A stretch of DNA of 44,908 nucleotides from a virus: IMG/VR virus record IMGVR_UViG_3300048836_000986, positions 1-44,908 of that record. One strand, written 5' to 3'. The position numbers and the translations under genes were made by a program. The first letter of the stretch is position 1. Each line of letters starts with the position of its first letter. Positions 1 to 44,908 of the stretch are shown here, piece by piece. A model generated the notes under the pieces. The model saw only the letters and a program-made list of their open reading frames with translations. It had not been told where the DNA came from and made no database searches.

Positions 1-295
1 CTGGGCGGTGCCAATCTGCGCGGTGCCAATCTGCGCGGTGCCAATCTGTGCGATGCCAATCTGTGCGATGCCTATCTGGGCGATGCCTATCTGGGCGGTG
101 CCTATCTGGGCGGTGCCAATCTGCGCGGTGCCAATCTGTGCGATGCCAATCTGTGCGATGCCTATCTGGGCGGTGCCAATCTGCGCGGTGCCAATCTGCG
201 CGGTGCCAATCTGTGCGATGCCAATCTGTGCGATGCCTATCTGGGCGATGCCTATCTGGGCGGTGCCTATCTGGGCGGTGCCAATCTGCGCGATG
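1..295 (+). repeat. 15-bp tandem repeat array coding the pentapeptides
   Basis: About 19 copies of a 15-bp unit (consensus GCCAATCTGNGCGRTG, one codon of overlap shown) follow each other with only a few variants: AAT or TAT, and CGC, TGC or GGC. Identity at the DNA level is higher than the protein needs, which points to recent expansion by slippage or recombination. The other two frames also stay open through the array. Confidence 0.9.
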
Positions 296-534
296 CCACA
301 ATCAACTGGCAAAGCCATGAACTCATTTCTGAGATTTTGTTGCGCGCGGCGGGTAAAGACGTAGATAAACGCAAAATCGCCGGTCTGATTCGCATTTCGA
401 CGGATTGGTGCTGGGATGAATTTCTGCGCATTGATGACCCGCTTTCCGAGTGGGCAAAAACCGAACTGGCAAAATGGCTGAAAGATGACGACCCGGAAGA
501 TGTCAAAGCCAAATTAAAAGGCGGTGGCGAATGA
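1..534 (+). CDS. Pentapeptide-repeat protein, 5' end missing
   Basis: The reading frame is open from base 1, so the start lies outside the window. About the first 98 codons are consecutive A(N/Y)LXX pentapeptides (ANLRG, ANLCD, AYLGD, AYLGG), which in this family stack into a right-handed quadrilateral beta helix. The last 80 residues are a helical, charged tail (NWQSHELISEILLRAAG, then DWCWDEFL) of a kind I associate with phage pentapeptide proteins. Some pentapeptide proteins mimic DNA and protect gyrase, but nothing here shows that role. It ends in an ATGA overlap with the next small gene. The family call is secure; the function is unknown. Confidence 0.85.
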   Translation: MGGANLRGANLRGANLCDANLCDAYLGDAYLGGAYLGGANLRGANLCDANLCDAYLGGANLRGANLRGANLCDANLCDAYLGDAYLGGAYLGGANLRDATINWQSHELISEILLRAAGKDVDKRKIAGLIRISTDWCWDEFLRIDDPLSEWAKTELAKWLKDDDPEDVKAKLKGGGE

Positions 535-629
535 TTGAAAATATCTGCATAGCGGCCATCATTGGCTGCATATTCTGGCGGCATCGGCGGCAACGCGACG
601 AGGAACGCGCGGCGCGACTGGGAATTTAA
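531..629 (+). CDS. Tiny single-span membrane protein
   Basis: A 32-residue frame starts in an ATGA overlap with the pentapeptide gene. The N-terminal part (ENICIAAIIGCIFW) is a short hydrophobic stretch followed by a strongly basic and acidic tail (RHRRQRDEERAAR), the usual layout of a one-span membrane peptide with positive charges inside. There is no recognisable family. Translational coupling to the gene before it is the main support. Confidence 0.5.
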   Translation: MIENICIAAIIGCIFWRHRRQRDEERAARLGI

Positions 630-656
630 GCGCGAATGGCGCGCGTGGGAGGCGAA

Positions 657-836
657 ATGATGGATTTTATTCTGCAAAAGCCGATGACGGTGTTTTTCAT
701 AATAGCGGGCGCGATGGTGTTGCGCGTGGTGTGGGCGCAGATTCAATGGAACCGCGCGCAGGAGCGGGAGAGGATAATCGCGCTGTTTGGCGAGTGCGGC
801 GATGATGTGGAGCGGTTGCGGAAAATGGGAGTTTGA
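657..836 (+). CDS. Small single-span membrane protein
   Basis: The 59-residue product begins with two methionines and has one hydrophobic segment (TVFFIIAGAMVLRVVWA, about residues 11-27), followed by an amphipathic charged tail. The start at 657 is chosen over the ATG at 636 because GGAGG lies about 5 bases before it. It ends 3 bases before the ATG of the primase gene. No family recognised; it is one of three tiny membrane proteins in this run. Confidence 0.55.
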   Translation: MMDFILQKPMTVFFIIAGAMVLRVVWAQIQWNRAQERERIIALFGECGDDVERLRKMGV

Positions 837-838
837 GA

Positions 839-1687
839 ATGAGAAGGCTGCCAATCGTAAACGACACGCAAAACGCGGCGCTGGATTATCTTGCGCGTGG
901 CTGGGCCGTGATGCCGATACTGCGGCAACAGGAAAAGAAACCGGCCATCAAATGGAAGCACTTGCAAACACGGCGCCCGCATGAAAATGAAGTGCGGCAC
1001 TGGTTCCAAAAAAGCAATTTCAACTTAGGCATCATCACCGGCGCGGTCAGCGGGTTTTTCGCTTTGGATGTGGACGGCGAGGAAGGCTTTGAAACGATTT
1101 TGGGGCAGGGCGATTGGCCGCGCACGGTCGAAACTCAAAGCCGCCCGTTTCGACATCAGTTGTGGTTTGCCCTGCCGGACTGGAAAGTCTCGAACGCGGT
1201 GAAGTTTCTGCCCGGCCTGGACTTGCGCGGTGACGGCGGTTATGTGCAGGCTCCGCCTTCGATTCATCACACCGGTAGCCGTTATCGGTGGGTCAATCAC
1301 CCCGACGCCGTGCCGATGGCGAGCGCGCCCGCCTGGTTAGTGCAGCACACGCAAAAACCGGAAATACCGGTTCTGGATGTCAATTTTCCGGCGATAGCGG
1401 CACAAGAGCGCGACAAGAAATATGCGTGGGCGGCGCTGGAAAAAGAGTGCGCGAAACTGGCGAGCGCGCCGGACGGGGCGAAGTACTCCCAGCTTCGCCG
1501 GTCGGCGATTGCCGTGGCGGGCTTTGTGCCTTCGGGTGCAATCGAAGCGGGAGACATCAAAGAAAATTTACTGAACGTGGTTTTGCCGCGCGCTAAAAAC
1601 CGGCAGACCGCGATTGAGGGCGTGGACAGCGCGATTGCTTTTGGCATGGCACACCCGCGCGCGATCCCGCAAAGGAACTTGCGATGA
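839..1687 (+). CDS. Bifunctional DNA primase/polymerase (prim-pol domain)
   Basis: The 282-residue protein matches the prim-pol N-terminal domain found in phage and plasmid replication proteins, which makes primers and can extend them. Visible signatures are NLGIITG followed by the metal-binding pair D77-x-D79 (FFALDVDGE), a histidine region near residue 106 (RPFRHQLWFALP), and the very typical GLDLRGDGGYVQAPPS block near residues 127-141, then a YRW motif. It stops after the prim-pol domain plus a helical tail and has no helicase domain; the large ATPase at 5629 probably supplies that. The start at 839 is preferred because GGGAG lies upstream; a TTG at 833 is in frame. Confidence 0.85.
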   Translation: MRRLPIVNDTQNAALDYLARGWAVMPILRQQEKKPAIKWKHLQTRRPHENEVRHWFQKSNFNLGIITGAVSGFFALDVDGEEGFETILGQGDWPRTVETQSRPFRHQLWFALPDWKVSNAVKFLPGLDLRGDGGYVQAPPSIHHTGSRYRWVNHPDAVPMASAPAWLVQHTQKPEIPVLDVNFPAIAAQERDKKYAWAALEKECAKLASAPDGAKYSQLRRSAIAVAGFVPSGAIEAGDIKENLLNVVLPRAKNRQTAIEGVDSAIAFGMAHPRAIPQRNLR

Positions 1688-1773
1688 AAACTTTTTGGCA
1701 TATATGCGCGGTGTTGGTGATGGTGCCGGTGGTGCTGGCGCTGGCGGTGTGGGATGTGGTGGTGAACGGATGA
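1684..1773 (+). CDS. Tiny hydrophobic membrane peptide
   Basis: A 29-residue frame starts in an ATGA overlap with the primase stop and ends in an ATGA overlap with the next gene. Nearly all of it is one hydrophobic helix (HICAVLVMVPVVLALAVWDVVV). It has no recognised family. The double overlap is good evidence that it is translated by coupling rather than chance. Confidence 0.5.
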   Translation: MKTFWHICAVLVMVPVVLALAVWDVVVNG

Positions 1774-2090
1774 ACGAACAAGACGAATTGACGAACGCGA
1801 CACCGAGCGATTTGGATTTTCTGGGGCTTCGCTTAGGGCTGACGCAAATCGAATTAGACGCGCTGCTAAATGCCGATGCGCGCAATACAATCGCCCCGCT
1901 AAAAGCTGTCGGCACTCCCGCGAAGCCTGGCAGGCCGCGCGTCCACATCAGCCTGAAGGAAGCGCGTCGCGTGGCTGCTGTGCGCTTCCGAGTGCGAAAG
2001 AAGAAGCGCGCGAAACCGGAGCCGCCCTGCGAAGAAATGGAAAGTTGGGGCAGGGCGCATCAGCGAAAATTGCAGGCCAAACATTTTTAA
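1770..2090 (+). CDS. Hypothetical basic protein
   Basis: The 106-residue product starts at the ATG that overlaps the preceding stop. The N-terminal half is acidic and reads like a small helical domain (DFLGLRLGLTQIELDALLNADARNT); the second half is strongly basic (RFRVRKKKRAKPEP) and could contact nucleic acid. The middle holds GRPRVHISLKEARRVAAVR, which resembles a helix-turn-helix or AT-hook-like stretch but is not diagnostic. It lies in the replication gene run. Function unknown. Confidence 0.6.
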   Translation: MNEQDELTNATPSDLDFLGLRLGLTQIELDALLNADARNTIAPLKAVGTPAKPGRPRVHISLKEARRVAAVRFRVRKKKRAKPEPPCEEMESWGRAHQRKLQAKHF

Positions 2091-2101
2091 GGAGCGAAAC
2101 G

Positions 2102-2272
2102 ATGCCGATAACGAGCGATGGAGTTGTGAGCAAGGAAACGAAAGAGCAGTGGCCGAGCGTGCCCAATCCCGGCAGCGATGAGGCGTTGGAATCCGGTTGC
2201 CGGTGCCCGGTGCGCTCGCGGAATAACACTATAAATCTGCACCCTTGCGAGTTCGTAAATGTTCTTGGATGA
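2102..2272 (+). pseudogene. 5' fragment of a small conserved phage gene split by an insertion
   Basis: A good Shine-Dalgarno (AAGGAG) precedes the ATG. The native part reads up to ...VPNPGSDEALESGCRCPVRSRNN and then runs into the inserted cassette, where it ends after 14 foreign codons. I recognise NPGSDEA...CxCPV...NNxHGxG...CPLHG as a recurrent small phage protein; the missing half (NNGHGKGYMGQ...CPLHG) lies intact at 3215-3307. Joined, the two would give a protein of about 70 residues with paired cysteines. Function of the family is unknown to me. Confidence 0.75.
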
Positions 2273-2384
2273 GATGCACGATTTGAGCGTTTACGCTTCG
2301 ATTTTCTCGCTTAGCCATTCGAGCAATTTCGGCATGAAGCGATTTGTCAATTCGTAAAGTAAAACGAATTTCTTTAGTTTTCAT
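2229..2384 (-). CDS. Arc/MetJ-type ribbon-helix-helix regulator
   Basis: The 51-residue protein begins MKTKEIRFTLRIDKSLH and continues with two helices (AEIARMAKRENRS, VNAQIVHLIQEHL). This is the Arc-type pattern: a short beta strand (residues 5-11) that pairs in a dimer and enters the major groove, followed by helix-turn-helix. Such proteins repress their own promoter. The upstream 55 bases hold four TGACACT-type boxes that suit it. The ATG at 2384 is preferred since the -10 box (TATATT) lies 7 bases upstream, which would make the mRNA nearly leaderless. Confidence 0.8.
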   Translation of the reverse strand: MKTKEIRFTLRIDKSLHAEIARMAKRENRSVNAQIVHLIQEHLRTRKGADL

Positions 2385-2440
2385 GACACTAAATATACGC
2401 CAATTTGACACTTAGCGCAAATGGTGTCATAATAGTGTCA
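2384..2440. promoter_or_regulatory. Divergent overlapping promoters with four operator boxes
   Basis: Rightward: TTGACA at 2405-2410, a 17-base gap, CATAAT at 2428-2433, then ATG at 2440. Leftward: TTGCGC (complement of 2415-2420), a 17-base gap, TATATT (complement of 2392-2397), then ATG at 2384. In both directions the start codon is where transcription should begin, so both mRNAs may be leaderless. Boxes TGACACT at 2384-2390 and 2406-2412, and inverted GGTGTCA at 2423-2429 and AGTGTCA at 2434-2440, cover the -35 region and the start points and fit a ribbon-helix-helix repressor. Confidence 0.75.
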
Positions 2441-3216
2441 TGGAAACTAAGATTTGCACCCGCTGTGGCAAGACGTTGGAAATGAAACATTTTAATTTTC
2501 GCAAGCCTCCTCGTGTCGAGTACAAAGACACTTGCAATCAATGCCGTGCTCCAATGAGCGAAGATGCACGTTTTTGGAGTAAGGTGTCGAAGTCGCCAGA
2601 TGGCTGTTGGGAATGGACGGCGGGACGATTATTTGAAGGTGACTATGGCGCTTATCGTTATCAAGGGCGGACACAGCGCGCTCACAGAGTAAGTTGGGAA
2701 ATGCTCTTTGGCAAAATTCCTGAAGGCTTTGTCATATGTCATGCGTGTGATAATCCTCGTTGCGTGCGACCGGAACATTTGTTTTTGGGAACTCATAAAG
2801 ACAATATGCAAGACATGGTACGCAAAGGCCGTGCGCGTCCGCTTGCAGGAGAGCACGCGCCTGCTGCGAAATTATCTAAGTTAGACGTTAGTCGGATTCG
2901 ACGCAGGTATGCAAAAGGGAAAGTTTCACAGGCCGAATTAGCGGAAGAATATGCGTTACATCCTACCCAAATTAGTCGAATTATAAATGGCCGAAAATGG
3001 AAACATTCCTTCAGGGGAATCATAAAACCCATTCGTCCAATCGTGAACAAAGGAACTCGTCACAAAAAGGGTGAGATAAATCCTTTGGTGCTGTGCGATT
3101 GTGGATGCGGTGAAAGATTGAGCAGATATGACAGATACGGGAGGCCGAGAAAATATATTCGTGGTCATAGCTTGAAGCGCAAGCAATGCGATGAGCAAAA
3201 AACATTGGAATTCTAA
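2440..3216 (+). CDS. HNH homing endonuclease
   Basis: The 258-residue protein has an N-terminal zinc-ribbon-like motif (CTRCG at 6-10 and CNQC at 32-35), an HNH nuclease core (VICHACDNPRCVRPEHLFLG, with H101, N105 and H113 as likely catalytic and metal residues), a DNA-binding helix-turn-helix (KLSKLDVSRIRRRYAKG...QAELAEEY..HPTQISRIING), and a C-terminal CDCGCGE region often seen in phage HNH enzymes. It likely nicks or cuts the intact version of the gene it interrupts and so promotes its own copying. It is driven by its own promoter and lower in GC than its neighbours. Confidence 0.9.
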   Translation: METKICTRCGKTLEMKHFNFRKPPRVEYKDTCNQCRAPMSEDARFWSKVSKSPDGCWEWTAGRLFEGDYGAYRYQGRTQRAHRVSWEMLFGKIPEGFVICHACDNPRCVRPEHLFLGTHKDNMQDMVRKGRARPLAGEHAPAAKLSKLDVSRIRRRYAKGKVSQAELAEEYALHPTQISRIINGRKWKHSFRGIIKPIRPIVNKGTRHKKGEINPLVLCDCGCGERLSRYDRYGRPRKYIRGHSLKRKQCDEQKTLEF

Positions 3217-3307
3217 CAACGGGCATGGCAAAGGCTACATGGGGCAGGCGGGTATTTTTGCGATGAATTTGGATTGCCCGTTGCATGGATTTGGGGTGAA
3301 CGAATGA
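3191..3307 (+). pseudogene. 3' fragment of the split small gene
   Basis: The native part begins at about 3215 (NNGHGKGYMGQAGIFAMNLDCPLHGFGVNE) and matches what is missing from the fragment at 2102. An ATG at 3191, inside the 3' end of the endonuclease gene, is in frame and could let this half be translated as a 38-residue peptide, although its ribosome site is weak. It ends in an ATGA overlap with the next gene, which shows the original operon spacing is intact after the insertion. Confidence 0.7.
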
Positions 3308-4128
3308 ACACAGAAATCAAAGACGGGTTTACGAAGATTGAAAGCGAAAAACAGTTGCGGGAGCAGCCGGATGGGTTTTACATTTTTGTCAATAAGGGTG
3401 GCTTGGAATCGCGCGCGATCAAGCGCCATGACGTTTGGGCGGATGCAGCAGGTCAATGCGCGCCGGGGCTGTTAGCACGGTATTACATCGCCTTTCGCCA
3501 CGTCCCCGACGCCGCGCCGGTGGCTGAGGAAGTCGAAATTCTTTGCGCCGGATGCGGCAAAAGCGCTGCAATTTATATCACGAATATGAAACAGTATTTT
3601 TGCCATGTAGATTGCTGCAAAAAATGGCAGGGTTGCTGCGCTTCTGACGCCGCGATGGTGGCTGAAACACCTGATGGCGGGTTTGAAAAGAAAACCGAGT
3701 TTGGCGGGCGCTCGCTTGATGAGTTGGCTTATGCGACGGGCGCGGGAGTGCCTACTACGCCAATCGCACAGGAACTTGTTCGCGCGTATGCCGAGATTGA
3801 CCGGCAAGCCGCCGAACTCGCGCAACTCAAAGCCGCGCGGGAATGGCAGCCGGTGACAGTTGAAGCGTTGGAAGCCGCGCCGGATGGGACTTACGAACTT
3901 ATCAAAGGAAATCCGGCATATCTACTGGCGGCGGTGAAGCAGCATTGTAATTGGTGGGTGTCGGGCTTCGATGGCGTGCGCAGCAGCAAGACTCTCTCCG
4001 AATTTGAATATTCCCACTTCCGCCTCATCACCCGCGCCGAAGATTTCACGCCGCCTGAAAAGAAAATCACGCTGAGCGGCGAATACACTCGCGCGGAGTT
4101 GGAGCGGATTTTGAAGGAGCGCGAATGA
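3304..4128 (+). CDS. Hypothetical protein with a zinc-binding motif
   Basis: The 274-residue product starts at the ATGA overlap with the split gene. Residues around 80-115 hold CAGCGK...YFCHVDCCKKW, a likely zinc-binding knuckle. A repeated phrase appears twice, near the start (LREQPDGFYIFVNKGG) and again later (LEAAPDGTYELIKGN), which suggests two copies of a small beta domain joined by a helical linker (AYAEIDRQAAELAQLKAAREW). No enzyme motif is visible. Unknown function in the early gene run. Confidence 0.65.
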   Translation: MNTEIKDGFTKIESEKQLREQPDGFYIFVNKGGLESRAIKRHDVWADAAGQCAPGLLARYYIAFRHVPDAAPVAEEVEILCAGCGKSAAIYITNMKQYFCHVDCCKKWQGCCASDAAMVAETPDGGFEKKTEFGGRSLDELAYATGAGVPTTPIAQELVRAYAEIDRQAAELAQLKAAREWQPVTVEALEAAPDGTYELIKGNPAYLLAAVKQHCNWWVSGFDGVRSSKTLSEFEYSHFRLITRAEDFTPPEKKITLSGEYTRAELERILKERE

Positions 4129-4508
4129 AAACACAACAAATGACGCGGGCGCAGTTGCGGGAAGCGATTGCGGAATTGCGGGGCGAGGATAAATGTTTTG
4201 CCGTAACTACTGACAAACAACGCCGCGAAATTGAGTTTTATAACCTGTCAAAAGAATATTTAGATATTCCAGAAGTTAAGGTTATGCCCGATTATCTCGG
4301 CAGCATGGATGCCGCGATGCCGTTGTTGCGCGAGTTGCCTTTGGCCCACATGGAATATGTAGGAGATGCAATTTTATTTATCGCATTCCAGTCTAAACGG
4401 ACAGGAAAAATCGAATTTCACGAAGGACGAACTGGTAATGAAGCCGAAGCCATCGCGTGCGCGTGGTGGCAGTGGACGACCCGCGAGATTGTGGAGATTT
4501 GCGAATGA
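4125..4508 (+). CDS. Phage ABA-sandwich domain protein
   Basis: The 127-residue protein contains VMPDYLGSMDAAMPLLRELP near residues 53-73 and a C-terminal NEAEAIACAWWQWT. The pairing of a 'Y..sMDAA' motif with a later 'EA.AI..A.w.W' is typical of the phage ABA-sandwich family, small proteins common in phage early regions with no settled function. It is joined to both neighbours by ATGA overlaps, and its first codons (MKTQQM) resemble those of the next gene (MKTQTM), so the start regions may share origin. Confidence 0.6.
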   Translation: MKTQQMTRAQLREAIAELRGEDKCFAVTTDKQRREIEFYNLSKEYLDIPEVKVMPDYLGSMDAAMPLLRELPLAHMEYVGDAILFIAFQSKRTGKIEFHEGRTGNEAEAIACAWWQWTTREIVEICE

Positions 4509-5011
4509 AAACACAAACGATGCCAAAGCCGGTTAAGGCTAAATTGAGTTTCGGGCAACGGGAGCGGTTGCGCTTGCGCCGCGACTTCGAGCCGCTTGTA
4601 GAGTACTCGTTTGCGCGTCCACTTTGCCAGAGCGCAAACGTGCTGACGTTCCGTTTTCCGATGCCGCCCAATAAGGCGAACGGTCGCGGCGCGTGGCGCG
4701 TGGATTATTCGTTGCGCGAGTTATTTTTCGAGCAGTGCGATTATCTGGCGGAACATCGTTTTTTACCGCCGTCGCCGCCCGTGCCGTTTGAGCGCGCTAC
4801 AATCAGCGCCGAGCTATTCCTCAAGCGCGAAATGGACGACGACAACGCAATGGCGCGCCTCAAGCATATCAGCGATTGGTTGGTGAAGCGGGGCTACATT
4901 GTGGACGACAAGCGCAAATGCCTGACGTGGGACGGCATTCCGATTCAATCGAAAACAGGTGGCACGGTGCAGCGCGTGGGCGTAGTTTTAACAAGGAGCG
5001 TGACGGCATGA
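4505..5011 (+). CDS. rusA: RusA-like Holliday junction resolvase
   Basis: The 168-residue protein carries the RusA signature: PMPPNKANGRG in the first strand, then MDDDNAMARLKHISDWLVKRGYIVDDKR (residues 110-137). The acidic residues D111-D113, D124 and D134-D135 fit the metal-binding site of this family. RusA cuts four-way DNA junctions made during recombination and replication, which would serve genome processing in the infected cell. A RuvB-type branch-migration motor is encoded at 7983. It is a little longer than E. coli RusA (120 residues), with about 45 extra N-terminal residues. Confidence 0.8.
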   Translation: MKTQTMPKPVKAKLSFGQRERLRLRRDFEPLVEYSFARPLCQSANVLTFRFPMPPNKANGRGAWRVDYSLRELFFEQCDYLAEHRFLPPSPPVPFERATISAELFLKREMDDDNAMARLKHISDWLVKRGYIVDDKRKCLTWDGIPIQSKTGGTVQRVGVVLTRSVTA

Positions 5012-5442
5012 GCAAAGCCGATGCGCACAAATTGCAGGAAAAACAAATGTCAAGCGGCTGCATCGGTAAGCGCCGCTATCAAAGCGAAGCGGCTGCACAA
5101 CAAAAAGGACAGCAAATTTACTACTGCATTTATTGCTTTGGCTGGCATCGCGCGAGCATCAAAAAAGCCGCGCCGCAAACCACCAAAAACGGCCTTGCGC
5201 GGTTGCCCGGCCATAAGCCCAAAGCAAAACCGGCTTGCAATCATGCGGCGCAAATCGAATCGCTCAAAACCAAAAACGCGGCGTTGGGACAAGAAATCGA
5301 AAAGCTCAAAGCCGCGCTGATTCGACGCAAGCAAGAAACGCGCGTCTGGCAGCGACGGTATGAGCGAACGATTGAAGGGCGATTGGTGAATTGTTACCAC
5401 GCCGCGCGCAAGCGTTGGCGCAAGAGGAGCGTGACGCCATGA
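5008..5442 (+). CDS. Hypothetical zinc-ribbon and coiled-coil protein
   Basis: The 144-residue protein starts in an ATGA overlap with rusA. Residues about 19-46 read CIGKRRYQSEAAAQQKGQ..YYCIYCFGWHRA, a zinc-ribbon pattern also seen in other small phage proteins. The C-terminal half is a coiled coil (QIESLKTKNAALGQEIEKLKAALIRRK) with a very basic end. It may bind nucleic acid, but that is inference. Function unknown. Confidence 0.6.
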   Translation: MSKADAHKLQEKQMSSGCIGKRRYQSEAAAQQKGQQIYYCIYCFGWHRASIKKAAPQTTKNGLARLPGHKPKAKPACNHAAQIESLKTKNAALGQEIEKLKAALIRRKQETRVWQRRYERTIEGRLVNCYHAARKRWRKRSVTP

Positions 5443-5497
5443 ACGAGCCTTTGCAGTTTTATTCGCCCGATGACGTGGCCGTGCAAACCCACGCCGA

Positions 5498-5527
5498 GGT
5501 AGGGTAATCCTACCCGTGTGGTACAAT
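5498..5527 (+). promoter_or_regulatory. GTAGGR-type phage promoter before the ATPase gene
   Basis: An inverted repeat GGTAGG-GTAAT-CCTACC (5498-5514) is followed by the extended -10 box GTGTGGTACAAT (hexamer TACAAT 5522-5527). The left half GTAGGG sits exactly where a -35 box would be, 17 bases from the -10. The same arrangement recurs at 35914. It would drive the large ATPase gene at 5629 with a leader of about 95 bases. Confidence 0.65.
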
Positions 5528-5628
5528 AAAATACCCCGACCATTTTTCACTGCGCCGACGCCCTGCCTCAAGAGATGCCCTGCGTCGAGAGTTCTACCCC
5601 CGACACGACACGACAAGGAGAACGCACT

Positions 5629-7515
5629 ATGCACGAAAACGAGCCTCACGAGCCGTTTTTCGGCGGGTTTGCGGCGCATGAGCTTTTAGACGCGCCGCCC
5701 ACATCCCACCAAAACGGCAACGGCAACAATAGCAACGGAATGGAACCCCAAAAACCAAAAGCGGCAAGCGGCATCAACAGCCGCACCAACTACCCCGTTC
5801 ACACCCAGTTTGAAATTATCCTCGACCGCCTGAAAAAGTTTCGTTTGGTGCTTTCGGATACCGGGCAGCCCTACATCGTTGTGCCCCTGAAAGGCCATTT
5901 GACGCCGCTTTTTATCGGCGACGGCGAGTTTGACGATTATTTGAGCGTCCTCGCCGAGCGCGAAAAAATGATACTCAAAAGAGACGCGCGCAGCATGGTC
6001 AAGCAGATTTTGCGCGGTCATTGCAGCGAACGCGGCGAGCCGGTTGAACTCGCACTGCGTATGGCCGGAAGCGTGCAGGACGACAAACCGCACTTTTATG
6101 TGGATTTAGGCGATACCCAGCGCCGCCTCGTTCGGGTCACTGCCGACGGTTGGGAGGTTTTGGAAGGCGAGGCCGCTAACCGCGTGCCGGTGATGTTTCG
6201 CCGTTTGCACGCGATGCTTCCGATGCCGGTGCCGGCGCGTTTGGATGACGCAGAGCGCGCCGCAGTCTGGCAGGAGTTCCGTGACCTGATACAGCCGGGC
6301 AGCGAGGAAAACTGGGTCAAGATGATAGCGTGGATATTGAACTGTTTTCGCGCGCCCACCGCGCCGTATGTCGGGCTGTGCATCAACGGACAAGAAGGCA
6401 GCGGCAAGACCACGCGCTCGCGGATGCTGCGAATGCTGGTTGATCCTCACCGCATGAAGTTGATTGGTGAGGTGCGCGAGCGCAAGGATTTCGAGCCGAT
6501 AGTCAATTCGACGTTTGCGCTGGCTTTTGAAAACCTCTCGCGCATCGAGCAATGGCTTTCGGACGCGCTCTGCATGATCGCCACCGAAGGCTGCTTTCCG
6601 GTGCGCACGCTGTTTACCACGATGGATTTAACGATTATGACGGCGCTGCGCCCGATGCTGGTGAACGGCATCACCGATTTTATCCAGCGCCCGGATTTGA
6701 AGCGCCGGTTTTTGTTTTGCGAAGTGCCGCCGTTTGGCAGGGGCATCCAAAAAGTCGGGGACAAAAAGCTCGCGGCGCAATTTGAGGCTTTGCAGCCGCG
6801 TTTGATGGGCGCGATATTCGATGCAGTCGCGGCGGCAATGCGGCATAGCGAGGACGAAGAGATCGCGGCGCTCGACTGGGGCGAAGGCATACCGGACTTT
6901 GCGGCGGCGGTGGCGGGCGCGGAAAAAGCCGGAATGCTGCCCTGGAAAGAAAACGGCCACTGGCGCGCGGTGTATCTTGAAAGTATGCAAAATACGGCGG
7001 CGGCATCCCTGAATGAATCGCCGGTCGCGCAGGCGGTGATCGCTTTGCTGGACTGGTGCGAGGCAACAACCGGGCAGGCGCGGTTCGTGTCCGAAGCCTC
7101 TATGCTGTATCCGCGCGTAACGCAGGTGGCGGCATGGCAGATGCTTTTGCGCGATGAAATACTGGAAACCGAGTATCGCGGCGAAGGCGGCAGTTGGATG
7201 CCGGTGTTTTCACCCACGCAAAAAGCCGAGCATATCCGCGACCTGACGCCCGTTTTGGATTTGCGCGAATTGATTCCCGAACACGCGCGGCATAACCTGA
7301 ACGAAAAAGGCGCGCGGGCGCTGTCAAAAACCAACTGGCCGAAAAGCGCCATCGCCTTCGGCCAAAAACTGCGGCGTGAACAAGCCGGGCTGCGCGCGGC
7401 GGGCGTGGAAATCAAAAAGCCCTACGGCAACCACAGCACAACGTGGATACTGGAGCGACTGCCAAAAATCGAGGACGACAAGGACGGTAACCGCGATATT
7501 TTCGATGACGAGTAG
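5629..7515 (+). CDS. Phage replicative P-loop ATPase (helicase-like)
   Basis: The 628-residue protein has a Walker A motif (INGQEGSGKTT, about 252-262) and a Walker-B-like segment (FALAFENLSRIEQWLSDALCMIATEG, from residue 296). Next comes ...RPMLVNGITDFIQRPDLKRRFLF, which holds the sensor and arginine residues usual in this group. Such ATPases occur beside prim-pol genes in phages and probably act as superfamily-3-like helicases. The N-terminus is low-complexity (NGNGNNSNG). The start is chosen for AAGGAG 7 bases upstream. A strong terminator follows the gene. Confidence 0.75.
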   Translation: MHENEPHEPFFGGFAAHELLDAPPTSHQNGNGNNSNGMEPQKPKAASGINSRTNYPVHTQFEIILDRLKKFRLVLSDTGQPYIVVPLKGHLTPLFIGDGEFDDYLSVLAEREKMILKRDARSMVKQILRGHCSERGEPVELALRMAGSVQDDKPHFYVDLGDTQRRLVRVTADGWEVLEGEAANRVPVMFRRLHAMLPMPVPARLDDAERAAVWQEFRDLIQPGSEENWVKMIAWILNCFRAPTAPYVGLCINGQEGSGKTTRSRMLRMLVDPHRMKLIGEVRERKDFEPIVNSTFALAFENLSRIEQWLSDALCMIATEGCFPVRTLFTTMDLTIMTALRPMLVNGITDFIQRPDLKRRFLFCEVPPFGRGIQKVGDKKLAAQFEALQPRLMGAIFDAVAAAMRHSEDEEIAALDWGEGIPDFAAAVAGAEKAGMLPWKENGHWRAVYLESMQNTAAASLNESPVAQAVIALLDWCEATTGQARFVSEASMLYPRVTQVAAWQMLLRDEILETEYRGEGGSWMPVFSPTQKAEHIRDLTPVLDLRELIPEHARHNLNEKGARALSKTNWPKSAIAFGQKLRREQAGLRAAGVEIKKPYGNHSTTWILERLPKIEDDKDGNRDIFDDE

Positions 7516-7545
7516 GGCAGCATTTGTGACGCTGTAGAAACGAAA

Positions 7546-7590
7546 AAACCCGCCGCGCTTTTTCCTGGAAAGTCGAAGCGCGGCGGGTTT
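7546..7590. terminator. Strong bidirectional terminator
   Basis: A perfect 15-bp stem, AAACCCGCCGCGCTT (7546-7560) with AAGCGCGGCGGGTTT (7576-7590), is separated by a 15-base loop and preceded by a run of A. It sits between the end of the rightward ATPase gene and the end of the leftward operon, so it can stop transcripts from both sides. Confidence 0.85.
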
Positions 7591-7652
7591 GCAGAATCCG
7601 ATTGCTCGAACTCATATCTAAAACTAACTATACCGCATTTTGAAAAATCCTG

Positions 7653-7889
7653 TTAAGGCCTACTTTCGGTGATGGTGGTGGCTTCCGTTTCGGCGATTGG
7701 CGCGTTGCGGCGGGTGGCGTTCCAGAACAAAACATCTTCGCCGCGAAACACAAAGCCGAAACTTTTTTCCTGCGCCGGCAGGTGTCCGGCGTGCCGCGCG
7801 TTGTGAACCGCCTGACGCGAAACGCCGACGGCATCCGCGACTTCGGTGGCGGTGTAGATTTCAGCGGGCTGGATTTCTATTTTCATCAT
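7653..7889 (-). CDS. Helix-turn-helix DNA-binding protein (excisionase/MerR-like)
   Basis: The 78-residue protein contains EIYTATEVADAVGVSRQAVHNARHAGHLPAQEKS, a winged helix-turn-helix of the type in excisionases and small phage regulators, followed by FGFVFRGEDVLFW, the wing and last helix. It is the last gene of the leftward run, downstream of RuvB. AAGGA lies 7 bases before the start codon. No integrase was found, so a regulator role is more likely than excision, but neither is shown. Confidence 0.75.
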   Translation of the reverse strand: MMKIEIQPAEIYTATEVADAVGVSRQAVHNARHAGHLPAQEKSFGFVFRGEDVLFWNATRRNAPIAETEATTITESRP

Positions 7890-7938
7890 CGCATTTTCCT
7901 TTTTGTAGTATAATCATTTTATCGTTTTCCTTGTCGAG

Positions 7939-7977
7939 CAAAAGCCAGGCGCGTTTCCTCACCGCGCCCGGCTTTTG
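7939..7977. terminator. Hairpin between RuvB and the HTH gene
   Basis: CAAAAGCC-a-GGCGCG (7939-7953) pairs with CGCGCC-c-GGCTTTTG (7963-7977), one mismatch, with a 9-base loop. It follows the RuvB stop codon on the leftward strand. The T tract is short on that strand, so termination may be partial. It resembles the hairpins at 10206 and 11094. Confidence 0.6.
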
Positions 7978-7982
7978 CATTT

Positions 7983-8915
7983 TCAGACGATGTACTCTTT
8001 CCCGGCATCGGTCAAAATGCGCCCGCGCGGGGTGCGCGCCATCAGGCCGATCTTCAAGAGATACGGCTCCACCACGTCCGAAAGCGTGGTCGGGTCTTCG
8101 AGCATGGTGGCGGCAAGGGCGTTCAAGCCGACCGGCTTATTGTTGTAAACCTCGTGCATCACGCGCATCGCTTCGCGGTCGAGCGCCGTTAATCCGATAC
8201 TATCAATCTCTTCGAGTTGGAGTGCGAGTTCGCCCAATTCCGCCGTGACGCGGCCATCGCTTTCCACGAGCGCAAAATCATAAGCGCGCGTTAAAAGCCG
8301 GTTGGCGATACGCGGCGTGCCGCGCGAACGTTGCGCCAAAAGCCGCGCGGCATCGGGGTCAAGCTCTGCGCCGAGTACTCCCGCGCTGCGGGCGATGATG
8401 CGCGCGAGTTCGTCCTCGTTGTAGTATTCAAACTGCTGCTGCAATCCGAAGCGGTCGCGCAATGGGCGCGAAACTTCGCCGGGGCGGGTGGTGGCTCCGA
8501 CGAGCGTAAACGGCGCGAGCGTTTTTTCATACGAGACGCCCCAGACGCTTTCGGGCACGCGCATTTTGCCGTCTTCCATCGCGCCGTGCAGGATTTCTTC
8601 CACGTCGCGCGAAAGGGCGTGGATTTCATCGACGAACAGCACCACGCCGGCGGGCAGGGCTTCGAGAATTTTCACCATCTCTTCGGGCTTGGCAATCGCG
8701 GGCGCGGCATGGGTGATAAGCGCCGCGCCCAGTTCATGCGCGATAATCGCGGCGAGCGTGGTTTTACCCAGTCCGGGCGGGCCGGTGAGCAAGACGTGAT
8801 CGAGTTGCACATTGCGGATTTTCGCGGCGCGCAAGGCCACGTTCAGGCGCGCGGTGACTTTGGTTTGTCCGGTAAATTCTGCCAGAGACGGCGGGCGCAG
8901 TTGGTTTTCATTCAT
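7983..8915 (-). CDS. ruvB: Holliday junction branch-migration helicase RuvB
   Basis: The 310-residue protein shows the full RuvB pattern: Walker A GPPGLGKTT (45-53), Walker B VDEIH (95-99), sensor 1 GATTRPGEVSRPLRDRFG with the arginine finger (140-157), and the C-terminal winged helix ending in LSDVVEPYLLKIGLMARTPRGR. It is slightly shorter than bacterial RuvB (about 335-350 residues) because the N-terminus is trimmed. It drives movement of four-way junctions and normally needs RuvA; no RuvA is encoded here, so it may use the host protein or a phage partner. The ribosome site AAAGGAG overlaps a copy of the GGAGTACTCC palindrome. Confidence 0.93.
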   Translation of the reverse strand: MNENQLRPPSLAEFTGQTKVTARLNVALRAAKIRNVQLDHVLLTGPPGLGKTTLAAIIAHELGAALITHAAPAIAKPEEMVKILEALPAGVVLFVDEIHALSRDVEEILHGAMEDGKMRVPESVWGVSYEKTLAPFTLVGATTRPGEVSRPLRDRFGLQQQFEYYNEDELARIIARSAGVLGAELDPDAARLLAQRSRGTPRIANRLLTRAYDFALVESDGRVTAELGELALQLEEIDSIGLTALDREAMRVMHEVYNNKPVGLNALAATMLEDPTTLSDVVEPYLLKIGLMARTPRGRILTDAGKEYIV

Positions 8916-8933
8916 AGGAGTACTCCTTTCTGA

Positions 8934-9218
8934 TTAAAATTGTGTCGCTTTTTCAATCGCGGCGCGGGCGGCGTCCAGCCAATCGGGTTTTTCGGCGGCA
9001 TCGGCAAAGCCTTCGCCCCAGTTCGCGGCGTGCTGCAAAGCGACCAGCAGGTCGGGCGCGGCGGCCATCAGCGCGGCATTGGCGCGATCTTCAGCGTAGT
9101 CGGCGTCATAATAGCACACATAAGCATGAGTTTTGCCTGTGTCCAGCGAGTAGATATGGCCTTCTCGCGTGTTCCATTCGCCCGGCGTGTGCTGCGTGGT
9201 TTCGTTCGTCGTGTTCAT
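8934..9218 (-). CDS. Conserved small phage protein (TPGEW...AAAPDLL type)
   Basis: The 94-residue protein starts MNTTNETTQHTPGEWNTREG and contains YAEDRANAALMAAAPDLLVALQHAANW. The combination 'HTPG.W' plus 'ANA.L.AAAPDLL.AL' is a very common small phage protein of unknown function. The ATG at 9218 follows AAAGGA at normal spacing. It lies 18 bases upstream of ruvB in the same leftward operon. Confidence 0.75.
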   Translation of the reverse strand: MNTTNETTQHTPGEWNTREGHIYSLDTGKTHAYVCYYDADYAEDRANAALMAAAPDLLVALQHAANWGEGFADAAEKPDWLDAARAAIEKATQF

Positions 9219-9256
9219 GGGTTTTCCTTTTGCGGCTAAATGAGATTTTTTGCGGC

Positions 9257-9457
9257 TTAAAACAATTCGACTTGCCCGTTGGCGTCGGGCGTCGGGCAAT
9301 CGCCAAACATCGAAAACTCGATTTCTGCGGCAGCGCGGCGCGTTTTAAGAATGCGCTCGCAGTCCTTTTTCTGCGCCTGCAGCGCGCGTTTTTCAAAATC
9401 CTTGTCGGCATTGGTGCGCGCATCGGTTGGCGCATCAGTCAAAAAACTTTTTTGCAT
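9257..9457 (-). CDS. Hypothetical small helical protein
   Basis: A 66-residue frame with AAGGAG 5 bases before the ATG. Its middle is a charged helix (NADKDFEKRALQAQKKDCERILKTRR), and the end is EFSMFGDCPTPDANGQVELF. It overlaps the end of the preceding gene by 19 bases, as expected in this tightly packed operon. No family recognised. Confidence 0.6.
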   Translation of the reverse strand: MQKSFLTDAPTDARTNADKDFEKRALQAQKKDCERILKTRRAAAEIEFSMFGDCPTPDANGQVELF

Positions 9458-10176
9458 GATGTCTCCTTGACGGCGTTTTTGAGTGAGCGCAGACGCGCGT
9501 TTTGATATTTGAGCGCGGCGCTTGCCGCGTCGTAATTTTGGGCGCGGGCAGCTTCATCGCGGGCGGCATGGTAAAAAATATCTGCGCGCTGCCATTCGTA
9601 TTTCAGCGCATCGGGCGCAAAACAGAGCGCGTCTGCAATCGCGCAACAAACCACGCGGCGAACGCGACCAAACGCGGCATCGAACGCGGCCAGTCGTTGC
9701 GCCCTCGCCTGGGCGCGCTGCGTTGCGGCCTGCTGCGCCTTTGCCTGCTGCGCTTGCGCGTTTTTGATTTTGGGCGCGCGGCATGGTGGTTTGGGCGCGT
9801 ATATGCTGCGCTCATCCGTTAAAATCGGTTCGGGCTTGAGTTCGGGCGGCGCGCTGCTATGCCATTCCGGTTCCAGTGCGACGGCGTAATTTTCAGCGTT
9901 GTCGGGCGGCGCCGGCTTTGGTGGCGCGGGTGGCGTCACTTCCGGGAGTGTCGTGAGCGTTGCCAGTGGATCGAAACGCGCGCGCGGCATATCCGCCGGC
10001 GGCATCTCGGGTTTGGCGGCATCCGGCGCGAGCGGGTTAAAGCGGGCGCGCGGCATATCCGCGCGCGGCATATCCGGTTCATCCTCGAACGGGTCTTGCC
10101 AATCGTCTAATTCGGCATCGTCCAGTTCCCAAATTTCCCGGAACTTGTCGGCGGCATCTACAAGATTTATACTCAT
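9439..10176 (-). CDS. Hypothetical protein with a repeated proline/arginine motif
   Basis: The 245-residue product has an acidic N-terminus (DKFREIWELDDAELDDW) and then near-repeats MPRADMPRARFNPLA and MPPADMPRARFDPLA, and a proline-rich stretch. The C-terminal half is alanine-rich and helical (IKNAQAQQAKAQQAATQRAQARAQR), ending in a compact alpha region. Its first 38 codons and leader are duplicated at 10943-11137. CCTGGAGGGAA serves as its ribosome site. Function unknown. Confidence 0.65.
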   Translation of the reverse strand: MSINLVDAADKFREIWELDDAELDDWQDPFEDEPDMPRADMPRARFNPLAPDAAKPEMPPADMPRARFDPLATLTTLPEVTPPAPPKPAPPDNAENYAVALEPEWHSSAPPELKPEPILTDERSIYAPKPPCRAPKIKNAQAQQAKAQQAATQRAQARAQRLAAFDAAFGRVRRVVCCAIADALCFAPDALKYEWQRADIFYHAARDEAARAQNYDAASAALKYQNARLRSLKNAVKETSCKKVF

Positions 10177-10250
10177 TTTGCTTTGTTCCCTCCAGGATTA
10201 AAGCGAAGCCGGGCGCGAAACTTTTCAGAGGTGCGCGCCCGGCTTTTGGT
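10064..10250. repeat. Direct repeat copy 1: leader and gene start
   Basis: This stretch holds the hairpin, ribosome site and first 38 codons of the gene at 9439-10176. It matches 10946-11137 with roughly 90% identity over about 190 bp by eye, including the hairpin loop (AAACTTTTCASAGGTG). The two copies are in the same orientation and flank the AAA ATPase gene. Confidence 0.85.
10206..10245. promoter_or_regulatory. Leader hairpin, copy 1
   Basis: A perfect 12-bp stem (AAGCCGGGCGCG with CGCGCCCGGCTT) and a 16-base loop lie between the stop of the ATPase gene and the ribosome site of the next leftward gene. There is no T run after it on the leftward strand; T-rich sequence follows on the other strand. 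It may be a partial terminator, an RNA-stabilising leader or an attenuator. Confidence 0.6.
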
Positions 10251-10251
10251 T

Positions 10252-10872
10252 TTAAGCCGCCAAAAGCTGCATTGTTTCAGCGTCCATCACGGCCTGACGC
10301 ATATTGACGCCCGCCACTGCTAAGGAACCTTCAGGAACCGCGCCCAGCGCGATCTCTTCAGCGATAGCGGCATCCAGAGCGAAGCGCGCCGCGATATATT
10401 GTGCCGCTTCGGAAACTTGCGGCGCGCAAACTTCAATCGCGCGAAAGCGAGTTTCCAAACGACCGCCGGAAGCGGCGCGCAGTGCGCCGTACTCGTTTGT
10501 TGTGGCGAGTACGGCGAAGTTGCGCGGCAGATAATCCAGGTACGTTAAAAGCTCGTTTTTCGCCGCCGGGCTTGCTAAATCCAATTCGTCAATCCGCTTC
10601 ACGGTCCAATCGGCGAACAAATTGCCGTACACGGCTTTAGCGCGCCAATCGCGCAATTTTTCAATGGTGAGCGATTGACCGTTTACGTGTTCTATCGCCG
10701 CGACCGCGCCGCCGGTTAATTCTAAAGCGATCCGGTCGGATATATCCGATTTTCCGACGCCCGGCGCGCCGTGCAGCAAAAGCGAAAGTTTATCAGCGCG
10801 CCCGGCCAAAACGCGCCCGGCTTGAAAAACTTTGGCGGCGTGTCCCACTAACTGTAAACTGGTGTTAATCAT
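10252..10872 (-). CDS. AAA-family ATPase
   Basis: The 206-residue protein has Walker A LLLHGAPGVGKSD (32-43), Walker B TVKRIDELD (90-98), and a sensor-1 LATTNEYG (122-129), followed by a small helical lid. This is the core of MoxR/dynein-like AAA ATPases, which often remodel other proteins. The start at 10872 is set by CCTGGAGGAAACA upstream, shared with three other genes in the operon. It is flanked by long direct repeats, so it may have been inserted or could be lost by recombination. Substrate unknown. Confidence 0.8.
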   Translation of the reverse strand: MINTSLQLVGHAAKVFQAGRVLAGRADKLSLLLHGAPGVGKSDISDRIALELTGGAVAAIEHVNGQSLTIEKLRDWRAKAVYGNLFADWTVKRIDELDLASPAAKNELLTYLDYLPRNFAVLATTNEYGALRAASGGRLETRFRAIEVCAPQVSEAAQYIAARFALDAAIAEEIALGAVPEGSLAVAGVNMRQAVMDAETMQLLAA

Positions 10873-10942
10873 TGTTTCCTCCAGGAAATTGAAAATTTTA
10901 CGGCATCGCCGCGCGGGCATCGAAGCCCAAAAGCGCCCAACA

Positions 10943-11062
10943 TCACGCGCGCGGCATATCCGGTTCATCCTCGAACGGGTCTTGCCAGTCGTCTAATTCC
11001 GCGTCGTCCAGTTCCCAAATTTCCCGGAACTTGTCGGCGGCATCTATAACATTTATACTCAT
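10943..11062 (-). pseudogene. Truncated duplicate of the start of the gene at 9439
   Basis: A 39-residue frame (MSINVIDAADKFREIWEL...DEPDMPRA) nearly identical to the N-terminus of the 245-residue protein at 9439-10176, then a stop. It keeps its ribosome site (CCTGGAGGGAA) and leader hairpin. It may be a remnant or a short functional peptide that competes with the full-length protein. Confidence 0.75.
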
Positions 11063-11137
11063 CGTGCTTTATTCCCTCCAGGTTTAAGGCAAGGCCGGGC
11101 GCGAAACTTTTCACAGGTGCGCGCCCGGCTTTTTGTG
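10946..11137. repeat. Direct repeat copy 2
   Basis: Partner of 10064-10250. The two copies differ at scattered positions (for example TCTATAAC for TCTACAAG near the start codon), so the duplication is not brand new. Recombination between copies would delete the AAA ATPase gene cleanly and leave the full-length gene intact. Confidence 0.8.
11094..11129. promoter_or_regulatory. Leader hairpin, copy 2
   Basis: GCCGGGCGCG (11094-11103) pairs perfectly with CGCGCCCGGC (11120-11129). On the rightward strand a T-rich tail (TTTTTGTGTTTT) follows, which makes it look like an intrinsic terminator in that direction, although no rightward gene precedes it. Confidence 0.6.
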
Positions 11138-11181
11138 TTTTACGGCACTGCGCGCGGCGGTTCTCGTGCCGCTCGTTTGCA

Positions 11182-11211
11182 TTGACAAAACGCGCGCGGG
11201 CGGCTTATAAT
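11182..11211 (+). promoter_or_regulatory. Consensus sigma-70 promoter facing right
   Basis: TTGACA (11182-11187), an 18-base gap and TATAAT (11206-11211) form a full-consensus promoter, the best in the window. It points against all neighbouring genes. The first of three AGTACT boxes (11213) lies at the transcription start. Confidence 0.8.
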
Positions 11212-11217
11212 CAGTAC

Positions 11218-11307
11218 TTCTAATCGAACCGGAGTACTTCCAACGCATCGGGAGTACTCAACGGAATTCAGGAAAACCTCGCCCACTTTTTGCGGGCGGG
11301 GTTTTTA
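11218..11307 (+). ncRNA. Candidate small RNA of about 90 nt
   Basis: A consensus promoter is followed about 60 bases later by an intrinsic terminator with a T5 run, and no open frame lies between. The transcript would be about 90 nt. It carries AGTACT boxes at 11233 and 11253 (the first, at 11213, is at the start point), exactly 20 bases apart, in the form GGAGTACTTCC and GGGAGTACTC. These match the dispersed palindrome, including copies at ribosome sites, so base pairing with mRNAs is possible. The terminator could instead belong mainly to the leftward gene. Confidence 0.5.
11276..11307. terminator. Intrinsic terminator, probably bidirectional
   Basis: CCTCGCCC (11277-11284) pairs with GGGCGGGG (11294-11301), one T-G pair, followed by TTTTTACTTTT. 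On the other strand the hairpin is followed by TTTTCC, so it can also end the leftward gene whose stop codon is at 11312. Confidence 0.75.
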
Positions 11308-11311
11308 CTTT

Positions 11312-11911
11312 TCACTCTTTTTCGTCTTGAATTTGCTGCCAGATATCGGCGGCGGCTTCATCGAAGTTGATAAATTCATAACCGCCGGCGTCGTCGTATG
11401 CCTCGTGCAACGCTTCCAAAACTTCGGCTTCGCTTTCAAAATCGGCGTCGCGGCCTTCGCTGATGTTTTCGCGTACATAAATCAGGTTTTCAGAGAATGC
11501 AAGGTCGTAAACGTCTGCGCACTCCAACTCTGAAACAGATTCTCGAAAATCCGCCCAGAACTGCGCGGCATCGTCGGCGCCTTCAACGTCGTTCCACTTT
11601 GCGCGCCAGTTTGAACCGTCCCAGTAGGATTCAAAGCCCGCCGTCAATTCTTTCGCGCGGGCGGCAATTTCGTTGCAAAATTTTTGAATAGTTGCAGCGT
11701 GGACGCCGTTCGGGAGTTTGGCATGGACATCCAGCCCGTGATACTGGCGGAAGCTCATGCCGGCGGTATCGTGAATGTCGCTAATAACGCGAAACGCTTT
11801 TTCAAGGTTGCCGGCGGCCAATTCCTCAAGATCGACAACCAATTCGTTATGCCAGAAGCCGGTGCCGTAACTGCCGCTTTCTGTGTAAATCTTGCCTTGT
11901 GTCGTGTTCAT
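11312..11911 (-). CDS. Very acidic hypothetical protein, possible DNA mimic
   Basis: The 199-residue protein has about 42 Asp/Glu against 14 Lys/Arg, a net charge near -28. The C-terminal third is especially acidic (SEGRDADFESEAEVLEALHEAYDDAGGY). Aromatic residues are common (SYWDGSNWRAKW). Such composition is typical of DNA-mimic antirestriction proteins (Ocr, ArdA, ArdB classes), and its place in a leftward early-type operon fits, but I do not see a clear ArdA signature. Treat the mimic role as a hypothesis; it is otherwise an unknown protein. Confidence 0.6.
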   Translation of the reverse strand: MNTTQGKIYTESGSYGTGFWHNELVVDLEELAAGNLEKAFRVISDIHDTAGMSFRQYHGLDVHAKLPNGVHAATIQKFCNEIAARAKELTAGFESYWDGSNWRAKWNDVEGADDAAQFWADFRESVSELECADVYDLAFSENLIYVRENISEGRDADFESEAEVLEALHEAYDDAGGYEFINFDEAAADIWQQIQDEKE

Positions 11912-12072
11912 GCTATCCCCTTATATGCCCGTGCGGGCTATGTTAAAATTCTCTCGCTATCCCTTAGCCGCGCGGCGCGTTAGTGGCGCGTCGCGCGTTA
12001 GAACTGCGAAAGTAAAGCCGCGTGAGTACTCGAAACTCAAGCGCGCCAACATCCGCGCGCGGCATACGACTT
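11912..12072. other. Intergenic spacer with short palindromes
   Basis: This 161-base gap between two leftward genes holds a GCCCG-TG-CGGGC palindrome next to the acidic-protein start, one GAGTACTC palindrome (12024-12031), and several CGCGCGGC repeats. TAAGGGGATAGC precedes the acidic-protein ATG and is its ribosome site. No gene was seen. Confidence 0.5.
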
Positions 12073-12597
12073 TTATTTGCTCATGCGTTCGCCGCGCATA
12101 AACGCGACCCAGCGAAACGCGGCGGCCAGCGTCTTAAACTGCGCGCATTCTTTCCCATTGGCGAGAACGCACGCGGCATAGCCATCAGAGGGCGGATCAA
12201 TTAAACGGGTTACGAATTCCGGCGCGTGGTATTTTGGATGCCGGTAAACTTCGCGCCCGTCAATTAAAAGCCGGATAATGCAATCCGTGAGAATTGCGCC
12301 GCCACCATGTGAGCGGCGCGAAGCAATCAAAAGCGGAATTTTAACCGGCCCGGTGGAGCGGCCTATCGTGCCGGTTACGTCGTATTCCTCACACCAATCG
12401 CGCCCAGTTTCTTTATCGCCCAGGAACAAGCGAACGCGCGCACCGGACTTGCGCGCCAACTCCAGAGCGTTTATCACTTCGCGCGGCGTCGTGTCCCGGT
12501 AATACGTCCCGGACGGTTCCGCAACATCACGGAAGTTTACGCCCGTCGGCCCCGTCCATTCGTGTACTTGTGGTGCTGCTTGTGTTTGTGTTTGCAT
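12073..12597 (-). CDS. Conserved hypothetical protein, first gene of the leftward operon
   Basis: The 174-residue protein contains TTPREVINALELARKSGARVRLFLGDKETGRDWCEEYDVTGTIGRSTGPVKIPLL in pieces that I recognise from a conserved phage and plasmid hypothetical family: 'RVRLF.GD..TGRDW.EE.dV.G.IGRS.G..K.PLL', then 'YRHP.YH.P', and a C-terminal 'A.FRWVAFMRGE'. The function of the family is not known to me. It has CCTGGAGGGAAACA as ribosome site and a consensus-like promoter upstream, so it probably leads the operon. Confidence 0.7.
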   Translation of the reverse strand: MQTQTQAAPQVHEWTGPTGVNFRDVAEPSGTYYRDTTPREVINALELARKSGARVRLFLGDKETGRDWCEEYDVTGTIGRSTGPVKIPLLIASRRSHGGGAILTDCIIRLLIDGREVYRHPKYHAPEFVTRLIDPPSDGYAACVLANGKECAQFKTLAAAFRWVAFMRGERMSK

Positions 12598-12650
12598 TGT
12601 GTTTCCCTCCAGGAATTTGTGTTTTATCCGATCTTTAATCAGATACCTAT

Positions 12651-12679
12651 ATTTTAAGTGATACTTTACATATTGTCAA
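12651..12679 (-). promoter_or_regulatory. Sigma-70 promoter of the leftward operon
   Basis: Read leftward, TTGACA (complement of 12674-12679), a 17-base gap and TAAAAT (complement of 12651-12656) form a near-consensus promoter about 50 bases upstream of the ATG at 12597. The surrounding DNA is AT-rich. Confidence 0.75.
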
Positions 12680-12921
12680 GTAAAATAGCAGGAATTTACC
12701 CGAAAAAATAGACTTTTATTTTCTAAAGTGGGATTTTAACGCGAACAAAACAAGAACACGCGCGCCGAGACAACGCAGCGCGAAAAGTGAAATAATCGCA
12801 ACAACCACCACCAACACGCGCCCGGAAATTCTCGGTCGGCCACCGCCAAAAACAGCACCGATTTTCAGAAAATTATAGGGCGATAATTGTGACCACTATT
12901 TTCCCGAAGTGGGATAAACTT

Positions 12922-12952
12922 ATTAGGAGATGAAAAATTTTCATTTCCTAAT
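12922..12952. repeat. 31-base near-perfect palindrome
   Basis: Arms of 15 bases centred on A12937 (ATTAGGAGATGAAAA against TTTTCATTTCCTAAT) with a single G-T pair. It overlaps one of the GTGGGAT-TTAGGAGATG direct repeats, so it may be a protein-binding site or a cruciform. Confidence 0.85.
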
Positions 12953-13506
12953 CATTTCCGCCGTCTCCGTGCCGCGTGCCAAAAAAACCGCCAAAATGGG
13001 ATTAAAACGCAACCGAAATGAGTGTTAGTCTAAAGTGGGATTAATTTGTTAGGAGATGGCGGAAATGAAAGGAGATGAAAATTTGGCCTGTCTCCATACG
13101 TTGCAGCCAATGCCAGCAGGCCTCCAGCAAAAAAGTAGGAAACAAAGGAAATGATTTCCAAAAGTCCAGCAGAGCGAAAAAAAGGGCGAAAATGTAGTAT
13201 TGTAGAGGTTTCGCCATTTTGTTTCCTAAGTCTCCGGTTTATTGTGATAAGTGGCACTTATATGTAGTGATATTGTGAAACTACTAACAACTCCCCCAAT
13301 CGTTGCCGGCACAACACTCCAGGACGCTTTAAGAGACGATCAGCGAACCCGCTCCGCCAGCAAAAACGCGCGAAAAACACGCCCAAAATGCGTTAAATTG
13401 CAATGATTGCGAAACGAATACGAAAAACGTTAAGTAATTGTTAATATGATAACTTAGAACGCGCTTTTAGCTGTAGTTTCTGGTAGACTTAAAGCAGGCA
13501 AAAAGA

Positions 13507-13535
13507 GGGACGGCAGCGCGCTAACGCTCCGTCCC
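13507..13535. other. GC-rich hairpin
   Basis: GGGACGG-c-AGCG (13507-13518) pairs with CGCT-CCGTCCC (13525-13535), one bulged base. No T run follows, so it is not a standard terminator. It is preceded by a purine-rich AAAAAGAG. Confidence 0.5.
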
Positions 13536-13714
13536 CGGCCAGTGGCAGCACAACACGCGCGGCAGCAGACCGACACGCAAGCCGGGAGTACTCGCAGCTT
13601 GCCGGCGTGCCCGATCCCAGTGTGGAAAGTGCAAGACCCGCCCCCGGTTAAAATAAGTAGGCCACCCCCGCCGGAAAAACCAATCTGTTACCCACAGACA
13701 CCCGACCTAATTTT

Positions 13715-13745
13715 CAAAATCGCTCTTAGGGCGATTTTTGTTCTG
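13715..13745 (+). terminator. Intrinsic terminator upstream of the methyltransferase promoter
   Basis: CAAAATCGC (13715-13723) pairs with GCGATTTT (13731-13738) and is followed by TTGTTCT. It would insulate the following promoter from transcription arising in the control region. Confidence 0.65.
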
Positions 13746-13761
13746 GGGCGATTTTGGTTTG

Positions 13762-13793
13762 GGGTAGGACAATCCTACCCTGAATGTTATACT
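13762..13793 (+). promoter_or_regulatory. GTAGGA-type promoter before the methyltransferase
   Basis: GGGTAGGA-CAA-TCCTACCC (13762-13780) is the longest version of the repeated operator, with 8-bp perfect arms. A -10 box TATACT (13788-13793) preceded by TG follows at the spacing seen in the other copies. The transcript would start near 13800 and include the structured leader. Confidence 0.6.
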
Positions 13794-13816
13794 GTGAGCT
13801 ATATGAAAACGGCTGG

Positions 13817-13896
13817 GGTTATTCGGGCTGCCACTTGAATAACTTGCGTGCAGTCGAATAACCTCTTGCAAACCTCGTTTTCGTATGGTGGCAGCC
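13817..13896 (+). promoter_or_regulatory. Structured 5' leader with interleaved helices
   Basis: Helix A: GGTTATTCG (13817-13825) with CGAATAACC (13855-13863). Helix B: GGCTGCCAC (13826-13834) with GTGGCAGCC (13888-13896). The order is A-B-A'-B', so the two perfect 9-bp helices can form an H-type pseudoknot or compete. A second, partial A' (GAATAAC, 13837-13843) offers an alternative partner. A T-rich stretch and the AAGGAG ribosome site follow. A very short frame (13804-13839, MKTAGVIRAAT) overlaps helix A and B and could act as a leader peptide. No known riboswitch class was recognised. Confidence 0.6.
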
Positions 13897-13932
13897 ATGC
13901 GGAAGCGGGATTTTTGTTTTTAAGGAGCGCCC

Positions 13933-15108
13933 ATGTCAGAAAACCCGATGCAGTTCCAGTTGTTGCCCTCGCTTTCCGAGCAGGAGTATGAATCGTTGAA
14001 GTCGGATATTGCCGCGCGCGGCGTGATGGTTCCTGTTGAAAAAGATGAAGCCGGGAACATCCTCGACGGCTTCCACCGTTTGCAAATTTGCGCGCAGTTG
14101 GGGATTGAGGATTATCCGGTCACGATCCGCTATTTTCAGACGGACGAGCAAAAAGAAGATTATGCGCTTTCAATCAATCTCTCGCGGCGTCATTTATCAG
14201 TGGAGCAACGTAAAACGTTAGTCGGCACACTGCGTGGGCGCGGTTGGACTTTAGAGCGCATAAGCGGAGTACTCGGAACTGGCGTTGGGACGGTTTCCCG
14301 CGATTTAGATTCAACTTTTCCAAATGGAAAAGTTGAACAACCCGAAAGCACAATCGGCAAAGATGGCAAAAGTCGCCCGACGAAATACAAACCGCGCACC
14401 ATTACGGCGCGCAATAAGAAGGAAGCGGAAAAGGCAACGGATGCGCTCGACTTGATTGGTTGGGATGATGGTGAAATAAAAACCACCGATGAGGTTATGG
14501 ATGAGGCAAAGCGCATGAGCAGTGCCGCGCGCATTGGAAAGCAGCGCGAGGAAATTGCAGAAAAATGTCGGAATCTGCCGGAAGGAAAGTATTCTTGCAT
14601 CGTGATTGACCCGCCCTGGCCGATGCAAAAAATAGAGCGTGAGGAACGGCCAAACCAGATCGGCTTTGATTATCCCACCATGAGCTATGAGGAACTTTTG
14701 AAGTTTCCTTGTGGCGATTTTGCCGCCGATGATTGCCATTTATATCTATGGACAACGCACAAGCATTTGCCGTTTTCTTTTGAGTTGGCCGAGGCTTGGG
14801 GATTCAAATACCAATGCCTGATGACGTGGGTAAAGAATGTGGGAATGACGCCGTTTTCATGGATGTATTCAACCGAACACGTTTTGTTTTGCAAGCGAGG
14901 CAATTTGCCCTTAGACCAGTTGGGACTGCGGCTCGATTTTAACGCGAAAGTGCGTGAGCATTCGCGCAAGCCCGATGAGTTTTATGATCTTGTAAAGCGA
15001 GTATCAGCCGAGCCGCGCATTGATATTTTCAGCAGGGAGGGACGCGATGGCTTTGAATCATGGGGCAGTGAGGCAGGAATGTTTGACCCGGCAACAGCCG
15101 TCGCCTAA
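13933..15108 (+). CDS. ParB-like domain fused to MT-A70 N6-adenine methyltransferase
   Basis: The 391-residue protein begins with a ParB/Sulfiredoxin-like domain (LPSLSEQEYESLKSDIAARGVMVPVEKDEAGNILDGFHRLQI in outline; DGFHR at 45-49), then a helix-turn-helix (RTLERISGVLGTGVGTVSRDL region, about 105-125), and a C-terminal MT-A70 methyltransferase with the catalytic motif DPPWP (226-230) and later SAM-fold motifs (YLWTTHKHLPF, TWVKN, EHVLFCKRGN, KPDEFYDLV). It should methylate adenine in DNA at a site chosen by the N-terminal domains, which could protect phage DNA from restriction. AAGGAG precedes the ATG by 6 bases. Confidence 0.9.
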   Translation: MSENPMQFQLLPSLSEQEYESLKSDIAARGVMVPVEKDEAGNILDGFHRLQICAQLGIEDYPVTIRYFQTDEQKEDYALSINLSRRHLSVEQRKTLVGTLRGRGWTLERISGVLGTGVGTVSRDLDSTFPNGKVEQPESTIGKDGKSRPTKYKPRTITARNKKEAEKATDALDLIGWDDGEIKTTDEVMDEAKRMSSAARIGKQREEIAEKCRNLPEGKYSCIVIDPPWPMQKIEREERPNQIGFDYPTMSYEELLKFPCGDFAADDCHLYLWTTHKHLPFSFELAEAWGFKYQCLMTWVKNVGMTPFSWMYSTEHVLFCKRGNLPLDQLGLRLDFNAKVREHSRKPDEFYDLVKRVSAEPRIDIFSREGRDGFESWGSEAGMFDPATAVA

Positions 15109-15622
15109 CTTTACGCCCGCGCCCAAAGCATACGGCAGTGACCGGAAATGGTCGAATGAGTATATTCCGATGATTCGTAAGATTGTCGGTTTTCATCTGG
15201 TGGTCGAAGCGCCTTTTGAGGATGACTGCAAGCGGGCGACTGATTTGATGGTGTTTCGTGGCCGCGATATGGATATTGCCGCGCGAGTGCGGCGGCACGG
15301 CTACTACGAACGCTATCCCTTTGAATTTACCGTCCGAAGTATGAGGGATTCAGGAGCGGCCACCGAATATGAAAAGATAGTGAAGGGTTGGGGTGATTGG
15401 ATGTTTTATGCGCACGCGGCCAATGACCAAAGGCCAATGTTCGATCAATGGTTCCTTATCAATTTGCACGCCTTGAGAGCGCACCTTATTATGAATCCCG
15501 ATGCGCTCAAAGTGACAATGAAAGACAACAAGGATGGAACGTACTTCAAGGCATTTGATTTGAGAAGTTTCCCCAGTGACCCGCCGATACTCATAGGCAG
15601 CAAAATACCCATCTATAAGTAG
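15047..15622 (+). CDS. Hypothetical phage protein, possibly nuclease-like
   Basis: The 191-residue product overlaps the methyltransferase by 62 bases; the start is fixed by GGGAGGGA just upstream. The central part (KRATDLMVFRGRDMDIAARVRRHGYYERYPFEFTVRSMRDSG in outline) and EKIVKGWGDWMFYAHA form a pattern I have seen in phage hypotheticals near methyltransferases. TDL and FEFTVR could be the D and E-x-(K/R) positions of a PD-(D/E)XK fold, but this is a guess. Unknown function. Confidence 0.65.
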   Translation: MALNHGAVRQECLTRQQPSPNFTPAPKAYGSDRKWSNEYIPMIRKIVGFHLVVEAPFEDDCKRATDLMVFRGRDMDIAARVRRHGYYERYPFEFTVRSMRDSGAATEYEKIVKGWGDWMFYAHAANDQRPMFDQWFLINLHALRAHLIMNPDALKVTMKDNKDGTYFKAFDLRSFPSDPPILIGSKIPIYK

Positions 15623-15645
15623 GATTGTCCTACCTGTGGTAAAAT
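15618..15645 (+). promoter_or_regulatory. GTAGGA-type promoter of the structural operon
   Basis: GTAGGA-TTG-TCCTAC (15619-15633) is followed by the extended -10 TGTGGTAAAAT (hexamer 15640-15645). The gap from the left half to the -10 is 15 bases here against 17 elsewhere. Transcription should begin at or within a base of the ATG at 15653, so the first structural gene may have a leaderless mRNA. Confidence 0.65.
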
Positions 15646-15652
15646 CGGTGTT

Positions 15653-16420
15653 ATGGACGACGGGCGCGAGAAGGACGTGGAAAAGAGTTTTATGGAGATG
15701 ATGGGCATTCGTTTTAATGCGAATGTGGACGAGGTTCGTCAGGGTGGGGAGTTGTTACCGTCGTTGGTGGTGCCGGAGGTGGTGTGGCGTGATTTGCCGG
15801 AGGAAGAGCGTCCTTCGAGTGTGGAAGCGGATTATTACGAGAGTGATTTTCAGTTGGACGAGGCGGCGATGTTGTCGCGTTGGTCGGGTTTGGGTCAGGC
15901 GGGTGCGATTCGTCGTTTGTTTGAGAAGCCGTATTTGGACAGGCAGGCGGAGCGTGTGAATCGTCGTTTGGAGAAGGTGGGTGGTCTGGATGTGACGAAT
16001 CCGGCGTATGACGAGTGGTTTACGAACCGGATGGCGTTGTTGTTTGATGGGTTGTTGGAGGAAGAGATTCATCAGGTATTGGAGAAGCGGGAGGCGGCTC
16101 GTCGCAATGTGGTGACGGAGGCGGGGTTGCAGAATGAGGAATATTGGCGTGTGATGGAGACGAAGGATCGGGCGTTGCATATTCGGAACATGGAGAAGTT
16201 GTTGGGGATGAGTCAGTTGGTGAAGGGCAAGGCGACGGCGATTAACGAGAATCGTAATGAGGTCAAGACGACGATGGAGGATTTGCGTTCTCATGTGCGC
16301 GCGGTGATGAGCGAGCGTGCGGGTATGGAACTGGCTTCGGCGGATATGGAAAAGGCTTTGCCGGAAGGCGTGGTGGACGGCGAAGTGCTGGAAAGCGAGC
16401 GCGAGCGGGTGGAGTTTTGA
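15653..16420 (+). CDS. Candidate terminase small subunit
   Basis: The 255-residue protein lies directly before the large terminase gene, where the DNA-recognition subunit usually sits. It is largely helical; residues 75-90 (AMLSRWSGLGQAGAIRRLFEKP) could be the DNA-binding helix-turn-helix, and later parts look like coiled coil (EEEIHQVLEKREAARRN, ENRNEVKTTMEDLRSH). No direct family signature was seen, so the call rests on position and shape. Up to about base 16290 its codons differ from its neighbours, favouring GAG, CGT and TTG over GAA, CGC and CTG. Confidence 0.5.
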   Translation: MDDGREKDVEKSFMEMMGIRFNANVDEVRQGGELLPSLVVPEVVWRDLPEEERPSSVEADYYESDFQLDEAAMLSRWSGLGQAGAIRRLFEKPYLDRQAERVNRRLEKVGGLDVTNPAYDEWFTNRMALLFDGLLEEEIHQVLEKREAARRNVVTEAGLQNEEYWRVMETKDRALHIRNMEKLLGMSQLVKGKATAINENRNEVKTTMEDLRSHVRAVMSERAGMELASADMEKALPEGVVDGEVLESERERVEF

Positions 16421-16422
16421 GT

Positions 16423-18183
16423 GTGAGTTTGCGTGACCGGGAGAACGCCGAATTGCGCTGGGCTTTTGCGCGGATGTATGTGGAGCCGCGCATCAGGGAA
16501 GCGAGCAATGACGAGAGTGCGCAGGGGTTGTTGCCCAACCACGAGTTCTTGATTCGTTCGACGGCGCGCAAGCAGTGTATTGTCAAGTGCCGCAAGACGG
16601 CGTTTTCCTGGGGCATTGCTCTTGACGCTTTGGCGCGGGCGGCGACGGAGCCGCGTTCGACTTCGATTATTATTTCGTATGATGAGGATGAATCCAAAGC
16701 CAAGAACCGCTTTATTGACTGGATATATGGAGTACTCCCGGCGAAGTTGCAGGACGAGTTGGATATTTCCAGTGGTAGTGAGGAGCGACGGTTAAGCAAC
16801 GGCAGTTTTATCAAGTTCATGTCCAAAGCGCCGACGGGTGCGGGCGCGGCGATTTATTGCGATGAGTTTTCGGTTCGCCCCCGCAACGGGACTTCGCCGG
16901 CGGAGATTCTCACGGCGGCGATTGGCGCGACGACCCACACCGGCGTGATTCGGGTGGGCGGCACGCAGCGCGGCCCCGACACGTTGTTCAACAAGATTGT
17001 GACCGGCGCATGGAAAGATGAACTCACCGAAGGCACGGGGCTTTCGGGTGAGGATATGGCGGGTGCGGAGTGGGAAATCGGCAAATTTCCCTGGTGGGCT
17101 TCCCCGGCTTTGGTGCAGCTTCCCGCGCAAGTGCTGGAAAAAGTAGGCGACGCGCTCAAAGCGGCGCAAATCGCGTATCTGGCGAAAATTCGTCCTCTGG
17201 CCGAAAATCTCCCGACTTCTGAGCGAGTACGGCGTTTTGGCAACGCGCGCCTCAAAGAGCAATACATTTCCTATTGCAAGACGCCGGAACTGGGGCTGGA
17301 GATGTTTCAGCGCGAGTTTGAGATGAAAGTGTTGGACGAAAGTGAGAGTTACTTTCCTCTGGACTTGATTCGCTCCTGCATTGCACCGGCGACGTTGCCC
17401 CCGTATTTTTTCGTGCAGGATTTTTTGAAAGGCGACGAGCCGACCGAAAAAGGCAAAAGCGTGGTGCATCGCGTGGCGGCTGATCTGCGCCGCAGCATAG
17501 AGCGCAATGAGTACGCCGCGACGATGGATGTGGCGCGCGACCATGATTTAGCTGTCATCGCCATTGGCAACAACACCCCGCTCGACCGGACGCTGATGCA
17601 AGTGCGCGGCCTGATTGTGATGGACAAAGTGCCGTTTCCGCATCTGCGCGAACTTTGGTATTACGTTCTGGACAACCTGCCGATTGTGCGCGGCGCGGTA
17701 GATACCACCAAAGGCAGCGTCGGGCGGCAACTGGGCGAAGAAGCGCATATCAAATACGGGCAGCGGAGTTTGATGTTCGAGTTCACCCCGTCCAATCGCC
17801 AAATCGCTGTCGCCGCGATGAAAGGCCGCATGGAAAACGGCGGTTTGGAACTGCCGCCTGCCACCCGCGACGGGCTGATTGAGCGCGAGTTTTTGAGCAT
17901 CAAGCGCAAAACCACCGTCGCCGGCAACGTGATTTTCGATGCCCAGCGCACCGAAGAAGGCCACAGCGATATTTTCATGGCGCTTGCCATGATGGGAACG
18001 CTATTCGACCAGCCGGAAACCGGAATGCCTTACGCTTACTCCCAGTCGCGCCCCGAACCCGACATCGTGCGCGCCATGCCCGGACGAGGCCGCACCTTCG
18101 AGGGCGGGCGCTACTCTTCGCCTTTGCCCGCGCCGCGCGCCCACCACGCCGCTCAAAGATTGCGCGCACTGCGCCGCCCCTGA
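16423..18183 (+). CDS. terL: Terminase large subunit
   Basis: The 586-residue protein has the two-domain terminase layout. The ATPase half shows a Walker-A-like KCRKTAFS (55-62), IIISYDEDESK, and Walker B AAIYCDEFS (D147 E148). The nuclease half shows TMDVARDHDLAVIAI (D369), AVDTTKGSVG (D427) and GHSDIFMALAM (D516), the three acidic positions of the RNase-H-like fold. It cuts concatemeric DNA and pumps it into the prohead. A GTG at 16423 preceded by GGTGGAG is the better start; a TTG at 16417 is in frame. The end is rich in proline and arginine. Confidence 0.88.
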   Translation: MSLRDRENAELRWAFARMYVEPRIREASNDESAQGLLPNHEFLIRSTARKQCIVKCRKTAFSWGIALDALARAATEPRSTSIIISYDEDESKAKNRFIDWIYGVLPAKLQDELDISSGSEERRLSNGSFIKFMSKAPTGAGAAIYCDEFSVRPRNGTSPAEILTAAIGATTHTGVIRVGGTQRGPDTLFNKIVTGAWKDELTEGTGLSGEDMAGAEWEIGKFPWWASPALVQLPAQVLEKVGDALKAAQIAYLAKIRPLAENLPTSERVRRFGNARLKEQYISYCKTPELGLEMFQREFEMKVLDESESYFPLDLIRSCIAPATLPPYFFVQDFLKGDEPTEKGKSVVHRVAADLRRSIERNEYAATMDVARDHDLAVIAIGNNTPLDRTLMQVRGLIVMDKVPFPHLRELWYYVLDNLPIVRGAVDTTKGSVGRQLGEEAHIKYGQRSLMFEFTPSNRQIAVAAMKGRMENGGLELPPATRDGLIEREFLSIKRKTTVAGNVIFDAQRTEEGHSDIFMALAMMGTLFDQPETGMPYAYSQSRPEPDIVRAMPGRGRTFEGGRYSSPLPAPRAHHAAQRLRALRRP

Positions 18184-18253
18184 AAAACCAGCGTGTAAAA
18201 ACGCGCCGTCCTTTCAACTACCCGATTTGTGGTACTAATCTTTGCGAGTTCCT

Positions 18254-18285
18254 GTTGTGAAAAAAAGCGCAGTGTTTTTCACAAC
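18254..18285. terminator. A/T-rich hairpin between terminase and portal
   Basis: GTTGTGAAAAA (18254-18264) pairs perfectly with TTTTTCACAAC (18275-18285) around a 10-base loop. It has the A-stem-T look of a bidirectional terminator but lies inside a head operon, so it may lower rather than stop downstream expression. The rest of the 122-base gap shows nothing else. Confidence 0.6.
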
Positions 18286-18305
18286 TTCCGTCAAAGAAAT
18301 GTTTC

Positions 18306-19772
18306 ATGGGCAAAACAGGCCGTCCTTCCAATCCGCAGCCTTTGACTTTAACGGTCGTGGGCGATGCGCCTTCGGTTTCGAGTGTGAATCCGCGCGCGTC
18401 GGTTTTGGCGTCTGGTGGTGAGCGCGGTTGGACGACGAATGGGCGCGGCTGGCTGAACTTTGAAAATTGGGGCTGGGTATCGAGCGACGAAAAGCAGGAG
18501 ATGCTGCTGGACGCGCAGGTTTCGGCGTTGTTGCATTTGCGGCGTTCGTGGGTTTTGCAGGACGGGGTGCAGATAACCCCGACCGAAGGCGTGTCGCCGA
18601 TGAAGGCGTATCGCCAGATCAACGAAAAGTACGAGCGCGCGGTCAAAGCGGCGGATTTATGCCGTTGGATGCTGTGCAATACGAGCGATTCGTTTCACGA
18701 CACGCTCATGCAGTGGCAGCACGCGGACTGGTGGCGCAATCAGGCGTCGGACTTGATCTGGCGCGAGCAGGAGTGGGGCGAATATGCCGGAAAACTGATG
18801 CTTGACCGGATGCCGGTGTATGGCCCGGATTCGTATCTCATCTGGCGCAAGGACGGGCGCATTATCGGTTTGGAATCGCTGAATGAGCCGCGCGAAAATG
18901 GCCGCCCGAAGGTGTATCCGATTGAAAAGTTCGCCTTGCATCGTTTCAGGCCGGACGCACGGCATCCTCTGGGTAGTGATCTGGCGCGGGTCGCGCAGAT
19001 GGCGCATTTCATCAAGCGCGAAAGCCAGCCGGAGCGATTGAAAAATCTGGCGCAGTTCGGCAGTCCTTACACCTACGCGACCGCGCCCGAAAACGCCGTG
19101 CATCCGGTTCCGCTTTTGGACGCTGACGAAAACGAAATGACGTATCCGGCGGGGCATCCCAAAGCGGGTCAGGTGATTATGGTATCGCCCGCGCGGGCGA
19201 TGCAGGAGAATTTGCGCGAAGGTTTTGAAAGCGGCGGTCAGGGTGTGTTTCCGGGCGGCGCGAGCGTGAATTTGTTGCAGGCGCAGGGCGACGGCAAGAT
19301 TTTCAGCGACATCGCGCGCGACATGAACTGGGAACTGGCGGTGGCAATTCTGGGAACGGGAACGCTGACACAAGAACAAAATTACGGTTCCAACGCGACG
19401 GCCAAGACGGGCAGCGAAACCGTGAATACGCCGATTTTGAGCGATAAAACGGCGCTCGCGGATGTGATTAAGAAAAGTATTTGCACGATGGCGGTCAGGT
19501 ATAACCTGCCGAAAAAATACTGGGACGTGGTGCCGACCGTAACGTGCGGCGACCCCAAAGCGAATTTGTGGGAATCGCTTTTGACGACGCTGTTGAATAC
19601 CATGCCCGCCGAGCAAGCCATCGAAATCGGCGGCGAGTTGGCAAGACGGAACGGTTTGCCGGATTTGGATTTTGCAAGATTGCGCAAGATGGCGCAAAAC
19701 GGCGAATTGCCGGTGAATACGATTCCGCAAAGCAACGGGCAAAGTGATAACGGGAGTACTCAAACGCAATGA
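18306..19772 (+). CDS. Portal protein (DUF935/Mu gp29-like)
   Basis: The 488-residue protein follows the terminase and precedes the head protease, the standard portal position. Features fitting the family are the N-terminal strand and loop (NWGWVSSDEKQEMLLDAQVSALLHLRRSWVLQDG in outline), a wing region (SDLARVAQMAHF), and the clip region (WELAVAILGTGTLTQEQNYGS, then NTPILSDKTALADVIKKSICTMAVRYNLPKKYW). It should form the 12-subunit ring through which DNA enters and leaves. A copy of GAGTACTC lies in its last codons. Confidence 0.75.
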   Translation: MGKTGRPSNPQPLTLTVVGDAPSVSSVNPRASVLASGGERGWTTNGRGWLNFENWGWVSSDEKQEMLLDAQVSALLHLRRSWVLQDGVQITPTEGVSPMKAYRQINEKYERAVKAADLCRWMLCNTSDSFHDTLMQWQHADWWRNQASDLIWREQEWGEYAGKLMLDRMPVYGPDSYLIWRKDGRIIGLESLNEPRENGRPKVYPIEKFALHRFRPDARHPLGSDLARVAQMAHFIKRESQPERLKNLAQFGSPYTYATAPENAVHPVPLLDADENEMTYPAGHPKAGQVIMVSPARAMQENLREGFESGGQGVFPGGASVNLLQAQGDGKIFSDIARDMNWELAVAILGTGTLTQEQNYGSNATAKTGSETVNTPILSDKTALADVIKKSICTMAVRYNLPKKYWDVVPTVTCGDPKANLWESLLTTLLNTMPAEQAIEIGGELARRNGLPDLDFARLRKMAQNGELPVNTIPQSNGQSDNGSTQTQ

Positions 19773-21304
19773 AAATACTTGATTATTACGGGAGCAGACC
19801 CTGGGCGATGGATGAAACCGCTTATCGCGGTCTCATGCGCTCGATGGCCGCTCTCGATACTCAAACCATCGCGTCCCGCTTGCCGCAAAACGCCCAAAGC
19901 CTGCCGGCGGCGGTCAAGGCGGCACCGAAAAGCGGCGGGGTTGCGGTGATTCCGATTACCGGCCCGATTTTCAAAGACGCGACACTATTGAACCGCTTTA
20001 TGACGGAAGTGTTTGGCGGTTCCATCACCGAAGAAATCGCCGCCCAGTTTTCGGCAGCGATGAACGACCCTGAAGTGGGGTCTATTTTATTCAAAGTGGA
20101 CAGTCCCGGCGGCGAAGCCTACGGGCTGGATACGGTTTCGGAGCAGATATTTCAGGCGCGCGGCAAAGGCAAGCCGATTGTGGCGCACGTTGATGGATTG
20201 AATGCAAGCGCCGCGTATTATCTTTCCAGTGCTGCCGATGCGATTATCAGTACCAAAGACGGTACGCACGGTTCGATCGGCACGATTTTCAACTGGCTGA
20301 ATTTTGACAAGATGATGGCTGAACTCGGCATTGAGGAAGTGACCATCGTCAGCGAAGGCAGTGAACTGAAAGCTCTTGACGAAATGACCCCGGAAGGACG
20401 CGCGCAGATGCAGGAGTGGGCCAATGCACTGGGCAACAATTTTGTTGAAGCGGTCGCCCGCAATCGCGGTGTTTCGGCAGGGGCGGTGCGGCAGGATTTC
20501 GGGCAGGGATGGGTCAAGTTCGGCAAAGACGCGCAAAAAGCGGGCCTGATTGACGGCATCGCGTCGTTCGATAAAACGCTCAATCAACTTGCCAGTGGGA
20601 AATTTAAGATACCGACACAGCAAAAAACAACGGGCGCACCCCGCGCCAACGGAGGAAAAGGTATGACAGTCGCAGAATTTTTGAAGTCCCCGCTTTCGGC
20701 GCTTTTGGGCAACCCGGACGGGCGCCATGAAAGCGGCGAAGAAGAAGTGCCGTTCGCCCCTGCCCCCGCGCTTGCGAGCGCCCCCGCACAGGTTCTGGCT
20801 GCGGGCGCGCAACTCGGAGTGGTGCGCATTGCCGGAATGACCGAAGAAGAAGTATTGGACATGAAGGCCAAGCTGGAAGCGCAGGAAAACGTGGTGGCCG
20901 AGGCCGCCGCTGCGCTGGCGCAGTCGCAGGAAAACCGCGCCGCTGCGTTCGCCGCCACCTACGCGAGCGCGTATCTCGAAAACGGCGACGGCGAAGAAGA
21001 ATCCGATCGTTCTAAGTTCATCGCCGCCGCGACCGCTTTGCACCTTAAAGCCCAGCGGGGAGAGGCGGCTACAACCGACGAACTGGCGGCGCTTTGCAGC
21101 ATCCAGCAATCCGGCGCGGTCGTGGATACGGGAGTACTCGGCGAAGCGGAACTGGAAGGCGCGACTGCTCATGTGACCGAGCCGGAAAAACCAAAAAACG
21201 AAGGCGCGGGCGTGAAGGCCGTGCGCGAAGGCCAGCGTTCCGTGATTGAAAGCATTAAAAACGGCAAATTGCCAACGGAGGAAAATCGTTATGCCCGGAA
21301 TTAA
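19769..21304 (+). CDS. S49-family prohead protease fused to scaffold
   Basis: The 511-residue protein is a lambda gpC-type protease. VAVIPITGPI, then FKVDSPGGEAYG (109-120) and DGLNASAAYYLSSAAD mark the ClpP/SppA fold, with S147 as the probable nucleophile, and a lysine further on should complete the catalytic pair. After about residue 290 comes a scaffold-like region: acidic, helical and alanine-rich (VLDMKAKLEAQENVVAEAAAALAQSQENR). The protease trims head proteins and itself during assembly. It overlaps the portal stop by 4 bases. Confidence 0.85.
   Translation: MKILDYYGSRPWAMDETAYRGLMRSMAALDTQTIASRLPQNAQSLPAAVKAAPKSGGVAVIPITGPIFKDATLLNRFMTEVFGGSITEEIAAQFSAAMNDPEVGSILFKVDSPGGEAYGLDTVSEQIFQARGKGKPIVAHVDGLNASAAYYLSSAADAIISTKDGTHGSIGTIFNWLNFDKMMAELGIEEVTIVSEGSELKALDEMTPEGRAQMQEWANALGNNFVEAVARNRGVSAGAVRQDFGQGWVKFGKDAQKAGLIDGIASFDKTLNQLASGKFKIPTQQKTTGAPRANGGKGMTVAEFLKSPLSALLGNPDGRHESGEEEVPFAPAPALASAPAQVLAAGAQLGVVRIAGMTEEEVLDMKAKLEAQENVVAEAAAALAQSQENRAAAFAATYASAYLENGDGEEESDRSKFIAAATALHLKAQRGEAATTDELAALCSIQQSGAVVDTGVLGEAELEGATAHVTEPEKPKNEGAGVKAVREGQRSVIESIKNGKLPTEENRYARN
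20663..21304 (+). CDS. Scaffold protein from an internal in-frame start
   Basis: Inside the protease gene, an excellent ribosome site (GGAGGAAAAGGT) sits before ATG 20663, codon 299 of the long frame. Initiation here gives a 213-residue protein made of only the scaffold region, as lambda Nu3 is made inside gene C. The site is too good to be chance in this position, right at the domain boundary. Confidence 0.75.
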   Translation: MTVAEFLKSPLSALLGNPDGRHESGEEEVPFAPAPALASAPAQVLAAGAQLGVVRIAGMTEEEVLDMKAKLEAQENVVAEAAAALAQSQENRAAAFAATYASAYLENGDGEEESDRSKFIAAATALHLKAQRGEAATTDELAALCSIQQSGAVVDTGVLGEAELEGATAHVTEPEKPKNEGAGVKAVREGQRSVIESIKNGKLPTEENRYARN

Positions 21305-21920
21305 CCACAACAGCAACACTCTGACCTCGCCCGTGTGGGCGGCAGACTACTTGAGCCGCGACCATCTGGTGCCCGGCCCCATCGAACTCGACCCGACCGC
21401 GTTTTTGAACGAGGACGGCACAACCGCAGTGGTGGACGCGGCGGGCGCGGCGGCCAACGCCACCAGCATCCCGCTCAAGGCGGGTCTGGCGAACGCCATT
21501 CCCAACGGCACGCTGTTGTATTTCGGCGCTTCCAAAAAACTCGCCATGCTGACGGCGGCTGCCGCTGCGGGCGCGACTTCGCTGACGGTGCAGGCACTTC
21601 CGACCACGCTGGTTGAAAACGACACGGCGACCTACGCGGGCGCGGGCATCAAGAAAAAGCGCGTGGTGGCGGGCACCTATGTGGGGCGCACGTTTACCGA
21701 GCGCGAAAGCAACGCGCCGTTTGGCCCGGTCGCATCGGGCGACGAAGAGCGGTTCCTGATTGCTTTTGATGTTATTGACCTCGCCGAGAACGTGACGGCA
21801 ACGCCGGTGCGTCCCGGCACGGCCATCAAGGAAAACCGCCTGCCCGGTTACAGCGTGATGAGCGCGACCATCAAGGGCTATTTGCGTGCGGATTATACGA
21901 CCCAGAAAGGAACGGACTAA
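21291..21920 (+). CDS. Candidate head decoration protein
   Basis: The 209-residue product lies between scaffold and major capsid protein, as gpD does in lambda. The sequence is rich in Ala, Thr and Gly with many predicted short strands (TSIPLKAGLANAIPNGTLLYFG, TSLTVQALPTTLVENDTATYAGAG), consistent with a capsid surface protein. It is longer than lambda gpD (110 residues). Its start is fixed by GGAGGAAAATCGTT and overlaps the protease gene by 14 bases. Confidence 0.6.
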   Translation: MPGINHNSNTLTSPVWAADYLSRDHLVPGPIELDPTAFLNEDGTTAVVDAAGAAANATSIPLKAGLANAIPNGTLLYFGASKKLAMLTAAAAAGATSLTVQALPTTLVENDTATYAGAGIKKKRVVAGTYVGRTFTERESNAPFGPVASGDEERFLIAFDVIDLAENVTATPVRPGTAIKENRLPGYSVMSATIKGYLRADYTTQKGTD

Positions 21921-21950
21921 CCGCCTCAATCAATTAAGGAGAAACCAACA

Positions 21951-23072
21951 ATGCCAAACCTTCAATCCGTTGTATCGAGCATGATTGAAAGCGGGGAGTT
22001 CAATCGCATCATGCTCAACCCCGCGTCGCAGTTCGGGCGCCGGCGCCGCGAGTATCTCGGCGCGCGGTTTCTGCCCGAACGCCTCGTGCCGGCCAACAAA
22101 TATACCGAAGGCAACATCAAATACCGCACGGTGGTCGCCAACGACGGCTCGCGCTATTCGCCCGCGCAGAAAAAGGGCAACATGATTGCCGGGACGATGG
22201 AAGTCTCGCTGGGCGATCAGGACATCGCGGCGGAGTTCACGAGCGAAGACTACGACAACTTCATCGCCGTCGAAAAGCTCAATACTCCCAACCCCGATAC
22301 CGGCAACCCCGAATTTCTGGCGATGGCGACATTGGCGAACTGGGTGGAAAACCGGATCAATTTGCCGCTCATTGAAAAAGTCGAAAAGATGCGCTGGGAA
22401 GCGATTGTGGACGCCGCTGTGCCGCTGTCGGGCGACAACGGTTATGCCGAAATCGTCAATCTGTCCAACCCGTCCGGCCATCGCTTTGCCGCCGTTGAGG
22501 ATTGGACGGACCCCGCCGACAATCCTCTGGATGACATTTACGCTTTGGCGGATGTTTTGGACGACAAGGATTACGCGGTGGGTGTTCTCATCGCCGGTCG
22601 CCCCGTTATTCAAACGCTGCTGGCGCACCCTAAAGTCGTGACCGCCGTTACCGGCTTTATCGGCATTAGCGGAGGGACTTTGGAAAGCGGCACGCGCCGC
22701 GTGACTTTGGACGCCTTGAATGCGTTTCTGGCGAAAGACGATTTGCCGCCGCTCTTGTCCTACAACCTGAAATATCGCAAGGAAGTCGGCACGGAGTATT
22801 TCCTGAAGCGCAACGTCATGGTCGGTTTGGCTTTGACCGGGCGCAATGCGAACATTGATTTGGGCGACGACGAAAAACTCACGCTCGAAGACACTTTGGG
22901 CTATGTCGGCGTGGGCCGTCCCGCCGGAGCCGGTAATCCCGGTCGCATGACGCACGCGGAGTACTTCGGCAACAAGCCGCCGCGCGCGGAATTTGAAGGC
23001 TGGCAGACCAGTTTTCCGGTCATCCAGGACCCGGAAGCCGTCGCGGTCATTACCAGCATTACCACGGCCTAA
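21951..23072 (+). CDS. Major capsid protein (lambda gpE-like)
   Basis: The 373-residue protein has the order and content of an E-type major capsid protein: RRREYLGARFLPERLVPANKYTEGNIKYRTVVANDGSRYSP in outline near the N-terminus, a long central helix (LAMATLANWVENRINLPLIEKVEKMRWEAI), a peripheral domain (DDIYALADVLDDKDYAVGVLIAGRPVIQTLLAHPKV) and TEYFLKRNVMVGLALTGRNANID. It should fold like HK97 and build the shell. AAGGAG lies 9 bases before the ATG. Confidence 0.85.
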   Translation: MPNLQSVVSSMIESGEFNRIMLNPASQFGRRRREYLGARFLPERLVPANKYTEGNIKYRTVVANDGSRYSPAQKKGNMIAGTMEVSLGDQDIAAEFTSEDYDNFIAVEKLNTPNPDTGNPEFLAMATLANWVENRINLPLIEKVEKMRWEAIVDAAVPLSGDNGYAEIVNLSNPSGHRFAAVEDWTDPADNPLDDIYALADVLDDKDYAVGVLIAGRPVIQTLLAHPKVVTAVTGFIGISGGTLESGTRRVTLDALNAFLAKDDLPPLLSYNLKYRKEVGTEYFLKRNVMVGLALTGRNANIDLGDDEKLTLEDTLGYVGVGRPAGAGNPGRMTHAEYFGNKPPRAEFEGWQTSFPVIQDPEAVAVITSITTA

Positions 23073-23110
23073 AAGCTATTGGCCTTAAAGCCACTGGCCT
23101 CAAAGGAGAG
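23066..23110 (+). repeat. Three tandem 15-base GGCCTNAAAG units
   Basis: GGCCTAAAAGCTATT, GGCCTTAAAGCCACT and GGCCTCAAAGGAGAG start at 23066, 23081 and 23096. The first holds the capsid stop codon and the last supplies the ribosome site (AAAGGAG) of the next gene. Related GGCCTSRAAAG strings stand just before the genes at 24539 and 26711. Confidence 0.7.
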
Positions 23111-23112
23111 TT

Positions 23113-23364
23113 ATGCCTAAACATACCATCAACCCCGCCCCCGGACGCGCCACGTCCTGGGGCGGCCTGAAGTATCTTCCCGGCGAAGAAGTTGAAATCC
23201 CGGACGCGCTGGTCAAGAAATTGACCAAGCGCGGCGTGATCGGTGAAGTTGCGCCATCGGCAGCGAACGCTGGGGATGAAGCCACGCCCGAAAGCACCAC
23301 CGTCGGTGTGCGTGAAGTTGCGCCATCGGCAGCCGATAAAAAGCCCAAAGCCAAGAAAGATTAG
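23113..23364 (+). CDS. Small hypothetical head-region protein
   Basis: The 83-residue protein has a folded N-terminal half (GLKYLPGEEVEIPDALVKKLTKRGVIG), similar in shape to small 'head-tail connector' accessory proteins that follow capsid genes, and a disordered tail with a duplicated phrase (EVAPSAA, twice) from a 21-22 base direct repeat at about 23245 and 23313. The end is very basic (KKPKAKKD). Function unknown. Confidence 0.6.
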   Translation: MPKHTINPAPGRATSWGGLKYLPGEEVEIPDALVKKLTKRGVIGEVAPSAANAGDEATPESTTVGVREVAPSAADKKPKAKKD

Positions 23365-23379
23365 TTGTTTTTCACTCTC

Positions 23380-24111
23380 ATGCTGATAGATGCCGAGTAT
23401 TATCGCAATCAGGTTCGCCTCGATGTCGGCGACATCGGGCAAAGCGCCGAGCAGGAAATCGTGTTCCCGGTCGAAGCGACCGGCGGCACATGGGATTATT
23501 CCTTTGCCGGTGCGACGGTGAGCGGATTGGCTTATCCCAATACCGCCGCCGTCGTGCAGGCGGCGCTCGAAAGCGTGCTGACGGTCGGCGCGGGTAACAT
23601 CGCGGTTTTGCTGGGGCAGCGCGGGTTCATTTTGCAGTATCAGGGCGAACTCGCCAACCAACCGCTTCCTTTGCCGACGGTAAACGGCACGAATCTGGTT
23701 TTAACGAGCGGCAGCGCCGTTTCGGTGCCGGTGCGCGAAAATCAGGCGGGCAAGGCGAACCACTGGACGGATGCGCGACTGCAAGAAATGTGGGAGCGGC
23801 GCGAAGGCATTGCGGATTTCGAGTTGCGGTTTTTATACGTCAAGCTCGATGCCATTCAGGAATTGAAGGGCATCGTCTGGACGCAGATTGACCAGCAGAC
23901 CGGCGATGCGCGCCGCGACTACGAAAAGCAGTTCGGTCATCTGGTGCAAATGGAAAACGCGACCAAAGCCGCGCTCGATGAACTGGCTTACGGCGAGGAA
24001 AGCGAGGTTTTAGCGCAATCGTTGCAATCGTATCGCGGCACGCCCGCCGTGCGCACCCGCACACAGGCGCGCTTTGATGCGAAGTTCAAGCGGGTGGAGA
24101 GTTGCCCGTGA
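23380..24111 (+). CDS. Candidate head-tail connector (gp6-like adaptor)
   Basis: The 243-residue protein sits in the head-to-tail joining region. The start DAEYYRNQVRLDVGDIG and later helices (HWTDARLQEMWERREGIADFELRFLYVKLDAIQELKGIVW...) look like an adaptor helical bundle with a beta-rich insertion of about 80 residues (EIVFPVEATGGTWDYSFAG to VSVPVREN). The ATG at 23380 has no clear ribosome site; a TTG at 23365, directly after the previous stop, is an alternative start. Family call is by position and fold shape. Confidence 0.6.
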   Translation: MLIDAEYYRNQVRLDVGDIGQSAEQEIVFPVEATGGTWDYSFAGATVSGLAYPNTAAVVQAALESVLTVGAGNIAVLLGQRGFILQYQGELANQPLPLPTVNGTNLVLTSGSAVSVPVRENQAGKANHWTDARLQEMWERREGIADFELRFLYVKLDAIQELKGIVWTQIDQQTGDARRDYEKQFGHLVQMENATKAALDELAYGEESEVLAQSLQSYRGTPAVRTRTQARFDAKFKRVESCP

Positions 24112-24497
24112 GCAGTTTGATGGAGCGCGCGGCGATGCCTGAATCCGTGCCGATGCCGATGGATGAGCAGCGCGAGAGCGCCGCTTATAACGTGTCGGCG
24201 ACGGCACTGGTGCAGCGCCAAAGCGGTTTTGAGCCGCTCCCGGATCACGAAAACCTGCGGGCGCGAGTGTATCCGTATTCGCAGGGTCAAAGCGTCGGGC
24301 AGTTCGATACCAGTCGAAAAATTACCGACCGAATCAAGTTTGATGCTTATTATCCGCGCTTTAATAGCGGCTTGTATGTGCGGGCGCTGCAACCGAGCGG
24401 CGAAGTGGTGATGTATGAAGTGCAGGACGTGGAACACGACGGCGACCCGCAGACAACAACGCTGATCGCGCGGCGTCGCGGCGTGGACAGGAAATAG
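24108..24497 (+). CDS. Candidate head closure / head-tail joining protein
   Basis: The 129-residue protein starts at a GTG that overlaps the previous stop and follows GGTGGAGAG. The core (RARVYPYSQGQSVGQFDTSRKITDRIKFDAYYPRFNSG in pieces, then VMYEVQDVEHDGD) is a small beta-barrel type sequence like the head-completion proteins that come after the adaptor. It ends at the left edge of a GTAGGA inverted repeat. Confidence 0.55.
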   Translation: MSSLMERAAMPESVPMPMDEQRESAAYNVSATALVQRQSGFEPLPDHENLRARVYPYSQGQSVGQFDTSRKITDRIKFDAYYPRFNSGLYVRALQPSGEVVMYEVQDVEHDGDPQTTTLIARRRGVDRK

Positions 24498-24512
24498 TAG
24501 GACAGTCCTACT
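24496..24512 (+). promoter_or_regulatory. GTAGGA inverted repeat without a clear -10
   Basis: AGTAGGA-CAG-TCCTACT, perfect 7-bp arms, begins at the stop codon of the joining gene. Unlike the other copies no extended -10 follows at the right distance (CTCAAAGGCTTTGG). It may be an operator, a weak promoter or an RNA hairpin. Confidence 0.55.
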
Positions 24513-24538
24513 CAAAGGCTTTGGCCTCGAAAAGAAAA

Positions 24539-25003
24539 ATGCTTGCAATCACAGTGGGCGGCAATGCCGCTTTGGCTCACACCGCGCTTTCCCGCATCGC
24601 GGCGCAGTTGCCGCTCGCCGTCGAAAAGGGTAAAAAAGCTGTTGCGACGGCGGTGCTTTTGTCTACTACGCGGGTGATGGAAGAACGGATTTACGATGAA
24701 CCGCTTCCGGCCAGTTACGCGCGTTTTGGAAAAACGCATCGCACGGGCGCTTTGCTGGCGGGGGAAGCGATGGTGCAGCATGGCGACGGGTGGCTCATCA
24801 CGACGCTCAACGAAGGAGTGCCTGCGCCGCACGCGGGCGAAGAATTGAAAAATCCGCAAAAGTATGCGACGTGGCGGCATAACCAAAGCGGCGAGGACTG
24901 GCAGCAGGGCTTGTGGCGAACAATTGGTTTAGAGCGTGTCGAACCCGAACTACCGCAAATTTTTGAAAAAGCGTTTGCTCCGGCGCTTTTGAGGAACGAT
25001 TGA
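24539..25003 (+). CDS. Candidate neck/tail-completion protein (HK97 gp10-like)
   Basis: The 154-residue product contains a long helix (LSRIAAQLPLAVEKGKKAVATAVLLSTTRVMEERIYDEPLPASYARFGKTHRTGALLAG in pieces), a common opening of minor neck proteins of this type, followed by strands. Position between head closure and tail terminator supports the role. The ATG at 24539 is preferred; a TTG at 24521 is possible. Confidence 0.6.
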   Translation: MLAITVGGNAALAHTALSRIAAQLPLAVEKGKKAVATAVLLSTTRVMEERIYDEPLPASYARFGKTHRTGALLAGEAMVQHGDGWLITTLNEGVPAPHAGEELKNPQKYATWRHNQSGEDWQQGLWRTIGLERVEPELPQIFEKAFAPALLRND

Positions 25004-25557
25004 TGGGCGTCCAATACTATTACGATGGCGCCGACGCCCGCCGCATTCGCAGCGTAACGCGCAACGCGGTGCTGGAAGTGTTGCGGGAAATCCTTTTGGA
25101 AGCGGATTACGAGATTGGCGAGGACGACGGCGAGTTGCCGCTTTTCAAGAGCGGCAAGGCCGCCGAAAGCCGTTATCAGCGCGCCGAGCCGTTTGTGTAT
25201 CTGGCGCAGAATAAAACGAAGGGTGAACCGAAAAATGTGCTGGGTCACGATGACGGATTGACGCATTCGGGCGTGAAGTATGAGTGGTCGTTTGTATTGC
25301 AGGCCAGTGCCGGCAAGCAAAGCGGCGAAACGACCGACGAGCAAATCAGCATCGCCGACGACGAGTTGATGGATGTGATTTTGACGGGGTTTCGGGAGCG
25401 ATACGCGTATTTCCGGGACACCCTGCATTTTATGGAAATGAACATTGTGCCCAGCGACGAAGCCCGCGAAGGCGGCGGGCTGAACCCGCTGGCGCTGACC
25501 TTTTATAACTACACGCGGTTAGCGACCGACCAGTTTGGATACGTCGCAGCGATTTAA
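25003..25557 (+). CDS. Candidate tail terminator protein
   Basis: The 184-residue protein begins in a TGATG overlap with the neck gene and has GAGGAACG upstream. It has an alpha-beta layout (ARRIRSVTRNAVLEVLREILLEADYEIGED, EPFVYLAQNK, YEWSFVLQASAG, DDELMDVILTGFRERYAYFRDTLHFMEMNI) like tail-completion proteins that cap the tail tube. The call is by position and shape. Confidence 0.5.
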   Translation: MGVQYYYDGADARRIRSVTRNAVLEVLREILLEADYEIGEDDGELPLFKSGKAAESRYQRAEPFVYLAQNKTKGEPKNVLGHDDGLTHSGVKYEWSFVLQASAGKQSGETTDEQISIADDELMDVILTGFRERYAYFRDTLHFMEMNIVPSDEAREGGGLNPLALTFYNYTRLATDQFGYVAAI

Positions 25558-25573
25558 TTTACAGGAGAAGATC

Positions 25574-25831
25574 ATGCCTACCGAGAACCCCGCGCCGACC
25601 CCGACCCCGAATGAAGAAGCCGCCCCGGATTATTCGGCCATTCCGAATCCCATTCCGACCGTGACTTACGCTGATAATCATATGCGCGAGCAAAAGATTC
25701 TCACCGAAACTATCATCACTCCCTATCTGGCGACTGCGCCCGATGGTCAAAGTGTTGAGGAAGCGCCTGAACCGAACAAGATTACTTTGAACCGCAAGGT
25801 CAAGAAGGAGTTGCCCAATGCCCGCGCATAA
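25574..25831 (+). CDS. Small proline-rich protein
   Basis: An 85-residue product after a clear ribosome site (AGGAGAAG). The N-terminus is a disordered Pro/Thr stretch (ENPAPTPTPNEEAAPDYSAIPNPIPTV), and the C-terminal part has DNHMREQKILTETIITPYLATAPDG. It lies before the candidate tail tube genes and ends with a 14-base overlap. No family recognised. Confidence 0.55.
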   Translation: MPTENPAPTPTPNEEAAPDYSAIPNPIPTVTYADNHMREQKILTETIITPYLATAPDGQSVEEAPEPNKITLNRKVKKELPNARA

Positions 25832-26213
25832 CTGGACGGTCGCTGTATCCGACGGGACGAGCCACGCGGTCAGTCTTTCGCGCAGCTACATCATCACTGA
25901 TGAAGGCGCGATTATTGACGATGTGCCGGTTCTGGCGAACCAGACCAACAAGCAAATCGCTATCGCTTTTGCGCTGGCGAATGTCAAATCGCTGATTTTG
26001 AAATCCAGCGCCGCCATCACACTCAAGACCAACAGCACCTCTGACCCCGGCGCGGAATTGAGCATGGGCGCAAATCAGGAAGTGGTCTGGAACAACCAGA
26101 TGGGCTATCCCTTGAGCGAATTGTTGGGCGTGGATGTGACGACGATGTATTACGACAGCAGCGCAGGAACCGGCACGCTTGCCATTTCCATTATTTTAGA
26201 TGTCACGCCTTAA
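25818..26213 (+). CDS. Beta-rich structural protein, possible tail tube
   Basis: The 131-residue protein is almost all short strands (HNWTVAVSDGTSHAVSLSRSYIITDEGAIIDDVPVLANQTN...; ITLKTNSTSDPGAELSMGANQEVVWNN; GTGTLAISIILDVTP). Such composition and its position upstream of the tail chaperones suit a virion protein, either tail tube or a tail decoration. AAGGAG precedes the start. Confidence 0.5.
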   Translation: MPAHNWTVAVSDGTSHAVSLSRSYIITDEGAIIDDVPVLANQTNKQIAIAFALANVKSLILKSSAAITLKTNSTSDPGAELSMGANQEVVWNNQMGYPLSELLGVDVTTMYYDSSAGTGTLAISIILDVTP

Positions 26214-26235
26214 CCGGCGCGCATAAGGAGCAATC

Positions 26236-26673
26236 ATGGCTGATTTTTTCGAGTCAATCGCCCAAAACACCATTCTGGGGCAAAGCTGTATACTTTCCGT
26301 TGCAACGGCCACTTACACCGGCACTCTGGCCCAGTATGAAGATTTCAATGCAAACCATAGCTTCCGGCAAACGCCTTTCAAGCCCGCCGGAAGCGCCATC
26401 GCGCGCGTTGTTCTCGAATGTGAAGAAATCGTGCAAATCACAATCAACGTGAATGCCGGTTTGAACTTCACATGGGCGACGGCCTACAACCATTTGTACG
26501 GCAAGCAAATCACGGATTTGCAGTTTACGGATTACCTGTCCTACAACTCGCTGGTGGCGCGCTATGGCCTGATTTATTGTGTCGGCTTGGGCAAAGCGCA
26601 GGGCAGTTCGCAACAGATTGTGCCCGTGACCCTTATCGCCGGTGTCGCCACTGCCGGATACACGCAGATGTAA
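26236..26673 (+). CDS. Candidate major tail protein
   Basis: The 145-residue protein lies immediately before the tail assembly chaperone pair, the usual place of the tail tube gene. It is strand-rich (QSCILSVATATYTGTLAQYEDF, ARVVLECEEIVQITINVNAG, SQQIVPVTLIAGVATAGYTQ). AAGGAG precedes the ATG. The family is not recognised; the gene at 25818 is an alternative for the same role. Confidence 0.5.
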   Translation: MADFFESIAQNTILGQSCILSVATATYTGTLAQYEDFNANHSFRQTPFKPAGSAIARVVLECEEIVQITINVNAGLNFTWATAYNHLYGKQITDLQFTDYLSYNSLVARYGLIYCVGLGKAQGSSQQIVPVTLIAGVATAGYTQM

Positions 26674-26710
26674 TTTGCAGGCTTCATTACAGTTGGCCTG
26701 AAAGGATTTT

Positions 26711-27241
26711 ATGACAGAAAACACAAAACCATCGGAGAGCATGGAAAACCAGACACCCGAACAAAATCCGCCGCCAACGGAAAGTTCACCCTCGCCTGCG
26801 CCGGTTGATCTGGGCTTTATCACTGACGCCGAATCGTTCATGCAGTCCGTAAACGCGGAGCCGGACAAAGAGCTTCATGTCGAAGAAACCAGTCGGGGCA
26901 AAATCAGGATCAAAGAAACCGGCAGCGATGTGGAACACTCGGTCTTTACCGGCATTTATCGGCGGCGCGTAACCCGTGACGGCGATACGGAAGTTTTCGA
27001 TGCTTTAAGCATGGTGGACAAGATGAAACTGTTCACCATTCATTATTGTGTTGTGGACGCGAGCGGCGAGCCGTTTTTTGATACCGCGCGCCTTGAAAAT
27101 ATGCACTCCGGGAAGAAGGCGGCTCATTATGGCGATTTTTTGCGCGAGTGCTATGATATGGCGATTAAGTGGAACCCGCATCTTGACCCCACAAAAAATC
27201 CGACAGCCCTTCGCCGAATGATGAAATACATGGCGTATTAA
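26711..27241 (+). CDS. Tail assembly chaperone, short form (gpG-like)
   Basis: The 176-residue protein precedes the tape measure gene and has a Pro/Glu-rich disordered start and a folded domain (KELHVEETSRGKIRIKETGSD...VFDALSMVDKMKLFTIHYCV...DFLRECYDMAIKWNPHLDPTKN). In long-tailed phages this gene is read both as itself and, by -1 frameshift, joined to the following frame. A slippery heptamer is present near its end (27193). AAGGATTTT is the ribosome site. Confidence 0.75.
   Translation: MTENTKPSESMENQTPEQNPPPTESSPSPAPVDLGFITDAESFMQSVNAEPDKELHVEETSRGKIRIKETGSDVEHSVFTGIYRRRVTRDGDTEVFDALSMVDKMKLFTIHYCVVDASGEPFFDTARLENMHSGKKAAHYGDFLRECYDMAIKWNPHLDPTKNPTALRRMMKYMAY
27193..27199 (+). other. -1 frameshift slippery heptamer A AAA AAT
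   Basis: In the frame of the chaperone gene the codons read ACA AAA AAT, giving the standard X XXY YYZ heptamer A-AAA-AAT. The -1 frame is open only from 27187, just 6 bases upstream, and continues to 27504. The location, 42 bases before the gene's stop, is typical of phage G-GT frameshifts. Confidence 0.85.
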
Positions 27242-27504
27242 ACAGTCCGATTGGCCGTTTACGCAAGCACATTAAAGCGGTGCTGCAACGAAACCCCGTT
27301 TTTGTGGAGTGCTGCTATGCGGCGCACAAGGCGGGGTTTTTGTTGCCTTATCTGGCTGGTTCGGTGAAGGGCTGGGACGGGATTACTTACAAGGACGTGG
27401 ATTATTTTCAACCGCTTATCAGCGAGTTAATGGCTTTGGCGCGCTTTACCGGCGACGAGAAAAAGGAAAACAGGGAGACGGGCTATGCCGGATTTAAGAA
27501 TTGA
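27199..27504 (+). CDS. Frameshift extension of the tail chaperone (gpT-like)
   Basis: This frame is reached by a -1 slip at 27193-27199 and adds about 101 residues to the chaperone, giving a fusion of about 264 residues. The added domain (KHIKAVLQRNPVFVECCYAAHKAGFLLPYLAGSVKGWDG in pieces, then YFQPLISELMALARFTG) is helical. The GT form in lambda helps load the tape measure with tail tube subunits. A free ATG-type start at 27280 lacks a good ribosome site. It overlaps the tape measure start by 20 bases. Confidence 0.8.
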   Translation, partial: SDSPSPNDEIHGVLNSPIGRLRKHIKAVLQRNPVFVECCYAAHKAGFLLPYLAGSVKGWDGITYKDVDYFQPLISELMALARFTGDEKKENRETGYAGFKN

Positions 27505-30500
27505 CATCCCCATTAAAGCCGATGCTTCGCAGGCCAAAAGTGAAATTACCTCCCTTATCCAACAAATCGAAGCGTTGGTTAAAGCCGGGGGAACTTTTAC
27601 CATCGGCACCGGCGTTGCCAGTGGAAAAGTGCCTGTGGGCGGAGTACAGGGCGCCGCTAATGCCGCGCCTCCCGTAACGGCATCTCAACAAGCGGCACAA
27701 ATCAACACCGTTTCCAACGCCCAGTCCAACGCGCTCGCCGCGCAGGGGCGCGGGCTGGACGCGCTCAACATCAAACTGCGCGATTACGAACGCGCTCTCG
27801 CCTCCGCGCGCAAAGAACTCGAAGCCCTCAACCGCGTTCGCAATGCTTCCCCCGCCGAGCGCGCGGCTGTTGCGCGCTCGATTGCCGGGGATGGCGCCGC
27901 CAGAAAACTCGTGACCCGCGCGATGGACGATGTGGCTTTCGGGCAGCAGGAAGCGCGCGTAGAGAAGGCTTCTAACGCCGTTGCTTTGCAACAGCAGCGC
28001 ATCGCCGATGCCGCCGAAGCCCGCCGTCTCAAAGCCGCACAGGACGATTACAACAACGCCGCGCTCAACCGCCGTCTCGGATACATGGAGCGCACCCGCA
28101 CCGTTGGCGAACACATTGAACGCGCGCATGGACAGGCCAATGCGATGGTCAATGAGAAGTATCACGGCGGCGCCCCGATGGATCAGACGCAGGCCGCCGC
28201 CGCCGCCCAGAATGACGCGAAAGTGCAGCGTGAAATGGAGCAGCAACGGCGCATCCAGCGCGACATAGCCCTCGGCAAGCCGGTCACGATGGAAGATCAG
28301 ATCGAGCAAGCCAACCGTTCTGGCTTATGGCAGGTCGAAAGCGGGCGGCGACAGATGGAGAGGGATATTCAGCGGCGCGAAGAACGAGCCGCCCGCCGCG
28401 CCGAAATCGAGCAGCGCCGCGAAGCCCGCGAGGAGCGTGCCACCCGCGTGGCCGAAGAGCGCGCCGCCGGATGGCGCGCTCGATTGCAACTGCGCTCGGC
28501 CAATTTTGAAAGCCGCCGCAAAGAACGGGAAGAGCGCGAAGCCCGGAGCGCCGAAACGTCCGCGATGTATCAGCACCGCCGCGACACGATGGACAAGCTG
28601 TGGGGCGGCATGATTTTATCCGGCGCGGGCGCGAGCCTGATGCAGGTTCCGCGTTACGGCCTTTCGCAATACGGGCAGGCGCGCAAAGCCCAAATCGGGT
28701 TGCAGGCCATTGAAGGCGCGAACGCCCCTCAAGTCATGGCGCAAGCCCGCGCTGATGCCAAAGACTTGTTTGGCGCGTCTTACCGTGACGTGATTAACCA
28801 GCAGATGATGCTGCGGCAGGCGGGGCAAACGACGGGGCAGGCGCGCAGTTCGGTGCTGGCACTGGCTGATATCAACGCCGCGACGGGCGGCTCGGCTGAC
28901 CGCTTACATCGCAATCTGTATAACCTGTCGCAAGTCGAACAGCAGGGCAAATTAACAGGCCGCGACTTGCGCGACTTCGCCGTGAACATGGTGCCGATTC
29001 GGGAGGCGCTTTCGCGGCAAATGGGGATTTCGAGTGCGGACGTGGCCGAAAAAGTTTCCAAAGGCGAAGTGTCCGCCGACATCGTGCGGCAGGCGATTTT
29101 GTCCATCGCGCAAGACCCGCGTTTTGCCGGACGCGCCAAAGCGTTAAGCGAAGGCACGCCCGAAGGCCAGTGGGAAAAAACCCGCGAGGAAATGGAGCAA
29201 ACGGCGGAGTTGGCCGGGGAAACCCTGGCGCCCGCCATGATGACGCTCAACAAAGCCATGCGGAGCGGGTTGGAATGGATGCAGGATCATCCCGGAGTGG
29301 TCAAGGCCGGTGCATGGGGCGCAACCGGGTTAGGTTTGGGCGCAACAGCTGTGGGCGGCACTATGCTGGCCTCAAGCAGCTGGAATCAGATTATGCAGGC
29401 GTTCGGCAAGGGCGCCATCAACGCCAATACCATCGCAACCGATGCCAATACATTCGCTTTGAACCGCTTGACCGGCGCCACCGCGTTGGGTGGTGGAGGC
29501 GGGCTGGCTGATAATGCGCTCGATGTGGCAACTGGCGGCGTGGCAGCAGGTGCAGGCGGCGTAGGCGCGGCAGCAGGCGCAGGTGCAGGCGGCGCGGGCG
29601 CGGGAGTGGCGGCTGGTGGTGCGGGCTGGTGGGCGCGAACGCGCGGCGCATTCGGCAATATCGGTAGTCGCGCCGGTGGCGCGTGGGGCGGCGTTAAAGG
29701 GTTTTTAGGAAAAACGGCGTTTACGATTCCCGATGCGCGGGCGGGGGCAATGGCCGCCGCCGGAGATGATTTGTTTCGCGTGGGCACGACCAGCGCAACG
29801 ACTTCGCGCGAGTATGCCGTTGCGCTGGCTCGTTATAGCGCGGCCAAAAATGCCCCGGCCGGGTTACTGGAAAGTGCGGGTTTGGCCGGTCGCGCCGTAT
29901 CGGTGGGGCGTGTAGTGGGCAGCGCGGCTTCGGTGGGGACGGGCGTGATTGGCGGCGTGAACAGTTACCATGACTACAAGCGCGCCGGTTTTGGTGAAAT
30001 GGAAGCCAAAATCGGCGGTGCGACCGTCATGGCGCTGGAAACGATGACAGCGGCCTTTTTGCCGGGTGGTCCTTTTATCGTCGCTGCCGCCGAGGGCTTA
30101 AAAACCGTCGCCAACGTTGTTTTAGACGAACAAGACCGCATGGCCGAAACGGGGAGCGGCCTGACGCCGGAACAGGCCAAGCAAATGAAGGGCATGACGC
30201 ACGAGCAAAAAGCGGCGTATTTAGATCAGCAGCGTTGGGCGAAAAACGACGAAGCAACGGCTTTGCAGGATCAGGGGCAGGGCTATTTTGCGCGTGATTT
30301 TTTGTTTGGTGACCCCAATCTCGACCGCAAAATCGAGAATGCCATGTTCGAGCGTGACCGGCTGGAGGCCAATGCGCGCCGTGAACGCACGCTGGCACGA
30401 CAGGAAAAAGCGCGCCAGAAAAAGTATGCCAATGAACAGGAACTCAAAAACTATGTTGAATCGCAAGGCGGCACTTACATCGGGCAGCGCGATTGGACGC

Positions 30501-30664
30501 AAACCGATTACACGCCGATGGCGGGCAAGCCGACTTCGAGCGGCCCCGTTATCACGCCGCAAAAAGTGCGATCCACCGGCGACGGCGGGCGCATCGTGAC
30601 GCTGCTTTTGCCGCCTTCAAGCGCCGAGCGCGACTTGCAACAGGCGACGGCCAAGCCTTATTAA
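27485..30664 (+). CDS. Tape measure protein
   Basis: The 1059-residue protein is the longest in the window and has the expected features: an N-terminal helix bundle and coiled coil (DALNIKLRDYERALASARKELEALNRV; RRAEIEQRREAREERATRVAEERAA), a conserved tape-measure domain (WGGMILSGAGASLMQVPRYGLSQYGQARKAQIGLQ; MLRQAGQTTGQARSSVLALADINAATGGSADRLHRNLYNLSQVEQQG), hydrophobic Gly/Ala segments near residues 610-730 and 820-880 that could cross a membrane during DNA ejection, and a charged C-terminus. It sets tail length. GGGAGACGGGCT precedes the ATG. Confidence 0.88.
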   Translation: MPDLRIDIPIKADASQAKSEITSLIQQIEALVKAGGTFTIGTGVASGKVPVGGVQGAANAAPPVTASQQAAQINTVSNAQSNALAAQGRGLDALNIKLRDYERALASARKELEALNRVRNASPAERAAVARSIAGDGAARKLVTRAMDDVAFGQQEARVEKASNAVALQQQRIADAAEARRLKAAQDDYNNAALNRRLGYMERTRTVGEHIERAHGQANAMVNEKYHGGAPMDQTQAAAAAQNDAKVQREMEQQRRIQRDIALGKPVTMEDQIEQANRSGLWQVESGRRQMERDIQRREERAARRAEIEQRREAREERATRVAEERAAGWRARLQLRSANFESRRKEREEREARSAETSAMYQHRRDTMDKLWGGMILSGAGASLMQVPRYGLSQYGQARKAQIGLQAIEGANAPQVMAQARADAKDLFGASYRDVINQQMMLRQAGQTTGQARSSVLALADINAATGGSADRLHRNLYNLSQVEQQGKLTGRDLRDFAVNMVPIREALSRQMGISSADVAEKVSKGEVSADIVRQAILSIAQDPRFAGRAKALSEGTPEGQWEKTREEMEQTAELAGETLAPAMMTLNKAMRSGLEWMQDHPGVVKAGAWGATGLGLGATAVGGTMLASSSWNQIMQAFGKGAINANTIATDANTFALNRLTGATALGGGGGLADNALDVATGGVAAGAGGVGAAAGAGAGGAGAGVAAGGAGWWARTRGAFGNIGSRAGGAWGGVKGFLGKTAFTIPDARAGAMAAAGDDLFRVGTTSATTSREYAVALARYSAAKNAPAGLLESAGLAGRAVSVGRVVGSAASVGTGVIGGVNSYHDYKRAGFGEMEAKIGGATVMALETMTAAFLPGGPFIVAAAEGLKTVANVVLDEQDRMAETGSGLTPEQAKQMKGMTHEQKAAYLDQQRWAKNDEATALQDQGQGYFARDFLFGDPNLDRKIENAMFERDRLEANARRERTLARQEKARQKKYANEQELKNYVESQGGTYIGQRDWTQTDYTPMAGKPTSSGPVITPQKVRSTGDGGRIVTLLLPPSSAERDLQQATAKPY

Positions 30665-30666
30665 CT

Positions 30667-31905
30667 ATGGCATTCACCAACTGGAAACCGAACCAATCTA
30701 ACGGCACGCTGCCCAACGATTTTACGACCGGGCAACTGCAATACCGGCATTTTCTCCACTATGAAAATGATATGTCCGGTTTTGGCATCGTCACCAAAAC
30801 CGGCGTCGGCAAATGGAAAATCCGCCTGTATCACGAGGAGCGGCTGCTTTTCGAGCAGGAAGTGCAACTGACGTTGCAAGTCGTGGGATTGGGAGTACTC
30901 TATACCTGGCAATATGTCCGCGAGAAGATTATCACGACGTGGATTGAGCCGGGCGCGGTGAACGTGGTGAACCCGGCCACCTCTCTGGTCGCGCCGATTT
31001 CCGTGACCAACACCGCCGCGTCGTCGGGCATGGTGGACGACGCGGCCAATCATCGCCTGACAATCGAAGAATGGCGCGGTCTGGGCAGCCCGTCGTGGGA
31101 ACGATTGGCTTTTGGCGATGTGCCCGCGTCGGAGTTCGGCACCATGATCCCCGGCGGCGGCAGCGGCACCACGACCGGCATCGCCCAAATTGACGCCTTC
31201 TGGCAGTCGCCGATTTACACCATCCGCGCGCCGGTCGGGAGCCGGCTCGACGTGGTGATGGACAGTTGGGGATTGGGGATTTCGACGCGCCCCGAATACC
31301 AGTGGCGTTTCAATAAAGGCACGGTCGGGTTTGCGGCGACTTTAGACCGGCAGGGCGCGATTCGCATGGTTTCGGAACGTCCCGGCACGCTGGATTTGAG
31401 CCATACCTATGATTCGGTGCGCCGCGCGTTTCGCAGAGCGGAAATTCGGGACGCCAGCGCGCCCAAAATCCATCGCGCGCCGACGGGTCGGATTTACGTT
31501 TTGGCCTTGAAAGGCAACGCGTGGATGCTGTGGTATTCCGATTACGGCGGCTTTGACATCCATCCGGTGACGTATGATTATCAAAACCAGTGGGACGAAG
31601 ATTCTTTGACGGCGGGAGCGCAAGTGGCACTCTGGAGCGATTCATTTACGGACGTGGATATTACAGCGCGGCATAGTCGCGGCTATGTGTCGTGTGCCAA
31701 ACGCGGCGGCAGGATTTACGTGCGCAGCAGCGCCGACGGCATCGTGCCCGGCCCGATGAAGGACGTCTGCCCCGCGAGCGATTTTCCGTGCCGGATTTTA
31801 AGCGGCGCGACTTCCGATGGGCGCGAACGGTTGGAGTTGGTGGACGGCAACGAAATCCACTACGAATCGCACGACGGCGGCACGGAATGGGCGGCGGTTT
31901 TATAA
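30667..31905 (+). CDS. Tail protein, distal tail type by position
   Basis: The 412-residue product follows the tape measure. It begins with a domain that reads like a distal tail or tail-adhesin segment (QYRHFLHYENDMSGFGIVTKTGVGKWKIRLYHEERLLFEQEV) and the second half has repeating short strands (RIYVLALKGNAWMLWYSDYGGFD..., GRIYVRSSADGIVPG) like a beta-propeller. The ATG at 30667 is two bases after the tape measure stop but has no clear ribosome site, so coupling is assumed. Exact role unknown. Confidence 0.6.
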   Translation: MAFTNWKPNQSNGTLPNDFTTGQLQYRHFLHYENDMSGFGIVTKTGVGKWKIRLYHEERLLFEQEVQLTLQVVGLGVLYTWQYVREKIITTWIEPGAVNVVNPATSLVAPISVTNTAASSGMVDDAANHRLTIEEWRGLGSPSWERLAFGDVPASEFGTMIPGGGSGTTTGIAQIDAFWQSPIYTIRAPVGSRLDVVMDSWGLGISTRPEYQWRFNKGTVGFAATLDRQGAIRMVSERPGTLDLSHTYDSVRRAFRRAEIRDASAPKIHRAPTGRIYVLALKGNAWMLWYSDYGGFDIHPVTYDYQNQWDEDSLTAGAQVALWSDSFTDVDITARHSRGYVSCAKRGGRIYVRSSADGIVPGPMKDVCPASDFPCRILSGATSDGRERLELVDGNEIHYESHDGGTEWAAVL

Positions 31906-31911
31906 TTTTGA

Positions 31912-31971
31912 TTGACAAGGAGTACTCCCTGGTGCAATAATGACAGGGCAGGGTAGTCCTACCGCTAAAAT
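31912..31971 (+). promoter_or_regulatory. Promoter region before the large tail protein
   Basis: TTGACA (31912-31917), a 17-base gap that contains the palindrome GGAGTACTCC, and CAATAA (31935-31940) form one possible promoter. Next come GGTAG-TC-CTACC (31952-31963), a shortened version of the repeated operator, and TAAAAT (31966-31971) four bases before the ATG. The last box is too close to the ATG for a normal start, so the upstream promoter is more credible. Confidence 0.5.
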
Positions 31972-31974
31972 CCT

Positions 31975-34863
31975 ATGAGCGACGTGAAATTACATCCGGT
32001 TTTTCAGGTGCGGGGCATGATCGGCACGCCCGAACATCCGCCGTTCAACCTGTACATCACCAGCGACGCCCGGTGGGAGGAAGCCAAGAAAAAAGGCGGC
32101 ATCCAAAACCTGCGGCGTTATCTGCTGGACGGCGTTCTCAAAGACGATCAGCGCGTGGAGGACGCGGTGGAAAACCGCAACCGCGCCGTGTCGCTCGACT
32201 ATACCCTGCCGCCGCAAGACGAATACAACACCGTCGCCGCGTGGGAAATGATACCCACGCCCGCCGAGCAGTTTCAACTGGAACTACAAATCAGCGAGTT
32301 TCAAACGCGCCTTGATGAAGTCAATGAGCAAATCGGCACGGAAACTCCCACAGCCGAGCAAGCCGAACTGGTGCGCGATACCACGCTCGTTATCAGCCAA
32401 CTCAAGCGGTTGCGAACCACCTATACCACCGGCACCGTCGGCTATCTCGAAGAAACACCGTCGGTATTCGGGTACGGCGGCAAAAGCATCCACGACCTCA
32501 ACGGCGCTCCCAACATAGACAAAATCCGCCGCTCAACGTTCGCCCTTGACCGCGACCGGCCTTTTCACCTCGCGCTGCGCTTTGCCGAGCCGCATGAAAA
32601 CCAGCGCCCGACGAGTTTTAAGATACGCTGGCACATCTTCACGCTGGAGTTTCGGGGCGGCGATTCGGTTTTGTTTTCGGCGTATGACAAAGCGTATCTC
32701 AAAAAAGACGGCACGCCGGACTTGGCGCGCATCGAAGCCGCCGAAAATGAACTGCACGGGTATCTCGATCAGGGGCGTCTGACGGCGGAGGACATGGATA
32801 ACATTCAGATTGCGCAAACTGAAATCCGCCGCCTCAAGCTCGAAGCGCGCACTCTCAATATCAAAACCGAAGACGACGCCTACAAGCCTTACGAAGCGCA
32901 AATCCAATCGTTGCAGGACGCCATTCAAGCGCGTCGCAAGTTTAAGCGCAAGATGCCCAACGCGGCTTACGTCGCGTCCCAGCGCCTCAAAAAAGAATTG
33001 TATGGCGTGTATGAAGAACGGGTGAACTTGCAGGAAAACAGCGAGAATTTTTATGGCGACGAAGGCATTGTGCGCCTGACGGTCATTCCCCAGCAGCGCG
33101 GCTATATCTCGTTTGTTCTCAACGGCGGCCAGCCTGCGACCGTCGAAATCCCCGATATCCTCGAAACCCGCAAATACGGCTATGTGTGGAACAAAAGCCG
33201 GATTTTATTCCAAAGCAACGGCGGCGGCGTGGACTGGCAGTTTTTGTATCCCAACGTGCAGTCGCGCGGCGAATACCGCTTGAAAAGCGTGCCGGTGCCG
33301 TTTGAAATCGGCGACGAGGAAATCATTCATTTTTCGGGCGACTGGACGGGGCAAACGCGCAGCATCACCGGCAGCGACGGCGAAACCTATTTCGTGACTT
33401 CGGCCTTGCCCGGCGCGGGCATCGCCTTTAAGGTCGTGGCGTCGGCAGACTTTACGCCTGCCCAGCCGCGCTATGATTTTATCGCGCTCATTCGCTCGGA
33501 CATCGGGCGCAGCGAAGACGCGAAAAACAAGAACAACATCCAGAACGCCTACATCCCGTTTTTGTATTCGCTCAACGCCTTTATCAACGCCGGAGTACTC
33601 CCTGACCGCACGGAAGTCGTGTGGGACAGCCAGACGTTTGGGCAAACCCTGACCTGGACGCCGGGTTTTGCCAATCCTAACCGCGACAATCCGATTCTCG
33701 ATGCGACGGTTTCCTACGACGACATCACGCAAACGCGGCGCGGGTTGCATTTGTCGCTGGATATTCACGACCCCGAAGGCACGGCGGATTTCAAAGGCTA
33801 CACCGACCACTGGTGCGATTTCAAAGTCGGGTTGTGGCAGCCGCCGACTTTTTTAGAAGGCAGCGGCGAAGAAGGCGATTTTTCAATCACGTGGCCGCTC
33901 GAAACCGAAGGCGGCGTGAGCGGCATCGTGGATTACTACAGCGATTGCATTATCCGGGAAGCGGTGCTGATGAACGCGCGCAACTGCGGCGAAACCGACG
34001 AAACGTTTCGCGCGAAATACTACGGCGTGGATTCGTTTTGGCGGTTGCGGGTTGAGGACATCTGGAGTTTGTTGGACGAGTTCGTTTTGCCGTGCGACAT
34101 CATTCTCGACGGCCTCACGCTGGGCGCAGCGATTCGCACGCTGGCAAAAGCCAAAGGGATACCCGACAGCAAACTAACCGGCGTGCAGGCGACGGGCATT
34201 TTCGCGGGCGGCACAATTCAACGCGCCGGTGCGGGCGAGCCGCCCCGCAAAGTCGCGCCGCGCGGCACGCGCGCGGGATTACACATTACGGAACTGATGG
34301 ACGAATACGGCATGACGGACGATTTTCGGGAGTTGCGCTTGCGTTGCCTGCCGACCGGATTGAGTTTGGACGTGCCGAGCCTGGTTTCGAGCCGCGCGCA
34401 AAGCTCGGCGGACAGCGCCCAAATCGCCAACGTGATCCGCGCGGGCGCGCAGCACATCCACGACTGGAGCCGCTTTTACAACATCTATCATGTGGAAGGC
34501 AAAAAAGACAAGCGCACCGGCGAGCCGATCAAAGCCAGTTATCCCATCCCCGAATCGTGGTTGCCGGGTTACGAGAATCATCCGCTTCATGTTGGCTACG
34601 AAAAGGAGTATCCGGTTGTGAAGCGCCCGGAACTGGACACGGCGGAGGACGTGCAGCGCGCGGTGGTGACGCTGGCCTTGCGAAACAGCAAAAGCGGCAA
34701 GCTGCGCTCGTTTGACATCTCGTGGTTTTACCCGCCGGTGTATGTGGGCGATACGGTGACGCCCGATGAAAGCGATTTTGAACTGATCCGCATTGGCGGC
34801 ATGAACTTGAAAGGCATCACGCAGGCCAGCATCGCCGTCAGGCCGCGCGTGGAATTGCCATAA
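31975..34863 (+). CDS. Large tail-tip / baseplate hub protein
   Basis: The 962-residue protein is the second longest and lies after the tape measure, where tail hub and tip genes are found. The N-terminal third contains long helices (LQISEFQTRLDEVNEQIGTETPT, ARIEAAENELHGYLDQGRLTAEDMDNIQIAQTEIRRLKLEARTL in pieces), followed by strand-rich domains (GIVRLTVIPQQRGYISFVLNGGQPATVEIPDI), and a C-terminal hub-like part (FDISWFYPPVYVGDTVTPDESDFELIRIGGMNLKG), which resembles the end of phage hub proteins. No enzyme motif was seen. No good ribosome site precedes the ATG. Confidence 0.6.
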   Translation: MSDVKLHPVFQVRGMIGTPEHPPFNLYITSDARWEEAKKKGGIQNLRRYLLDGVLKDDQRVEDAVENRNRAVSLDYTLPPQDEYNTVAAWEMIPTPAEQFQLELQISEFQTRLDEVNEQIGTETPTAEQAELVRDTTLVISQLKRLRTTYTTGTVGYLEETPSVFGYGGKSIHDLNGAPNIDKIRRSTFALDRDRPFHLALRFAEPHENQRPTSFKIRWHIFTLEFRGGDSVLFSAYDKAYLKKDGTPDLARIEAAENELHGYLDQGRLTAEDMDNIQIAQTEIRRLKLEARTLNIKTEDDAYKPYEAQIQSLQDAIQARRKFKRKMPNAAYVASQRLKKELYGVYEERVNLQENSENFYGDEGIVRLTVIPQQRGYISFVLNGGQPATVEIPDILETRKYGYVWNKSRILFQSNGGGVDWQFLYPNVQSRGEYRLKSVPVPFEIGDEEIIHFSGDWTGQTRSITGSDGETYFVTSALPGAGIAFKVVASADFTPAQPRYDFIALIRSDIGRSEDAKNKNNIQNAYIPFLYSLNAFINAGVLPDRTEVVWDSQTFGQTLTWTPGFANPNRDNPILDATVSYDDITQTRRGLHLSLDIHDPEGTADFKGYTDHWCDFKVGLWQPPTFLEGSGEEGDFSITWPLETEGGVSGIVDYYSDCIIREAVLMNARNCGETDETFRAKYYGVDSFWRLRVEDIWSLLDEFVLPCDIILDGLTLGAAIRTLAKAKGIPDSKLTGVQATGIFAGGTIQRAGAGEPPRKVAPRGTRAGLHITELMDEYGMTDDFRELRLRCLPTGLSLDVPSLVSSRAQSSADSAQIANVIRAGAQHIHDWSRFYNIYHVEGKKDKRTGEPIKASYPIPESWLPGYENHPLHVGYEKEYPVVKRPELDTAEDVQRAVVTLALRNSKSGKLRSFDISWFYPPVYVGDTVTPDESDFELIRIGGMNLKGITQASIAVRPRVELP

Positions 34864-34879
34864 CGTAAAAGGAGAAACA

Positions 34880-35104
34880 ATGCCGGTTTCGGCTTACAAC
34901 GCGATAGACAACCTGAAAGCGCAAATCAAAAGCGAGATGACCGGAGGCGTTAAAACTTCGCTGTCGTCGGGCAGTGCCGGTTTGTCCGGCGCGTCCTATG
35001 GCACCAGCAGCGCGCCGCTGCGCTGGGTCGAGGACGGCGTGGTGAAATACGCCTTTGTCTGGGACAAGCATGATTTCGATGACGAATTCGCCGTGTTCAT
35101 TTAA
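34880..35104 (+). CDS. Small hypothetical protein
   Basis: The 74-residue protein follows AAAAGGAGAAACA, one of the best ribosome sites here. It is Ser/Gly-rich in the middle (TSLSSGSAGLSGASYGTSSAP) and ends in an aromatic acidic stretch (YAFVWDKHDFDDEFAVFI). The strong translation signal suggests a product made in quantity, perhaps a minor virion or tail protein. No family recognised. Confidence 0.6.
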   Translation: MPVSAYNAIDNLKAQIKSEMTGGVKTSLSSGSAGLSGASYGTSSAPLRWVEDGVVKYAFVWDKHDFDDEFAVFI

Positions 35105-35119
35105 CGCAATCTTCATTTG

Positions 35120-35917
35120 ATGCAAGACCATTCTTACCGCGCGCTTTTACAGCGCCACGCCCGCATTTCGCGCGCGGAAACGGCGCGGTTGGCGCGGTTG
35201 GCGCGGGTAGGCGACGTGGAAGCGCGCAACGCGATTGTAGCGGGACATCTGGGATTGGTTCACGCGGCGCTGCGAAAATTCTTCTGGAAGTCGCTGTGCC
35301 AGCCGGGGTTGTTGTTGGAAGAAGGCGATTTATTTCAGGAAGGAGTGTTGGGATTACAGCGCGCGGCGGAGTTATACGACCCGGACAAAGGCAAGCAGTT
35401 TTCGACGTATGCGACGTTTTGGATTCGTCACACGGTTTCGCGCGCTCTGATGAACGCGGGAAGCGGGGTTCCCTTGCCGATTCACTTGCAGGACGCCATG
35501 CGTCAGGCGATTGCTCATAAAACAGGGGCACCGCTGTTGAACGCGATGCGCCGACGCGAAGAGATTGACTGGGGCGCGATTGAAGAAGGATTGCGGCGCG
35601 AGGCGTTCAATACCTGCGAACTGGCGATGGAACTGGGTTTTGTCATGCTGGATACCGAAGCGATACTGGACGAAGTGAGCGAACAACCGGAAAGCGATAC
35701 GACAGAGGATGACAAAATGCTGATTCGGGGCGCGCTTTCGATTTTAAGCGAGATGGAACGGCAGGTGATTGTGGCGGCTTACGGTTTGGACGGGAGCGCA
35801 GAAATGGCGCAAAACCAGATTGCCGCGCGCTTAAAAATCGCGCCGCGAAAAGTGCGCGCCATTCACGACCAGGCGCTCGAACGATTGCGAAATTGCGAGT
35901 GCTTGAAAAAACGGTAG
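35120..35917 (+). CDS. Phage-encoded sigma-70 family RNA polymerase factor
   Basis: The 265-residue protein has sigma region 2 (HLGLVHAALRKFFW, then EEGDLFQEGVLGLQRAAELYDPDKGKQFSTYATFWIRHTVSRAL, residues 43-110) with the RNAP-binding and -10-recognising parts well kept, a region-3-like part with long insertion (residues 115-190), and region 4 (LSILSEMERQVIVAAYGLDG...QIAARLKIAPRKVRAIHDQALERLRN, residues 207-258) for the -35. It should direct host RNA polymerase to phage promoters. A GTAGGA promoter begins at its stop codon. The ATG at 35120 is preceded in frame by a TTG. Confidence 0.88.
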   Translation: MQDHSYRALLQRHARISRAETARLARLARVGDVEARNAIVAGHLGLVHAALRKFFWKSLCQPGLLLEEGDLFQEGVLGLQRAAELYDPDKGKQFSTYATFWIRHTVSRALMNAGSGVPLPIHLQDAMRQAIAHKTGAPLLNAMRRREEIDWGAIEEGLRREAFNTCELAMELGFVMLDTEAILDEVSEQPESDTTEDDKMLIRGALSILSEMERQVIVAAYGLDGSAEMAQNQIAARLKIAPRKVRAIHDQALERLRNCECLKKR

Positions 35918-35942
35918 GATTGTCCTACTCCTGTGGTACAAT
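35914..35942 (+). promoter_or_regulatory. GTAGGA-type promoter of the lysis module
   Basis: GTAGGA-TTG-TCCTAC (35914-35928) and TGTGGTACAAT (hexamer 35937-35942), with a 17-base gap from the left half to the -10, is the cleanest copy of the repeated element. It overlaps the sigma factor stop codon and would start RNA near 35949, just before GCGAGGA, the ribosome site of the next gene. Confidence 0.75.
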
Positions 35943-35960
35943 AAATGCGAGGAAACGATT

Positions 35961-36320
35961 ATGGAACCATTGTTTTGGGGCGGGTTAGGATTGGTGATCG
36001 GCGCGGTGGTCGGCGCGGTGCTGTGGGGCGCGAAAATGCGACGCGAGACGGCGACGCGCTATGAGCAAAAGCTCACGGCGCAGTTCAGTGAGTTTTCGGC
36101 GTCGTACAACGCCCTTAAAAGTGGGCATGAAGCCGAATTGAAGCGGCTGGAAGAACAACACGCCAAAGAAAAAATCGCCGAATTTCAGCGAGGGCGCGAA
36201 TCGGACGGCGTGGTGCGCGGCGCGAAAGGTCGCATGGAAAGCGTGAAGCCGAAAACGGCGAACGTGAAAGCGCCTGCCAAAGCGCGCAAGTATGGCGAAA
36301 AAATCACGAGCGGGAAATGA
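35961..36320 (+). CDS. Membrane-anchored coiled-coil protein, spanin-like
   Basis: The 119-residue protein has one N-terminal membrane helix (LFWGGLGLVIGAVVGAVLWGA, about residues 4-24), a long charged helix (TATRYEQKLTAQFSEFSASYNALKSGHEAELKRLEEQHAKEKIAEF in pieces) and a basic tail. The layout fits an inner-membrane spanin subunit and it lies upstream of the holin and endolysin genes, but no lipoprotein partner was found. Alternatively it is a membrane-bound regulator. Confidence 0.55.
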   Translation: MEPLFWGGLGLVIGAVVGAVLWGAKMRRETATRYEQKLTAQFSEFSASYNALKSGHEAELKRLEEQHAKEKIAEFQRGRESDGVVRGAKGRMESVKPKTANVKAPAKARKYGEKITSGK

Positions 36321-36637
36321 GCGACACCACGTTTCACGATGCGGAGAGCGGCGAGTTTGTAACGCCCGAATACGCGGCGCAGAATCCAGCGGCGACGTTT
36401 GCGCGCACGGACAGCGTGGCGGCGCAGAACGCGGCGTTTGCGGCGTGTTTTGAATACGAGGACAGGCACGTGTTATGGGAAATGCAGCGCGTGCTGGCGC
36501 TGTGCGATGATTTCAGGCACAAGCGGACACTGGAGCGGGCGCTTAAAGCGCGCCTGGCGGAACTGGAAAAAGCGCAGGCGTCGCGCACGCCGCCGGCAAA
36601 GCGACCGCGCGGCGGGCTATCGTATCGCAGCGGCTGA
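36317..36637 (+). CDS. Small conserved phage protein (SGEFVTPEYAAQNP type)
   Basis: The 106-residue protein starts in an ATGA overlap. Its first part (FHDAESGEFVTPEYAAQNPAATFAR) is a common phage motif, usually 'sGrfv...yA..NP.TT'; the second half is helical and basic (LERALKARLAELEKAQASRTPPAKRPRGG). Function of the family is unknown. Confidence 0.65.
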   Translation: MSDTTFHDAESGEFVTPEYAAQNPAATFARTDSVAAQNAAFAACFEYEDRHVLWEMQRVLALCDDFRHKRTLERALKARLAELEKAQASRTPPAKRPRGGLSYRSG

Positions 36638-36644
36638 GGGGAAA

Positions 36645-36731
36645 ATGAGGGAATTTCTCGTGTCGGAGTTGGCGGTCATTGCGGCGCTGACGGTGATGGC
36701 GAGAATTATTTTGAAGTGGAGCGCGAAATGA
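36645..36731 (+). CDS. Tiny single-span membrane peptide
   Basis: A 28-residue frame with GAGGGGAAA directly before the ATG. Most of it is one hydrophobic helix (FLVSELAVIAALTVMARIIL) with a basic end. It ends in an ATGA overlap with the next gene. It could be a small accessory to holin or spanin, but that is only a position argument. Confidence 0.5.
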   Translation: MREFLVSELAVIAALTVMARIILKWSAK

Positions 36732-37138
36732 ACATCGAAGCGATCAAAGAGTTTGCCGAGAATTTCCGGCGCGTGGACTGGGGCAAAACCGGCACGCTCG
36801 ACGGGCAAAAAGTCGCGGTTTTGGACGTGGATTTGACCGGCAAGCTGTCGTTTGATAAGCCGCTGCTGGCGACGGTTGTTTTTCAGGTCAAAGGCGAAAG
36901 CGAGCCGCAAAAACTGGTCGGCGCGTTCTGGCCGCGTGATATGCGCCCCGAAAGCGTGGAACTCAACGGCGTGGAAATGCCCGGCGGTAAAGTCTCGCTC
37001 GCGGGCAAGCCGAACTGGTTTCCGCCCGGCGTAAAAATCAAGCTGCGTTTGCGTTGGGGCAATGGCGCGCATGAGTTTCTGGTGCAGGGCAAATGCAGTG
37101 TCGGGCTGGGCTTGGATTTGCTGAAATTTTTAGGCTGA
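36728..37138 (+). CDS. Hypothetical protein
   Basis: The 136-residue protein starts at an ATGA overlap and is rich in short strands (TLDGQKVAVLDVDLTGKLSFDKPLLATVVFQVKG, VELNGVEMPGGKVSLAGKPNWFPPGVKIKLRLRWG). It is soluble and has no cysteine motif or catalytic residue pattern that I recognise. It is coupled (TGATG) to the nuclease inhibitor gene. Confidence 0.6.
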   Translation: MNIEAIKEFAENFRRVDWGKTGTLDGQKVAVLDVDLTGKLSFDKPLLATVVFQVKGESEPQKLVGAFWPRDMRPESVELNGVEMPGGKVSLAGKPNWFPPGVKIKLRLRWGNGAHEFLVQGKCSVGLGLDLLKFLG

Positions 37139-37500
37139 TGAACGCTCACCTCGCCGTTTTGCAAATCGTTGCGGATAATTTGTGGCTGCAAAGCGAAACC
37201 GATGCGCCGCTGGAAATCTACGAACCCGGCGCGGCGTGGGAATCGCTTGAATACGGCGCGGCGCTGTCGGGTGCGACGCGGGTGTGTTTTGAGAAGTTCT
37301 TTGAGCCGCTGATGATGCCTGAAGGCTGGGAGAACGCTGAGGAAATCGCGATTTGCGAGCGGTGGCACGCGCTGTATAACGCGATGCGCGAAAACCTGAC
37401 GCAGTGCAGCGTGTGGAAGCGCGACGGGAATGTGTATATTTTGGGGCGCTTGCCGGACGGCACGGCGGGCGGATTGAAAACGCGGGTAGTGGAGACGTGA
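37138..37500 (+). CDS. Nuclease A inhibitor (NuiA) family protein
   Basis: The 120-residue protein matches the NuiA family, which binds and blocks the nonspecific DNA/RNA nuclease NucA. Matches to Anabaena NuiA as I remember it are: LQSETDAPLEIYEPG for the 'SE.eyPfEvf' segment, then FFEPLMMPEGW for 'FF.......W', then NLTQCSVWKRDGNVYILGRLPDGTAGGLKTRVVET for the C-terminal 'VYVIG..p.G.laGisTKVVET', including the conserved last four residues VVET. On a phage it could neutralise a host or competing nuclease. The last residues are usually the ones that enter the nuclease active site. Confidence 0.82.
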   Translation: MNAHLAVLQIVADNLWLQSETDAPLEIYEPGAAWESLEYGAALSGATRVCFEKFFEPLMMPEGWENAEEIAICERWHALYNAMRENLTQCSVWKRDGNVYILGRLPDGTAGGLKTRVVET

Positions 37501-37504
37501 AATT

Positions 37505-37990
37505 ATGCAACAACCGAACTACAAAGAAGTGATAATCGGCTTTTTGTTTTCGCTGCATTCGCGGCGTTTTGTGCTGGCGCTGATAACGATGTTCATCACC
37601 TATCAGGGCGGGCGCGCCGGATTATCGAACGAAGTGTTGGCGATGATTGTCGGCACGGCGTCCTCGTTCATTCTGGGCGAAAGCTACAACGACGGCAAGA
37701 AAAGCGAAGCGAGCGGCCTGCCCGAAACCGTTGCGGCGGCGGGCGATGTGAACGTCGGGAGTACTCCGCCGCGCCCTGCTGACGCTGTGCCTGAAAGCGT
37801 GGAATGGCGTGAGGATATGCCGGAATCGCGTTACAATCCGCAGCCGGTAGAAAGCGAGCCGGAACTGGCGGTGGAGCCGTTGCCGGATGCGATTGCGCCC
37901 GATGCCGGTGAGGAATTTAATCCCGGCGCGGCGGCGGCGTTGCAGGCGCAGGCCGTGATGGAGCAGGAGGCGCAAAGTGGGAACGGTTAA
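37505..37990 (+). CDS. Candidate holin or membrane lysis protein
   Basis: The 161-residue protein has two hydrophobic segments near the N-terminus (SRRFVLALITMFITYQGG, about 20-37; EVLAMIVGTASSFILGES, about 43-60) and a long acidic, proline-rich cytoplasmic tail. It sits directly before the endolysin and overlaps it by 14 bases. Some phages have this 'ILGES..DGK' membrane protein near lysis genes. The holin role is a position-based inference. Confidence 0.6.
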   Translation: MQQPNYKEVIIGFLFSLHSRRFVLALITMFITYQGGRAGLSNEVLAMIVGTASSFILGESYNDGKKSEASGLPETVAAAGDVNVGSTPPRPADAVPESVEWREDMPESRYNPQPVESEPELAVEPLPDAIAPDAGEEFNPGAAAALQAQAVMEQEAQSGNG

Positions 37991-38771
37991 TCACCCTATT
38001 GTCGGGCGCGTGTCCTACGGCGTGGGAAGCGGTGGGCGCTTGATTTTGCCTGACGGCTGGGCAAGCGCCAACATCGGCACGGTTCACATTCCGCAACTCA
38101 AGGGCGTTCCGACGTATGGCGGCGCATTTTCGGGCAACGTGCGGTTCTATAAGCGCGCGATACCGCAACTGCAAGCCGCCTTTGCAGCCGTCGAAGCGGC
38201 GGGGCTGAAAGATAAAATCCTCTTTTGGGACGGTTCGTTCGTGCCGCGTTTGAAGCGCGGCGGGAGTACTCCCAGCAACCACTCGTGGGGAACCGCCTTT
38301 GACATCAACGCAGAGTGGAACGGGTTTCGCCGCCGTCCGGCGCGTGTAGGCGCAAAAGGCGATTTACACGCGGTCGCTGACGTGATTAAGCGGTTCGGCT
38401 TCACATGGGGCGGCGACTGGCGCAACACGCCCGATGGTATGCACTTTGAAATCAACGAGATTTTAAGCGCCTTGCCCGAAACCGAAAAGCCGGTTGTTTA
38501 CGACTTGTATTTCGGGACTGAAAAAGCTGACGAATTGCCGGTCTTTGATGGTCGCGCGTATGTTGCCGCGTGGAAGTGGGCGGCGTGGATGCGCCTTGAG
38601 TTGGGCTGGAACGACGAAGCGCAGACGGTGACGCTGAATGGGCGCGAAGTGCCGGCGCAGGTTCGCCTGATTGACGGGCGCGCGTTTATTCCGATTCGGG
38701 AAGCGGTTGCGATGCTGGGGCTGCGCTTGATTTTAGACGATGCCAAACGGCAAATAGCGATAACGAAATGA
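37977..38771 (+). CDS. Endolysin: M15 peptidase with C-terminal stalk domain
   Basis: The 264-residue protein has an M15-type L-Ala-D-Glu or D-Ala-D-Ala peptidase domain (SNHSWGTAFDINAEWN, H102 and D109 as metal ligands; DGMHFEIN with H156). After residue 170 comes a small repeat resembling a copper amine oxidase N-terminal-like domain (DGRAYVAAWKWAAWMRLELGWNDEAQTVTLNGREVPAQVRLIDGRAFIPIREAVAMLG in pieces), probably a cell-wall-binding part. It cuts peptidoglycan to lyse the host. The start is GTG 37977, preceded by GGAGG. Confidence 0.85.
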   Translation: MGTVNHPIVGRVSYGVGSGGRLILPDGWASANIGTVHIPQLKGVPTYGGAFSGNVRFYKRAIPQLQAAFAAVEAAGLKDKILFWDGSFVPRLKRGGSTPSNHSWGTAFDINAEWNGFRRRPARVGAKGDLHAVADVIKRFGFTWGGDWRNTPDGMHFEINEILSALPETEKPVVYDLYFGTEKADELPVFDGRAYVAAWKWAAWMRLELGWNDEAQTVTLNGREVPAQVRLIDGRAFIPIREAVAMLGLRLILDDAKRQIAITK

Positions 38772-38827
38772 GCGATTTTCAAAGCAAAAACGAACCGTCT
38801 AAAACTATGAAAAAGGATACGCCATGA
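38768..38827 (+). CDS. Tiny peptide between endolysin and membrane protein
   Basis: A 19-residue frame (MSDFQSKNEPSKTMKKDTP) that starts in an ATGA overlap with the endolysin stop and ends in an ATGA overlap with the next gene. It may serve only to couple translation. Low certainty that the peptide has a role. Confidence 0.35.
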   Translation: MSDFQSKNEPSKTMKKDTP

Positions 38828-39006
38828 AACATCGTAAAGAGTGCGCTTATATTGCCGCCGCCTGCTTTTTTATCGCGGGCTTTGTGTTGGGCTATGGGTT
38901 TCGCGCCGAACGCGCCGGGGGTACTCCGCTTGCGTCCCCCGAAATGATGCCCACTGCGAACGCGGTGCAAGTCGAGAAGTGGGAGATTGGATTTATCAGG
39001 CCATAA
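38824..39006 (+). CDS. Small membrane-anchored protein
   Basis: A 60-residue protein with one N-terminal membrane helix (CAYIAAACFFIAGFVLGYGF, residues 7-26) after a basic start, then a short soluble tail. Its position after the endolysin and its signal-anchor shape fit a small lysis accessory such as a spanin partner, but it has no lipobox. AAAGGATAC is a plausible ribosome site. Confidence 0.5.
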   Translation: MKHRKECAYIAAACFFIAGFVLGYGFRAERAGGTPLASPEMMPTANAVQVEKWEIGFIRP

Positions 39007-39016
39007 CGCAGAGCGC

Positions 39017-39047
39017 CCCGCCGTCGTGTTAGCAGCACGGCGGCGGG
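39017..39047. terminator. Strong hairpin at the end of the lysis module
   Basis: CCCGCCGTCGTG (39017-39028) pairs with CACGGCGGCGGG (39036-39047), one U-G pair, 7-base loop. No T run follows, so it may stop or slow transcription poorly. It lies in a 104-base gap before the PAS gene; a possible -10 (TATTAT at about 39091) follows. Confidence 0.5.
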
Positions 39048-39110
39048 ACTTCCACACTTCGTAACTAACTACAAAGGATGGCGCGGCCTATTATAGCGCA
39101 ACCGGCATAA

Positions 39111-39707
39111 ATGATTTTACACCTTGACGCGCAAAGCTGGAGAGATATTTCGATATTTTTAGGGCAAGTCGCGGGAGTACTCACGGCGTGCGCAGTGATC
39201 TGGAAATTCATCGGCAAGCCGATGCTGGACGGGATAAAAAATGTGCGTCGGACGTTGCTGTTTATCGAATCGGAATTACGACCCAACGGCGGCGGCAGTC
39301 TGCGCGATGCCAGCAATCGAATCGAGCAGGGGCTAAAAACCGCCAATCGCAATATCGGACTGGTCGCGCAGCGCCAACTGGCGATGCACAATCTGGACGT
39401 GACGGGCATCTGGGAAACCGACGAAAACGGATTCTGCACTTACGTTAATCCGGCTATGGCGCATTTGGCCGATGCCGCACCCGGTGAATTTATGGGTTTG
39501 GGATGGAAAACATTGGTACACCCCGACGACCGCGAGGAATTGGGCGCGGCCTGGAAAAGCGCCGTCGCGGATAAACGCGACTTTGAGTTCCATTATCGTT
39601 TTGTCAATGGCGTTGCGGTGCGCGTTTCGGGCAAGCGAATGTTTGCGCCGGATGGCTCCGTTCTGGGCTGGGTCGGCGATTGTCACAAGCGACGGGCAAG
39701 CGAATGA
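39111..39707 (+). CDS. Membrane-anchored PAS-domain protein
   Basis: The 198-residue protein has an N-terminal membrane helix (ISIFLGQVAGVLTACAVIWKFI, about 13-34), a coiled linker, and a C-terminal PAS fold (DVTGIWETDENGFCTYVNPAMAHLADAAPGEFMGLGWKTLVHPDDREELGAAWKSAVADKRDFEFHYRFVNGVAVRVSGKRMFAPDGSVLGWVG in outline, about residues 96-192). PAS domains sense small molecules, light or redox state, usually as input to kinases; here no output domain follows. It may modulate lysis or a host sensor, but this is inference. Confidence 0.8.
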   Translation: MILHLDAQSWRDISIFLGQVAGVLTACAVIWKFIGKPMLDGIKNVRRTLLFIESELRPNGGGSLRDASNRIEQGLKTANRNIGLVAQRQLAMHNLDVTGIWETDENGFCTYVNPAMAHLADAAPGEFMGLGWKTLVHPDDREELGAAWKSAVADKRDFEFHYRFVNGVAVRVSGKRMFAPDGSVLGWVGDCHKRRASE

Positions 39708-39847
39708 CCGGCGAATGCAAATGCGGCGCAAAAGCGACACGGCGCTATTTGCACGGCACGCGGCTGATACCGATGTGCGAGAAATGTTACGCGGCGCTGA
39801 TCGACCTGATTGAGGTCTATTTGAAACAAGAAAACAATACGGAATAA
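39704..39847 (+). CDS. Tiny zinc-ribbon protein
   Basis: A 47-residue protein starts in an ATGA overlap with the PAS gene. ECKCGAKATRRYLHGTRLIPMCEKCY has two C-x1-2-C pairs, the minimum for a zinc ribbon, followed by an amphipathic helix (AALIDLIEVYLKQEN). No family recognised. Confidence 0.5.
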   Translation: MTGECKCGAKATRRYLHGTRLIPMCEKCYAALIDLIEVYLKQENNTE

Positions 39848-39852
39848 TAATT

Positions 39853-40839
39853 ATGGCCGAGTTTCCTTTTCCCCAAACCCCGACAGTGGCCGATCCGGTC
39901 ATCGCGCCGGGCACTGCGGCCACCGCCGCGCGCCCCGTCGTCAATGATGCGTTTGCGCGCCATGAAAGCGCCATCACCTCGCTTGCCGCCAGCACTGCGC
40001 TGGGCAACATTTTGATTTATGGCGCGGGACGTTTTAGCGATTTTCCGATTGTTTCCGCCGAAAACCCGCAAATCGGCACCGGCCTTACGGTGCGGCTGCC
40101 CAACGGCGTGTATCTCATCGAAGGCCACGCCGTTGTCATAGACAACCCCGAACCGGAGCCGTATGCAGTGATTACCGACATCACGCCCGCCAAGCCCGAC
40201 GGCGTGGAAGTCTTTGTCCGTATCAACCCCGATTCGGGGGCGCTCGAAACCGATGCCGACTTGCAGTTTGACACGTTCCCTTCTTCCGACGAGGATTTGG
40301 CAACGGTCAAAGGATTGCTGCATATCGGGCTGGTCACAACGGATTTAGTCAGTGTCACCGACCTTGCGCCGTCCACGCGGTTGGGCTTTGGCATCGTGCC
40401 CAGTCTGGTGAATCTCGCTAACCAATACGCCGACCACGAAACGCGCCTCGCCGCTTTGGAAGCCGGCGGCGGCGGCGGCGGCGGCGGCGCAAGCGCAGCG
40501 GAGCATTTGCCCTGGCAGACTGCCGGTATCGGCAAAGACACCCGTGATACCGTGACGGTCGTAACCCAAAAACTGGCGGTGGTTTTAGCAGCGGCGCAAG
40601 ACGCGGCGCAAAGCGGCGGCGAGTTTGAAAGCCCAAGCGAAACCGATCAGTTATGGACGTGGCTTCTGGGCGTGCGCCGCGTGGTGGGCATCGCGTTCCC
40701 GTCGCTTTTGCGCTTCCTGCCCGGCGGCGGCGCGCAGCCCGGATTATTTGGCACCAGCAGCGCGCCGGATACAACACAGCATGATGTGGGCGGCACGTTG
40801 CCGGAAGTGGTAGAAGAACGCGAATACGATTCCCGATGA
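39853..40839 (+). CDS. Structural protein, tail fibre-like
   Basis: The 328-residue protein is strand-rich at first (GAGRFSDFPIVSAENPQIGTGLTVRLPNGVYLIEGHAVVIDNPEPEPYAVITDI in pieces), then has a glycine run (eight Gly in a row) acting as a flexible hinge and a helical C-terminus with SETDQLWTWLLGVRRVVG. The position near the end of the structural genes and the modular form suit a tail fibre or tail appendage. The ATG follows weak AATAATAATT; ribosome site not clear. Confidence 0.5.
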   Translation: MAEFPFPQTPTVADPVIAPGTAATAARPVVNDAFARHESAITSLAASTALGNILIYGAGRFSDFPIVSAENPQIGTGLTVRLPNGVYLIEGHAVVIDNPEPEPYAVITDITPAKPDGVEVFVRINPDSGALETDADLQFDTFPSSDEDLATVKGLLHIGLVTTDLVSVTDLAPSTRLGFGIVPSLVNLANQYADHETRLAALEAGGGGGGGGASAAEHLPWQTAGIGKDTRDTVTVVTQKLAVVLAAAQDAAQSGGEFESPSETDQLWTWLLGVRRVVGIAFPSLLRFLPGGGAQPGLFGTSSAPDTTQHDVGGTLPEVVEEREYDSR

Positions 40840-40849
40840 GCTATCGCTA

Positions 40850-43024
40850 ATGAGCTATCAAACCAAAGGCAAACTCAATACGAATGCGATCTGCTTGTTC
40901 ACGGCAGAGGACGGCGCGGCCTCGTCGGGCTTGAAGCCGATGTGCGGTTGGCGCGACGGCGCGGGCGTGGTGCGCGCGGGAACGTGGCTGGGCGGTTGGC
41001 AGCGGATTGAAGATGCGTGGTCGTTCGATAAATACGGCCAGTGGCAGGGCGCGGCACCGCTTTTGTATCAGCCGATTCAAATGCAGGCGCGCACGGCATC
41101 GAATGCGACAATCGCGCCCGAACGTCAGGGCGATGACTGGGTGTGGCGCGTTGCTTCGGGCGAAAGTTTCTTTTTGGACTGGTTGCGTAAAACGGTTTTC
41201 GATACCGGTTCGCGCAGCGCCGCCAACGCGACGTTTTTAATCACCGATGCCAATGACGGCAGCATTGTCCGCAGCGGCGCGGTCACGCAGTTGCCGTTTG
41301 CGCAAACAACGCTCCCCGACGGCTCGTATTGCGCGTATGTGGTGTATGAAGGCGTGCAGGAAGGGTTGAGGTTGCCCGCCGGATACGCGCGCGACCCGGA
41401 TTACGATTATACGACGGGCGATGGCCGCGATTCGCATTACAATCCGGTGCTGTATGTGGGCGAAGTCCCTGCTGACCCTGACCACGCCTTGAACGTGTTG
41501 CGCCGCGAGTTGATTGCCGAAAACGCGAATGAGGACAACGCGGAATATTCCCGTTACGTCACAAGCGAAGCCGCCCAAAACGGCGAAGGCGCCGCGATAA
41601 AATTGCAAGTCGGCGCGGGCGAGTGGCAAAGCGGCGCCGGGGTTTTCGTCACGCCCTCGCGCGCTTTGTGCGAACTGGATTTCGATGCGCCGGTCACGCT
41701 CACCGAAGGCGAAAGTAATTCTACGCCCGTGCCGGTGGCGTTTGATCCGCTCGCTCATGTCGTGTCCTTTGTGCTGCATACGCGGCCTGACGGTATCTGG
41801 GGCGGAAAAGTGCTGCTGGGCGGCGCTCGCTTTTCGCCCGATGGTGCAAGGCCGTCCCTGTGGCAGTGGAACGCCGATAACAGCGCGACGCTGCTGGGCA
41901 GCGCGCCGCAATCGTGTGAGCCGCTTTGCGAGCAAATGCTTTCGACCGGCCTTGTGACTTCGTTGGCCGAGCTAAACGACGGCAGTATCATCATGCTCAC
42001 GCTGTGCAGTCGGCATCGCTACGATGCGACGGGCGCGACGCCCGAAACGCGTTTGCCGCGCTATCCCTTAGCGACCGATGGCGAACCGGGTGGGCGCAGC
42101 ATGACTTCGATTGGCGGCACGCGCGTTTTTCACACGACCGAAAGTTTGAAGCGCAAGCCCGACCCGGATACGGAGAGTTTTTATAACATCACGATTGATA
42201 TTCAGGGCGATAAATTAGTTTACGCGGGCGGCACGGTGGCGAACGTGGACGGCTGCCTGTGGCGGCACAGAAGCAAAACGTGGGGCGTGCGCATTGATGC
42301 CAACGACGGCAAAACGTATCTTTCGACCTATGACGGCAAATGGCGCGGCGTCATTCCGCTGCGCACCGACTGGATTTCTTTGCAGCGCGGCGCTTCGGTA
42401 AACGGAATGAATCTGGCGTTTGGCTATGACGCGCCAAGCGAGGCCGGTCGCGCGATTCGTGACGACGGGCGGCGCGTGCAGGTTTTGGCCTGCGATTATC
42501 GCTTGCGCGGCGGCACCGTCACGCGCCACGCGGCGCATGCGAACCTGCAAAGCTATCTCGCGCCCGCGCGGTTTTTCGACGGCGGCGAATTAAGCGCGGC
42601 GTGGGCGCTGGTTGAACTGGACGGAAGCGGTCTTTTGCCTGACGGCGACGGCGGCTTTGAAGGCGACGACGGAGTACTCCCGCCTTCTGACCCGCTCGAT
42701 GAACTGGGCGTGGGCGATAACCGGTTCTGGCGCGTGCTGCGTTTGTCTGCCGAGTCGCCGATTCATGTTCTGCAAATCCGCGATATGATGGAAACGCAGG
42801 CGTTCAAGGCCGCCAACGCCGACGCGGGCGAAACTGAAATCGGCGTGCGAATCAGGATTGACAGCGAAGCGGATTTGGACGATTTTAGCAGTTACATTTA
42901 CAGGCCGCGTTTGGATAAGGCTTTCGTGCTGCCGGTCGCGGCGTTGGAAAAAGTGGAAGTTTTGGTTGTCACGCGCGACACGCTTGCGCCGGAACAGTTG
43001 CCGGAAATCGGGGTAGCGGCTTGA
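40850..43024 (+). CDS. Large hypothetical virion protein
   Basis: The 724-residue protein shows many strand-turn segments with Asp/Gly/Asn loops (e.g. GTWLGGWQRIEDAWSFDKYG, DGKTYLSTYDGKWRGVIPL, KLVYAGGTVANVDGCLWR), typical of a beta-rich appendage or receptor-binding protein. A copy of GAGTACTC encodes DGVLPPS near residue 608. No catalytic signature was seen. It ends in a TTGA overlap with a possible small gene. Role unknown. Confidence 0.6.
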   Translation: MSYQTKGKLNTNAICLFTAEDGAASSGLKPMCGWRDGAGVVRAGTWLGGWQRIEDAWSFDKYGQWQGAAPLLYQPIQMQARTASNATIAPERQGDDWVWRVASGESFFLDWLRKTVFDTGSRSAANATFLITDANDGSIVRSGAVTQLPFAQTTLPDGSYCAYVVYEGVQEGLRLPAGYARDPDYDYTTGDGRDSHYNPVLYVGEVPADPDHALNVLRRELIAENANEDNAEYSRYVTSEAAQNGEGAAIKLQVGAGEWQSGAGVFVTPSRALCELDFDAPVTLTEGESNSTPVPVAFDPLAHVVSFVLHTRPDGIWGGKVLLGGARFSPDGARPSLWQWNADNSATLLGSAPQSCEPLCEQMLSTGLVTSLAELNDGSIIMLTLCSRHRYDATGATPETRLPRYPLATDGEPGGRSMTSIGGTRVFHTTESLKRKPDPDTESFYNITIDIQGDKLVYAGGTVANVDGCLWRHRSKTWGVRIDANDGKTYLSTYDGKWRGVIPLRTDWISLQRGASVNGMNLAFGYDAPSEAGRAIRDDGRRVQVLACDYRLRGGTVTRHAAHANLQSYLAPARFFDGGELSAAWALVELDGSGLLPDGDGGFEGDDGVLPPSDPLDELGVGDNRFWRVLRLSAESPIHVLQIRDMMETQAFKAANADAGETEIGVRIRIDSEADLDDFSSYIYRPRLDKAFVLPVAALEKVEVLVVTRDTLAPEQLPEIGVAA

Positions 43025-43197
43025 ACATCAAAAAACCGTTGCCGGTGAAATGCCGCGAATGTGGGGAAGAAGTGTGCGTGCCGTGCGGAAAATTCGTGGC
43101 TGGAAGCATTGATTGGAAAACGCGTTTTGGGGTTTGCAAGAAATGTGCTAAAATCGCGGTATCATGCCAACCAATGAAACCACAGGAACCGATTTAA
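43021..43197 (+). CDS. Small cysteine-rich protein with TTG start
   Basis: A 58-residue frame begins at a TTG that overlaps the previous TGA. It holds three C-x2-C pairs (CRECGEEVCVPCG, CKKC), giving a likely two-zinc or zinc-ribbon fold. A GTG at 43045 is another possible start. It overlaps the next gene by 34 bases. The cysteine pattern is the main evidence that it is real. Confidence 0.5.
   Translation: MNIKKPLPVKCRECGEEVCVPCGKFVAGSIDWKTRFGVCKKCAKIAVSCQPMKPQEPI
43145..43154 (+). promoter_or_regulatory. Extended -10 like the phage promoters, no inverted repeat
   Basis: TGTGCTAAAAT (with hexamer TAAAAT at 43149-43154) copies the extended -10 at 15635-15645 but lacks the GTAGGA repeat upstream. 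The ATG of the next gene is 10 bases after, so a leaderless or near-leaderless mRNA is possible. Confidence 0.4.
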
Positions 43198-43754
43198 CCT
43201 TCAAGCAAAAAGCCGCGTGGCTTTGCGCGCTGCTTTTGATTGGCGCGCTCGTGTTGAGCGCGGCGCTGTATCCAGTGTTCCAGCAGCGCGCACAGGCCGA
43301 AAAAGCGCGCGTGACACTGGCGAAAACCGAACAAGCCGAAGCCGCGAAACAGGCGAAAATCAGCGCGGCCAAAGCCGTCAAAATCAAAGCGAAACGGAAG
43401 GGAAAAATGGTAAAAATTGCGTTGGGACAAACGAAGCAGGCGGATGCTTATGCAGGCGATCAAACGGCAGGGAGTGTTCCAGGGGAATGGACTGTTTACA
43501 ACGGCGTGATCGGCGGATTGTCCGTGATTGAGAGCGCGAACGGGAGCGGCTCAACAAGCGCGAGCGGCTGGGTTTTTTCCTCGGACGGGACTACCTTTGT
43601 GCCGGTGAACCCATCGTTTATCGGCACAAAAACAATTATTTTTGTCACCGACACACCAGCCCCAGAAGAACCGGGGATGTATCTCGCTGATATCTGGGAA
43701 CTTGAAGTCGTCTGCATTGACGGTGAAATTCGCATTGCGCCGCAATCTTCATAA
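43164..43754 (+). CDS. Hypothetical membrane-anchored protein
   Basis: The 196-residue protein has one membrane helix (AAWLCALLLIGALVLSAALYPVF, residues 17-39), a long Lys/Ala-rich helix (EKARVTLAKTEQAEAAKQAKISAAKAVKIKAKRKGK) and a strand-rich outer domain (GWVFSSDGTTFVPVNPSFIGTKTIIFVTDTPAPEEPGMYLADIWELEVVCIDGEIRI in pieces). It lies beyond the tail genes. No family recognised. Confidence 0.55.
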   Translation: MPTNETTGTDLTFKQKAAWLCALLLIGALVLSAALYPVFQQRAQAEKARVTLAKTEQAEAAKQAKISAAKAVKIKAKRKGKMVKIALGQTKQADAYAGDQTAGSVPGEWTVYNGVIGGLSVIESANGSGSTSASGWVFSSDGTTFVPVNPSFIGTKTIIFVTDTPAPEEPGMYLADIWELEVVCIDGEIRIAPQSS

Positions 43755-43763
43755 ATTAGCATC

Positions 43764-44908
43764 ATGCCTCTCAACGCTGCCATTCCCACACCTGAAGCGT
43801 GCATTTTAAGCGCGCACGTTTTGCGCGTGGCCGACTTTACCGCCGCCGACTGGCCGAGCGCGACGGGCAGTTATGCGCTTTTAATCAACTATGCGGGTGA
43901 CGGCGTGACGTGGGAGCCGGTCGGCAGTGCGCTGTTTGAATACGATGGCGGGCGCGACGTGACGGTTTCCGGCACGCCGACAACTGATTCATTGCTGCGC
44001 TACGAAACGGACTGGGGCACGCACAGCAGCGGCGATTGCAGTTGGGGCGCAACGTTTTTTCCGTCCAGCGCGCCGCCGAGCGGTTATCGCTATGAGTACG
44101 CGTGGTCGGGCGATGTGGTTTCCGATACCGGCGATACCTTTGCGGCGATTGACCCGGTGGCCTCCGAAACGACGGCCACGCGCGCGGTGACCTGCACGGT
44201 GAGTTTGGTGCGCGAGAGCGATAGCGCCGTGATTTGCAGCCGCGCGTTTTCGCGCAGTGAATCACTGGAATGCGCGACGGGCTGGAATCCGCCCGTTGAT
44301 GAAAACGAGTGGGGCGCAGAAAGCTCGCCCGCCGCCAATTGCAGCGGCTTCCCACCGCCCGGCCCCTGCACGCCGCCCGCGCCGGTGGCGTGCTTTGATT
44401 CGCTTTCCACAATCGCGCTGGATGCCGTTGCCGCCGCCGATTTTCCGTCTTGCACGACCAACTTAAAATTCCAAACCAAAACCGGCGCGGGCGCGTGGAC
44501 TGACGCCCAGACCGGCATCGTCGCGGACACCGCCTATACCGTTGCGGCGACCATTGCGCCCAACATGAAAGCGCGCTTTGTGTCCGACGACGGCACGGCG
44601 GGCGCGGAAATTGATTTGCTGATTTGCGAGTGCGAGCCATTGCCGCCCGACGAATTATCGCCGCCGGCCATTCCCGACGCGCCGACGCTTTCTAAAACCT
44701 GCTCGCCGCCGAGCGTGACAATCACCAGCCCGGCGTTTTCGACAGCGACCGGCGCGCATACAACGAGCATCGAAATCCGCCGTCGCCTTTTGCAAGGTGG
44801 CGACTGGGCAACCGTTCACACCTTTGAGGCCGAAGGCGATTGGGACGATGACGGCGTGGCGGCACTGGGCGAATACGAATACAGCGCGCGGGCGTGTAAC
44901 GCCGCCGG
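43764..44908 (+). CDS. Cysteine-rich structural protein, 3' end outside the window
   Basis: The frame opens at ATG 43764 (MPLNAAIPTPEACILSAHVL) and has no stop to the end of the window, at least 381 residues. It consists of beta-sandwich-like modules rich in Thr/Ala/Ser and separated by PP and CxC segments, with many cysteines (LICECEPLPPDE; PAAPTLSKTCSPPSV type), and a final piece (TTSIEIRRRLLQGGDWATVHTFEAEGDW...EYEYSARACNAA) that looks like a fibronectin-III repeat. Likely a surface appendage or adhesin of the virion. Confidence 0.55.
   Translation, partial: MPLNAAIPTPEACILSAHVLRVADFTAADWPSATGSYALLINYAGDGVTWEPVGSALFEYDGGRDVTVSGTPTTDSLLRYETDWGTHSSGDCSWGATFFPSSAPPSGYRYEYAWSGDVVSDTGDTFAAIDPVASETTATRAVTCTVSLVRESDSAVICSRAFSRSESLECATGWNPPVDENEWGAESSPAANCSGFPPPGPCTPPAPVACFDSLSTIALDAVAAADFPSCTTNLKFQTKTGAGAWTDAQTGIVADTAYTVAATIAPNMKARFVSDDGTAGAEIDLLICECEPLPPDELSPPAIPDAPTLSKTCSPPSVTITSPAFSTATGAHTTSIEIRRRLLQGGDWATVHTFEAEGDWDDDGVAALGEYEYSARACNAA

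Follow-up and report, generated by a model that had tools for sequence, protein, structure and literature searches.

A divergent ribbon-helix-helix gene and an HNH endonuclease gene inside a split small gene of a metagenomic tailed phage

The interrupted small gene and its insert

The stretch of DNA analyzed here (the window), 44,908 bases long, is a virus record drawn from a metagenome collection. It carries terminase, portal, head protease, major head, and tape-measure genes, which identify it as a tailed phage. No close relatives of this phage were found by a DNA search of known phages, nor in viral contigs when a large neighboring protein was used as the query. The left edge of the contig cuts a pentapeptide-repeat gene, of which the 3′ end is present (1–534, + strand) with about 20 copies of a 15-nt unit. 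Elsewhere in the window, a 646-amino-acid protein (5575–7515, + strand) has no Pfam or PHROG match; its sole counterpart in known phages is a distantly matching Microbacterium phage protein, annotated there as a helicase or primase. Another protein (13933–15108, + strand) matches ParB-like and DNA-methyltransferase PHROGs.

The locus described here consists of a small gene in two pieces and the insert that separates them, which carries two genes of its own:

2102–2215 (end approximate), + strand: left half of the split small gene, MPITSDG...PNPGSDEALESGCRCPV
2213–3217: insert of about 985–1005 nt, delimited by comparison with intact relatives and by the shift in GC content
2229–2384, − strand: 51-amino-acid ribbon-helix-helix (RHH) protein, a putative repressor, with its ATG at 2384 and its stop at 2229
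2440–3216, + strand: 258-amino-acid HNH_3 endonuclease
3215–3307 (start approximate), + strand: right half of the split small gene, NNGHGKGYMGQAGIFAMNLDCPLHGFGVNE

Joined together, 2102–2215 and 3215–3307 encode one small protein. The initial annotation had read these pieces as two halves of one gene lying about 990 bp apart, and a profile built from intact relatives agrees, matching both the left half (E = 1.8e-7) and the right half (E = 3e-11). The same profile detected no other copy of the small gene in the window. The left-half reading frame continues beyond the junction to a stop at 2272. As a query, the joined protein had no match in viral contigs, phages, or PHROGs; its relatives were retrieved from viral contigs with degenerate DNA patterns. 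Among the matches listed, about 100 distinct relatives are intact and none is split at this site. They share the pattern PNPGSDEAxxxGCxCPV-x-DN-xHGKGYMG...CPLHG, and the insertion point falls between CPV and NxHGKGYMG, immediately ahead of the gene's most conserved block, which is where a homing site would be expected. This small CxC...CPxH family has no Pfam or NCBIfam model. It is common in uncultivated phage contigs (loci L027–L065 and L149–L263) and nearly absent from 50,697 cultured-phage records.

The right junction of the insert lies between 3214 and 3218. In nearly all intact relatives, two residues separate CPV from N (CPV-x-D-N-x-x-G), whereas the left piece in the window reads CPV-RSR-NN, and the left junction therefore cannot be fixed more closely than 2213–2228. 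It fits a clean insertion poorly, as two codons seem to be extra or altered. The base composition changes across the insert, with 44.5% GC inside compared to 58.4% and 54.8% in the flanks. The two inserted genes do face away from each other (2384 to 2229 on the − strand and 2440 to 3216 on the + strand), and their stops do lie at the junctions: that of the RHH gene ends at 2229, one base from AATAAC, and that of the HNH gene (3214–3216) overlaps AACAAC. The initial annotation also took these two hexamers for repeats marking the edges. This part did not hold up, as a five-of-six match between the 21-nt edge stretches arises in 80% of shuffles. A target-site duplication was rejected on the same grounds (P about 0.8), as was a DNA transposon, for which no terminal inverted repeats were seen either.

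The two proteins and the region between their genes

The HNH protein matches Pfam HNH_3 (9.1e-17) and an endonuclease PHROG (1.3e-33). From its N-terminus, it contains a zinc ribbon, the HNH core, a helix-turn-helix, and a zinc-like C-terminal module (CxCGC...GHS). The catalytic core is complete, with every residue that is invariant among 11 relatives kept. HNH genes related to it occur in phages as free-standing genes. Those examined with annotation, in phages and plasmids, lie on the same strand as the upstream gene, often touching it, and show no divergent regulator. One related free-standing HNH gene (locus L242, 6873–7824, − strand) lies immediately upstream of an intact small gene of this family in another phage, with its end overlapping the start of that gene. 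It is the only case of an HNH gene this close to a family member among the 112 family genes examined.

The RHH protein matches Pfam HicB (9.6e-7), as well as Arc and RHH_1, and a PHROG of Arc-like repressors (1.7e-9). Its predicted model has an extended N-terminus followed by helices at residues 14–25 and 31–49, although its match to solved structures is weak (best E = 0.038). The start had been assigned to a GTG at 2411; the ATG at 2384, giving 51 amino acids, is most likely instead. We also considered a type II toxin-antitoxin pair with an RHH antitoxin and rejected it, as the genes are divergent and a 51-amino-acid RHH protein is essentially a DNA-binding domain alone.

The start regions of both genes carry the same sequence, TAGTGTC-ATG-(A/G)AAACTAA, in mirror image. 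This inverted repeat and a cluster of short TGACAC/GTGTCA boxes, both of which the initial annotation had overlooked, define the following features:

2374–2391, − strand: inverted-repeat arm over the RHH start codon, 18 nt, 17 of 18 complementary to 2433–2450
2384–2440 (57 nt): proposed shared operator, with TGACAC/GTGTCA boxes at 2384, 2406, 2424, and 2435
2392–2420, − strand: possible weaker RHH promoter, TTGCGC-17-TATATT, 7 nt before the ATG, found by reading and not reported by the consensus scan
2405–2433, + strand: predicted sigma-70-type HNH promoter, TTGACA-17-CATAAT with TG before the −10, 11 of 12 consensus bases (a consensus match only)
2433–2450, + strand: inverted-repeat arm over the HNH start codon, 18 nt, partner of 2374–2391

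Neither the repeat nor the clustering resembles chance. The best inverted repeat in 60 shuffles paired 14 of 18 positions, against the 17 seen here, and shuffles of 2332–2490 held a mean of 0.09 boxes and a maximum of 2, against the 4 observed. The boxes are spaced by steps of 22, 18, and 11 nt, and half of the eight in the whole window fall in this 57-nt stretch. The predicted HNH promoter overlaps at least two boxes and ends 6 nt before the ATG, so its mRNA would be leaderless. If both predicted promoters are used, both mRNAs would be leaderless, unlike that of the left half, which is preceded by a Shine-Dalgarno-like AAGGAG.

RHH repressors can be as small as this protein (Arc has 53 amino acids and CopG 45), and another regulator of this class, omega, binds 7-bp repeats that are arranged in arrays and occur in both orientations (PMC4803016). 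From the Arc/CopG-like size, the behavior of omega, and the boxes and inverted repeat, the RHH protein probably represses both its own gene and the HNH gene through the TGACAC boxes between them. The predicted operator thus gives good reason to think that the RHH protein controls the HNH gene, in line with the initial suggestion that the cassette has its own repressor.

Origin of the insert

The best explanation, which we favor with some confidence, is an intronless insertion of an HNH homing-endonuclease gene into the most conserved part of the small gene, accompanied by a divergent gene for a 51-amino-acid RHH repressor. What we infer is that the RHH protein binds the operator and represses, that the nuclease cleaves the intact site, and that the element moves. 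In outline, the RHH protein would bind the boxes between the genes and repress itself and the HNH gene, holding the nuclease at a low level in an established genome. On entry into a new host or a co-infected cell, the HNH gene may be expressed briefly; its product would then cleave small-gene copies that lack the insert, into which repair would copy the element.

More tentatively, the RHH and HNH genes may form a two-gene homing element with a mirror-image promoter-operator and predicted leaderless starts, the two genes moving together and falling silent once established, much as a lysogenic repressor silences a prophage. An RHH gene was looked for in the other loci examined, including 108 with relatives of the HNH gene (25, 80, and 2 loci, the last in bacterial genomes, plus Myxococcus phage Mx9; a few loci represent one gene present in overlapping contigs). 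None of them has one, the two in bacterial genomes included, so the two genes may not move together. A single copy of the arrangement was found, and the distinct minimal mobile unit proposed in the initial annotation thus has one example.

The same survey lends some weight to an unlikely but not negligible alternative of two unrelated events, in which the RHH and HNH genes arrived separately (or the insert is an accidental moron), the HNH gene homes alone, and the RHH protein serves other phage functions. No relatives of the RHH protein were found in viral contigs. Matches in phages are weak only, and none of the four examined in context lies beside an HNH gene; its nearest relatives in known phages have different surroundings, among regulators or antirepressors or beside a filamentous-phage replication gene. 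However, the two genes are tied together by start regions of nearly identical sequence and by the four boxes that they share. Few such boxes occur in the rest of the window, with no sign of other targets, and the 3′ ends of both genes lie at the edges of the insert.

It is also conceivable, though improbable, that the insert is not selfish but is retained because it benefits the phage, with the small gene either working as two separate pieces or having been lost under selection. Both halves remain open and well matched to their relatives, and the right half has a possible start of its own (ATG at 3191) and a stop overlapping the start of the next gene (3304). There is also a precedent in the split NrdA of Aeromonas phage Aeh1, which is functional (PMC2988022). 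Against this, a recent insertion accounts equally well for the intact halves, and the protein has only about 60–70 amino acids, with its CxC and C-P-L-H motifs now on separate pieces.

Phage group I introns often carry HNH genes, and the target gene is otherwise intact, both of which would suit a divergent self-splicing intron carrying the HNH gene. The sequence gives this little room. No Rfam RNA family (group I, group II, or other) reached the gathering score in the insert, no credible match appeared at E ≤ 10, and RNA folding revealed no intron; the strongest fold feature of the insert is merely the inverted repeat over the two starts. The HNH gene is not fused in frame: its reading frame differs from that of the left half, and it has a start and a stop of its own. 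Both an intron and an intein are therefore unlikely, and the initial description of a cassette inside a gene without an intron stands as far as recognizable introns and inteins are concerned. With the HNH stop at the 3′ edge and the opposite-strand RHH gene filling the 5′ end, little space is left for a catalytic core, and we regard the divergent intron as very improbable. An assembly chimera is equally hard to credit: the locus is known from a single contig with an abrupt GC change and no second copy, but the gene halves flank the insert in the correct order and orientation, unlike a random join.

An HNH homing insertion with a divergent repressor gene, the reading we prefer, bears on how such nucleases are restrained. 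Homing endonucleases are costly if expressed freely. To our knowledge, the self-limitation of free-standing homing endonucleases is poorly known outside T4. If a nuclease gene brought its own repressor and operator, self-limitation would be simple and portable. The insertion also points to the widespread small CxC...CPxH phage family as a homing target.

Comparison with known systems

The placement of the insert is not new. The initial annotation considered an intron-free position inside a gene unusual; nevertheless, mobE in nrdA of phage Aeh1 and mobA in T4 gene 60 are intronless HNH insertions that split a gene (PMC2988022). Here, too, an HNH gene without an intron lies at a conserved place inside a coding gene and leaves two open pieces. 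As with the mobE/mobA type, the HNH core is complete, the target is intact in relatives, and no recognizable intron or intein surrounds the nuclease gene. Unlike mobE and mobA, this cassette includes a divergent RHH gene, and the interrupted host protein is tiny. Expression is also predicted to differ. In the T4 descriptions, mobA and mobE lack promoters and depend for their expression on phage promoters upstream, and the promoterless state is described for seven free-standing nucleases of T4 (PMC2988022), whereas the cassette has a predicted promoter of its own.

At the level of the nuclease itself, the HNH core and helix-turn-helix are shared with free-standing phage HNH_3 proteins (PHROG 1872, 59, and 826), although none of these matches 80% of the length of the window protein. 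The HNH protein of phage Mx9 is about 45% identical over 71% of the query. The C-terminal zinc module is missing from the HNH relatives aligned.

The RHH protein resembles Arc, CopG, and omega in its fold family, in its size (45–53 amino acids in this class), and in the repeated short operator boxes predicted here. It differs from them in being paired with an HNH nuclease in an insertion and in its weak match to solved structures. Our literature search found no report pairing an RHH protein with a homing endonuclease, and no RHH gene accompanies the 108 related HNH loci; it is thus the proposed dedicated repressor and shared operator that make up the unusual part of the cassette. The closest parallel in control is I-TevI of the T4 td intron, which represses its own promoter (PMC2988022). 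There, an operator overlapping the nuclease promoter holds expression down, and the same is predicted for the cassette. I-TevI, however, represses itself with its own DNA-binding domain, whereas in the cassette this role probably falls to a separate RHH protein.
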